A DNA stretch of 64,000 nucleotides, from positions 6,746,501 through 6,810,500 of the forward strand of contig JAYKKT010000041.1 in the NCBI GenBank assembly GCA_036023115.1. The letters are read 5' to 3'. Below the pieces are notes generated by a model. That model ran no database searches. It saw only the letters and a list, made by a program, of their open reading frames with translations, and was not told the DNA's origin. The stretch is from Brasenia schreberi (Eukaryota > Streptophyta > Magnoliopsida > Nymphaeales > Cabombaceae). The position numbers and the translations under genes were made by a program. This document shows, piece after piece, positions 1 to 64,000 of the stretch. Positions within the stretch are counted from its first letter, which is position 1, and each line of letters begins with the position of its first letter.

Positions 1-1087
1 ACTAATATTCATGCCACAATGGTTGCATGGAATATTTGAGAAAACATTCTACATGGTTACCATTGCAACCTCGTGTTCGGGAGCAAATAGGTAACCTGCT
101 TGCATGACGTCAACTGAGTACGTCGGCTTGACAACTAGGATATGGATTGGCTACAAATGGGTTGATCTACTCCATGGAACCCATTCATTCCACTGTTTGA
201 GGTTGTGAACAGCTGGTTACCCTCTTAGGATATGGATTGGCTAGATCCATATTAACACATGGAAACGGGAGTGTAGGAAGGCTCCTCAATGTTGAGGCCT
301 TTTCACCATGCACATGCTCCCATACTGAAAGTTGGGGCATGTAATTAAATATTATTGTAGTGCATCAAATGGGTTCAAGAAGTGTGCTTCTGTCTGTCGA
401 TAGTGATGCATGCCCCTAGTGAATCCAGTCAGATATTATATCATTCCTGTTCCGTTCTAGATATCAGTTGACGAAGAAATCCACCTCCATTATTCACATT
501 TCAACTTCCTCTCTAAGGCAGTATTAATCTTGTTATGTAAAATTGGTCACATGATGTCTTTACAATGGTAAGGCACAATGCTTATAGCCTCAGATAAGAC
601 TAATTGGAATTATACTCTAAGAGTCGGATGGAGTTCAAGCCATGTTACATATGTTCTGTGTGATTAATCCCCGTTCATGTGACTCCTGGTGGAGGTGTAG
701 TGTTCCAGCTACTGTAGGCAAACTATGAAGGGCTAACATATTTTTTGGCAGTGATAACACCCTTTTGAGTTTGGTATGGACCACAAAGAAAATTTTCCAT
801 TCCACAATGGTGAATCATATGCCAAAGTATGTCATTTTCTCTAGGGTCTCATTGGGCATGTCAATAACCTATTGTCCCAAAATGCCCAAAAGATGCTCTT
901 GGGATTCAAATAGATATAACATGCCAGGAAACAAATTAAGAGTGGTTCTTCTAACAGCCTTCGGCATTCAATGAGCAAGGAAATTATTGTTGGCACAATA
1001 ATCGAGTACAACCAAGTGAGACGAGTTTGACTCGGGTCCCTCAAAGCCGAGTGCTTTTTTTTTATGAATTAGGCAACTAAGACTAAG
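1..1087. other. Unassigned AT-rich flank
   Basis: I recognise no gene, RNA or element here. Short open frames (for example around 765-974 on the + strand) have no motif I can name. A 15-16 base motif containing GGATATGGATTGGCTA occurs twice (about 138 and 226), which may be a small local duplication. The stretch ends at the target site of the chromovirus. Confidence 0.5.
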
Positions 1088-1092
1088 GATTC

Positions 1093-2684
1093 TGTCAAAG
1101 ACAAATCCATAAGCGCGCTTGCCCGTGCGCTCTCTACATCTGGAAGCTTCACCATGTACCATATCAGCTTGTAAACCCCCTTTACATACACTTTGCCTTG
1201 CGTGTGTGTCCGTTGTAAAAATCGAGTGTATTTATAAACCCGAGCTAAGTGTATTAGCCATGTAGGTCTAGGTTAAGTGAGTTAGTCCTAGGCTAGGTCG
1301 TGTCTTTGGTTCTTGTATGGATCGGATATGGATCCACGTGTTGGGTCTTTGGTTCAGTTCATAGGTAAATTCAGTTAGGCTGGTTCGGTTCATGTTTGAA
1401 GAACATAGCTGGGAGGGAGCAGTTATGCCAGAGAACCATGCTGCCACCAGGTGCTGTGAAGTGGGAGCTGCAGCGGTTTCTTGAGAACAGGTGTTGTGAA
1501 GAGGAAGGGCAGTTACTCCAGAGCCAAACCGTCTCGTGGAGCAGTTCCAGCATTTAATCAAGTCAACAGGGAGTTGTCGTAGGGGATTGGGAGTTGGTGA
1601 AGAATCGCTGAGGAGAGACTGGAGTCGCTGAGGAGTGGCTGAAGACAGGAGTGTTTTCCCGTGCAGGTTGAAGACGGTAGCCGAAGGTGGAAGGCAGGTG
1701 GTGTCGCAGTGAAGCCACAGTTTCTTCCGTGAAAGCTACAGTGCTCAGTGAAGAAGCAGACTCCTCTTCTTGCAGCAGCAGCAGCTAGGCTTCCTTCGTG
1801 GACATCTTCTTTGCAATAGCAACAGCAGCAGCCAGCCGTGAACGCCCTTCGTGCAGCAGTAGAAGCCAATCCTCCCTGGACAAGAACTGCAGCAAAGCGT
1901 CTGCAGTTGGGCCATCCTCAGCAACATTCGACCCTCCTCCCAGGACAGAACCGAAGTGAGTGTGTGCAACCATCAGCACAGCGGCAGCAAGTGGTAGATG
2001 GACTTCTGAAGAATGTCAGCCGAGTCTCTTCCACAGAAACAGGAACTTCTGTTTCAGCCGTGCCTTCTTCCTTGTGACTGCAACCTGCATCCGTGACTTC
2101 CCATGGTAAGAGACTGCAGGTGTCAAGTGGAAGAGTGTTCCCTTGGCAGGAGTTGAAGGACAGACGTTCCTTGGTGGAGTTGTTCCAAGGCAACTGAATT
2201 GCAGCCGAACCTTACTGTGTGTGAGCAGAATCCCTTCGAGACACTTAACTAGGCGAGTGATACCTTTGCTGGGTTCAAGAGTGAACCTTAACTAGCTAGG
2301 ATTAATCCGAGTGGAGTGAAGAACCGTGTGTTCACCGAATAGACCCTGTGTTTGGGTGTTCTTTGAGAGTGTGAACTGTGTTAAGTTTTTGTTCAGTTCA
2401 TTTGTGTAAATTGTGTGTCTATGTGCTAAGTGTGGTTCATCACAAAAGAGGCATGGAGATCAAAGGAGCTGATACTCCGTTCCTACACTCCCACTATTAG
2501 GGGCTGGTGATTTGAGTGAATCAAGTAGCAAGGAGTGTCTGGAGCGAGCCTTCCTCTGAAGAGGAACGTTTGCAGTCACGCAAACACGTTCCGGAACAGA
2601 GGCGGAAAGAATCATTCGGTGATTCTTGCCATCATGGGTGAACTCAGTTTTGAAAAATTAATTTGAAAAATTCAGTCCATGACA
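1093..2684 (+). repeat. 5' LTR of chromovirus
   Basis: LTR of 1592 bp starting TGTCA and ending TGACA. It matches 7860-9424 along its length. A TATA-like TATTTATAAACC lies near 1229-1240. The middle (about 1770-1830) has CAG/GCA-rich tracts that differ in copy number between the two LTRs. Open frames seen inside it are repeated in the other LTR and are not treated as genes. Confidence 0.95.
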
Positions 2685-2700
2685 TTTAGTATCAGAGCCT
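2685..2700 (+). promoter_or_regulatory. Primer binding site (tRNA-iMet)
   Basis: TTTAGTATCAGAGCC directly follows the 5' LTR. It matches the usual plant initiator-Met primer site TGGTATCAGAGCC except for G to A at the third base. This is where minus-strand cDNA synthesis would begin. Confidence 0.85.
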
Positions 2701-3437
2701 ATGTTGCTCGATTCCATGCAATTTTAGCAGAAAAATCGATTGAAACACACAATCGGAATCAAACCGAACGAAGACAGCAGAATTCTGTCAGATGATTTCT
2801 GCGGAATTTGCAATTTGGTTTTGGACTGCATAAGTTGATTGTAACTTGGAGGAAACAGTTCCACAGAACCATATTTCTATAAAAATTTGATATAAAATAC
2901 TCTGTTTGTGAAAATCTCAGAGTTTGCTGTCTGAAACATTCAGCCGAAGTGGACCAGAAAACCAGATTTTTCAGAAATCTACGTTTTACAGAAATCCAAG
3001 GAATTGGATTTGTTTTTGGTGATAACTGTATCTAAAAATTGGTTGTTTAGTGACAGGAGACCTTAGACAGATTCAAGGAAGATTGATCAGCCGAAGTTGG
3101 CCGGAAAAAGTCGGTGAAATCCGCTGGAAAAGTTGATTTGTCAGCATTGCAGAAAATCTGATATAAAACAGAAAGATGGATTTTGGTGATTTTGTGCAGA
3201 CTATTTGATAGTGTTAACGTCGTTGGATGGCAGATAGCTTCTCTGTATATCATTCTACCCAAATGTACTCTTGTATTTTTATTTTGGTGTCTGTAAGTGG
3301 TTCTACAGAGTCCCATAGTTAGCCTTAAAATCAGCTATACTATTTGCAGAAAAATTTCTGCTAAGTCTGTAATTTGGTTCAAATTATGGGTCCGTGTCAT
3401 TTTTTTATCCAAGTTGTAAACCAGGTCTGTATACACC

Positions 3438-4934
3438 ATGGTGAGGAGCAGAAGAGAATCGGAGGACGAGGCAGGTCCGCCCCACCAACCTGAAACAGAC
3501 GAGTTGCTGACACAGATTTTGCAAAGGCTTGACTCTTTGCAAACCACTCAAACAAAGCTTCAACAAAACCAGAATTTGATGAAGCAAAGCCAAGCTCAAT
3601 TGGCCGTGCAGGTGGCGAAGTTGCAGAAGCAACCCATGCATTCAGACACTGAAGCAGAGGTTCAACTTCAAACTCTAGTTTCTCCCGTTGACATGCGTGA
3701 TACGGCACGCGATCTTAACCTTTCTTGCTCAAAAATCAAAGTCCCCGAACCAACACCCTTTGGAGGTGTTCGAGATAGGAAATCATTGGAGAATTTCCTA
3801 TGGGATTTAGAGAGATACCTGAGTGTATCCCAAGTAGCCGATCATAGTAGGGTGATAGTAGCTACTTTATTTTTGAGATATGATGCAAAGGTTTGGTGGC
3901 GCACGCGAGAGGACGCAGCCGCCAGTGGTGGTGCCACTCTTCCCTTGACTTGGGAAGAATTTCGCTTTGAACTCTGGAAGTAATTCACGCCGACGAACAA
4001 TATTCATCGGACGAGAGAACTCCTCTCGAAACTCAAGTGCACAGGTACTATACATGAGTATGTGCAACATTTCAGCTCATTACTTTTAGAAGTTCAGGAC
4101 ATGACCGAAGTAGATAAGTTGTTTTACTTCGAGCAGGCATTACAGCCCTGGGTCCAAGTGAAACTTAGGCGAAGATGTCCTTTGACCATCACTGAAGCTA
4201 TTTCTGTTGTGGAGACTTTTGTAGACCTCCGATCTATAAAGAGTGAGAATAATCGGAAGAAAAAAGATAAGAAATCAGGATCAGGAAAAAGTAAAACTAA
4301 GAGATGGAATAAAAAGAAAAAGGGATCAACGGTGAACTCAAAAGAAGGATCGAGTGGGGTCAAAGGCAAAAAGATGCCACATAAAGAAGCCAAGACTCAA
4401 GGCACATGTTTTATATGCCAAGGTCCTCATCTGATGAGATTTTGCCCCAAGAAGGCAAAAATGGCAGCCTTGATCACCGATGAAGAAACGACAGGCTCTA
4501 GCACTAGCACCGGCGCCCAAGCCGCGTCTTTCCAGCTCTTAGGTGCAGCTTGTGTGCGGGATGAACCGCGTCATAGCCTGATATTCGTTGAGGCACAGAT
4601 AGGTGACACTGCAGTACGAGCACTGACTGACACCGGTGCCTCCCATTCGATTATCTCTATGACTCTAGCCACACAGTGGGGTTTGAGGCTAGAGCAGTCA
4701 GAACAGCGATTGAAGATAGTGAATACGAATGCTTCTAGAGTTGCTGGTATAGCAAGAGCTTGCTGTATCCAAGTTGGGTGTTGGAACAATATTTTAGATT
4801 TTATAGTCAGCACAATGGATGATTTTGGAGTTGTGCTTGGCTGTGATTTCTTTCGTGCAGCTAGCTTGATGGCTGCACCACACCTTAGAAGATTGGTGTG
4901 CGTGGATCCCACACAACCTGGATTCGTACCTTAG
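3438..4934 (+). pseudogene. gag: Chromovirus gag and protease, one internal stop
   Basis: Starts at an ATG in good context (CACCATGG). The N-terminal part has a Gln-rich coiled-coil-like stretch, followed by the capsid (retrotrans_gag) region with WWRTRE and LPLTWEEF. A TAA at 3981-3983 interrupts the frame at a position where relatives usually have Gln, and the same frame then continues to 4934. Near 4410 there is a zinc knuckle CFICQGPHLMRFC (C-x2-C-x3-H-x4-C), preceded by a Lys-rich tract, which would bind RNA. The protease domain has ALTDTGASHSIIS, so the catalytic Asp-Thr-Gly is present. The frame ends in TAG at 4932-4934, before reverse transcriptase. The product would form the virus-like particle core; this copy cannot make it full length. 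Confidence 0.92.
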
Positions 4935-7867
4935 TGTGATCTAGGTAAGGCTCCTAGTCTTTTGACATGCGGAACAATTTACTTATCTGCGATGCAACTC
5001 AAAACCGGTCTTCATAAGGGAGATTCCACATTACTTGCGGTTTTGAGGGAAGATGAGATGGATAGTGGAGATTAGAGGGTTCCACCTGAGATTGATCAAG
5101 TGTTGCTCACCTTCCAGGATACGATGCCAACCAAACTCCCTAAAAGTTTGCCACCTAGGCGGGGTACTGACCATGAGATTGTGTTAGAACCAGGGGCAAG
5201 AGTGCCATCCCGAGAAACTTATACGATGAGTCCTCAGGAGTTGGAGGAGCTCAGGAAATAGTTGGGGGAGCTCTTGGAAGCTGAGATGATACAACCATCG
5301 AAGTCACCTTTTGGTTCGCTGGTACTATTTGAGAAGAAGTCTGGTGGTTCTCTACGGATGTGCATCGATTATCGAGCACTTAACAAGATAGCGGTAAAGG
5401 ACCGTTACCCATCCCATTAGTAGCCGACCTTTTTGATCGACTCAGAGTAGCGAGGTGGTTCATGAAATTGGACCTTCGATCGGGCTATTGGTAGGTGAGG
5501 ATAGCACCTGGGGATGAGGCCAAGACGGCCATGGTGACACGGTACGGAGCATATGAGTTTCTGGTGATACCTTTCGGGCTCACAAATGCTCTAGCGACCT
5601 TCTATAGGCTGATGAACGAAGTATTGGCAGGTTATATCGATGAATTTGTGGTTGTATACCTGGATGATATTGTGATCTACAGTTAGAGCTTGGAGAAGCA
5701 CGTCCGACATCTCACATTAGTTTTTGAGAGACTTAGATCACACTCTCTCTATGTGAAGAGAGAGAAATGCATATTTCCTAGGAACACCATCACTTTTCTT
5801 GGGTATATTATTGGCGGAGGTGAGATCCGCATGGACCCCAAGAAAGTCCACGCTATTCAGGGGTGGGAAACTCCTAGAGACATTGGTGAGATACAGAGTT
5901 TCCTTGGGCTAGCGAACTATTATCGAAAATTCATTCGAGATTTTTCGAAGATCGCAACACCATTGACTAAATTGTTGAAGAAAGGGAGAACTTGGGAGTG
6001 GACACCCAAGTGCGTAGAGTCCTTTAAGGCCCTTAAAGCCTTGGTTTGTCAGGAACCAGTACTACGTCTCCCAGATTTCAGTAGACCCTTTGAAGTTCAT
6101 ACGGATGCGAGTGACCGAGCACTCGGAGGTGTTCTAACATAGGATGGGTATCCTATAGTTTTCGAGAGCAGAAAGCTTAAGGATGTGAAGACTCGGTATC
6201 CCATGCACGAGAAGGAATTGCTGATAGTCATATATTGCCTTCAGATCTGGAGTTTATCTGCTTAGATCCCACTTTTCTGTTCTGACTGATAATGTGGCGA
6301 ACACATTCTTTAAAACCCAAAAGAAGTTCAACATGCGACAGGCGCATTGGCTTGAGACTCTAGAGGAGTACGATTTCGATTGGATATATAGGCCAGGTAA
6401 GGAAAATGCAGTGGCTGATGCATTAAGTCGAAAGAGGGTTGAAACTCTGTGTGTCATTACCAAGATACGTGGGGAGATGATTGATGGAGTAAGGCAGGTA
6501 ATTGATCAGGATACTTTGTACATGCATATTGTATCTCAAGTAAAATCTGCTGTAACTGATAGATATGAGATCAGAGATGGCTTGGTATGGACCAAGAATC
6601 ATTGGTTATTTATACCTGAAGATGGAGATTTGAGGACATTGATGCGCGAATTATATAATGCAGAGTATGCAGGACATCCAGGGATAGAGCATACCGTTAC
6701 CCTTTTATCTCAGAGATATTACTGGCCCCGAATGGCTCGCGACCTAGCTGATTATATCTGGATGTGTCCTGCCTGTCAGTAGGATAAAGTGGGGCGATAA
6801 CGACCAGCTGGGTTACTCCAGCCTCTTTCGATACCAGAGAGACCGTGGAAATCTCTTTCCATGGATTTTATATCAGGATTGCCTAGAGTAGTCGACTTTG
6901 AGATGATACTGGTAGTTGTGGATCGGTTCTCAAAGTATGATGTCTTTATACCTGCACCGCGAGAATGCAATGCAAAAGCGATAGCTCGTCTTTTCTTTAA
7001 AAATGTAGTGAAACATTTTGGCATCCCGGAGAAGATTGTCAATGATTATGACGCTCGCTTCATGAGTCGGTTTTGGATCGAGTTATTTAGATTGATGGGA
7101 ACACGTCTCCTATTCTCATCATCACAGTATCCACAAACCGATGGTCAAATAGAGAGACTCAACACGATGCTAGAGGAGTATCTACGCCACTATGTCTCTA
7201 CTAGTCAGAAGAACTGGGTGTTTCTTCTGGAGGTGGCGCAGTATAGTTACAACTCTCACAAAAGCTCAGTCACCGGGAAGAGTCCCTTTGAGCTTACGTT
7301 GGGTTGGCAGCCGCTCAGACCCTTAGAGCTTGTATAAGGAAATGGGACAGGAATTATCCTGCAGCATTGCATGAGTTACGTGATAGGCAAACCATGTACA
7401 AGGAGGCGAAGACTTCGCTCGAGAGAGCAGGAGCTCGGATGATCAGGTAGGCGAACATGCATCGACGTGATGTTGAGTTTGAGGTTGGAGATGAGGTTTG
7501 GCTTCGGATACTTGAGTATATCTGAAATCAGGTTTACAAGGACAGTCATATGGGACTGAAGCCGAAGTACGATGGACCGTTCAGGGTGATACAAAAAAAG
7601 TACTTCGAAGATCCATGGAGGCTTGAACGCAGACCACCACCCTTGGTTAGACAAGATATTCCAACAGTCGAGGCGTTGATCGCTCACAGAGTAGATGGAG
7701 CGAGACCACGACGGCAGACCCAATATCTTGTACGGTGGACAGGTAGAAGCGCTGACGACGACTCATGGGTGCCATGCATGCAACTTTGGCAATATGATCA
7801 GATGCTTCGTGATTATCATGCGGCCTCGGGGATGAGTTCGAACTTCGTTGGGGGAGAATTGTCATAG
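4935..7867 (+). pseudogene. pol: Chromovirus pol: RT, RNase H, integrase, chromodomain (decayed)
   Basis: Reverse transcriptase starts near 5280 with CIDYRALNK and has the active-site box [10 protein letters not shown] at about 5655-5686. RNase H begins near 6085 (HTDASDRALGG). Integrase has an H/C zinc region ending CPACQ at 6782, then a core with MDFISGLP (about 6861), DARFMSRFW and a distal Glu near IERLNTMLEEY. The C-terminus (about 7650-7840) is a chromodomain with QYLVRWTGRSADDDSW, which in this group directs integration to particular chromatin. The frame is broken by TAG at 5073, 5259, 5492, 5684, 6140 and 6780, TAA near 6798, a one-base loss near 5406, a shift near 6245 and another after 7337. 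Most stops replace a codon that is usually Gln (CAG or CAA). Non-functional. Confidence 0.92.
7850..7859 (+). promoter_or_regulatory. Polypurine tract
   Basis: GGGGGAGAAT lies immediately before the 3' LTR, at the place where plus-strand cDNA priming occurs in this class of element. Confidence 0.8.
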
Positions 7868-9424
7868 ACAAATTCGTAAGCGCGCTTGCCCGTGCGCTCC
7901 CTACATCCGGAACCTTCACCATGTACCATATCAGCTTGTAAACCCCCTTGTATATACACTTTGCTTTGCGTGTGTGTCCGTTGTAAAAATCGGGTGTGTT
8001 TATAAACCCGAGCTAAGTGTATTAGCCATGTAGGTCTAGGTTAAGTGAGTTAGTCCTAGACTAGGTCATGTCTTTGGTTCTTGTATGGATCGGATATGGA
8101 TCCACGTGTTGGGTCTTGGGTTCAGTTCATAGGTAGATTCAATTAGGCTGGTTCGGTTCATGTTTGAACCGTGGAACATAGCTGGGAGGGAGCAGTTATG
8201 CCAGAGAACCATGCTGCCGCCAGGTGCTGTGAAGTGGGAGCTGCATCGGTTTCTTGAGGACAGGTGCTGTGAAGAGGAAGGGCAATTACTCCAGAGCCAA
8301 ACCGTCTCGTGGAGCAGTTCCAGCATTTAATCAAGGCAACAGGGAGTTGCCATAGGGGGTTGGGAGTTGGTGAAGAATCGCTGAGGAGAGACTGGAGTCG
8401 CTGAGGAGTGGCTGAAGACAGGAGTGTTTTCCCCTGCAGGTTGAAGACGATGGCCGAAGGTGGAAGGCAGGTGGTGTCGCAGTGAAGCCGCAGTTTCTTC
8501 CATGAAAGCTACAATGCCGCAGTAAAGAAGCAGACTCCTCTTCTTGAGCAGCAGCAACAACAACAACAACCGCAACAGCAGCCGTGAATGCCCTTCGTGC
8601 AGTAGTAGAAACCGATCTTCCCTGGACAAGAACTGCAGCAAAGCGTCTGCAGTTGGGCCATCCTCAGCAACATTTAACCCTCTTCCCAGGACAAAACCGA
8701 AGTGAGTGTGTGCAACCATCAGCACAGCGGCAACAAGTGGTAGATGGACTTTTGAAGAACGACAGTCGAGTCTCTTCCACAGAAACAAGAACTTCTGTTT
8801 CAACCATGCCTTCTTCCTTGTGACTGCAACCTGCATCCGTGACTTCCCATGGTAAGAGACTGCAGGTGTCAAGTGGAAGAGTGTTCCCTTGGTAGGAGTT
8901 GAAGGACGGACGTTCCTTGGTGGAGTTGTTCCAAGGCAACTGAATTGCAGCTGAACCTTACTGTGTGTGAGCAGAATCCCTTCGAGACACTTAACTAGGC
9001 GAGTGATACCTCTGCTGGGTTCAAGAGTGAACCTTAACTAGCTAGGATGAATCCGAGTGGAGTGAAGAACCGTGTGTTCACCGAATAGACCTTGTGTTTG
9101 GGTGTTCTTTGAGAGTGTGAACCATGTTAAGTTTATGTTCAGTTCATTTCTGTAAATTGTGTGTCTATGTGCTAAGTGTGGTTCATCACAAAAGAGGCAT
9201 GGAGATCAAAGGAGCAGGTACTCCGTTCCTACACTCCCACTGTTAGGGGTTGGTGATTTGAGTGAATCAAGTAGCCAAGGAGTGTCTGGAGTGAGCCTTC
9301 CTCTGAAGAGGAACGTTTGCAGTCACGCAAACACGTTCCGGAACAAAAGAATCATTCGGTGATTCTTGCCATCACAGGTGAACCGAGTTTTGAAAAATTA
9401 ATTTGAAAAATTCGGTCCGTGACA
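7860..9424 (+). repeat. 3' LTR of chromovirus
   Basis: 1565-bp direct repeat of 1093-2684 with the same TG..CA ends. It differs by scattered substitutions and small indels, including a shorter Gln-codon-like CAG tract near 8545-8585 and loss of GGCGGA near 9343. It is followed by the target duplication GATTC. Confidence 0.95.
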
Positions 9425-9429
9425 GATTC

Positions 9430-10304
9430 TCTGGGTCTCCTTAATAGTAACTTGGGTCAGAGATGAGATTACTATAATTTGCCTCCAAAAAGCTAATGAT
9501 GTGACACATGTAGTATAGAGACCGATCAAAGAATGATTAACTAGCTAACATCTAGTATTAAGCATAACAAAAGCTTAACTACGACAAAACTGAAATCTAG
9601 ATAACAAAAAGAATGACACGGTTCTTTCATTTTTCTTCCTTAGATACTTATAACCTATTATTGAAAGTCGGGTGTCAAATGCCCAATTCTACATTTTTGT
9701 GAGTGGGATCAATTAGTGGGATCCGAGCTTATTCTCGGTAATTGTATACCACTCAAAGCGGCTTTTTTCCTTTTTCACTATGGTCTTTCGAAACAAAAAC
9801 TACCTCCTAAATTGCCGATAGGTGATATTGGTCCCTTTCTTATTTGTGCATGGTTTTCTTTGGCTCATGTCGACAATCTACTGTATGTTGCCTATACTTG
9901 ATTGGCAAACCGTCTTCGTCGCAAAATTTTAGTGTTAACACAAATCTTAAAACACTTGGAACTTGCTTTGCTTCTTCTCCTTGAACTTGGACCATTCAGA
10001 TTTCTGCCTCCTTCCTTGGATCTAAATCTCGGGCTGTTTCCACTTGCACAACTTTACCGATTTGAGCCCAAATTAGATGCTCTTCCCCTTTTCTTAGTAG
10101 GACATTTGAAAATTTAAGACCTTTTGGTACTTTTCGTCTATTCTCAAGTTATTTTTACCTTCAAATGCAATTTTTTTAAAAAGCATTTGTCAAAAAAATA
10201 GTTGAGGTGTTTAAGACGAAAATATTTGTTTGCAATGGAATTTCCATAGATAATCCTCAGGGATCTCGATGTCCCGCCAATGTTCGTCATTTATTCCAAT
10301 TTTG
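9430..10304. other. Spacer between chromovirus and copia element
   Basis: No recognised gene. One + frame (9716-10117) is open for 134 codons apart from a single TGA at about 9899 and is Leu-rich, but I see no family motif and do not call it a gene. The spacer ends at the copia LTR. Confidence 0.4.
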
Positions 10305-10686
10305 TGATGTCTGGTTGTTGCCGGAATCCAATGTTGCGTCTGTCCTCCGTCAAGCCTTTCAGGTACGCCTACAACAGAAGAAAGGTATGTGATTTTTGGT
10401 TTTTGAGGTTTCCATGCAATGGAGTTTTTCGGAGAAAGATTTTTCATTATATATTTTCCATTTACACTGCTCTGTATTTATAGAGCAGCGCGTGCTCCTT
10501 CTTTCCCGGTTATCCTACTGGGCTTCCCTAATCCGGAGCATTCTTATCCGGACTGTTATCGAAATTCTCGGTAACGGACTGACTATTACGACCACCGTAT
10601 CTTCAATCTGTGATTTAGGTAACGGACTGGATGACTAGTCCAGCCATTACCTGTGCTGGGTTGCCGAGAATGACCACAACTTAACA
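10305..10686 (-). repeat. 3' LTR of copia element
   Basis: 382-bp LTR, starting TGTTAAGTTG on the minus strand at 10686. It contains a TATA box TATAAATA near 10480 lying inside an inverted repeat CTGCTC...GAGCAG. The direct copy is at 15323-15704 with visible divergence. Confidence 0.92.
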
Positions 10687-10697
10687 TCTCCCACTTA
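10687..10697 (-). promoter_or_regulatory. Polypurine tract of copia element
   Basis: On the minus strand AAGTGGGAGA abuts the 3' LTR start TGTTAAG. This is the standard plus-strand primer of plant copia elements. Confidence 0.85.
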
Positions 10698-10797
10698 GCC
10701 ATTCGAGCCAAGTGTACTGACATACTAATTTTTTCTCTCACTTTTGTGGGGTTTACATAGTAATGTCCTTTCATGATTGTTGCTGCAATCAATACCC

Positions 10798-10932
10798 ATT
10801 GTGTGGTTATTTCCCTACACAACAATTTATCCGTTGTGTAGTTATTTACCTGCACAACACTCTGCCCGTTATATGGTTATTTTCCTATACAACATTTTTA
10901 TCCATTGTGTGGTTATTTCCCTACACAACAAT
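10798..10932. repeat. Four tandem 35-bp hairpin units
   Basis: Four imperfect copies start at 10798, 10833, 10868 and 10904 (spacing 35-36). Each carries an internal inverted repeat of the form TTGTGTAG ... CTACACAA around a TTATTT loop, so each can fold as a hairpin. They lie between the end of RNase H and the polypurine tract, in the 3' untranslated part of the element. The function is unknown. Confidence 0.85.
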
Positions 10933-10976
10933 CAAACATACCTCAAACTCATGTTTGTAACATGCTTTGAGAAAAG

Positions 10977-13832
10977 TTACTCTGTTATGCCTTTAGTTAA
11001 GGAGTCTGCCAACATATCATTTGTTGGCATGTATGAGATGGATATTTCCTTTCTCATAACCATATCATGAACATAGTGGTATTTCACCATTATATGCTTG
11101 CTTTTTGAGCAATCAGCTCCACTCTTGATAAGAGTAATTGCTGCATTGTTATCACAGTAAATGATAATCGGCTCGTCGGTTATTTCCAACTTCAAATCAC
11201 GTATGAAGCATCTTATCCAGACAACACTCGTTGCAGCCATACAACAAGCTACATACTCAGCTTCTTGTATATGCAATGCTACACAACCCTGTTTCTTGCA
11301 TGCCCAAGAAACACCACCACCTCCAAATAAGAATATTTGATGAGAGGTTGATTTGCTATCATCTTTGCTCCCAGCAAAGTTAGCATCTAAGTATCCTACC
11401 ACTTTAAGTTCATCTACTTAAAAACATAGTTTCAAGTCTCTTGTTTCTTTCAGATATCTTAAAATCCTTTTTACAACTATCCAGTACTGCCATCCAGGAT
11501 TACTTTGATATCTACTTACAAGACAAACAACAAAGCTGATATCAGGTCTTGTACATAACATAGCATACATCAAGCTACCCACAACTTGTGCAAAAAGAAC
11601 ATTAGGCTTATCGTCTCTTTCACCGGGACAATCAACCTTACTAATTTTGACCCCTTTTGTAACAGGTGTATCAGCAGACTTCCATTCACCCATTTTGAAC
11701 TTCTTCAGGATATAGTCAATATATCTCTCCTGACTCAGGCATAAAAGTCTAGATTCTCTATCTCAAGAGATCTTTATACCCAGGATATAGGATGCTTCCC
11801 CCATATCCTTCATTTCGAACTTGGTGTTTAACCATGACTTGGTTTTGACAATCATCTCGTTGTCATTTCCAGTCAACAATATGTCATCTACATATGACGA
11901 TAGGATGACAAAGTGGCTCCCACTATTCCAGACATATACACAATGATCAAGTTTATTAGCCACATACCTAAGTTCTATAATGGCATTTTGAAAAGTCAAT
12001 ACCATTGGTGAGGTGATTGTTTGAGGTTGTATATGATTTCATCTAAATCTCTGTTTAAAAATACTATTTTTACATCTAATTGATGTAAGTCCAAATCATA
12101 GTATGCAGATATTGCCAAGATTTTTCATATGGATACAAATTTCGCAATTGGAGAATATGCCTCAACATAATCTATCATCTGTTTTTGTGAAAAATCCTTT
12201 GCAATCAACCTTTCTTAAAACTTATCGATTCTACCATCGACCTTGTATTTCTTTTTCAGAACCCATTTATAGCATATGACTTTCCTTTCTTTTGGCAAAT
12301 CAGTCAATTCTCAGACTTGGTTTTTTTCAATGGATTCAATTTTTTCATCCATGGCTTTGCCCCAGTCTGATGCTTTCGATGAGTTTATAGCTTGCTGATA
12401 AGTCAAGTTATCAGTCAACTCATCTAAATCCACTGAATTACACACTTTTTCTGCAAAATAAGTGTGTTTAAGTAGGACAAAATGGTCATTGGCCTTTTGT
12501 GTTCACTTAAGGTTTCAATTGTTTCAGGAAGATCTTCTATGGGCTCAAAAGATGATTGATCTAGGTCTACTAGATCATCAACACATTCATCATTATTTTC
12601 CAAGATGTCATTCTTAGAATTGTCTAAAAATTCAACATCTCTACTTTCAATTAGTCTGTGGTCCTTATGATAAAACTGATATCCTTTCGGATATCTAATG
12701 AATATACATCTTAAGGACCTACTATCTAGCTTATCTCTAGACTGATCAAGGATCTTTACGTGTGCAACAGATCCCAACCTCCTAAGATGACCTAGGTTGG
12801 GTTTTCTTCCAAACCACATCTCATATGGTGTAGTGAATACAACTTTACACAGTACTCTATTGAGTATGTAAACTGTTGTACTTACTGCTTCTCCCCAAAA
12901 TACCCTTGGTAGAGAAGCATCGATCAACATTTATCTTGTCATATTCAACAAGGTTCTGTTATATCTCTCAACTACACCATTTTGTTGAGGTGTTCTGGGT
13001 ATTGTATTTTGCTTTGCAATTCCAAAGTCTTTATATAATTCAAGAAATTCTACCAAGGTATATTCACCACCTCTATCTGATCTTAAGACTTTGATTGAAT
13101 GCCCTAATTGGTTTTTCACTTCTTGCTTATATTCTTTAAAAGCATTCACTGTCTCAGATTTATGTGTCAAAAGATATAAATACATATATCTAGAGTAATT
13201 ATCGATAAAGGTTGTAAAATAATCATTTCCATGATGTGACTTTATTCTAAAAGGTCCACATAAATCTGTGTGAATAATCTCCAACAAGGTTGTTGCCCTT
13301 GTTGATTCTTTGGAAAAAACTTTCTTTGTCATTTTTTTTTTATACAAGCTTCACACTTGTTGAAAGTATTTTCCACAAATCTAGGCAATAAGTCAAAATT
13401 AGATAGTTTCCTAAACTTTTCCAGGATTATATGCCCAAGGCGTTTATTCCACATATTCACATCAACAGTAAAGGCACACTCAATATAAGCAGAAGAAGTA
13501 CCAATTTCATTATCACAGAATTTAAACAGTCCATGCTCTACATCGAATTCTTCAAAGAATAATATTCTCCAATGTTTTCCCACAGTTACCTTGCTAGGAA
13601 TAAACTTGACCTCAAAACCTTTCTTTACTAAGGCAGGGACCGAGATCAAATTGCGCCTTATAGTTGACACAATTAATACATCAGTTAATACTATCGGTTT
13701 GTCTTGTACATAAATCCTAAATGACCTAGTGCCCAAAACATCCGAGAATGTATTGTTACTCATGTAGACTCGATGTTCATCTGGTTTGTATTCCTTGAAG
13801 TCCATTACCCCTTTCTTACTCATGTAGACTCT
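10977..13832 (-). pseudogene. pol: Copia pol: protease remnant, integrase, RT, RNase H
   Basis: Read on the minus strand. 13823-13329 has the protease-linked and gag-pre-integrase region (VYMSNNTFSDVLG, NLISVPALVKKGF) and the integrase zinc region, where WNKRLGH replaces the usual first His with Asn. 13347-12424 is integrase: HTDLCGPF, SDRGGEY and PQQNGVVERYNRT give Asp-Asp-Glu, followed by the copia-type tail with FWGEAV and GRKPNLGHLRRLG. Reverse transcriptase spans about 12420-11418 and includes SYVDDILLTGND. RNase H is at 11402-10977, with GYLDANFAGS, EAEYVA and ending SLTKGI. Several stops and shifts separate the parts, with the RT N-terminus the most damaged. The protease active site (DSG) and the gag zinc knuckle are absent. 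Confidence 0.92.
13756..13832 (-). repeat. 16-bp direct repeat at a deletion junction
   Basis: TTACTCATGTAGACTC occurs at about 13756-13771 and again at 13817-13832, 61 bp apart. Related elements have a CCHC zinc knuckle and the DSG protease site between gag and the MDFKEY segment, and both are missing here. The repeat therefore probably marks the edge of the lost or rearranged piece. Confidence 0.6.
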
Positions 13833-14068
13833 ATTGCTAGTTTCATGGGTAATTCAGAAAGGTTAATCTTAGGCCCTAATCTGAGGGCAGTAGTGATCAT
13901 GTTCAATGACGGGAGTAAACTGTTTAAGATTGTTGATATTTGCATCGGTTTTGGGATGACTGATTTCGCCACGGCTAAGTACCTAACCATTATTAACATG
14001 TGGTTTACATGTTATACTACATTATCTCCTTCTTTCATTTTGAAGGAGTTATACTTTTGTAGTAGCAA

Positions 14069-14413
14069 CTATACATGTAATTTGGTAGTTGTGTTATACT
14101 TAGCTGTTATTGAGTCAAATAGCTCTTTGGCGGTCTCGTATTCTTCGAAAACCCTAATCAAGTCATCCTCCATGTAGGTCAACATGACTGTCCTTGCGGT
14201 GTCATCTTTTAGAAATGTTTTATGCATTTCTATTTGTTGCTCAGTTGCGTTTGATGGTGGCGAACGCATGATTTCCTTTAGTACGTACTCAAAACCCTCA
14301 AGTGTTAGAGCAAGTGAGATTCTCCTCTTTCATGTTTGGAAGTTCAGACCATTCAGTTTCTTAGTTTTTATTAATTTAGACACATTCTTGAACTCATTTT
14401 TATGTGTTTGACA
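14069..14413 (-). pseudogene. gag: Copia gag
   Basis: On the minus strand the frame contains KLNGLNFQTWKRR, the usual start of the copia gag (DUF4219/UBN2) region, then EYETAKELFDSITAKY and TKLHV. Translation continues past 14069 as LLLQKYNSFKMKEGD before a stop. The N-terminal start is not clear. The CCHC zinc knuckle expected downstream is missing. The product would be the particle core protein; this copy is broken. Confidence 0.8.
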
Positions 14414-15040
14414 ATTATAACAATTATATGGTCTAAAAAAGAAAATAAACAATAAGCAACAAACACACATAGCAAGGACCATGTTAGAACGATGCATAAT
14501 ATCATAAGAACAAACTAAAGACATTTTATAAGCAACTTGGGACAAACTTGTAATTTTCCCAAAAATTTCTACCTTTAATATTTTTCAAATAATAATAGGG
14601 GTAAAACTATAATTTTAGCTATCTGTCCACCTTTGAAATTTTTAAAAAGCCTAAGGATAGACTCGTAAAATTACTCTTTGGTATTTTTATAAAATTCGTA
14701 ATTGATCGGTGTTAAAACTGTAATTTTAACCCTCAGTCCAATGTGCAATTTTGTTCAGGGGTAGTGTTATAATATCTGAAAACAGGCTGGGACAGAATGA
14801 ACTTTTCAGTCTGTTGCCCGAGGTGGTTTATGCGAAACCGCCGGTGGTTTTCTAAAACTGGGGGCAGTTTTCGTTGGTTTCAACCTGCGGTTTTCTAAAA
14901 TCGCCTAGTGGTTTTCGAAGCTTAAAACTAAGAAAAGAGAGTGGGAGAGACAGTTTGAGAGAGGGAGAAAGGGAGAGGCAAGAGGAGCCCCACTCCGCTC
15001 CTTGGCCCTCTATGGTGGCCTTCTGTGGTGGTCAGCGGCC

Positions 15041-15169
15041 TTCGCAAGTTGGTTCCAGCCTTTTGGCCTTCTGTTGACCGCATCTTGGTTCTGGCCTTTT
15101 AGCCTTCGGCCGACCGCGTCTTGGTTCTCGCATTTTGGCCTTCGACCGACCGCGTCTTCGGCCACCGCC
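15041..15169. repeat. 36-bp tandem repeat in copia leader
   Basis: About three and a half copies of a 36-bp unit start at 15041 (partial), 15069, 15105 and 15141 (partial). Each contains GACCGCGTCTTGG or a close variant and ends in TTTTGGCC. The repeat lies in the untranslated leader between the primer binding site and gag and is GC-rich compared with its surroundings. Confidence 0.8.
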
Positions 15170-15308
15170 TTTGATTCGGCCTATGGCCGATCGTGGCTTT
15201 CGTTCCGGCATGCCTATCTCTTTTTTTTTTCTTCTTCTTCCTCTTCTTTACTCATTTTTTTTCAGAACGATAATGCGTACCTTTTTTTTTTTGCAGAGTC
15301 AACAACGA

Positions 15309-15322
15309 GGCTCTGATATCAC
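15309..15322 (-). promoter_or_regulatory. Primer binding site of copia element
   Basis: On the minus strand GTGATATCAGAGCC directly follows the 5' LTR and matches the initiator-Met tRNA primer site TGGTATCAGAGCC with one or two changes. Confidence 0.85.
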
Positions 15323-15704
15323 TAATATCTATTTGTTGCCAGAATCCAACATTGCATTTGTCCTCCGTCGAGCCTTCTAAGTACGCCTACAACGGAATAA
15401 AGGTATGTGAAATTTAGTTTTTGAGGTTTTCATGTAGTGGAGTTTTCTAGAAAAAGTTTTTTCACTATATAAATTCTATTTGCGCTGCTCTGTATTTATA
15501 GAGCAGTGCGTGCTCCTTCTTTCCTGGTTATTCTATTGGGCTTCCCACATCCAGAGCGTTCTTATTCGGACTGTTATTGAAATTCTCAATAACGGTCCGG
15601 TTGTTATGGCAACCGTATCTTCAATCCGTGATTCAGGTAATGGATTGGATGGCCAGTCCAGACGTTACCTGTGCTGGGTTGCCGAGAATGACCACAACTT
15701 AACA
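15323..15704 (-). repeat. 5' LTR of copia element
   Basis: 382-bp direct copy of 10305-10686. On the minus strand it begins TGTTAAGTTGTGG. The inner end has lost the canonical CA: the + strand border reads TAATAT where the other LTR has TGATGT, consistent with a G to A change. Confidence 0.9.
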
Positions 15705-16127
15705 TTTTTTAGGTTTCTTGTAGTGACTGTTTTAATGTGTAAAACAAGTTATATTTCCATCGGATTTCACATTTTTATCAAGAAAACATGGTGACTAAAA
15801 GCATCATTTTAAATTGATCAAGGTATTTGGATGGATAGTCGATGTATGTAGGATCGTTTAGGTTTGAGGGGGTGGAGGGAGGGCATAGCGGTGTTTAGCC
15901 AAGTACCGGTGAAGTTTCTGCAACAGTTAAACCTTTGTAAGGCATGTTGCCAAATTTCAGATCGTATCCAAATCGCTAGAATTACTTGTCACGGGAATAA
16001 ATTAGATGAACAAGTGAGCCTGGCCAATGGTTTAACTACACAAAGCAGGAAACTTATAGTCCGATTAGTTGCAAAATATTGTTCTTGTTACAGGAGAGTG
16101 TATGCAGTCAAAATGCTAGTTAGACTC
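15705..16127. other. Spacer between copia element and solo LTR
   Basis: No gene recognised. Because the solo LTR inserted just after the LEAFY stop codon, this spacer should be the original 3' flank or 3' untranslated region of the LEAFY pseudogene. I see nothing in it that proves this. The last five bases (GACTC, 16123-16127) form the target duplication of the solo LTR. Confidence 0.5.
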
Positions 16128-16984
16128 TGTCACGAAATATTTCCAAAAATCTCAGAATTTTACCTCGTGATAGTAGAACAACGACGCACGTTGCTCTCAG
16201 CTCTCTTACCTGCGCAGAACTGCATCTGTGCGCGTCTTTGGACCTGGCTCAGTTGCAGTTCATCAACATACGGTGCGGAAACTCTCTTCATCTCGCGTCG
16301 TTCTATCTCACTCAAGAGATGGATCGGCTTATGATGCTCACACTCGGTGATGAGACAGGAAATGCTCGCTTATGAAGAAGAACACTTTATTGAACCAGAA
16401 AATCTGATTACAGAAACACACGGACTGACCTGCTGACGAAGGAGGCTTAATGGGCACAGCTACGGCTGAATTGGCCTCAGTTCACTCTGAACTAGGCTGA
16501 GGAGGTTCTCTCCTTTCAAGACACCCTCTCTCACTCGGGTTGAGCCCCTGCTCACCTAAGCAAATCACGCCTAACCTCAAACCCGTTTCACTCTTCCTCA
16601 CTTCATGTCTCAACTCATCCCACCCGCCCTCTATTTATAGAGTTCGGCTTGCTGGATCTCAAAATCATCTAGTGATATCCCATTAGATATCCCACTAGGT
16701 TAGACCCAACCCGATTTGGTTAAGCTAACTAAACCTAGCTATGTGACCCGACTCAACTAGGCTCACTAAACACACTTGACCTTACAAGACCCGAGCCCAC
16801 TAACATCACTCGGTTTGTACAGGACAATACACTTATTTACAATGACTCATGACTCATGACTCATGCACCCATACATGATGCCAAGTGCCGAAGGGATGCT
16901 CCACAAGTGTCAGTGCGGCGCTCCTCATGCGTGCGGCATGGGTGCATGGCACGTGTGTATGGTGCTAGCGTCGCGTTCGTTACA
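16128..16984 (-). mobile_element. Solo LTR, gypsy family related to the element in LEAFY
   Basis: 857 bp with ends TGTAACGAACG...CGTGACA when read on the minus strand. The half nearest its start matches the LTRs at 18108-18986 and 22064-22955 in reverse orientation, including CTCTATTTATAGAG and the block with TCTCTCACTCGGGTTGAG. The other half is more divergent. It is flanked by GACTC (16123-16127) and AACTC (16985-16989), a 4/5 target duplication, and no internal region is present. This is the product of LTR-LTR recombination that removed the element body. It lies 12 bp past the stop codon of the LEAFY pseudogene. Confidence 0.85.
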
Positions 16985-16996
16985 AACTCTGACAAG

Positions 16997-17358
16997 TTAG
17001 ACTTGGCGTGCGGCATGTGGCGCTACAGCCAAAGATGAACAGGTAGTGCGATGCTGGTGGTAGAGCTGGCGCAGCTTCGTAGGCACGTACCAGATGCACA
17101 GCTTCTCGTTGGAGTTGAACATGGCATCAATGTCCCAGGCACGATGTGCTGCCATGGCCACCAGCGGCTGGTAGGAAGCCTGCCCCCATGCCCCAACATT
17201 CTGGCCCCGTTCCTTAAATACGCGCCGCAGGTGGTCTGATGCCGCCTCGTCCAAGCAGTGCAGTGCAGTGCATAACAATGAACATAGTGACGCATCTTGG
17301 GCTTGTTGATGTAACTCGCGCCCATGCTCTTGGCATACCTGAATACCTGGTTCGTGAC
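16997..17358 (-). pseudogene. LFY: LEAFY exon 3 (DNA-binding domain), frameshifted
   Basis: Translation from 17358 gives [20 protein letters not shown], then [12 protein letters not shown]. The frame then breaks at a GCAGT triplet repeat (17255-17269, + strand), where one extra 5-bp unit is present. In the shifted frame it continues [21 protein letters not shown], ...AWDIDAMFN... and [13 protein letters not shown], and stops at 16997-16999. The core is highly conserved, but several normally constant residues differ: KLRQLYHQ instead of KLRQLCHL, and WGQASY instead of WRQACY. The C-terminal tail after KLRQL is about 20 residues, shorter than in most angiosperms. The acceptor just upstream reads GCGCTG/GTCACG, lacking the AG. 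Confidence 0.95.
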
Positions 17359-18018
17359 CAGCGCCAATGCAAATAATAATGAGATTTCCTTTATGTTTCT
17401 TTTTTGACAGTGTGTTAATCGTGCCATTATAAGTAAAAGAAAAAGTCTAAACTACACTAGTAATTGGTTAATATGCTTCTGTTGATTATTTTGAGATGAG
17501 AAGACAAAGAATATCAGTGCAAGCTTTGCTCTAAACTGACCATGGTTGTCTGTCAGATCGTTTGGTACAAAGGCTGGATGCGCTATGCCGCCCCGCATCA
17601 GGGAGAATCTTGGTAAGTCCTGGCCCCAAAAAGCATCCAATATCCATAATGGTCAATCGCCGGATTCATGTCAACTATTAATACCTGGTCCAACTAATTT
17701 TTTGTTAAGTACTTTCTGAATCAATTTGATCTTACATGTGTTTAGCTAATCGGGTTGCATTTTGCTAGTCAATAACCTAATCAGCTTATTATATTCAATC
17801 ATGGAGTACCATTTCGTTCATACATAAAAATATGCAAACACCATTAGTGTTATGACAATTCATCTCGCATAAATATACGGGAAGAGAAAAGGGAATCGAA
17901 CTTCCGTTTAGGCCAACCAAACCCAACGGAATAAGATGGCCAAATATTGAATGAAGAAATCATAACCCCAGACTTTGGCAGAGCCATAGAGGCGGTCAAG
18001 CAAATAAATAGTGCATAC
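17359..18018 (-). other. LEAFY intron 2, acceptor lost
   Basis: 660 bp between exon 2 and exon 3. The donor AAG/GTATGC at 18019/18018 is intact. The 3' end reads TTGGCGCTG before GTCACG, so the expected CAG is CTG (17359-17361). No other AG lies within the last 25 bases. Short open frames within it (for example 17452-17640) show no family match. Confidence 0.85.
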
Positions 18019-18107
18019 CTTGGTGGGACACTTCTCTCCCCGTTCCTTCGCGGTGTTTTGGACCTGGATCAGGAAGACCCGGCAGTCCTCGTAAAGATGG
18101 AAGAGGT
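18019..18107 (-). pseudogene. LFY: LEAFY exon 2, 3' part
   Basis: On the minus strand the 89 bases from the element border encode [20 protein letters not shown] and then ERGEKCPTK, followed by the GTATGC donor. This is the exact continuation of the sequence that stops at 22956 on the other side of the retrotransposon. The first five bases (ACCTC) are one copy of the target duplication and preserve the Tyr-Leu codons TAC CTC. Confidence 0.97.
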
Positions 18108-18986
18108 TGTGATGAACGCGATGCTAGCGCCCCGCGCATGCACCACGTGCACGTGCCATGCACCCGCACCGCACGCATGAGGAGCGCGCACACCGACACT
18201 GGTGGAGCATCTCTTCGGCACATAGGAGTCGTGTCATTGTACATACATGTATTGTGAGTCCTTGTTCATACTTGAGTTGTGTTGCTCAAGTCTTGTAAGG
18301 TCGAGTGGGTCATGTAATGTCTAGAGTGTCTAGGTGAGCCGGGTCACTAGACTAGACATGGGTTAGCCTAACTAAGTAAGGTTAGTGCCTAACCTAGGGT
18401 GGTAACCAAGGGGGAATATTCCTTGGAATATCCCTTGGTCAGGTATGGGTTAGTCCAGCCAGCCGAACTCTATAAATAGAGAGCGGATGGGCTGTTGTGA
18501 GGTATGAAGTGAAGTTGAGTGGAACGGAGTGAGTGTTAGGCGTGAAGTGCTTAGGTGAGCAGGGGCTCAACCCGAGTGAGAGAGGGTGTCTTGAAAGGAG
18601 AGAACCTCCTCAGCCTGGTTCAGAGTGAACCGAGGCCAGTTCAGTCTAGCCGTGTCCATTAACTTCCTTTGTCAAGCAGGTCTGGTAGTGTTCAGTGCTT
18701 GTAATCTGATTACCGTAAAATAAAGATGATGAGTGCTTTGGTTTCGTAAGCTAGTGAGGGTGATCCTTCTCCTACGTGTGATATTAGCATAAAGCCGAGA
18801 GTGTTTGAGTGAACCTCATCGATGTCAACCGGAGGAGATTTCCGCAGCGGAAGAACGGAAGTTGTTTTACCGTGAAGAACAGTAAACAGACGGTGTTCTG
18901 CGCTAGACTTGGGCTGAGGTGAAGAAGGAGTCTTCATCTGCCATCACAGGTACTTAAATTCGAATTTCGGATTTTAATCTGTGACA
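18108..18986 (+). repeat. 5' LTR of element in LEAFY
   Basis: 879 bp. It contains a single TATA box in CTCTATAAATAGAG near 18467-18481 and an AATAAA-like signal near 18718-18723. It matches 22064-22955 closely over its last 800 bases. Confidence 0.93.
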
Positions 18987-18989
18987 ATT

Positions 18990-19001
18990 TGGTATCAGAG
19001 C
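18990..19001 (+). promoter_or_regulatory. Primer binding site (tRNA-iMet)
   Basis: TGGTATCAGAGC, a perfect initiator-Met primer site, lies three bases after the 5' LTR. Confidence 0.9.
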
Positions 19002-20097
19002 TTGCAAAGCTCGAATCAAAGCATGTTAAATCAGATTAAAGAAGAAACTACGCCGGAAAAACGAATCAGGTGACAGAAAAGTTTTCTGCCGGAAAATTTC
19101 TGTCCGTTTTCTGCAAAAGAGTGCAGATCTGGTTCGAATTAGCTATTGCGATTGAATTCTGAGTGTAAGAAGGTCAATCGTACTCGGATCTAGTTGAAGG
19201 AACTAGATCAAAAGCTAATCGTAACATCTGAAGGTAGATCAGGCCGTTCTTGAGCAAGAACTGGCCGGAAAAATAGTTTACCGGTGAAACTGTTTTGACG
19301 ATCAGAACTCAAGGTTGAGACGACTGGTTTTGAGCCAAAGGGGTTCGTCTAATCAGATCTAGTAAGGATTCATCAAGTACTGATGAGATCAATCAACAAT
19401 TGAAGTTGATCGGAACAGATCTGGCGAATTCAGTTAACGCCTTCCTCAAGTTGACGGAAAACAGAATTTCAGATGAAAATTCTATCCGGTTCAGAACAGG
19501 AATGGTCACGTTCAGTTTTGATTCAGTTGAACTGACTTTAAAGTTTTAAGAATTGTATTAGATCAGTTCTTAATACAACTGCAGCAGATTGAATTGGTGA
19601 ATTGCTGAAAAAAGTTAAAACAGAACAGCAAACGCAGTCTGAATTTCAGTGAAGTCTGAATTGTTTAATGCTTGATCGGACTAACAAAAGTGTTTGTGAG
19701 TAAGGATAAAGTTATTACAGGTTCGGATTACAGAGATTGGTGACCGGAGAGAAGACATTTCGAACGGAAATCGGCGGGAAAACAGTTGCAGCAGAAAACC
19801 GCTGAACCGTATAGAAAAACCAATTCTGGTTTTTCCAGCCTGTTCTCTGTTGGTTTCGGACGGGTTACAGGTCTCCAAATACATCTAAATTTCATACACA
19901 TGTATTATGTTGTACGTTTGTTATTTAAGTAGTTTTTTTTCGTTAGTATCTAATCTATGTTTCTTCATAATTCGGGCTGAATATGGTGTAAAATTCAGCT
20001 GTTCAGAAGTCTGTTTTTCTGCACAACTTCAGTTCGGGTATGTGTTGTGAGTGTATTTGCTGTCCGAGTGGTATGTAATAATACAGGTACATTCTCG
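19002..20097 (+). other. Long untranslated leader of element in LEAFY
   Basis: About 1.1 kb between the primer site and gag with no coding capacity. It is rich in GAAAA/CCGGAAAA-type motifs. Similar leaders precede gag in the chromovirus at 1093-9424. Confidence 0.7.
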
Positions 20098-21617
20098 ATG
20101 GGTAAAAGCAGAGTTGGCTCTGTGGAAGACGAAGCCATGGTCAGCAGATCTAGCTTCGAAATATTCATGAACCAGATGCTGCAGAGAATAGATTCACTTC
20201 AGCTGCAGTTGCAGATGTAGAAGGAAAGTTTTGAGCAGCAGCTGGGAGAACTGAATACCAGGCAGCGGCATGCTGAGGCCGTGGACACAGAGGTCCGGGG
20301 TCCTCGGGAGAGTCATGTTCAGCTTGCATCCACATCCACCGATTCAGTTCGTACACCCACGAACACATATAAGGTAAAATTTCCTGAACCTAAGCCGTTT
20401 GAGGGTGGATGAGACCGAAAGATTGTCTAGAATTTTGTATGGGACTTGGAGTGTTATTTGGAGGCATCGCGTGTGTCGGGCGAGGAAAAGGTTACCGTGG
20501 CAACCTTATTCCTTATGCCAAGTTATGGTGGCGCACACGAGTAAAAGCATGGCAAGATGGAGGTAGGCGAGTGCCGAACACTTGGAATGATTTCAAAACT
20601 GAGATTTTTCAGCAATTCACTCTGCCTAATACGTTCTGCCGAACTAGAGAGCGATTGAAACAACTAAAGCAAACTGGGAGTCTTCACGATTATGTGAAGG
20701 AGTTTAGCTCGTTATTGCTCGAGATTGAGGGTATGACCGAGCAAGATAAGCTTTTCCACTTCGAGGATGGGTTACAACCATGGGCGCAAGTGGAGTTGCG
20801 TCCGCGAAATCCGCAGGAGGTCATGGAGGCCATGACCATGGTTGAGTCCTTTATGGAGTTGAGGACGCCTAGGGAAGAGAAGAGTCCTAGGGAAACGCCA
20901 TCGAAGGGAGTTGGGAAAAGTAAGAACGGGAAAATACCCGAGCGAAGGGAAGAGGCATCCTCTTCCAAGGGCAAGTCAGGAGGCAATGGAGTGGGGTCGT
21001 GCTACATTTGCAACGGGCTACATCACATGCGAGATTGTCCCAAGAAGGCTAAGTTAGCCGCTTTGGGGGTTAAGGAGCAAATCAGGGTCGAGGATGCGAC
21101 CGAGGCAACGGAGGATGAGTTGATCTAGGTTGCCCAGTTCCAGCTTCTTAACACTATGAGTTGTGAGGGACCAACACGAGCCCTTAACTTTGTGAAAGTT
21201 CACATGGGTAAACACACTATCTGGGTTTTGGTAGATTTAGGGGTGAGCCATTCGCTTATTTCGCCGCAGATTGCCAAGACGATAGGGTTGAAGGTGACGC
21301 TGTCTACGATACAACTGAAGCTAGTAAATGCAGCCGTGTCTTCGCTTGAGGGAATGGCACTGGGGTGTAGGCTGAAAGTTGGGCGGTAGAAAGGAGTGTT
21401 GAGCTTAGCAGTAGCAGCCATCGACGAGTATTCGATGACACTAGGGTGCGATTTCTTGAGAATTGCACAGGCGATGGTGGCTCCTCACCTTCGGGGTTTG
21501 GTTATCATGAACAAGGGACAAAATGGGTTTGTACCGTGTGTGGATCCAGGTAAGGCACCAGCAGTATTGACGTGCATTGCATACTACCTGACGGACGAGA
21601 GGTCGGTGGTAGGGTAG
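20098..21617 (+). pseudogene. gag: gag and protease remnant of element in LEAFY
   Basis: Starts at ATG 20098 (MGKSRVGSVEDEAMV). Stops are TAG at 20218, TGA at 20410 and TAG at 20428, with a frameshift before about 20510. From there 20510-21128 is open and carries the capsid region (LWWRTRVKAW, NDFKTEIFQQF) and the zinc knuckle CYICNGLHHMRDC. A further stop at 21126-21128 precedes a protease-like segment whose active site reads VLVDLGVSHSLIS: the catalytic Asp-Thr-Gly has become Asp-Leu-Gly. The protease tail (LGCDFLRIAQ ... GFVPCVDPGKAPAVLTC) ends at 21617. Nothing of reverse transcriptase follows. Confidence 0.88.
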
Positions 21618-22063
21618 TTTGTTAGTGGTGGGGGGTCGTCCCATAGGGGCAGGGCCGGGCGCCAGGTCAGGTCAGTACAGAGGCAGGCGCACCAAGAAAA
21701 TCCTCTCGGATAGGGAGGTTTTTCATAGGTGTCAGGTCATAGTGGTGGGGCGCCAGCGCTAGCGCCAGTGCACCGTGGCAGAGGACTAGCACTAGGGTCA
21801 AGCGAGAGACTAGCGCTAGGACATAGTGGACCCGCGCTAGGGCGGGGCAGTACCGTCGAGAGTTCGGTGGGCAGCACGAGAGATGCCAGAGAGGTTTTCC
21901 AGAGGGGAAACGCGCCAGGAAGGCAGGGAGCAAGCCGGAGGCAGGACGGAGCGGAAGCGTAGTGGACCGAGAGAGTGAGTCGTGCTTTGCTGGGGGAGCG
22001 GCAAAGGAGTGGCGCACACTCACCCGACCTCGAGGGCGAGGTCATGCTTAGTCGAGGGAGAGT
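21618..22063 (+). other. GC-rich segment replacing pol
   Basis: 446 bp of much higher GC than its surroundings, with repeated GCGCTAG and CTAGCGC words near 21755-21840. It sits where the 3-kb pol should be. The last 40 bases, ending GTCGAGGGAGAGT just before the LTR, look like the native pol 3' end and polypurine tract. The rest has no recognised homology and could be filler DNA or captured sequence. Confidence 0.6.
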
Positions 22064-22955
22064 TGTGACGAACGCGACGCTAGCACGTGCCATGCGCACG
22101 CGCCATGCACACACGCCGCACGCATGATGAGCACATGCACCGACACTGGTGGAGCATCTCTTCGACACATAGGAGTCGTGTCATTGTACATACATGTAGT
22201 GTGAGTCCTTGTACATACTTGAGTTGTGTTGCTCAAGTCTTGTAAGGTCGAGTGGGTCATGTAATGTCTAGAGTGTCTAGGTGAGCCGGGTCACTAGACT
22301 AGACATGGGTTAGCCTAACTAAGTAAGGTTAGTGCCTAACTTAGAGTGGTAACAAGGAGGAATATTCCTTGGAATATCCCTTGGTCATGTATGGGTTAGT
22401 CCAGCCAACCGAATACTCTATAAATAGAGAGTGGATGGGCTTATAAATAGAGAGTGGATGGGCTGTTGTGAGGTATGAAGTGAAGTTGAGTGGAACGGAG
22501 TGAGTGTTAGGCGTGAAGTGTTTAGGTAAGCAGGGGCTCAACCCGAGTGAGAGAGGGTGTCTTGAAAGGAGAGAACCTCCTCAGCCTGGTTCAGAGTGAA
22601 CCGAGGCCAGTTCAGTCTAGCCGTGTCCATTAACTTCCTTTGTCAAGCTGGTCCGGTAGTGTTCAGTGCTTGTAATCTGATTATCGTGAAATAAAGATGA
22701 TGAGTGCTTTGGTTTCGTAAGCTAGTGAGGTGATCCTTCTCCTACGTGTGATATTAGCATAAAGCCGAGAGTGTTTGAGTGAACCTCATCGATGTCAACC
22801 GGAGGAGACTTCCGCAGCGGAAGAACGGAAGTTGTTTTACCGTGAAGAACAGTAAACATACGGTGTTCTGCGCTAGACTTGGGCTGAGGTGAAGAAGGAG
22901 TCTTCATCTGCGGCACAGGTACTTAAATTCGAATTTCGGATTTTAATCTGTGACA
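22064..22955 (+). repeat. 3' LTR of element in LEAFY
   Basis: 892 bp, direct repeat of 18108-18986. It differs mainly by a 23-bp tandem duplication covering the TATA box and by changes in the first 80 bases. Confidence 0.93.
22419..22464 (+). repeat. 23-bp tandem duplication with two TATA boxes
   Basis: Unit 22419-22441 is repeated exactly at 22442-22464, so TATAAATAGAGAG occurs twice. The 5' LTR has it once. Because reverse transcription makes both LTRs from one template, the duplication must be newer than the insertion. Confidence 0.9.
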
Positions 22956-23183
22956 GAGCTAATCCAGCCCGTTCTTCTTCCCTCGCGCAACTTCCCCCGG
23001 CTCCGTCACCACGAACAGGTCCTCACGTTGCCGATCTCCCGCTATCTTCACTCTAAACAACGCCAGCTCGCCTTGACGCCCTCTTCCGCCACTGGTTCTT
23101 CCCCTCCACCGCCATAGATTCCCAATCTCCTCCTCCGGCAACACCGCCCACCTTCTTCGCATGAACCGGCTCCTCGGACAACC
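22956..23183 (-). pseudogene. LFY: LEAFY exon 2, 5' part, with stop and frameshift
   Basis: The acceptor ACATATATAG/GG at 23184/23183 joins in phase to exon 1 (GAAG) to give QEG then [10 protein letters not shown]. This frame has a basic stretch ([15 protein letters not shown]) and then a TAG at 23053-23055. The conserved second half, [15 protein letters not shown] and [11 protein letters not shown], lies in another frame, so a one-base shift lies between about 23065 and 23035. The sequence ends at the target duplication, where TAC (Tyr) has become TAG in this copy. Joined with 18107-18019 the exon is 312 bases, one base off the expected frame. Confidence 0.93.
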
Positions 23184-24122
23184 CTATATATGTACACCGG
23201 CCCAAACACGAAAAGTTCTCCAGCATGAACTAAATTCTCAGACACACAAAGAGTTGAAAGTGGACGGTTTACGTATCACTAGAACACGAGAAAATCACGT
23301 GGTATTCTGAGTCATCTTTCGAGAAGCTCGTTCAAGCGAAGGAATTAATATTTTACTTCTTAAAGTCTGAGCTTCTTAGTATCGAACATTTCGAGTATAC
23401 CCGGCAATGAAACGCATTAGACACCATTAAGGAGACGATGTCAAAGTGCACACCCCTATGCCATTGCCAAATTTTTGTTCAAATTGTAATCAAATTTTAG
23501 TTTACCACAGAAGTTCGGAAGAGATTTTGCAGTCACATAATTTGTCCAAAAAACAAGGATAAAGACCATGATTGTATGAGGTAGACAATAGAGACAATAG
23601 AAAACCGAACGTTTTTACCCAACGTCTCACCAATAGCTACATATTTTGTCATCACTATAAGAACAGTTTTAAATAATAAGTATACACGCATGACCTGATT
23701 CTTGTGAGCAACGTTAAAATTTGTATACATTAGGATCGAGTGGCAAAAAGAGCAGTTAGAAGCTATATATATTTAACACCTTGTACAACGTGCATCTGAC
23801 TCTAAGTAATACATCAAAAGATATTGTGCTGTGCGAGAGAAAGAGAGACAGAGAGACAGGGAGGAGATTGTGATTAAAACCGGACGTGCAGAACATGTTT
23901 TCGGCATGAAAGAGTGCAGGGTTGACGAATATAGCAAAACTGTGGACTGAGGAAATAACACTATACTTAATACAAGAAAGAGAAGGAGAAAATATAACGA
24001 GCACGACAATCAAGTTTCTCGTGCGCGTGGAATGTGAGTGTGTGTGTGTGTGACAGAGAGAGTGAGGGGGAGCGGGGGCGGAATAAGAGTGGTGATGGTA
24101 CAAAGATGATCCGTTTAATTAC
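23184..24122 (-). other. LEAFY intron 1
   Basis: 939 bp with intact GT (GAAG/GTAATT) and AG (TATATAG/GG) borders, phase 1. It contains a short GT/AG-rich microsatellite near 24027-24065. No other gene or element was recognised inside. Confidence 0.85.
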
Positions 24123-24594
24123 CTTCCTGAGAGAAGGCGTCGAGGAGGTTGGTAGAATCAGGGGAGGCAAGGAGGTGTCGACGGCGAGAAGCGTCATCGT
24201 CAAAGAGCCACCGGCGTTCTGACCTCACGGCTGCTTTGATGCCATACCTCTCCCAAACGAGGAGATCCCAGCGGAAAACGTCCACCAATGTTGTCATCAT
24301 CTCGTCCAGCTCTTCGTCCTTCATGTTAAGAAGAGTGTTGGCCGTGAATCCCATCTCTGCCATCTTCGCCAAAGTGAAGTAACGGATGCCACAGTTCTGG
24401 AAAAGGTCCTCCAGGCCACCCAATTCTTTCTTCCGGCAGTATGGTGGTGGATCTGGTGGCGCTTGCGGCGACGCACCGACAGCACTCACGTGACCAGTGG
24501 CCGACCCCGGTACGTCGTGGATGAGGAGTCGGCTTGAAGGGGGTGCACGAGTGTCCCACTTGAACAAAGCTGCTGAGAAAGCATCTGAGTCCAT
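24123..24594 (-). pseudogene. LFY: LEAFY exon 1 (SAM oligomerisation domain)
   Basis: 157 codons from an ATG at 24594-24592 (MDSDAFSAALFKWD, the family's conserved start) to the GTAATT donor. Residues 16-58 are a Pro-rich linker. Residues about 59-130 are the SAM-type domain, with GGLEDLFQNCGIRYFTLAK, MAEMGFTANTLLNMKDEEL and RYGIKAAVRSERR. This exon has no stop or frameshift. Residue 114 is Trp in LLVWERYG, where relatives have Gly (GGG to TGG is one change). Because this exon is open, a truncated N-domain protein could in principle be made if the gene is transcribed. Confidence 0.96.
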
Positions 24595-24720
24595 ATTCGC
24601 TTCTGTTGCCTGTGTGCTGAGAGAAGAGGGAGAGATTTGTGTGTGAGAGAGAGGGAGAGAGAAACGGCGCTTTCTTGTCTATAAGAAATACCGATCCAGA
24701 ATATATGCATCCGTGCATAT
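24595..24720 (-). promoter_or_regulatory. Putative LEAFY 5' untranslated region and core promoter
   Basis: On the minus strand the 90 bases before the ATG are pyrimidine-rich (CT repeats at about 24640-24665), as in many plant leaders. A weak TATA-like GCATATATTC lies near 24698-24707, about 105 bases upstream of the ATG. I cannot identify known LEAFY regulatory elements. Confidence 0.35.
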
Positions 24721-26417
24721 GAATACTTCTATAATTATGTCATAAATTTTCCCTCGCAGGTTGTTCCGATGGATGTATATGAATGATGGGATGCCGCAAT
24801 GAAAGGATGCCATCTCCTTTCTGTCTTTATTCCTATCAGGTCCCAGTTAAATTGTTTAAAGCACGAAATTCGGAGCACTTGAGCACTTTGAACACGAGAA
24901 ACGCAAGAACCTCAACCACAGCTAGAGGGGGAGGTCAGGTCACGTTGGATTACTTTCGACGAGTGGGTCATATTAAATCTCCACCCATCATATTAATCGG
25001 AACCAGATTGAAAAGAAAACGGCTTAACCGGACCTAGAGTTAGAGATGCTCCAGTTTGGCTCTAGTTCCACTTTTTATAAAACTGAAATTAGGACCAGTG
25101 GTTTAAAGCATGAGTTCCACCATTTTTCTATTTCTTTTGAAAATTTTATTTTTTGCTATACATTTTATGATTTGAAACAGTTTGGAACTGAATCCAGAAT
25201 AAAAGAACAGAACCTACCAATTCCTAGTTATGTTCTCACAACCAAAACCAACCGTATTTATCATGCTTATGCCAAACAAATAATTAATATCTTTTATTGT
25301 GATAAACAACTTACGAGAAAAAAATACTTTAATTTGCTACAAGTTCACGATTTTTACTTCAATAGCTTAAATTTTTCTTAATTTCGTTAGTACCTACGTT
25401 GTTGGCCATTAATCAAAGAGAGATCATTCATGTTATGTTGTTAACTTTGGTCAACTTAGACCCAACACCATGGGACTTGATACAATCCGTACCTCATAGT
25501 TCACATCTCTCTCTCTCTCTCTCATTATCTCTCAACATTTTGCATTCTCTCTTCTTTGTTCTTGCATTTCTTTATTCCTGCTCTCTCTACATTCTCCGTC
25601 CTCTCTCTCTTTCTCTTTTCCTCATGTAACATTGCAAGACCAACAAACACCGAAGGAAAAAGAAGATGTGGCGGCTTCTATATCACAATTCATTTGGCAT
25701 CAGTATCCAGTGGTCATCTTCTTCTTCTTCCGTTCTTCCTAACCATTGTATCACCAGTTAAAGAAGAGACATGACTTGATCATGATTACGTTGGGAGGTG
25801 TCATGGTTAGGCCACATGCTTTTCTTAAATATAGCATGGCCCGGTTGCCACACCTCAAACAAGATAATGTAGCCAGCTCATGTCTCCTTTTTCTACTTGT
25901 CGCAACTACACCTACTTTCTTGAGGTGATACAACCAGTCTGCATAACCTCCCCTTTATGTATGGATAGATACACCTAAAACATATCTTATATATCATCAT
26001 ATGTTATATCCATATATACACTTGTTACATATCAAGTGTCACATGTATAAACATGTATTATACATATATTATATATTATGAATATAATGTCAGATAAGTT
26101 ATATTGCTTATGTTGCATGCTCTGTTGTATTTTCACATATTTTCATGAAACGTTTCTTTTGAATTTTATAATTGCCATGGCTTATAAAGGTGACGATGTA
26201 GCATAGGTGTAATGTCTGGTACAAGACTTATATTGTTACTGCATCATCAAAATGACAAAATGTTTTTTGGCTAACATAGTAAACAACTTCATTAACACTA
26301 AAAGATAAACCATGCCAAGCCGTCACAAGCAAATCATCCTGCAATATTGTTTAACTTTGAGATAGTATGTAGTATGTTTCCTAGGTCGCAAAGATAATGT
26401 CAATTCTTTAGGATGTT
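24721..26417. other. Region upstream of LEAFY, no gene recognised
   Basis: AT-rich sequence with a CT microsatellite at about 25507-25540 and 25590-25625. The longest + frame (25046-25381, 111 codons) has no family motif. Nothing else was recognised. Confidence 0.45.
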
Positions 26418-27340
26418 TGTAAACACATTTTTTTGGTCGTGTATGGACTTAAAACTTTGCTTGCAAAAATTATGCATGAGCGTACCAATAAGTTTACTCA
26501 AACTTGCTAAGAGATATATCTGACTATTTCTGCGATTGTGTACAAGTAGGTTCTTATCATCATAAGCCTTCTTGAACGGGTGCTTAAGGGTCAACCTAGA
26601 TGCTTATAAAGAGTAATTTTAGAATTCAGGATTTTCTCAAAATAATTTTCACTCGAAACAACTTTTTCAAAAAGTTATTCACTTGGCCAAACCGATTAAG
26701 GTTCTATGAAATAGATTTGGTTATGTTTTCCAGTAGGTGAGTTTGTATTTTTTTTTTTCTAATGATCCAAAAATCTCAAAAATTTTACCGAAACGAGAGT
26801 TAGGTATGAGGTTTTATTGGAGATTTTTATTTTTATTTTTGGTTCTTTGAATGATCGGAATTAAACTAGAGAAAATTTTTAACCAAATGCAATTCTGAAA
26901 TTGGGAACACTCTTTGTAACTGAGATACAAAGTTTCAATAAAAATAGTTTCATTGAAAATTTAACATCCATAGCTTTTCAACGAAACTATTTTTACATTA
27001 TTTGGACCAAATTATGATAGTTTTACTAGATGTCTATCGCATGAATTGTAGCACAGACATGTTCTATTTCAGGTTGGTCTGATTTTTAATGATGTTTTTA
27101 CTCAATCTTGCTTGTGTTCAAAATTTTTGAGAATTTTACCAGATGTTAGCCAGTATGTGTAACACACACGGACAAAATTTTAGAATATTTTGTTGAGAGA
27201 AGGTGGCTAGAAAATTCGGGGATTAAACAAGATTTATGTAGTATGTTGAAATCTCCATAATTTTCTTTGTAAAAACTAATTATGCATCCGATTTGATCAT
27301 TAATGATTTAGTGATCATTGAAAGAATTTTTTTGGAGACT
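26418..27340 (-). repeat. Truncated copy of the giant LTR family
   Basis: Starts at TGTAAAC (26418), the terminus of the giant LTR found at 39550-52184. It matches the inverted copy at 46083-47040 over the same blocks: the ACTTGC/GTTTGCTCAAACTTG segment, GCGATTGTG.ACAAGT, CCATAATTTTATT, and GCATCCGATTTGATCATTAATG. The match is clearly diverged and ends near 27340. No second terminus, so this is a truncated fragment. Confidence 0.6.
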
Positions 27341-28146
27341 TATGCTCGTTTGGGGATGTGCACATCTGTATATAAATCCCTGGGGCATATCTCTCGAAAA
27401 GGATAGCTCTCTTACAAAATATATACGATCATAGCCCAATGCCCGCCCGCAACACAAACTTATTGGTAATTAATTCACTATAAGAGTGCTTATACACTCA
27501 TATCATTGCATGTAAACATGACAACTATGTCCCTCTTATGACTTCTTGAATTGATTTGGAGGCAATCAAGAAAATAAAGAAAGGAAAGAAGGGATGATAT
27601 TATACGTAAGCATAGGGAAGATAAGGATGTATAATATATAATATATATTAAGGTAGAAGAAACAAAATATCATACAAGTGGAAGATCCCCTTACCTATGG
27701 CTCTTGCATGAATTTTGCAACAATTCTTCTGCTTACAAGAGGCTAGAGATGAAGACTCCGAGCTTACAAATGCACAAAATAAAAGAATGGAGGAGAAGAG
27801 GGGGAACCTAGCCGATCCTTCTTCTTCCTTGTACGATAACTTCTTGGCCGAAAATTTCTTGGGGCTGGATTCTTCTCCACTCGTGGCCTCCCTTTCTCTC
27901 TCTCCTTTTCTCTTGATCTTGATGATTTATCTCCTTAATTGTATCTTCCAATTCTCAACCTAAGGCTAGTATTAATAGACTCCTTAGCTGGCCTAAGAAG
28001 TCTCTAGAATAGGGAATATACTTGGAATAATTCCCCTTATAGTTTGTTCCATGGATGGCCTGCTCACATGGTTGATCCAACCAACCCCAATTTGGTTTGG
28101 GGCTGGTCACGTGGTTGATCCAACTCATCCTTGGCTTGGTTGGTGG
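27341..28146. other. Possible LTR or 3' end of gypsy element on the minus strand
   Basis: Lies directly downstream of an integrase fragment. A TATA-like TATTAATACTAGCC (minus strand) near 27965-27985 and a transcript-leader-like CT-rich stretch would fit an LTR, but I found no second copy or clear borders. The + frame at 27715-27963 has no motif. Confidence 0.3.
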
Positions 28147-29265
28147 CTAGTTACATGGCTTTTTCAAAACCAGATCCCTCACTTCAAAGTGGCGAGGTCT
28201 CATGTGTTTGCCATAGTGTCGGGCTATCCTTTGCCGGTATGCACGAGCATGGTCCATAGCAAGGAGTCGCCTCTCATCTAGCAAATCTAGTTCGGCCATC
28301 CTAGCATGCTGAAGCGTCTCTAGGGGGAGGCCGAGTGCAATGGATGTGTGGAATGAATGCAGTTGAGTATGAATGGGAAGAATGACATTTGTGCCATAGA
28401 CCAATTCGAATGGTGTGGCATTCGTGGGAGTTCGGATGGAAGTCCTATAAGCCCATAAGGCTTCATCCAGCTTCTCGTGCCACGTCCTACCCTTCTCTAA
28501 GGTTTTCTCAATTATACTAATGAGAGTCTTTTTGGTGGCTTCGGCTTGGCCGTTGCCTTGAGGGTAGTAGGGCGAAGAGAAGTGGTGAGTTATGCCATAC
28601 GTGTTGCACAACTTAACCATCCGCTCGTTCTTGAATGGGGTGCCATTATCAAACACAAGGTCTCATGAAACCCCAAATCGAGCCAGGATATTCCTCCGAA
28701 TGAAAGCCACCACATGTTGCCCCAGCATGTTGGTTAGGGAAATGGCTTCCACCCACTTGGAGAAATACTCCGTGGCTGCTAAAATGAATCGATGCCCATT
28801 CGAGGCTTTTGGAAATATTGGGCCTACGATGTCAAACGCCCACAAGGTAAATGGCCAGGGGATGACCACGGAATGCAATGCAGATGATGGGATATGAATG
28901 GCGTGTCCATGCACTTGACATGGATGACACTTCCTAACATGATCATGACAATCTTTTTTCAGGGTGGACCAAAAATAGCCGCCTCTAAGTATTTTCATTG
29001 CCATCATGTTGGCATTAACATGACCTCCACATTCTCCATCGTGGAACTCATGCATCACTATCCTAGCCTCCTCTAGATCGATACACCTAAGTAGGATGCC
29101 GGTAAAACTCTTTTTATATAAAACCCCACCTAGAATGGTGTATCGGGTCGAAATTTTACAGATGAATGCCTTATCTTTGGATGTGGTATCCTCGGCGAAT
29201 CCCCCATTTTCTAAAAATTGTTTTATGTCGTAAAACCAAGGTTTTTCAAGAAAACTGGGTTATTT
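28147..29265 (-). pseudogene. Ty3/gypsy integrase fragment (Tat-like)
   Basis: Minus-strand translation starts near 29265 with EKPWFYDIKQFLENGGF, typical of the RNase H to integrase linker in Tat-type gypsy elements. It continues LGGVLYKKS and a zinc region (HEFHDGECGGH ... CHPCQVHGH). The catalytic core has Asp in WAFDIVGP, Asp in FDNGTPF and Glu in NGQAEATKKT. A single TGA (CGA to TGA) at about 28664-28666 separates the two open parts. The C-terminus after LVLKKPCN is cut. Integrase would join element cDNA to host DNA. There is only light decay compared with the other gypsy remnant at 35350-37170. Confidence 0.88.
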
Positions 29266-31996
29266 TGGCAAATATCCAAGTCTTGTGTGGATGGGTTGGG
29301 CGCATGCCATATTTCTAAAGACCGGGTCCCTGATATTTCTTAATTGCATGCATCTTCATGCTAGAGCTTTTGCACTCCGGATTCTCCATTTATTACATTC
29401 ACACTGTGAGCATTATTTCTCTGTTGCTTATTTGAATCACTGGTATTTATTTTCAGGCTTCTTTAAGGATTTTATGTTCTGAGGTTGTAAGATTTGCTCA
29501 GAGCAAATGACTCGGGTTCTTAAGAGGGTGAATTGTAATAAAGGTTCTTACATATGGAGCGAGGTAAATTGTGGCATTGCATTAACATCCTTCTCCTCGT
29601 TAATGATGTGTGAACTTCCATCTTAACATCCTATAAGATTTTAGTTGGTTGCAGTGTTATTATAAGTTTGATATGGTTTGTTAAGTTACTTCTGTTTATC
29701 TTGTCATCTAGTGATTCTTTAACATGTATATGACCTTTGGTGGTACGTCACTTTTAGGTTCTTTTGAGTGTTTGAAATTTAACCGTCATGTTAGCTCCCT
29801 CAAATTGGACATGTGGTTTTATCCCCCTTGTCATTCATCTTTGCAACCAATGTTAACTCTTATTCCTTTTCCAAGTTGGATTGGACTTGTTTGTTGCATT
29901 ATATTAAGATCAGTTTTTAAAGCAATTGGTTCTCTACTTGTGGCATTGGTGGTGCCTTATATTGTTGGAAAATCAGCCTCACTCTTGGAAGAGCTTTTCT
30001 TCTTGATGGAAGAGGAATTTAGTACGTCTTGCATTTTGATGCTTCCTCATCTTTCTAGTTGTTTTCCAAATTGTCACCGATGTCTTCGACTTTTTGTTGG
30101 GAAAGTTTCTCTTTGAGCTTCTTTTGACTGAAAGATGTCAGATGACGAGAGAAGTTCAAAATATCTAGAAGGGAGAAAAACAGGAAATAACAGATTTTGT
30201 TGCTATTTTCTTTTGGAAGTATTTGAAAATCACGTCGAGAGGTAATGTTATGTGTAGCTGTTCAAAATACTGAAAAATGAGTTACCTCTTTCAATATCAT
30301 TATGGTCTCTGTCTTCTGGTCATATGAACATCATATTACTTGCTGATATTTTCTGTTGAAGCTATACTTTTCTCTAAAAGAACACAATATTTTCAAAATA
30401 TTGCTGAGATCAGTGGTTTCGTTTGAAAATGGTTCACTTGCAAGTGTTTGCATCCCCAAGCCGCACAAGGACGAAGCGGCATGCGGGACAAAGTATCACC
30501 TCTCATCTGCATGAATCATCACGTTGGATACTGTGCCACTTCATCGTACTTTACATGTTCCCTGCCTGCTGTTTGTGGGGATGACCCTTGTGAAAGAAGC
30601 AACTTCATGTTTTTGTCCATGATTTCAAAGATATCCTTAGGGACCTCCATGTTGTAGCCATCATGACTCCTGCAGCCTTGGCCATGGGTACTTCCCCTTA
30701 GGTATTAGCTCTCTCCGTGAAGTCTCATTATGTGTTGTCTTGGCCTATATTCTGAGAAATACAGTTCTTTGTCCTCGATGGTAGGTAGAATTCTGATGGT
30801 TATAAGTGGGCATGTGTCCATCTTTTCCCACCTAGAAGAAGGATATTTTTTATAAATACGATAACGAGCCATCGTTCAGTTGTCACCGAGTTATTGGCTT
30901 CAGGTCACTTCACCAATCCACTGGTCCTGCTTTAGTCCTTCAAGATTCATGGATGGCCTTCCCATAATTAAGTCGAGTGACTCCAGTCCGTTGTTCCTTT
31001 GGGTTTTTGTTGCAGTTGCAACATCCAAAGCGAAAGCCTGTTAGGCTTTTTTGTGTACGCTTTTTCCTTGTTTTCATTTGTTTGAAATTACTAAATGTTT
31101 TATGCACCCATATGGACTCAACCAGAAAATTATGAAGGGAGATCAATCAGTTTCTCTAGAAGGCTACCAAAACTTATCCCTAAAGCCCCTGAAGGATATA
31201 AGCAAGACAATGCAATAACTCAATGTGGATGTGCATTTATGTGCAATCTCCCTCTTCTTTTGAAATGTCAATAGCCTTCTGTTAATCTTTATCAAGATCA
31301 AAGCTTAAGTAGGTTGAGTTGAAATGGCCTCTCTTTGCCATGCTTGTCATTGGTCTTTGTGACTGATGTTAGTTCCTTGACGGATCTCTGGCTACACATA
31401 TAAGCTTATTTTCTTAAACCGAAGAGGTTAGTTAATATGTCGATGCTACTGTCAACTAAAGATTAAGGTTATGTAGTTCAAGATGAACCAAACCTGGTAG
31501 TGCATTACTCACCGGTCAAATTTTTTTTGGGTGTAATTAGCTTAAAACTCTCAGTTTGTATTGTAGGTTTTTGCAAATTACCTGCATGAATCTGGGGTTG
31601 CTGGTCAACCATATGGGGTGAATTTGTTCCTTGTGCATTATACTCACTACCGTCACACAGCATAAGCTCACTATGCCTGAAACCTTACCTTTTGATTTCC
31701 AGTAAATATAGGTTTCCAATTTGAATCTGTAGCAGGTTTATACACTTGATGTAATTGTGCAAGTGGAGTGTGTCATTCTCTGCATCATGGCAATATTGCC
31801 ATTTAGGATCTCCAATGAACTATACCTTATGGTGTGCCTACACCTTTTTTTAGTTATTCGTTTATCACCCACAATTAGATAACCGCCACATGTTTAACTT
31901 TTGGGCAAGATACTCAAACATCAGTTGAGTGATTTTGGAATTCTTTGCGGAAACATGAACCAGAGGCCCTCTATTCAGCTCAATGTTTTCTCCTAG
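29266..31996. other. Spacer before the L18ae-like gene
   Basis: No gene recognised with confidence. A + frame at 29724-30116 is open for 130 codons with a hydrophobic middle, but it has no motif I know and is not called. A 5' untranslated exon of the downstream gene may begin after TTTCTCCTAG at about 31996. Confidence 0.4.
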
Positions 31997-32071
31997 GTTT
32001 TGTTGTGTCCCCATGGTTAGGTGGCCTCTGAAGTATCCATACGCAGTGCATTGTGCATGTTCCTGACTCTG

Positions 32072-32819
32072 ATGGCGGATATGATGTTGAAAACAGGGGG
32101 AGCAACGGTACACAAGGACTGTGAGGGAAGATATTCTCTCATCAACGGTGCAGAAGACTTGCAGTTGGGGATATATGACAAGCCCCTTCCTTGTTTTGGT
32201 TGTGGCATAGGATGGTTCTCGTGAGTCTCTCTCTCCCTCTCTCTCACACACACATGTAGAGGGAATATGGGTGTGGACTGGGCAAATATTTATGCAGACA
32301 ATTGCACTAAGAAGAAAAGTTCATCCATTTTTCTTCAAGTAAAAGAGATGGAAATGGATTTACTTCTAAGAAAACGATGGTTGTATTGTTCCACTCAATG
32401 CATAGGAGGTTGTAAATCAAGTCTGTTGAAATTGTAATTTTGAGAAAATCTTAAAAGAAGAAGAGGAAGATCAAAAAAGTATTGAAAGGAGATAACACAA
32501 TGAAATGGGTTACGTTGAGTTAACTGTTAACATGGTACGGGATAAAGTTTTATGGAAATAAAGAATCCACGTAGCCAGCCCCATTTAGTACGGGAAAAGG
32601 CTTAGTTGTTATTTGGAGTCTGTTATGATTGTTCATTCATTGTGTAATAGATTTAGGTGTTTGTGGAAACTACACTTCATGGTCTCTGTTATTTACCAGG
32701 TTTCTTCTTGGACTTGCATTCCCCCTGATGTGGTACTATGCAGCCATCCTTTATTTTGGTAATTACTACCGCAAGGACCCAAGGGAGCGTTCTGGACTTG
32801 CAGCCTGTGCAATTGCTGT

Positions 32820-32886
<67 letters not shown>

Positions 32887-33171
32887 GTGCATGTGTGTGT
32901 GCGCACATCGTGTGTGATGAAAATGGCACCTCAATACAAAAATATGCCTGTTTTGGTGAGCCAAACTATTACAAATTTGAAAATGCCTAGTACTAAGGGC
33001 TGGAACCCTGGGCATTTTCCCATGAACATTTTGGAGGGAGGGGCACATGAAAATCATGCAAAATGTATCTCTCAGGCTCTTTTGCTTATTGTGCCTTCCT
33101 GGTTACTCATTCTTCAGGCTTTGGTATGTACCGTCATCCTCCTCGCCATATTGGCTGCTCTGTTATTGTAG
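32072..33171 (+). CDS. L18ae-like small membrane protein, three exons
   Basis: Exons 32072-32220, 32700-32817 and 33118-33171, with GT..AG introns of 479 and 300 bp. They join in frame to a 106-residue protein. Residues 33-50 read GIYDKPLPCFGCGIGWFS, followed by a hydrophobic segment (51-69), the conserved loop GNYYRKDPRERSGLAA (70-85) and a C-terminal hydrophobic segment (88-106). This is the plant family annotated as 60S ribosomal protein L18a-like; despite the name its members are small two-span membrane proteins, not ribosomal proteins, and their role is poorly known. The first in-frame ATG after an upstream TAG (32018) is 32057; 32072 is the alternative I chose, and a spliced 5' exon is possible. 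No stop or frameshift is seen, so this looks like a live gene. Confidence 0.88.
32445..32617 (+). repeat. 5'-truncated RTE LINE tail in intron 1
   Basis: Translating this stretch gives RGRSKK and then, with shifts, KESTxPAP-like residues and GKGLVV, the C-terminal end of plant RTE-type LINE proteins. The same end occurs at 60820-60980. It is a short, 5'-truncated remnant in the sense orientation within the L18ae-like gene's first intron. Confidence 0.6.
32825..32886. repeat. Compound (CT)n(TA)n(CA)n microsatellite
   Basis: CT repeats at 32825-32851, TA at 32852-32876 and CA at 32876-32886, inside intron 2 of the L18ae-like gene just after the donor. A similar CT/TA array is at 55194-55247. 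Confidence 0.95.
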
Positions 33172-35349
33172 TTCACAATGCCTTGTGTTTCACCAATCAG
33201 TTGGTTCGAATCATCTCAGTATTCAGTTTGATGCGACAGTGAGCATGGAGAGGATGGTGATGCTGGACGGGATGTGTTTTGTTTCATAGCTTGTATCTTG
33301 TTAAACTTTTGCATATCAATGCGATAGTAGTAATTTACTGAACTTGGCTGTCTTTCAGTCATCTAATCTCTCTCTTTCTGTGCACATATTTCAAACCTAG
33401 CTGTTTTATTTATTTATTTATGTTGATTCTTATTAAATGAATAAGAAAAATATTTATTTTATTCAGTAAAAGCTTATTATGCATAATAAAGGCTTATTTT
33501 AGTCACTAAAAGTTTATCATATATAATAAAACATTAACATACCATGTTTATTGTCATTTAATTGTCATGTTCAGCCAACGCTTTTCATTAAGAGTCTTTT
33601 AAGTGCTTATTGGCACGAGTCTCACCAGTTCATTATCATTGATAGCATATATTAATCATGATCAAGACATGTAACGATTGCAAAGAATAGGCCATTTCAT
33701 TTTGTGTCTGTGGCTTAACTGTCGGGAATTCAAATCATTATTTGAGGGGCAACGGACATGAGAAACTCACAAGAAGTTAAGAGGAACTTGCCCATAATTT
33801 CAAATGATGGAACAAAGAAGTATTTAGCATCCATTTTACCAAAAAACAAAATGAATTATATTGAGCTTCAATCTATTTCTGGAGGGGATAGTAGAAGGGG
33901 AGCACAATGAATTATTGTTGAGATTTTCTGGTTGCAGAAATACAGGACTGAATGAATTAGAAAAGTGGATAGAAACTCGAACTTCTACCACACTAAGATA
34001 GTTATGAGAAGACGAAGAAACAGGATTATGATGCTTCACAATTAGAAGTGGGTCTGGCAGCATGAACCAACTGAAGTCGAAGAACAGGCTAATCTCTTCT
34101 TTGAGAATATTTTTTTTGAAGAATACTGCCCGAAATTTTGGACCTCATGTGAATTGGCCCGTACTTGGGGAGGGAGATGAATGTAAAAAAGCTAACTTCC
34201 AATATTGGCAGCTACATTGAAAGTTTAAAAAGTACTAAGCCACAGCGATAATTAAATGAAACGCATTTAAAGTTGGTCAGAATGGTAAATATCCTTATGT
34301 TGCATTCTCCCTTTAATATTTTTCAAGCTATTTATTATTTGAAAAGTTTAACCAAAAAAAGAGTATGAAATGGTTTCTCAAATTTTACACTTTTGAGCCT
34401 CGATTTCTTAATATTCTTTTAGATGGGCATGTGTTTTTCATTATTGATCAATTAAAAATTTAATAGCTAACCATTGGTTGTTGTTGACAAAACCTGACAA
34501 TTTGCAACCACTAACATGCTTTATGAGATGCCGAATGAGTCTCCATAAAAGATGTCTAGGGGATAGATTCTAAATGCCCCTAGTTTGGTGGAGATGGATC
34601 CTATAATGTTGGAACGGCCACAAAAAACGTGTTACATTAACTAAAAATGATAAAAGACACACAATGATTAATAGAATTAGAGGAGTGTAAAAGCTATGTG
34701 CCTCGTGTTGGAAAGCTTTTCTTGGTCCCAAGCATCACCGCATCCCTAGTATACTCGATGATTTTATCAATATCAGTGATTAACAACAATACAATCACAA
34801 TTGGCCTTATCCCTCAACTTCTCTTGGTACAATGTGCATCCAATATGTACAAATGATACAATAATGCTCATGCCTTGATTTGATATGTATAAATGAGTAA
34901 GTTTGAGCTCTTTATTAGATAAAGTCCAACTTTACAACTCCATAATTCATCTATGCCTCTACATTCTTAATGCTCATGTTTAGAAGCCTCACTAATGTAC
35001 TATCCTTTATTTACACTTCTATTTGCCGCATGAACACAATGAGGTATTCATCCATCCAAAGGCTGAGAATCACATGAGCATCATATAGAGTGATAGCCAT
35101 ATCAAATGAAAACATTTAGTATTTGGCTACCACCCTTTGATTAAATCATTGAGCATTGAGTAGCCGACACCTTTTAAAGTGACTCTCCCACTACATATGG
35201 AGTCCAAATTGGTAAAAAATCTCCTTCAATTTGACTGACTTCATGTCACTGTCAGGTAATCGTATTACATTCAAAAATCATTTTGAATTGTGAATGAGTA
35301 ATTTTTTAACAAGTTTTTAATATCAAGAAACCATGGGTTTTCATATTGA
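33172..35349. other. Spacer after the L18ae-like gene
   Basis: Nothing recognised. It contains short AATAAA-type signals near 33486 and 33522 that could serve the L18ae-like transcript, and AT-rich sequence without a coding pattern. Confidence 0.45.
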
Positions 35350-37170
35350 CTTTGGTCGCTTTGGAAAATCTTAAATTATTAGGTTGATGAAATGGGTAGA
35401 TGTGAAATCTCAATAGATTGGTTGTTTAGATTTGGATCAATCCTCAAGGAGGATCCCAAAGAAGGAAGACAATCTGTCTTAGTGTTACCCTCTCTACCAA
35501 TGTGTGTGAGTGTATATGATTTGAACGAGTCGACCAACTTGGTGGCCAACTCATAATATGGAATCAACCTTTCATGTTTGACTTGCCAAATTTTTTAAAC
35601 TTGGTTTATAACAATAATAGAATCTCCAAAGACTTCAACACATGATGCCTCTAGTTTTTGCAAAGCTTTTAGGCCCTGTATGAGTGCCTCATACTCAGCT
35701 ACATTATTCGAACAAAGAAACTCTGAGAGAAAAGGCATTAGGATCTTTTCCTTTTAAAGGGACATGATGATGATGCCAACGCTTGCCCCTTGCATATTTT
35801 TGCCCCAACAAAATACATTTTGCATACTTGATTCTCGTCATGACAATTGACCAATACATGGTAGTTCCAAATATTTGTCAATATACCCTCATTGGTATTT
35901 CATCAAGTATGGGATATATAACTTCAAGGGATAGGTGGACTATATGATTGGTTACGGCTTATCCCTTGATGGAAGTTTGATGATGAAACTTTAAATCATA
36001 CTCCATTAAAAGAAGCCATTTACCTATCCTACCAATTAGGATAGGTTTTTCGAAAAGATCCTTGATGGGGTCGAGTTTATACACTATCCAAATCTCATTA
36101 TTCAATAAATAATGTTTAAATTTTTGACATGCCCGCACCAAGGCTAAGCATGTCTTCTCCATAGCTTGATAATTTCTCTCACACCCCAAGAGAGTTTTTG
36201 AAATATAGTAAATGGTGTGCTTCTTAAAGTTGTCATCCTCATATTGTGCTAAAAAAGACCCCAATGCTTTTTTATTTATAGAAAGTATAAAAGCAAAGTT
36301 TTTTTTTATTTTGGTGGTTTTAAAATTGAAGATTTATCAAATAGGTTTTAATCTTTCAAAAGCCTCTTCACACTCAGAATCCCAAAGGAATTTAACCCTT
36401 TTTGTCAAAAGTTTGTTGAAGGGTTCACATCTTTTTGCCAAATTATAGATGAATCATCTAATGGCTTGAAGGCAACCCAAGAGACTCCTAATTTAAGTTA
36501 GGTTGGAAGGTGAAGGTATGTTTATAATGTTTTGAACTTGGAGGGGTCAACCTTTATGCCCCTTTGGCTAATCATAAACCCTGAAAGTTTTTCCACTCCA
36601 AAAATACACTTTTGAGGGTTTAGTTTCACAAGGTAAAGCCTAAGTCTTTCAAAAACTTTTTGCAAATATTTTGTATGAGCAGAATGAGTTTTTTATTTCA
36701 CCAAAAGATTATCCACATATACTTCTAAAATCTTATAGATTTGGTCATGAAAAATAGTCATCATGGCTCTTTGATAAGTTATACCAGTATTTTTTAAACC
36801 AAAAGGCATGATAGTGTAGCCATATGTGCCCCAAGGTATAGGTGTGGTAAAAGTGGTTTTATGTTAATCTTTTAAAGCCAATTTGATTTGATTGTAACCA
36901 GAATAACCATCCATAAAAGATAATATTTCATGACTAGCCGTGCTATCAACAATCAAATCAATATTAGGCAAAGAAAAGTTATCTTTTGTTGTGACTTTGT
37001 TCAAGTTTCTAAAATCAATGCAAATTTTAATTTTTTCATTTCTTTCAAACAACAACTATATTTGAAAGCCAACCGGTATAAGCAATAGGTTTTATAAAAC
37101 TAACCTTTAAAAGATCCTCTAAACCCTCTTTAACTTGGAAGTGGATATCGGGATGAATTTTGTTTATTGA
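35350..37170 (-). pseudogene. Tat-type gypsy RT and dual RNase H, heavily decayed
   Basis: On the minus strand reverse transcriptase begins near 37060 (IKICIDFRNLNK, then FMDGYSGYNQI). It continues to VYVDNLLVK near 36715, where YVDD has become YVDN. RNase H follows at 36264-35959 (IYYISKTLLGCERNYQAMEK). A second, plant-acquired RNase H is at about 35700-35400, with NNVAEYEALIQGLKAL and HIGREGNTKTDCL. Two RNase H domains in tandem mark the Tat lineage of Ty3/gypsy. Multiple stops and shifts break every domain. No LTRs of this element were identified. Confidence 0.85.
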
Positions 37171-39112
37171 GAAAAAAATGAATTTATTTGTATTAAAGAA
37201 GAGTAGAATATGATTTTCCAACTTTACTCAAAATTTTGCGAGAATGGCCTACGTCTGAAAGTCCTTGTGGAAATCATTTGCCTTCTCCACAGCTTTTTTA
37301 ATAATGGTTTGGTTCAGCAATCTTTGATGGCTCATACCAATAAACGAGGAACTTCTGTTTATTGTCGTTTAGTATGGTGAAAAGCAAGATCTATTAAATC
37401 TTTTCCTTCTCGTGATGTAAATTTCACACTAAGGAAATTCATAACAGCGAGGTCTAGTAAGCATTATGTTGATATTATCACCTAATTTCCCTTTCAGGGG
37501 ATTATTTTGAAAATTTATGAGCTTCCATGGTTTGAGTTGATTTCATCATTGTAGCTCACTTAGCACTGGAAGCAAGGTGAGAAATTGTCATTTTGTTGTA
37601 CATCATCATTTGCTGCCATGTGGTCATTGGCAAATCATTGTAACCCCATGAGTAGTCATGTGTCGAACAATTATTGTTTATCGTTCTTTTCTGGAGCTGT
37701 GACAGGTTGTATGTTGTCATCAGTGACCGACTGATAATTACGAGATCCCCACTCATCTAAGCTAAACAACCAAATAAGTGTACTCCCAAGTAATAGTAAA
37801 TTTTTTGTTACACATGTTACCATACCATCTATCTCATCATTATTGGAGTCAATAGTGTTTTCGTTGGCCGGATAAGATAATGTAATTTACTAATACATTG
37901 AGCATTTGTTAACATAAGCGGCCAACCAAGTGGCTTATTTGTTGGGTGATTGAGTAACCCATGGAACTAACGTATGAGATAGGTACCCCTCGAGTTAGCG
38001 GATACCAGCAATCGATCGCACAATTTTGTGAGGCAGCTACACCCTAAGTTACTTGGCTTGGGCATCCTACCACATCCTCATGAGAGACCATTGAACCTTA
38101 AGCCAAAGACTAATATAAATTATCCAAATCAATATGTGAAAAGATTGCCCCAGAAGTGAGTTGATATGGGTGACAAGCACTGATCTGTGACATGGTTGGC
38201 AACCAAGTGAGTGGATTCAAGCAGCCAGCTCGATAAGTGGTCTGTGGCCAGTCGCCCACCAATTGGTTGAGACAAGGTACCAACTGGATTAACAGCCTCA
38301 TCAGTTACAAATTCTATACTAGTTGATTCTTTTCTTGGTGAGAAAATTTTGAAAGATATAATCATGTCCATATCTTGGTGATGGTAAATTGAACTTTCTT
38401 TGAGTGACTGAGATGATGCATCGAGTAAACCAATAATCCATATGGTGGCAGTAGCCTCCATCTGAAGAGGAAAACAACTAGCAAAACCATATATCTGTTG
38501 GGCAGTCAACCATCAATTTGGTTGATATGAATGTCTCACTGAATTTTTATGCACATTGGTTGCCTTCCGTGCTAGTGGATATGTGTAACCGACTGGGTAT
38601 ATGGTTTCTAGAGGTGGTCAGGTTGGGATAAGAACTTGACCTGATAACTCTATGAAGTAGTTGCCCTCCAAGTCTATAGATATGAGAAATCATCCAAGTA
38701 AATGATTTGCTGATGTAGTAGCCAACCCCATTAGAATGGGATGAACAACCAACCTCATAACTGGCCTATGGAGTGATTCATCTTCCAAGTTCATGAATAT
38801 GGGTTTGAATTAGTGGGCCATCTGATAACAATCCATTATTACTATTCTGAGGGGTCCATTGTGCATTCTAAAAAAGTGTTCTCTCAGTTAAATTCACATA
38901 GTATTCTTGCCTCGGTCACCTGCTTGGGAGTCACGTTCTAGGCGTATGGGCGTGCTAGAGAGTGTCAACCTCCATCCCTTGTAAGGAACGCTGGATTAGA
39001 TGGAGATCAAGCGAGTTGCCAGTCCCTAGGTCTCCTCAAGTCAAGTAGCTAAAAAGAAGTCATGAAAGAGGCCCTGTTATTTTTCAAGATGCCATGCCAA
39101 TTTTGAGCTGAA
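37171..39112. other. Unassigned sequence with degenerate repeated words
   Basis: No gene recognised. Between about 37900 and 38830 phrases such as CCAACCAAGTG, CCAAGTTCATGAATATGGG and CCAAGTCTATAGATATGAG recur with much variation, suggesting a very old tandem array, but I could not define a unit. Confidence 0.35.
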
Positions 39113-39549
39113 ATCAAGTAAGAATCAACCTCGGAATATGTCTTTGTTGATCTTACAATACAAACTACTAAATAGGGTTCGAGTGGTTTTGCTCCCTTGA
39201 TAGAGCTCTAATTCTTTGATCTAAGCGGGCTCAACTCACATAATATCAAATAGTGAGGCGCCCCTTACCCTACTAGTTGGGCATACCGGTAGTGGGTTCA
39301 GGAAGCTTATGGGATCTTAGCTTCTTAACGTAAGGCTAAGCAAGTTTATCTTATAGTGTTATAACGGATCTGGCCTACGAATGCAATCCCGACAATAATC
39401 AGGATATGCATTCCTTTTCTAGACTCCTTTCCTAATATGCTACTCTGCTTTTTTCCTTGCATGTTGTAGGTGATCTCTCTCTTTACACTCCATTCCTAAA
39501 GTCCTACTCCTCACTTTTCCTTGCTGCTATAGATGAACATACACATTAC
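39113..39549 (+). repeat. Direct repeat S, left copy
   Basis: About 437 bp, from ATCAACCTCGG to ATTAC, directly before the left LTR of the giant element. The same segment recurs at 52185-52601 directly after the right LTR, with substitutions and small deletions. ATTAC ends both copies (39545-39549 and 52597-52601). Confidence 0.88.
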
Positions 39550-42500
39550 TGTAAACACCAATTTTTTTTCGAAAGATTTAGACTTTTTAGAATTTCTGTC
39601 TTTTCCAAGAAAAATTGTGGTTCTAGGTCTTTTAAGGTTTTTCAAATAAATATACTTTAAACAAACCTATTTCCACGCCAAGTTTTATAGGAGCCTCAAA
39701 ATAAGGATAATTTGCACCTCTCTCAAAAAAATCTAATTTTGACAAAAAGCCATAAGAATGACTGCTCTACCCTCAAGGCCAAATAAGCGGGATTCTGGTA
39801 TTTCAAATAATTGCCTTCAAAGAAAGAATGTTTCAAATAATCTTCTTCAAAGAAACAAATGAAAATGAGACATTGAGAATCAAACCCATAAAATGTTTGC
39901 AAAATGATAAATTTACAAAGCTCACAAATTCTTTGAAATTCAAAACCAAACAAATCCAAATCAAGACCTAAAAAACTTGCCAGATCGAGGATAGTCCTAC
40001 ACCGAGACCCTACACTCATCCAAGCGTTAAAGTGATCCAAGACCCTACACCTAAGGGTTAAAGCAGTTCGAGACCCTACACCCATCATTGGGTTAAAGCA
40101 GTCTAAGACCCTACACCCATCAAAGGGTTAAAGTGGTCCAAACGATTAATAACTAACTCATGGAGTGAAAGCAGGTCACCCATGCAAACAAAAACTAGGG
40201 ATCAAACTTATTGTGCTCCAAAATTTGTTAAAATTCAATGTTTTCAAATATATCTCAAAAGAAATGGTTTTAAAGAATAAAAAAGAAAATATTTGAAACC
40301 ATAAAATGAAGTCCTACTTGAATAAAGAAAATAGAATCTCAGGAGGCTAGGATGAAAGCACAAGAGGTTCTCCAACACCTACAATGGATCAAATCAAACA
40401 AAATGGGCTCATGATCAAGCCCTAAACCAAGTCAAGATGGGCTCATGATCAAGCACAATTCAAGTCACGAAGCAAACCCAAATCAGGTTCAGGCTATGAA
40501 GCAGGCCCAGCTCGAGACAAGTTCGAGACAAGCCACGAAGTTAGCCCATTGATCCATGACCCAAGACAAGCTCAAGCCAAGTAAGGGCCACATCAAAGAT
40601 CCCCAATTCAACCTCAATCCAAGTAGCCAAGGGTTGTGCCAAGACCAGCCCAGAAGTTGTACCCAACCGACCAAGAAGCAGCACCAAGACACGCCGAAGC
40701 CAAGGTCAAGTTACGGTTGACACCGAAAGAGACTGGAGAAGGTATTCAACCAAGAAATATCAAAGTCAAGGGCTAAGGGGCTAAGTTAAGGGCTACACTT
40801 ATGGACAGAAATAGCTAAAGGCTGTGTTAAAGAATGACTAAGAACCATACCAAAGTCTAGTCAAGGTCGGCACCAAGAGAGTCAAGGGTGCACTCAACCA
40901 AGACACCAAAATGCATCAAAACCAAGATCAAGTCAAGGTTTTTATGTTCAGCCAAAGACATGATGAAGTCAAGGCTGAGTCATTGGCTGCTCCTAGCTAA
41001 AAAACCCCAACAAAAGTCTCGCTGCACTCAGTAAGATCACCATGGGTTGTGCCTAGACCGCACACAAACCGCACCAAAGTCGAACCATGGCTTGGGCGGG
41101 CTGCATCAAGGGCTCATTTTGACCAAGAGGGGGACCATCCATGTGAGCCCATGTGACCAACACCGTCCACTTAAATTGGATCAAACTTGGGCCAAGCAAA
41201 TCCATGCCCAATTTGTGGAACACTCTAGGTAGATTCCAAGAGAATATTCCTTCTCTAGAGGGTTCCCTTTAAGCCTATAAATATAACCCTTGGGGGCTGG
41301 TTTTAAGAGAAGAAAACCAAGAGAGTAAATCAAGGGAGAAAATCCCAACAAAGTGAGAGAGAGAGAGAGAAGAGGAGAGGAAGAAGGAGGAGATCGCCCC
41401 AAGAGGAGGAGGTGCTACCCCAAAGTCGTCGATCAATTCCACTGTCCAAGGTCTTCAATCAAGGTCGATTTCTCCCTTCTCTTCTTCCTTTTTTCAATTT
41501 CATTTAATTCAAGTTCTAATTAAGGAGTAATTGTCTCCCGAAGCATTGTAATATTTGAGGGAAAGTGCTGCAAATTTTCATCCAAAACAACTAGTAAGAT
41601 CACCCATTACTTGTTTGATTATTGGTTGCATCTACCTCAACATACATTGTACCTTATACTCTCTCATCTATTCTATGCTTAAGATATATAATAATTTCTC
41701 TTGATTATCACACTTCCTCCCTAATAAAATACAGTGCTCAACCAAAAATTCTTTGGATGATCATTTAACAAACTAAAGATAAGTCGGATGCATCCATTAG
41801 TCTTGTAAACAGAAAACCCTATTTTCAACATCCTATATCTATTTGATCATTGATTTTTTCAACCTATGTATGTGAACTAAAAATTCAAAAATCGGTTCAC
41901 ACCTTACTCACACACTTTCCAACATACCATAAAATTTGAAAGAATTTTAGGTGTAGGAAAGGTCATAAATAAAATTGTGGAAAACCAAATAGAAATTGAG
42001 ACAGAACCTGACTGCACTGCATATCTTGCGATAGAGCCTATGTAAAACTCCCTTAATTATGTCTATAGAGATCCAAAAATTATGAAATAGTTTCTTTGGA
42101 TGATTTCTACCTTGACCAATTTTATAAAATTCTAATATCTATGTGCAAAGAAAAAGGTATTTTTCTAAACCTTTGTATTTTTGTCAGATAGTCTGTCCCA
42201 AGCTCCAAGTCTTGGAACTTCTCGAAATTAATTATACTCATCCTCAGAACCAAAAATCAATATAAAAATATTCCATCTAGACCTAGCTTAGGTAAATTTT
42301 CCAGGACTTTTGGAATCCCACAAAATACCAAAAAAATTGTAAACATTCATTGCTAGAAACGACACTAGTTTTGTTTTTTAGAATTGAACATGATTTTGTC
42401 AAGAGAATGATCACGTGATTTTGAAAAGTCTATTTCAATTAAAAATTTGTTTCAAAAGCTTACTAGATCATAAGATACTTTTCCAAGCATATAGGTTGAC

Positions 42501-42670
42501 TCTTGAGTGTCAGTTCAAGAAGTCCTATGACGATAAGATCTCACTTGTCCATAATCGCGAAAGAAGTCAGAAATCATCTTTACAAGTTTGAGCAAACTTG
42601 CTAGCATGCTCGCGCTTTATTTTATAAATGAGATTTTTAGTCAATCCATAGACGAAGAATTTTATTTACA
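39550..42670 (+). repeat. LTR A of giant family
   Basis: About 3.1 kb, TGTAAAC at the start and TTTACA at the end. It contains a TATA box (CCTATAAATATAACC near 41273), four tandem copies of a 31-35 bp unit at 40006-40141 (GACCCTACACCCATC...GGGTTAAAG), and a long stretch rich in CAAG near 40360-41200. It matches LTR C directly and LTR B in inverse. Confidence 0.85.
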
Positions 42671-45461
42671 TCAACAAAAAAATGGCATGCCCGGTGATAC
42701 TTCATTCTTAGAAGAGTCGTTTTGATCCGATCACCATCTTTTAAAACAAATCAATTTCAAAACCTTGTTTTAAACTCTTTTGAAAAACTTAGTATTAAGT
42801 TTGAAAATTTCCAGCACATTAACCATGTCAAGTGTGGATGATTCTTTTAAAAATATGTCAAGGAAGGCCTCATCAAGCTTCATAAGTTGGTTTTCCAAAA
42901 CCATGAAAAAGTCTTCTCAAACCTGGAAAGATAGAATCGCCTCTTTACAAAGAGAGTTGAGAGAAATACAAATTGAAAGGGAGATTGCTGCCCTAAGCCA
43001 AGAGGATAAGGCACATTGTTCCCATGGGAAACAATCTTGGGTCCATAAGGAGACAAACCATGCCCGGGGAACCAAACCAACCTCAAGATCCGATGAAAGA
43101 TGTGAGGCCACAAATGTACCAAGTGTTAAGATTGAACCATCTCTTCCTATCCTCACTAGTCATCCAGTTCTCAAAATCCTTTGTCCACCAAAAATCCAAA
43201 AAAAATCATATTTATAAAAACCAAAAATATTTGAAAAATCTTCAAAAATCAAAAACAAATGAAAATCAAAAAATTGTAAATGATGAAATTCTGAAAATTG
43301 AAAGTGAAAAATTAAATGAAGAAAAAAAGTCTACATTCCTAGGCACACAAGTGGAGAGGGGTATGAGGTCTTCTTCACATGAGCCATCCAAATATTTTTG
43401 AAAATATGCGCTCCGTTGGGTTTTATTCCCATGAGCACCACTTCACACTCTTCGGAGGTTTTTCCTGTCGAAGAAATACACACAAAGGAGAATGACTGTT
43501 GCACAAGTATGGGCTTGAAGGATAAAATTAAAGACCTATCAAAGCAATGGGACTCGGAGCCATGCATGATCTCTAGCCACTTTAGGACTTTTACAAGGAA
43601 GCTTGCTCTCGCCATGGAAAGGTAATCAAGCTCGAAAAAGGTATGCTTGGAACTCCTTTCTCCCTAAACTCCCTACTCGATCCTCCCCTTCTTAGTGTAG
43701 GATCAGTAAATCATTTATATACATTATGTATGCTAAATCATGCTCATGCACCCACAAGCCCACAAAATGTGCCAAAAGATGTGGATTTTCAAGGTGCACC
43801 GAATGTCCTGCACCAACAAAAATAATTTCAAAATAAAAGGCAAAATGAAAATAAAATTCAAAACTTGGTAGACATGGTTACTCCTAAGGCATACATCGAT
43901 ATCTTAGGTACACCTAACCCTACCATTTATAAAAATAATCCTTTAAGCCTGGGTTTGCACCATAAATTCAAGCCTACTATCATAATTTCCCCCAACCTCC
44001 ACAAACCCACTAAGGAACTGATCATGGTTTCCCTTGATATCCATACCTTTCCATTTTGCAAGGGATCAAACATGCTCTCCCATTGCATACACATACACAT
44101 ACATCATTCACCCCTAGGAGAACATTTGGTTGCACCTAATATCTACCATAAGGACATCAACCATTCCACACCCCGGGTCTCATCCTTGATGCACCTGAAC
44201 CCCTGGATCCTCCTTGGATATAAGGCTAACTTTGGATTTTGTATATTGTGTATAGGTTATCAACAAAATCCAAAAAAATATAAAAAGAAAAAGAAAAACC
44301 TAAATACAAAAAAATTTCAAAAAAAAAGAAAAAAAAACAAAAACCATTTGTCAAAACAAACGTCAATCCCCTTAGGGATGATTTGGGTGATGTCAATCTA
44401 CATTAACTTTCTCAAAATAAAAAAAAAATATTGGACTTGGGTAAACATTCAAGTCCCTTAGAAGGTGACCAACATAGGAATTAAACCTAACCTAAAACAC
44501 ATCAAAGGATAGGATCATATCATGCATATTCCTAAGTCATGTAAAAAAAACCTAAGATAGTGCATGTATGAGTCAATCATGCATCTCATTAAAAATCATT
44601 CATCACATGCTACAATAAGGGTCGGCCATAGTGTGAATGCCCATGTCGGCTCCTCCAAACTAGGGGCATGTAGCTTGCATTCCCTAAACACTTTTCATGT
44701 AGACTTAAATATATTAAAGCATGTATCTCCATCATCTCCTATGGGAATACAATTTTACATGTCATGCATCCCATAAATATTATTCACCCATAAGAGACCC
44801 ACATCCTCCCGAAAAGTGGCGGCCCAAGTGGGAAGGTCCATATGTCATAAGGAGGGTAAAAAACCAACCATTCATATTGGTTAATTGATGCAGAAGGAAG
44901 AAACTTGATAGACCCTACATATGCCCAATATTTAAAAAGATATTTATTATCTATCACAAATTCTTTTGAAATGATTTTTACAAATATGATCTTCTTTAAT
45001 TTCTTGAAGAAGGGACTAAGTTGAATATATGTCTCTCAACTAAGAATTGATAATCTATGAAAAGTGGAGTACTTTCAAAATCATTACATGACATTTAAAA
45101 AATCCTTCTTTTAAAAGATAGGGCCTAATTCGAAATAGCAAAATATTTTCAAATAGTATGTGCTATTATGAAATAGGGCATACTTTATTAGACTGAGTAT
45201 CTAGAGTGATAAGTTGTTCTCCCATCTCGTTCTCTTCAAAGAAAATTAGCAAAAAGAAAAGAGAAAAAGAAAGAAAAAAAGAAAGAAAGAAAGAAAATAA
45301 ACTTCCAATATAAAGATCTTCCTACAAAAGAAAGAGAAAATGCTAAAGCTCGAAAGAGCATTTCCTTTAAACCTCCTCTTCCTTATAGCATAAAACGCTT
45401 AGGGACAATGGGAACTTTCCCCATACCCCTATAGCTTATCCCAAAAGAAAAAAAGTATGTT
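42671..45461 (+). other. Internal region of giant element
   Basis: A putative primer site TGGCATGCCCGGTG lies at 42683, 12 bases inside the LTR. Open frames at 42780-43217 (Lys/Ser-rich, with a helical QRELREIQIEREIAAL stretch) and 43865-44461 (Lys-rich end) may be gag-derived, but I recognise no gag, zinc-knuckle or polymerase motif. Purine-rich AAAGAAAG runs lie near 45245-45300. Confidence 0.5.
44814..44945 (+). pseudogene. Integrase C-terminal trace
   Basis: KWRPKWEGPYVIRRV, then after a TGA CRRKKLDRPYICPIFKKIF. This matches the C-terminal end of plant gypsy integrases (P-x-WEGPYVI ... PIN-x-LKKY). It is the only polymerase-region homology I find in the element and shows that a full pol was once present and deleted. 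Confidence 0.65.
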
Positions 45462-46082
45462 ATTAAGATAGTAAAGTAGGAATAAAACATATCAATTTGG
45501 ATCTCATTTTGTTTGAGGATTAAGCCTTGTAGTATGAAAAATAGAGTTTTGAAATATTGTTCAGTTTTTCTAATAATAAAAACCTCTACAACGTAATGGA
45601 AAATTAAAACCAAAGTGAAAAAATATATAGGAGATAAAAATCCTTTTTTATAGAAACAAAAAGAAAGTATCATTTCAAAATGATTTTTATAAAACCCAAG
45701 GCATCAAGCAAATGAACATGGAGGTTATTCCACTTAATGCAACTAACTTTCATGGGATCTCCCTAAATAAATCATGGAGATATCCAACATACAAGATTCA
45801 TCCATTGCATCTGACGTATGCATTCTTACATGACTTTATTCATATATGATCCTTGCATTGGTCGGCTATTTTCCATGTTAAGTTACTTTTGCTAGAAATC
45901 CTCTTCCCCATTGGAATTAGGATAACCCAAGTTCAAGAAACAAATCCCTTAACAAAAAAATGGGAAAGTTTATGAAATCTTGTCTCAACTCAAATCAACT
46001 CTAAGCATTCAACAATAAAAATTTTATGTGTGTTATTCTTTTCCATTAACCAAATAAATTTGTTTAATGACAAAGAGGGGCA
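45462..46082 (-). repeat. Inverted arm D
   Basis: About 620 bp whose reverse complement matches 49472-50092. Examples are the ATGATACTTTCTTTTTGTTTC block and the AACTTGGGTTATCC block. It lies directly left of LTR B. Confidence 0.85.
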
Positions 46083-47112
46083 TGTAAATGATAATTTAAT
46101 TATAAAATCTATTGATCTACTTGAAATTCAAGTCACAAATACGAGTGCGCAAGTGTGCCAACAAGTTTTTAAAAACTTGCAAAATTTGATTTCTTATTTC
46201 TTTGGCGATTGTGGACAAGTGAGTTCTTTAAAACATAGGCCTTTTTGAATCGATGCTAAAGGCTTACTCTATATGCTTGGAAAATTGTCTTAAAATCAAA
46301 GAAGTTTTCAAAACAAAGTTTCAATCGAAACAAACTTTCAAAAACCGTGATCATTCTCTTGACAAAATCAGGTTCAGATTCTGAAAAAATATAAACTAGT
46401 TCTCTTTCCTACAACCAATGTTCATAATGTTTTTGGTATCCTTTAGAGCTCCAAAAATCCTAGAAAATTTACTTGAGATAGGCCCAGGTGGGAAGTTTAT
46501 TGGACTATTTTTGTTTTTTTTTGTTTTTGGGGATGAACAAAATTAAATCAGTAAATTTCCCAGCTTTGAAATTCGAGATAGATCCTATGATAGAAACACA
46601 AAGGCTTAGAAAAATACTTGTATCTCAGTCCGTATAGCTTATATTTTTGTGCAATTACTCAAATTAAAAATCTATGGAAATCCGCTTTCTAACAAGACTA
46701 TTTTTAGAGTTTTTGGATAACTATAAACATAGTTGATGAACTTTTACCCAAAATCTGTTATAAGATATGCAATTTAGTTAGGTTCTATTCTTATTTTGTT
46801 TGGTTTTCCATAATTTTATTTATGACCTTATATGCACCTAAAATTCTTAAAAATTTTATGGTATATTGGCCCGTGTGTGAAGGATATGTGGACCAATTTT
46901 CAGAATTTTCCGTTTAGAGATCGAGGCTGGAACAGTCAATGATCAAATGGTTGCAGAATGCTCAAAACAAAGTTCTATTTTAAGAGTCTAATGCATGCAT
47001 CTGATTGATCGTTAATGTCTTAAATGATCATCCAAAGAAGTTTTATTGGGGAGGAAGTGTAGTAATCAACGAAAATTAATATATAGCTTAAGCATAGAAG
47101 AGATGAGAGAAT

Positions 47113-47479
47113 ATAAGATGTACAATGTATATTCGGGTAGATGCAATCAATAATCAAACAAGTAATGAACGATCTTACAGATGATCTTAGATGCAAATTT
47201 ACAATACCTTCCCTCAAATATTATAATGCTTTTTGGAGTCAAATACTCCTTAATTACAACTCAAATTGAATGGACATGAAGAATCAAATAAGCAAAGTAG
47301 AAGATAAGGGAAGAAGACCGACCTTGATCATATGCTTGAAGGCTTGGAAGATTGGTGGCTTGGTGGCAGCAACTCTACTTTGGGGGGATGACTCCTTTCT
47401 CTCCTCTTGTCTCTCTCTTGCTTTCTCATTTTGCTAGGATTTTTTCTTGATTTTTCTTTGGGTTTTCTTCACTTTGCCT
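47113..47479 (+). repeat. Direct repeat Q, left copy
   Basis: About 367 bp starting ATAAGATGTACAATG and ending TTCACTTTGCC. It is repeated at 47987-48340 with only a handful of differences, including a missing 12-base piece in the right copy near 48170. The two copies flank an unrelated 507-bp insertion. Confidence 0.93.
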
Positions 47480-47986
47480 TCCCCTTTCTACGAATGGGGT
47501 CGACGGCCATCTCAGTGTCAGTGGCCATGAGTCAACATGGGGCTTTCGTTGACCAAAGGGTTACCTATTTGCTATCAATACAGAGGGAGTGTGTCCTGCA
47601 CCCACTCGCAATTCTCCAAACAAGAACCGCTCGGATACCAAAGTTGTCACGCCCCGGCGCTGGAATCACCCAAGGCACGGAACGCGTGACCGGCTCTAGG
47701 CTGCGCACAACCTAGCAAGCCTTTCACCAAGGTTGCAGAGGTTCAGCGGAAGCTTAAAGCCTGATGATTGGGGAGGGTCGTTTGGAGGCAGCAAGGATAC
47801 TTGAGAATAAATAAGAAAGTAGATTGTATTGATAGCAAATAATGGTGCGTGGCCCGCGACACGCTTACAACTCAGATGCGGGACTCTTCCCCCAAATGGG
47901 AGTTTATTAATAGAGTTGCTAGGGTGGTTCCCACGTAGGGGCCCTAGTTACACAACCATGGTTCAGTTCGCGGTCGAAGGGTCACA
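47480..47986 (-). mobile_element. Inserted LTR plus 5' internal fragment of another retrotransposon
   Basis: On the minus strand 47986-47645 is a 342-bp LTR (TGTGACCC...GGGGCGTGACA). It is followed by a primer site ACTTTGGTATCCGAGC (47644-47629) and about 150 bp of leader, including a possible gag start (MATDTEMAVDPIRRKG). It is then cut off at 47480. It is GC-rich compared with the host LTR. The 3' part and second LTR are missing. Confidence 0.8.
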
Positions 47987-48340
47987 ATAAGATGTACAAT
48001 GTATATTCGGGTAGATGCAACCAATAATCAAACAAGTAATGAACGATCTTACAGATGATCTTAGATGCAAATTTACAGTACCTTCTCTCAAATATTATAA
48101 TGCTTTTTGGAGTCAAATACTCCTTAATTACAACTCAAATTGAATGGACATGAAGAATCAAATAAGCAAAGGAAAGAAGACCGACCTTGATCATATGCTT
48201 GAAGGCTTGGAAGATTGGTGGCTTGGTGGCAGCACCTCCACTTTGGGGGGATGACTCCTTTCTCTCCTCTTGTCTCTCTCTTGCTTTCTCATTTTGCTAG
48301 AATTTTCTCTTGATTTTTCTTTGGGTCTTCTTCACTTTGC
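47987..48340 (+). repeat. Direct repeat Q, right copy
   Basis: Near-identical copy of 47113-47479, directly abutting the outer end of the inserted LTR. After TTCACTTTGCC it continues into LTR B sequence (CTCCTTGGTGC), so this copy is the one in native context. Confidence 0.93.
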
Positions 48341-49471
48341 CTCCTTGGTGCTACTTTTGACTCGACCTTGATCTTGATATGTCTTGACTGATTTGGTATA
48401 TTCATTGACTTGATTAAATTTGTATTTGACTAGGGCTTCTTGATGTGGCCCTTTCTTGGCTTGAGCTCCTCTTCGGCTTGGTCTTCTACTCATTTTGATT
48501 TGATTTGATTTTGGGTTGATGACACGTGCCTATTTGATTTGGTTTTGGCTTAATCATGAGCCCAATTTGACTTGGTTTGGAGCCTGATCAAGAGCCCATC
48601 TTTGATATGGTTTTCAGGCCTCATCATTAAAACATTTTGACTTGATTTTAGGCTGGTTGCTTGTGTCACTCAATTTGACTTTAGTTAATTTGATTTGATC
48701 GATTTGTTTGTGGACCATTTCTGCTAAGCTATCCTGCTTTCATCTTAACCTTCAAGAAATCTGCTTGGTTTGATTTAGATTTGAGATACGGTTTCAAATA
48801 TTTTCTTTAAAACCATTTTTTTATGTTTGAAAACATTGAGTTTAACAAAATCTCATCTCTAGTGTTTGTTTGCATGAGTGATCTGCTTTCGCTTCGTGAG
48901 TTAGCTTTTAACATTTCAATCACTTTAACCCTTTGTTGGGTGTAGGGTGTCAGACCACTTTAACCTTTGGGTGTAGGGTTTTGGACTACTTTAACCCTTG
49001 GATGGATATAAGATCCTAGAGTATGACTATCCTTGATTGAGCAAGTTTTTGAGGTTTGGCTTAGATTTAATTTGTTTTGAATTTCAAAGGTTTTAGAATT
49101 TTATAAATTTGATATTTTGCAAACATTTTATAGGTTTGATTCTCAATGTCTCATTTTCATTTGTTCTTTAAAGAAGATCATTTGAAATCATTCTTTTTTT
49201 GAAGGCAATCATTTGAAAAAACAAAATCCTATCAATTTGGCCTGAAGGGTAAAGCAGTCATAATCTTGAGCTTTTGTCAAAATTGGATATTTTTTAGAGG
49301 GGTGCAAAGTACCTTTATTTTGAGTCTTCTGTAAAATTTTGGTATAGAAATAAGTTCGTTTAAGGTGTCTTTATTTGAAAACCCTTAAAAGACTTAGAAT
49401 CACAATTTTTCTTGGAAAAGACAGAAATTTTAAAAAGATTAATTCTTTTGAGAAATTTGTGAGTGTTTACA

Positions 49472-50092
49472 AATGCCCTTCTTTATTATTAAACAAATTT
49501 ATTTGGTTAATGGGAAAGAATAACACCATAAAAAAAAAATTTGAATGCTAGAGTTGATTTGAATTGAATCAAGATTTCATGAACTTTTCTATTTTTATTA
49601 AGGGATTCACTTCTTGAACTTGGGTTATCCAAATTTCGATGGGAAAGAGGATTTCTAGCAAAAAGGTGACTCAACATGGATAGTGGTTGACCAATGCAAG
49701 GATCATATATGAATAAAGCTATATATAAATGCATATGGGCATGAGATGTAAGATGCAATGGATGTATGTTTGAGGTCTCTACAATTTATTTAGGGAGCTT
49801 CTATGAAAGTTGGTTGCCCTCAGTGGGATGGCCCCCATGTTCATTTGATGCCCTGGGTTTTTGTAAAAATTATTTTGAAATGATACTTTCTTTTTGTTTC
49901 TATCTGAATGGACTTTCATCTCCTACATTTCCCTTTACTTTAGTCTTAATTTTTCATTACTTGATAGAGCTTTTTATTGTTGGAAAAACTCAACAACATT
50001 TCAAAACTCCATTTTCCACATCACAAGGCTTAATCCTCAAATAAAATGAGATCTAAATTGTTATGTTCTATTCCTACTTTTTCCTACTTTAG
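49472..50092 (+). repeat. Inverted arm D'
   Basis: Reverse-complement partner of 45462-46082. On the + strand it leads, after about 50 bases of unclear origin, into LTR C. This suggests it is the native 3' end of the internal region. Confidence 0.85.
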
Positions 50093-50142
50093 GATCTCGA
50101 AGGCAATCATTTTAAAACTCCATTTTCCACACTCCATTTCTT

Positions 50143-52184
50143 TTACAGTTTTCAAATAAAGATATTTTAAACAAACTCATCTTCATGTCAAAATTTTGTT
50201 GCAGCCTCAAAATAAAGATAATTTGCACCCCTCTCAAAAAAATTCAATTTTGACAAAAAGCCACAAAAATTACTGCTCTACCCTCAAGGCCAAATAAAGG
50301 GATTATAATGTTTCAAATGATTGTCTTCAAAGAAAGAATAGTTTCAAATAATCTTATTCAAAGAAATAAATGAAAATGAGACGCTGTGAATCAAATCCGC
50401 AAAATGGTTGCAAAATGACAAATTTACAAAACTTGCAAAATCTCTAAAATTCAAAATCAAACAAATCCAAATCAAGACCTCAAAAACTCGTCAAATTGAT
50501 AATAGTCCTATACCAGAACCCTACACCTATCCAAGGGTTAAAGTGGTTTAAGACCCTATACCTAAGAGTTAAAGTAGCTTGAGATCCTGAACCCATCAAA
50601 GGGTTAAAGCAGTCCGAGACCCTATACCCATCAAAGGGTTAAAGTGGTCCAAATAGTTAAAAACTAACTCATAGAGAGAAAATATGTCACCCAAAAACTG
50701 GAGATCAAACTTAGTTGTGCTCCAAAAAGAATATTTGAAAATTTCGTTAAAATTCGATGTTTTCAAATATATTTTAAAAGAAATGGTTTTAAAAAATAAA
50801 AAATAAAAAATAAAATATTTTAAACCATAAAATAAAATCCTCGATAGGCTATGATAAAAGCAAAATAGGTTCTCCAACACCTACAATAGATCAAATCAAA
50901 TCAAAGCAAGTCAGAATGGGTTGCACCTAAGGCAAGTCCAAATCAAATCAAACAAAATGGGATCATGATCAAGTCTTAAACCATGTCAAGATGGGCTCAT
51001 GATCAAGCCCAATTCAAGTCACGAAGCAAACCCAAATCAGGTTCATGCTATGAAGTAGGCCCAACTCGAGATAGATTCGAGACAAGCCACGAAGTTAGCC
51101 CATTGATACATGACCCAAGACAAGCTCAAGCCAAGAAAGGGCCACATCAAAGAGGCCCAATTCAACCTCAATCCAAGTAGCCAAGGGTTGCACCAAGACA
51201 TTGTACCTTAAACTCTCTCATCTGTTCTATGCTTACGATATATAATAATTTTCCTTGATTATTGTACTTCCTTTCTAATAAAATACAGTACTCAACCTAA
51301 AATTTTTTGGATGATCATTTAACATACTAAAGACCAGTCAGATGCATCCATTAGCCTTGTAAACAAAAAATTTTGTTTTCAACATCTTGCATTTGTCTAT
51401 TCATAGATTTTTTCCTCTGTATGTGAACTAAAAATTTCAAAAATCAATCTACACCTTGTTCACACACTGGCCAATACACCATAAAATTTTCAAGAATTTT
51501 AGGTGCGGGAAAGATCGTAAATAAAATTGTGGAAAACCAAATTAAAATTGAGACAGAACCCAATTGCACTGCACATCATGCAATAGAGCCTAGGAAAAAC
51601 TCTCTTAACTTTGTCTGCAGAGATGCAAAAATTTTGAAAATAGTTTCTTTGGAAAGCTGATTTCCATAGCTTTCCAACTTGACTAATTTCATAAAATTCT
51701 AAGGTATAGTGTAAAGATACAGACATTTTTCTAGGCCTTTGTATTTCTATCACAGAGTCTTTCCCGAGTTCCAAAACAAAAATATTCCATCTAAGTCTAG
51801 ATTATGTAAATTTTTCAAGATTTTTGGAATCCCAAGATATACCAAAACAATTATAAACATTTGTTGCTAGAAACGAGACCAATTCTATTTTTCAGAATTG
51901 AGCCTGATTTTGTCAAGGGAATGATAACATGATTTTGAAAAGTCTATTTTAATTGAAAATTTGTTTCAAAAACTTACTAGATCACAAGATACTTTTCCAA
52001 GTGTCTAGACTGACCCTTGAGCACCTGTTGAAGTAGACCTACAATAATAAGATTCCACTTGTCCACAGTCGCCAAAGAAGTAAGAAATCATCTTTTCAAG
52101 TTTGAGCAAACTTGCTAGTACGCTCGCGCTTTGTTTTGTAAATGATATTTTAAGTCAATCCATATATGAAGAATTTTATTTACA
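50143..52184 (+). repeat. LTR C of giant family, 5' end and middle missing
   Basis: Begins about 95 bp inside the LTR (TTTTCAAATAAAGATATTTTAAAC) and ends TTTACA at 52184. It lacks the segment equivalent to about 40640-41640, including the TATA box. The tandem GGGTTAAAG units recur at about 50505-50650. It is followed by direct repeat S'. Confidence 0.85.
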
Positions 52185-52601
52185 TCAATGAATCACCTCG
52201 GAATGTCTTTGTTGATCTTACTATACAAACTACTAAATAGGGTTCAACTGTTTTTGCTCCCTTGATAGAGCTCTAATTCTTTGATCTAGGCTCAACTCAC
52301 ATAACATCAAATAGTGAGGCTCCCCTAGTTGGGCATACCAATAGTGAGTTCAGGAAGCCTATGGGATCTTAGCTTCTTAAGGTAAGGCTAAGCAAGTTTA
52401 TCTTATAGTGTTATAATGGATCTGGCCTATGAATGCAATTCCGATAATAATCGGGATATGCATTCCTCTTCTAGACTCCTTTCCTAATATGCTACTCGGC
52501 TCTTTTCCTTGCCAGTTGTAGGTGATCTCTCTCTTTACACTCCATTCCTAAAGTCCTACTCTTCACTTTTCCTTGTTGCTATAGATGAGCATACACATTA
52601 C
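52185..52601 (+). repeat. Direct repeat S', right copy
   Basis: About 417 bp matching 39113-39549, ending ATTAC. It lacks several short pieces present in the left copy, for example in the GGCGCCCCTTACCC region. The sequence beyond 52601 has no counterpart at the left, where LTR A begins instead. Confidence 0.88.
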
Positions 52602-55193
52602 CAATGTAATCTTCTCCCTCTCTCTCTCTCTCTCATCATATCCTATTCTTCTCTTTTGCTAGCATGCTGCATATAAACCTATTCCCTTATTCTCATTTTA
52701 GTGCAAGCATTAAAGTCACATTGTTGAAGTTAGATAAGAAGGCTACTTCAATTGTCCAACACTATAATCTCTACTATTTAGTGGTAGGGAAAAATCAGGT
52801 GAATCTGCTTTGCTAATTCTTCTCTTAGCCGATCAGTGATATTTTCATGAAAGTGACTCTGTTCCAAAGTGCTTAGTTCAAAGTTCCTATCTATGAAATG
52901 GTAAAGTTGTGAGAATGGTAAAACTAAGAGATAGGATGATGAAAGTGAGGAGTAAATGCAATAAGATTGCCAAAAAACCAATAAATTACTAAAATAACTT
53001 CCATTGATAAAACTGAGAGCAACAAATACATCAAATTAAGAATTCTACATGGTATTGAAGAACAACTTGAAGGGCAAAGTGAAACAACTTGATAAAGAGT
53101 AAAGGGAAAAGGTGTAAATTTGCTCCTAAGGTTTCAACCTAGGAGCAACTTTACCCCAATATTAATAGTTGATCTAAAATACACTTAGTGTTACCCACAA
53201 AGTCACATTTACCCTCTTAGTTAGGTTTACTTGATATTTTATATTTTTAAACCTAACAATTCCATATTTAACTTACTCTCTTTGTCAGTCTATCCTCTAC
53301 CTTACACCCTGCTCCACCATCTCTCTTCCTCTCCCACCTTACCTTACCTTAGCCCCATCCATTTGTCCCTGTCGTCTATGCGATCACAAAAGTTTTCATG
53401 GTTGAACATGACCAAGAGACAAGTTTGCAGAACTTTGGGTGAACATGACCAAGCGACATGCCTCCTCTTGGATTGGGAAACTATCTCTTTGTACTGGATT
53501 TCAATTGGGAAACTATATCTTTGTTCCTCAGTTAAGTTTGGTGTTTGTGTTGAACATTACCAAGCGACATGTCTATAGAACTTTGGGGTGTTAACACAAG
53601 AGAAGTATGACTCCATGGAAGATGGATGGTTGGGTGACTAATGGTCAATGTGATGGGATTAAATTAGGGTTGATGGCAAAAACATCTCACGGCTTTAAAC
53701 AACAGGCCATTGAGTTTAGTCTAATAATTGAAAAACTATGTGAAAAGCCCACCAATGTAACCATAGGCCATTATATAGCTCTGCCTACCTCGAATATAGT
53801 GGTGTACAATGCATAGTCCAAATTAAAACTATGGGTTGTTCGCTTGCCTTGAGAAATTCTTTTGTATTGCCATTGTCAAAGTTTTATGAACTGCTTGTCA
53901 AGTTGCAGTGTCCCTCTCGAATCAACGACACATTTACCAACTGCGAGGAAAAACAAAACTAATCTAAAGCCAATATGCTCAAAGGGTGAAGAAGGTGCAT
54001 AGTTGCCTACTAACTTCTAAGAAGACTTTTGTGGTAGCAGATAAAGAGGAACCCCTTGTAAAGTAACCGGTTGGTCTTCTTGGGAATGAAAAGCAAAGAG
54101 AGGAATACTCAATTTCACCATAAAACAAGATTTTTATGTAGTTAGGTGTTAATTCTCACCTCCTACACCACTGTGATCGAAGTCAGATTACAATATGGAG
54201 AGTGAATCAGGCTCCATAGCTCTTACCATCTACATGAGAATGCTTATATTGTTGTTGCCGTCTGAAGTGATAGCCCCACACGAATAACTAAACATGGAAA
54301 ACTAGAGAAGGATGCTGGAAAATAAAAGGGTATGCTAGAGAACTATAATCCCCATTCTTAAGAGGATATAAGAAAGGATAACGTATTAGGCAATGAAATG
54401 GGTCCCTAAGAATCCGACGGTGTGTATCTCATTTGTCGATGGAGTTGCTTACACTCAGGATAAAAGACTATGTTACATCTACTCCTAGGAAAACTAAAAG
54501 AGGAAAGAAAGATAGAATGTATCATTGCTTGCCATTGCTAGATTACAAATGCCTATTTATAAGCTTTCATAGAAACGACAAATAATGAGTATGGATTAGG
54601 GAGCACTTCTCTGTCCCATAATCATTCCCATGTAAACACATTTGACTGTTAGATCAAAGTTTTCATGTAAAAGGATAGACCGAAGATAATTTTCATAATC
54701 GTTTCTGTGTATGACCCAACACGCATGTAGTCTAACATATCCTCTTCAAACTCTTAGAACTAAGATTCATGAGCTACCAACTATATAAAAAGACATTGAT
54801 TTGTCTTATTCTTAAATATGTGACTAAACTTTATCTTCACTTGGTTTTCACATGTACAAGTCTTTCACATATGACTTTACACTATCAGACTTTATGCATC
54901 AATTGAATATTAAGGGATACGAAACATGAATTAAATGTCATTAATACACGTGAATTTAATTAACCTAACTTTAATTAATATTAAATCCAAAATTGTATAC
55001 TTGATATATGCGTGTCATAGTTGGGAGAGTGAGATAAGAAATAATGGTAACTGAGCAGTTCGCGGATAGATGATTTACGGGGGACCCCAAATAAATGAAG
55101 ATCAATGTCGCAAAGATGGCGTTGCTACCGGCCAATGGTCTTCAGATGCAGTCCTTGGCACCACTTAATGCGTATAGGGACAGAAGGTCGCCA
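52602..55193. other. Unassigned spacer
   Basis: A CT microsatellite lies at about 52611-52634. Short frames at 53231-53816 contain two near-repeats of ACATGACCAAG.GACA and AACTTTGG, a minor local duplication. No gene recognised. Confidence 0.4.

Positions 55194-55247
<54 letters not shown>
55194..55247. repeat. Compound (CT)n(TA)n microsatellite
   Basis: CT repeats at 55194-55218 run into TA repeats to 55247. The architecture matches that at 32825-32876. Confidence 0.95.
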
Positions 55248-55250
<3 letters not shown>

Positions 55251-55905
55251 AGTGGGATTCACGAGGCCGATGTGTGGCATTTGTTGAAAGCATGCAAAAT
55301 GAGTTGCGTGCCTTTCCAAGTGATGGTTAGGATGAGTTACCACCTTTGCACTTTCAAAAGTCTCCCAGCTATACTCGTTTTGCAAGGCACTAACTGTGAG
55401 CTTTCTTAGATGGTACTTTAGTGATAAGAGGAAACTAGAGTTGTTGACCCGGTTCTTGGTATGCACTGATTTATTAAATCATTTGGCCAAATTGAGCGTC
55501 ATATAGTCTCATGATCGGCCTTCTAAGGATATGATAAGGTGGTGGACTTGGAGAGGATTTTTCAGAAAATAGGGCTGCTGATCACATGTTTACTTTGTTG
55601 TTTGGGACAATTTTAGTGACCTCAAATGCCTTACCATGAGTTTGAAAGGCCAAGGGCCTCACCATAGCCAGACCATATTTGGATGTTTTAGCCCATCAAG
55701 AGACTGAAAAGTTGGTAAGTAAGATGATACGTGGGCATAACGAGACCAAGTTGTGACCCATTCTCTTAATTGATACTTTTGCTTAAGAAGGGAGGGTAAA
55801 ATCAAGGCATTTTTGCTCCTCTATAGGTTATTGGAATCGGTCGAGCTAGGATGCACACCTTATAGGCCTGTACTAGTCGTAATAAGTTGTTAAATGAACT
55901 ATTCT
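55248..55905. other. Unassigned spacer
   Basis: No recognised gene. Sequence downstream (on the minus strand) of the aminotransferase fragment does not continue that protein. Confidence 0.4.
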
Positions 55906-56208
55906 CTGAGATTTGTTCAATCCAGTAAAAGAGATCATGCCAATCTATTTCAGAATGAAAGACCAATCCTTCCCGCTTTTATCCTTTTCCATGAGGCTGT
56001 CATAGAGTTTCTGTAGCACATTCTTTATCTGACCAGCCATGAGTTCCATCTCCGCTTTCCACTCATTGAACAAGGTTGGATCTCGTACAATGTTGGCAAC
56101 ATTTCGGGCCCCATGAACAGGAGGGTTTGAGTACATTGGCCTTACAAGCCTTTTCAACTGGTTTTTCACCCTTGTTGCAGCATATGAGGAAGAACATACA
56201 ACATTTAG
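55906..56208 (-). pseudogene. Aspartate aminotransferase fragment
   Basis: Minus-strand translation from 56208 reads LNVVCSSSYAATRVKNQLKR, then RPMYSNPPVHGARNVANIV, DPTLFNEWKAEMELMAGQIK and KDKSGKDWSFILK. A TAG at 55945-55947 follows, then IGMISFTGLNKSQ. This is the conserved C-terminal half of plant aspartate aminotransferase, the PLP enzyme that interconverts aspartate and glutamate with their keto acids. The TAG replaces the Gln that precedes IGM in the family. About 100 codons run without an intron, and both ends stop abruptly, so it is a gene fragment, perhaps a truncated retrocopy. The PLP-binding Lys region is not present. Confidence 0.88.
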
Positions 56209-58845
56209 ATGTAGAGGTCTTTACTTTTTACTATATTCAAGCTCTATGATACGTTGCTAAGAGGGGACATCCCAATGCGATGCTCAAAATGTATGGAATC
56301 TATGTTAGATAAAAGTGATCATAATATTCTATCTAATTTAAATTGACAAAATAAAAGTGATCTTATGTGGATATGGGCCTGTTCACCACTTATATGGTAT
56401 GAGAATAAATTATGCAAAAACCATTAAGGTGGTCACCCTAATCACATGATCGGTTGGATTAAGAAACTGTATTGCTTCTAATAAATAAATGTAGGTTATA
56501 ATCCCCAAGCCATATCCATGTGTATAATACTTCTTGTTATGATTCTAATAACTCTTTGAGATTAAGGGTTTAAGAGCTTCCACCTCTCCAAGGGATTTGG
56601 TATATCAACTTAGAAGACCTCAAACTACATCATCCTTCTGCAATTGAGTTAAGTTTGCTTCTGATTTTAGTTTAATATATTCCTTATTGATTTAGCTTGT
56701 TTGTTCCTATAGGCACCATGATCTCTCTTTTTTCTTGCTCATCTATAGATTAATATTTTAATATAAGCCACATACAAGAAAAAAGTTTATGAAACTACAT
56801 GTTTCTCAAAGAGCAAAATACTTTCATTAGTAGTGAAAATGCCAACCATCAAAGACAATGAGCACTAGGAGGAAAATTTTTGGATATCACAAACATGTGC
56901 ATATACAACACATGGAAGCAACATAAATATTGCAGTAATATTTTATTTGTTTTTGTAATGCCCCATGAAACCATCTGACATGGACATAGGACATAGGACC
57001 TGTCCATACATGTGGCTGAATTTCATTGGCTATTGATATTTCAATAATGGCATAACCCAATAAAGTTAAGATTTGATTAACATTTATTTATTTATTTAGA
57101 TTAAGAGTTTAAGTACACATGGTGGTACAACTAAAAAGAATACAACTATATAGAATCTAAATAATACCATAGTACTACTGGTGTGCTATCCTAGATGCTA
57201 AAACCTCCTTGACCTTCTCACCCCCTCTATTTACTAGATCATGTAATATTAAATAAAATATGAGCACTCACAACCATACTTGTGGATGTGATCCTTCCTC
57301 CACCATGAACACATTAAAGATTCATATTTCAAATGATACATAATATAAGATAAATACCTACCACAGTTTAAATCAGTACCATCAATGCAAACATGCATGC
57401 ATAATCAAGTGTACATCAATAGTGCAAGTTTAGTTTGATATTAGGGCCACTACCATATTCTACCACAACTACACTGTATAAGATCCCTGATCCCTTCTCT
57501 TTTCTTGACACGTGGCCTCTGACAACCATCACAAAAGCTCGTCGAATCGTACACCTTGATGGACTATTAAGCAATATACCAAATCCAACCCTTGGGTGTA
57601 TAGGATAACGATTACATGAAACCACACAAGTAGGATCATACTTTTACTCACACTTATGTTTACAAATCTAGGCTCTTATAATCATCCACCTAAGGTCATC
57701 TTGGTCTCAATCTATCACATTACTCTATATCACATAATCATTCAAAGTATCAAGAATCACTTATCTAGATCTAGTATCAAAACCATTTCATTTAAAAAAA
57801 CACTACTCTTGTTGGTTTACCCTATGACTCAATATATCCCAACACGTGTAGACACAAGCTGTCAAATGCAAACTACAAGTGAGCTCATATTACAAATGAA
57901 GTAGTCAATAGGTTAGCATCACACAACATCCTATTCATGGATCAGCATCCCTCCTCTCTTGATAACACAACACATCCCGATAGTTGAGATTTCAAACCAC
58001 GACTCCATGCCGATTGATGTTTCACCCTAAACACTCTTGTAAACACCTTAAAAATGTTTTCCAAAATAAACTGAGGCATATTTGAAAATCCATGATTTGA
58101 ACAAGTCTCCCAAATTTCATAAAGTTTCAAACATCATTTTTAAAATAAATGTTTTAGGAAAATATTTTTGGAAAACCATAGATTTGAAAATAGCATGAAA
58201 AATTGGATGTTTGAAATAATTTCGAAAAGGAAATGGGTAGATTAATGTGAAGGTGGATCGAATCAAAACCCGAATCGGAAAGTGGCAAATTCCTCTAAAA
58301 GTGGATATGGTAAGAACCAAAGAAAGGCAACCCATAGCCAACCCCTTGTTGATTCAACCACAATGGTTCTTAAAAGTGACTTATCAAATGCAACCCATCT
58401 TGATTTTGAGAAGTTATTCACCGACTCATCCTGAGTAATGGTAACTCTAGCAACGACCAAGCACTTATCAAATTCTGCCTCCACTGCTCACAAATTGGGT
58501 AGCTTGCTTCAAAACTCAAAATGGAAGGCTCCAGCTCTCACCTTCTATGCACTTGCCAAAATGGATTAATCGAGAATAGTCTGCTTCTCAAAACGACAAC
58601 TTGGTTGACGACCATGGCTTGCCCAAGACAACGCACATGTTGTTCGCATAAATGGCAAGCTTCTTGGAGCAACCTTGATAGATTTGGAAACAACTGAAAA
58701 AAGGAAAGAATCACATCCATTCTTTGATGTTGCATATTAGGGATTCGCTAGTGGCAGCATGGATGCAGATGCCTTTTCTGTAAGATTTTTTGTTGCCCAA
58801 GGCTTGGAACTCCTAGTGGCTTAGTCATACAATAAAAATTTGTGC
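56209..58845. other. Unassigned AT-rich spacer
   Basis: No gene, RNA or element recognised. Frames around 57416-57625 and 58117-58735 are short and show no motif. Confidence 0.4.
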
Positions 58846-60998
58846 ATATAGATAAGCTTATCCAAGGAGATTTAAATGGCCATATAGGTGAAAAGGTATT
58901 AGAATATCAAGGAATTCATAGAAACCATGGTTTTGGAGATTTATATGAAAAAGGTAAGGAAATTTTAAATTTTATGGCATATGAACTCTTTCTAGCCAAT
59001 ACGATTTTCAAAAAATGAGATAGAACATCTAATTACCTATAAGAGTGAATTATCACAAACACAAATTGATTATGTTTCCTATAGGAGAAAAGATAGATCA
59101 TGTTGTAAGGATTTCAAGCTAATTCCGCAAGAAAAATTACTTAGCCAAGATCGACTTTTAATTATAGATTTATAGGCAAAGAGTATATAGAGTGATACTT
59201 CGAATTATATAGGTACACCTCATGATATGTAAAACAATATGGGTAAGCATATTAGGAAAGTAGCAAAAGATATGTTAGGTGAATCTAAGGGAGACATACT
59301 AGCATAAAAGTAAGTTTGGTGATAGAGTGAAGTGGCGTAAGATAAAATTAAGGCGAAAAGGGCATGTTACAAATTGTATTATGCCAACAAGATTAATCAA
59401 GCTTGAGAGGCTTATAAGAAACCAAATAAAAAAGTAAAAAAGATGATGAATGAGCAAAAACTAAAATTTGATTGAATTTATATAAAAAGCTCACCTAAAA
59501 AAATGTGAAAGAGATATTTTGATGATACCTAAGTTTAGAGATAAGAAAACTAAGAATCTAATCTTTAATAGATATATTAAAGATGAGAATGAAAAATTCT
59601 ATTGGTAAGATTAGCTTAAGAGAGCCAACCAAATACGAAGAGCATATAAACCATAATTTCTATTGATATATTTAAAGGAATGAAATTAAAGAGGCTCTTA
59701 AATATATAAGGTTGGTAAATATGTAGGACCAAATAATATTTTTGTAGAAGTATAAAATCCCAAGAGATGGGTATCACTTGGCTTAAAAGATTATTTAATA
59801 AAATATGGAGAAACTAAAATATGGTTGAGGAATAGAGGACGAGTATAATTATATACATATACAAGAACAAGTAATGCATTTAGAATTGAGTGAATTATTG
59901 AGATATCAGGTTAACGAACTATATTATGAAATTATAGGAAAGAATTATTGAACATACATTGAGATAAGTGTCAAGTACAATAGAAAAACATTTTAGATTT
60001 ATGCCAAAGAGATCTACTATTGAGACTATTAACCTATTTAGATGTCTTATAGAACATTATAGAGCAAGGTATCTTATTAACATACATTAATCATGTAAGA
60101 GGCATGCATCAAGGTGCTCAAACATGTGTAAGTACCGATGAAGGAATGACAGGTTTCGTTGAAGTTAATATTGGATCACATCAAAGATCAATTTTAAGTC
60201 CATATTTATTTATATTTGTCATTGACAAGTTAACAAAACATATTCAAGATGAAGTACCTTGGTATATGTTATTTGGGGATGACATTATGTTAGTTGATGA
60301 GTCTAAGAAAAAAGTTATACGAAATTGGAACTATTGAGACAAACTTTAAAAAGTAAAGCTTTCAACTTAGTAGAGCAAAGATAAAATATATGGAATGCAA
60401 GTTTCACCATTTGATTACTTCAAGTGACACATAAATTAAGACTGACACTATTGCATCCCTCATAAGAAAAGTTTGAAATACTTGGCACATCAGGTATTCT
60501 ATGTGACAAAAAGATAACATTAAAAGGTAAATATTATAGAGCAGCAAGTAGACCCACTATGTTATATGGTTCTAAGTATTGGGTAGTTAATCATCAATAT
60601 GTACAAAAGGTATTTGTGGTAGAAATGAAGATGTTGAGATGGGTGAGTGACTATACAAGGAAAGATCGTATACATAATGAGGTTATTATAAACAAATTGG
60701 GAGTGACACTAATAAATTATAAAATAAGGAAAAACATTTAAGATGGTTTGGACACATAGAAAGACAACTAAAGGAAGCTTTAGTAAGAATGCATGAGAAA
60801 CTAGATGGTGAAAATGTTAAAAGAGAAAGAGGAAGACCACCATTGTGTTGAAAGAAAACAAAAAAAAATGATCTTTCTTATGTCGAGTTAACTATTAGCA
60901 TGATAGGCAATTGAGTTATGTGGAATCAAAGAATCCATATAGCTCATTCATCTAATATGAGAAAAGGCTTAGTTGTGAAATGATGATGATAATGATAC
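58846..60998 (+). mobile_element. RTE-type LINE, 5'-truncated and decayed
   Basis: Translated in pieces: endonuclease (IQGDLNGHIG near 58862, HGFGDLYEKG, TQIDYVSYRRKDR near 59059, SQDRLLIIDL near 59143), linker (GESKGD, KAKRACYK), and reverse transcriptase (FRFMPKRSTIETINLFRCL near 60000, LSPYLFIFVIDKLTKHIQDE near 60195, YMLFGDDIMLVDES near 60262). The C-terminal part is MLYGSKYWVVNHQYVQK at 60559 and onwards, ending near WNQRIHIAHSSNMRKGLVVK. The 3' end has a short ATGATGATGATA tail (about 60978-60995), as usual for RTE elements. The endonuclease His of QHRLL is Asp and FADD is FGDD. There are many stops and shifts. Non-functional. Confidence 0.88.
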
Positions 60999-63711
60999 AT
61001 AGAGCCATGTGATATATAGTTAGACCATATTGTTGAATAAATCCATCAATCACCCACTTGGGCCACAAATATATCTCTGCATAATCATGTATCACAACGT
61101 ACCTTATGTGCTCGAAACCTCTATCTATTATGAACCATCTTATAGAATCTCGTCCATCAAACATATCAACAAAGGACCAAAGTGACCTTTACCACAACTA
61201 TCGTGACTAGTCGGATCAATGTTTACGTATATAAATTTGCCGAATGACATAAATCTAGTATGGGTATGCAACATGTAGTTACATGTAATGTGATCTATAC
61301 CGTATTTCCAACTGGTCCCACCGTTTAATTCAGAGTAAAACAATGCTAAACTTCATTGCACAAAAGTGATAAATAGTGTTAACACAGACAATTAGTATGA
61401 AAATCTAAACTACCACTAAACAACCACTTTTTTCATCACGTATTATGACACACCTGTACAAGTGACATGCTCAGAAAAGACCGTAGGTGGTGAGCCAAGT
61501 AGATCTACAATCATGAAAGTTGTATGGACATACTTCTTTTGAAAAACTGGTAACTTTAATATTTTATTTAACAACCAGGAACTTAACGTTAATAGGCTTT
61601 CATCCGAAAAGTTCCACTTGTTAACGGAATATGATAAGACGGTTTTTTATCACAAAAATAACTTAAATGGTCTTTCATTTCCACGCATAATCCGCAACCC
61701 AGTGACAAAATTTTACCGTTGTAGTCTATGGTTTAGATGCCTAATTGCAAGCTGTGGAATTTGCTTCAATAGGTGAGGTAGCTGTCAGTGCCTATTAAGA
61801 GCTCTCTTACAACAAAAAGTTTGGGTACACATCAAAATTGAGTATGGATCAAATGCTTAACAGGGAGGAAGTTTCACATGGTTTTGGATCTTTTGTAATC
61901 TTGATCCAGGTCAAAATTGGGTATGGACCAAATGCTTAATATCCAAGATGACGTGGATGATGGTTTAGCAGCTGGCATGCACTCCCATTTACACATCGGA
62001 TGACCACTAACGGTATCAAGGGCAAAGCGCTAACCTGATAAACTTTTGAAACCTTAGAGCCTTATAGTATATAAAGTGAACTACATGTGGATTTTCAAGA
62101 AACCATATGGCACTAATCTAAAGTTTTTCCCTTAATCAATTGTCTAAGGCAACTCATTCTTAGCATTTCAATGAGCTTGATAATCTTTATCTGTTTCAAT
62201 GATGACGAATAATCTTGAGAAAATATTTACGCCAAATCCGAGTGATGCAACTGTTTTGAGAGTATAATCACTAAGCCTTGCATAGTGGCAGATTTACATT
62301 GTGTTAGGGCGAGGATCTTCCCTACCCAAATGTGGGCATATTAAAAGTATAGTGCACGTTATGTTTGAATCATGTGAGTCTGATACATAACCAAGGTACA
62401 ATCAGTCGTGGACTGTTTGCCGCACTCTCGGGATATTTGTACATCCATCACTGGCCTTATACACCTAAAATAAAAATAGTATCAAAATCTACTGGGACTA
62501 AAGCCAATGCCTTCTGTTTTTCACATGGCACAAGCTTTCTTCAGCTGTCACACCATCTTGGTTAGATTATGTAACCTTTCTTCGACCTTCTATTCTACAA
62601 TTTGTTTTTGAGGTGAAAGTCATGAACTCGACTCCTGGTGCTTGCATTTGGCTTCGGCCTCCCCCATTGAAAAAGGAACCATTTTTTCATGACGTGAATA
62701 GGCCAAGAAATAATGTACCATTCAAATCAATAGATCACTTTGATATTTATGAAACTGTTGTTTTATTTCATAAAGTTTGAGAGATGACGCCATAACTATC
62801 ACCATCAACATTCTTCTCCAACCATGTTTCAAAGCTTGAAATTATGCTCAAAGTTAAAGCAAGTTGGTTAGTTACCATGCTTAACAGGTGCACTTTTTTC
62901 TGAAATTAATCGGGTTTGCTAAGATGCATTTGCTTAATATGTTATTCACAAAATAAATGGTTCTTGAAAGATCTGATACACTTAAAATGATATCGTAGTG
63001 TAGGAGATTTCATGGTGTGGCATGTCACCTATCGGTAGGTTCTTATGATAGAGATTAGCCTTCAAACAGATGAGTCTAAGTTGAGGGACTCCAGCCCAAG
63101 CCTGCTTGAAGGAAGAGCTGGGTCCGATATGCATCTCTACCTAAAAAGTGACTATTTGTACGTACCATCATTTATGTAATTCATTGAGTGGGGACTGCAG
63201 TCGACTAGGCAAGACGAGTAGGAGGATCATAATAGAGGGAATCATGCAACGGTCTATTTTCAGAAACATCTTTCAAAGACTCGTAAACACAATGAGAGGA
63301 ATAATTTTCAACATGGGCAATGCAAAGTTTCATGGGAACTTTCCTGTGACTCCATTCACTCCCAATCAAACGGAAAACATCCCTGCACAATTATAATACA
63401 CTAGTCTTTTGGTTGTAAGGACAATAGATGACGAGCCTAAAGAACCCAAGTATGATGTTTGGGCTTGGGCTTAAAATGATATCCTAGTGTAGGGCTTGTA
63501 ACCAGCGGAAAACTTCTTTTGTTAACCAACTAGCTGAAACTTGTTTTAACTTGATGTGATACTCCTGGATCGATTGGTTGTCTAAGCTCAGCAGTAGTTA
63601 GAATAAGTAGACATTGAATCCCAGAAAAGGAGTCTTTTAAGTACTTGCCTCTAGTCTTTCAAAGCGATGGAAAAATTGATGTTGTTATATATAGAGTCAA
63701 TGCAGGTTCAT
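60999..63711. other. Unassigned spacer
   Basis: No recognised gene. Two adjoining minus-strand frames (61343-61140 and 61164-60952) overlap in different frames and might be a shifted remnant, but no family was recognised. Confidence 0.4.
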
Positions 63712-64000
63712 TAAAATAGAGTGTTTTTAGATATTCTGTGTTGGACAATCAATTATCAGCATATGTAAAGAAGTCTGTAGCATAAATGAAAATGTTTAGG
63801 TGGATGTATAATTACATAAGGAAATACCATATCCATAACAAGGTCACTAGAAGAAGTTAAGCTAACACTAACAAAACATAAGATAAGATGGTTTGAATAT
63901 GTAGAGGGGTAATGAAATGAAACGTTGAAACTAGATATATACTTTAAAAGAAGAAGAGGAATATAATAGAAGTGTTGAAAACTATAAAATATGGTTTTTG
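63712..64000 (+). mobile_element. RTE LINE fragment running off the window
   Basis: In pieces the translation gives MKMFRWMYNYIRKYHIHNKV and HKIRWFEYVEG, then RRRG. This corresponds to the same C-terminal part as 60625-60830 of the other copy (MKMLRWVSDYTRKDRIHNEV). It is heavily broken and continues beyond 64000. Confidence 0.7.

Follow-up and report, generated by a model that had tools for sequence, protein, structure and literature searches.

In maize, soybean and Cucurbita, more than one LEAFY (LFY) homoeologue is present after recent genome duplication, and the gene is held to revert to single copy after polyploidy, perhaps through dosage; the string 'pseudogen' was not found in the main text of this source (PMC6588583). 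Duplicate loci after genome duplication, LFY1 and LFY2, are likewise described for pear and apple, where the intron-2 variants LFY1int2-c were suggested as pseudogenes (PMC3182939). The Brasenia schreberi genome resembles these in carrying more than one LFY locus, but one of its three copies is decaying while its exons can still be read. Whereas, in what the pear and apple report describes of its suspect copies, intron 2 alone was sequenced (PMC3182939), the whole gene and its lesions could be followed here. No LFY pseudogene in Brasenia or other Nymphaeales was found among the best-ranked literature matches, and the Brasenia genome paper (PMC10356934) does not use 'leafy' in its main text. 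The nearest protein among the matches listed was Victoria cruziana LFY (P0001; 76% identity by BLAST over 99% of the C75 query), which is intact, in contrast to the copy studied here.

That copy lies on contig C41, within the window, the 64,000-nucleotide stretch of B. schreberi DNA that was analysed. It is very probably an intron-bearing LFY pseudogene, one of three copies from a genome multiplication, which decayed as dispensable. The loss of a redundant gene once a genome has multiplied is an ordinary, known process, of which this is a new example, one that leaves existing knowledge of LFY and of pseudogenes unchanged. With two copies open and one dead yet readable, the return of LFY to single copy becomes traceable in an angiosperm order that diverged early, including which copy is lost first, by what type of damage, and whether a second is already slipping.

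All three exons of the C41 copy are located on the minus strand, between 16997 and 24594 of the window, which corresponds to C41:6763497-6771094. Exon 1 (24123..24594) has an open frame, encodes the SAM oligomerisation domain and keeps its GT donor. Intron 1 (23184..24122) keeps GT-AG and aligns with intron 1 of the copies on contigs C75 and C82. Exon 2 is divided into a 5' part (22956..23183, acceptor AG kept) and a 3' part (18019..18107, donor GT kept), followed by intron 2 (17359..18018) and by exon 3 (16997..17358), which encodes the DNA-binding domain and has 5 extra bases. The alignable flanks, also read on the minus strand, extend over 24994..26417 (5') and 15704..16127 (3'). As the original prediction had stated, the exons are separated at both conserved LFY intron sites, which are the same as in the intact C75 and C82 copies. 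The N-terminal domain was recovered by a profile search, in which SAM_LFY (PF01698) matched exon 1 with E=4.5e-40; the genome has three such matches in all. C_LFY_FLO (PF17538) matched the window in four pieces split over frames, the best of them (E=5.8e-33) in exon 3. Given these E-values, a chance match is of no concern, and both domains and the three-exon layout place the locus in the FLORICAULA/LEAFY gene family. Scanning the 5' region for bacterial-type promoters gave no useful information for a plant gene.

Lesions were called against the genome's own intact copies on C75 and C82, and five disabling lesions were found, each of which had been predicted from the window alone. In exon 2, a premature TAG at 23053..23055 replaces GAG, codon 201, of both intact copies, and one G has been added to the GGG run at 23038..23040, giving a +1 frameshift. 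A 5-bp gain inside a GCACT repeat in exon 3 (17257..17271) causes a second frameshift. The intron-2 acceptor reads GCGCTG at 17364-17359, against GCGCAG in both C75 and C82, so that AG has become TG at 17360-17359. The fifth lesion is a retrotransposon in exon 2. With intron 1 spliced out in silico, translation from the ATG ends at a stop after 200 codons. Because a spliced message would end after 200 amino acids, before the DNA-binding domain, the C41 copy would be expected to make no working LFY.

The retrotransposon occupies 18108..22955 on the plus strand (4,848 bp). Its LTRs, at 18108-18986 (879 bp) and 22064-22955 (892 bp), have TG..CA ends, and a gag ORF of Ty3 type is located at 20409-21128. 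The target-site duplication is GAGGT at 18103..18107 (plus strand), with its partner GAGCT at 22956-22960, that is, 5 bp with one mismatch; the insertion site is present once in the C75 and C82 copies. Paired LTRs, terminal TG..CA, the 5-bp duplication and gag are the marks of a Ty3-type LTR retrotransposon. Among its six-frame translations of at least 80 amino acids, gag and one 86-residue frame downstream were found, and a long pol-like frame was not. The two LTRs differ at 38 of 867 sites (K=0.0455). Methylated repeats often mutate faster. On the intron clock, the insertion would date to 0.51 (0.37-0.67) of the age of the split, an upper limit if the LTRs mutate faster. A solo LTR flanked by GACTC/AACTC is present on the minus strand at 16128..16984, 12 bp beyond the TAA stop codon of the C41 gene (16999-16997). 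It differs from the LTRs in exon 2 by about 0.43-0.46 substitutions per site and belongs to a related but distant family.

In two Pfam searches that covered the whole 1.055 Gb assembly, LFY was located at three places only. The original prediction had proposed a search for a second locus; two further loci were found, making three copies rather than two. The C75 and C82 copies have exons of 472, 311 and 357 bp and GT-AG introns, are uninterrupted and encode 379 amino acids each, and both probably work, judged by their frames and splice sites. In the LFY protein tree, the three Brasenia copies formed one clade adjoining Victoria (100/99). With two uninterrupted loci and a single clade, the prediction of a dead paralogue with functional LFY elsewhere stands, and its alternative, an unusual loss of all LFY function, is not needed. 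Identity to Victoria cruziana LFY was 298/376 for C41, 309/376 for C75 and 307/377 for C82.

The three copies align collinearly through their exons, introns and flanks. A MEI2-like gene is located near LFY on every contig, at 63 kb on C41, 44 kb on C75 and 232 kb on C82, where it is farther away and on the opposite side of LFY. The blocks are thus collinear with the same neighbours, as in homoeologues, apart from the inverted and more distant MEI2-like gene on C82. MEI2-like matches are dispersed across the genome (54). The aligned introns and flanks and the MEI2-like neighbour on all three contigs argue that the C41 copy arose by duplication of a block or of the whole genome and is neither an allele nor a retrocopy or tandem copy. 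A retrocopy is ruled out by the presence of both introns, and a tandem duplicate by the location of the copies on three contigs. As in unprocessed (duplicated) pseudogenes, introns and flanks are retained and the frame is destroyed while the sister copies are open. Intron distances were 0.0875 (C41-C75), 0.0934 (C41-C82) and 0.1054 (C75-C82). The branching order differed by measure: the protein tree paired C41 with C82 (97/74, internal branch 0.0046), Ks was smallest for C75-C82 (0.099), and introns placed C41 with C75.

Three LFY copies are as expected of a recent polyploid, and we infer a whole-genome event as the cause of the triplicate loci. The genome of a Nymphaeales lineage, probably within Cabombaceae, would have been multiplied, probably by triplication or by two duplications, to give three copies, of which the other two would have made the C41 copy dispensable. 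The latter would then have gained the nonsense change, two frameshifting length changes, the acceptor loss and the LTR retrotransposon, for which the sequence gives no order. A segmental or single-gene duplication in place of polyploidy would agree with the fact that the contigs are tied only by LFY, its flanks, a PPR-like stretch common to C41 and C82, and the MEI2-like gene. We regard it as quite unlikely: introns and both flanks were carried along, the MEI2-like neighbour lies 44-232 kb off on all three contigs, and three approximately equidistant blocks fit a triplication or close duplications. An assembly of 74,699 genes on 36 pseudochromosomes, as given in the Brasenia genome paper (PMC10356934), also speaks for polyploidy.

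Relaxed constraint on the C41 copy was seen in some tests and not in others. Positions at least 95% invariant among 120 of the 418 LFY proteins found were taken as near-invariant (199 of 379). Amino-acid changes unique to C41 were found at 21 positions, 11 of them near-invariant, which is the neutral rate (11/21 vs 199/379), while replacements in C75 and C82 fell on such sites below it (5/19, p=0.036); the contrast between copies was not significant alone (p=0.12). Private coding changes of C41 were raised relative to introns (46:46 against 45:119, p=0.0004) and to introns plus flanks (46:102 against 45:191, p=0.009). The C41 flanks are also fast-evolving, with 25 private changes in the 3' flank against 10 and 15, and 31 in the 5' flank against 18 and 29. 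In the proposed dN/dS check, pairwise Ka/Ks was not raised for C41 (0.26-0.27 vs 0.25 between the intact copies), and private nonsynonymous to synonymous changes did not differ (24:22 in C41 vs 20:25, p=0.53). The share of the C41 branch without constraint was 0.76 (5-95% range 0.35-1) by introns and 0.11 (0-0.41) by synonymous sites; since these yardsticks disagree, it was set aside as a date. Dating by Ka/Ks was uninformative, and the time of death is poorly fixed. The 'dated record' of LFY death claimed for this locus is weak.

If the lesions were assembly errors or the state of one allele, a working LFY would exist at C41. This is very improbable in view of five different kinds of damage, with point changes, replacements across all exons and a bounded LTR insertion, as an assembly error would not create replacements and a clean 5-bp target duplication. 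The k-mer heterozygosity of B. schreberi, estimated at 0.10% in the genome paper (PMC10356934), leaves little room for divergent alleles. It is no more probable that C41 retains a 200-residue product with the SAM domain only, which might act, for instance, as a dominant-negative partner to both intact proteins. Exon 1 is uninterrupted, with its donor and the exon-2 acceptor kept, and private nonsynonymous changes at 8/362 sites in exon 1, 9/236 in exon 2 and 7/275 in exon 3 would permit mild constraint. Against this, Y68C, G114W, A125S and L154F fall at near-invariant positions of exon 1, and any transcript would contain a stop codon long before its end and would have to read through the element or continue beyond it. 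A literature search for LFY SAM dominant negatives listed one paper, which was unrelated, and gave no precedent. It is scarcely credible that C41 represents C75 or C82 a second time, as an allele or haplotig, with no third locus, for although the genome record states neither ploidy nor phasing, the copies are on three contigs, every pair differs by an intron distance of 0.0875-0.105, and the element insertions around LFY differ among the three contigs.

Beyond the death of the C41 copy as a spare duplicate, the return to a single LFY may have gone further. Near-invariant sites account for 2 of the 9 changed positions in C75 and 3 of the 10 in C82, namely W109G in the SAM domain and R305L and A316S in the DNA-binding domain. 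On a speculative reading, which we consider unlikely, C82 is already impaired and C75 alone carries floral identity, the 200-residue SAM-only frame of C41 then either having no effect or adding a final dominant-negative input to dosage. Among private coding changes, C-to-T plus G-to-A made up 24 of 46 in C41, 8 of 22 in C75 and 11 of 23 in C82, which was viewed as possible methylation decay.

The window covers bases 6,746,501-6,810,500 of contig C41. The three exons of LEAFY (LFY) were confirmed at their conserved intron positions; they span 24594-16997 of the minus strand. All five lesions of the original prediction were present in this copy, on contig C41, when the two other LFY copies of the same genome (contigs C75 and C82) were used as reference. 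Exon 1 was without interruption and its donor was retained. An in-frame TAG was located at 23055-23053 and one extra G at 23040-23038 (both minus strand). The LTR element at 18108-22955 was bordered by a target duplication of 5 bp (GAGGT/GAGCT). On the minus strand, the intron 2 acceptor was changed from AG to TG at 17360-17359, and exon 3 had gained 5 bases at 17271-17257. At 16128-16984, 12 bp beyond the LFY stop codon, lay a solo LTR from a distantly related family, with its own 5-bp duplication (GACTC/AACTC).

Read with the kept exon 1-exon 2 splice sites, the C41 copy reached a stop after 200 codons, upstream of the DNA-binding domain, and therefore no working LFY is expected from it. A message spliced at these sites would be truncated at 200 codons; acceptor loss, the second frameshift or the LTR element would each alone have the same outcome.

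The whole genome (1.055 Gb, 92 contigs) was searched with profiles of the LFY C-terminal and N-terminal domains, and all first-look candidates (11 and 6, respectively) were scored. Eight C-terminal and three N-terminal matches were found, confined to C41, C75 and C82. The search for a second LFY locus yielded two, C75 and C82, both uninterrupted. Each has exons of 472, 311 and 357 bp, separated by GT-AG introns, and encodes a protein of 379 aa. As long as these two remain open, the losses in C41 would be tolerated. In a protein tree of 21 rows, the three copies formed a single clade (100/99) placed next to Victoria cruziana (100/100), and the LFY protein was closest to Victoria among the matches listed.

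Introns and both flanks of the three copies aligned collinearly. Intron distances were 0.0875 (C41-C75), 0.0934 (C41-C82) and 0.1054 (C75-C82), and the corresponding Ks values were 0.143, 0.147 and 0.099. Open frames around C41 LFY matched a peptide transporter, MEI2-like, PPR, bHLH, LEA_2, ARF and Clp_N. The MEI2-like match was 63 kb from LFY on C41 and 44 kb on C75, in the same arrangement; on C82 it was 232 kb away, on the opposite side and strand, as with an inversion. This neighbour is supporting but not decisive, because the family has 54 matches across the genome. LFY, AML1 (MEI2-like) and ARF2 are also close together on Arabidopsis chromosome 5. Judged from these sequences, the three copies would be best explained by triplication of the whole genome or by two duplications close in time. 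The published B. schreberi assembly has a size of 1,170.4 Mb, with 36 pseudochromosomes and 74,699 genes (PMC10356934).

Private changes, seen in one copy alone, were compared between coding sequence and introns, and this comparison spoke for a loss of constraint in C41. The coding to own-intron ratio was 46:46 in C41, as opposed to 45:119 in C75 and C82 together (p=0.0004); with flanks added to introns it was 46:102 and 45:191 (p=0.009). Nonsynonymous changes of C41 were likewise raised (p=0.0012 against introns, p=0.018 against introns and flanks). Other results spoke against it. Synonymous changes were also raised against introns (p=0.021), with no significant rise against introns and flanks (p=0.14). 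In the proposed dN/dS test, Ka/Ks was not raised in C41 (0.27 and 0.26, vs 0.25 between the intact copies), and nonsynonymous to synonymous private counts were 24:22 in C41 vs 20:25 in the other two (p=0.53). The C41 flanks evolve fast too. The unconstrained share of the C41 branch was 0.76 when introns served as yardstick and 0.11 with synonymous sites.

Between the LTRs of the exon 2 element (879 and 892 bp), 38 differences in 867 sites were counted (K=0.0455). This clock places the insertion roughly halfway back to the split of the copies, and more recently still if the mutation rate of LTRs is higher. The sequence gives no order for the other lesions. The element contained a gag frame (PF03732, E=9.1e-14) and, among frames of at least 80 aa, no long pol-like frame. 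Gag-like and pol-like LTR element open frames were judged by eye at 3438-7337; the single frame submitted from there (6861-7337) had no Pfam match. Further retroelement fragments lay at 12424-13823 (minus), of which 12424-12930 matched the SH3-like retroviral polymerase domain PF25597 (E=2.5e-20). An integrase-like fragment at 28147-29259 (minus; PF00665, E=0.00044, under the family cut-off) had an 82%-identical stretch on C75.

Private amino acid changes in C41 LFY affected 21 positions, the TAG not counted. Eleven of these were near-invariant (at least 95% invariant among the best 120 of 418 LFY proteins found), a class holding 199 of the 379 positions; by this count the share is that expected of changes falling anywhere. 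Near-invariant positions made up 2 of 9 changed positions in C75 and 3 of 10 in C82. C75 carried V216M (V in 120/120 listed proteins) and E297K (E in 115/120), and C82 carried W109G (W in 118/120), R305L (R in 114/120) and A316S (A in 118/120); the derived residues of these three C82 changes were found in none of the 120. We infer that both copies are functional; the open C82 copy may be losing function. A further slide to a single LFY copy is possible, because both carry such replacements.

The C41 finding is real, was read correctly and is of an ordinary kind. Among pear LFY paralogues, some intron variants are proposed to be pseudogenes (PMC3182939); the C41 locus is a further case of the same thing, fully visible, in Nymphaeales. 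It offers a clean, testable example within an early-diverging angiosperm.

A decayed matK relic outside the window (C47:5129170-5130162, minus; 3 stops in 331 aa, nuclear contig) may be worth more attention than the LFY finding. It matched the legume Ormosia at 92% and was nested with Ormosia in the tree (100/98). Among its 120 listed hits the named ones were legumes, apart from two that carried the labels Arabidopsis and Fagonia; a few were nameless. These matches suggest that plastid DNA of a legume is present in this Cabombaceae genome, through horizontal transfer (perhaps by way of the mitochondrion) or through a misjoined or contaminant stretch. Ormosia, Fabaceae and matK were absent from the text of the paper on the Brasenia mitogenome (PMC11059650). 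The family Cabombaceae consists of two genera, Brasenia and Cabomba. The native relics on C70 and C77, joined as a query, were closer to Cabomba furcata (94%) than to Nymphaea (92%) and grouped with Cabomba in the tree (95/88). In pairwise comparison, the C81 and C88 relics were 59% and 65% identical to Ormosia.
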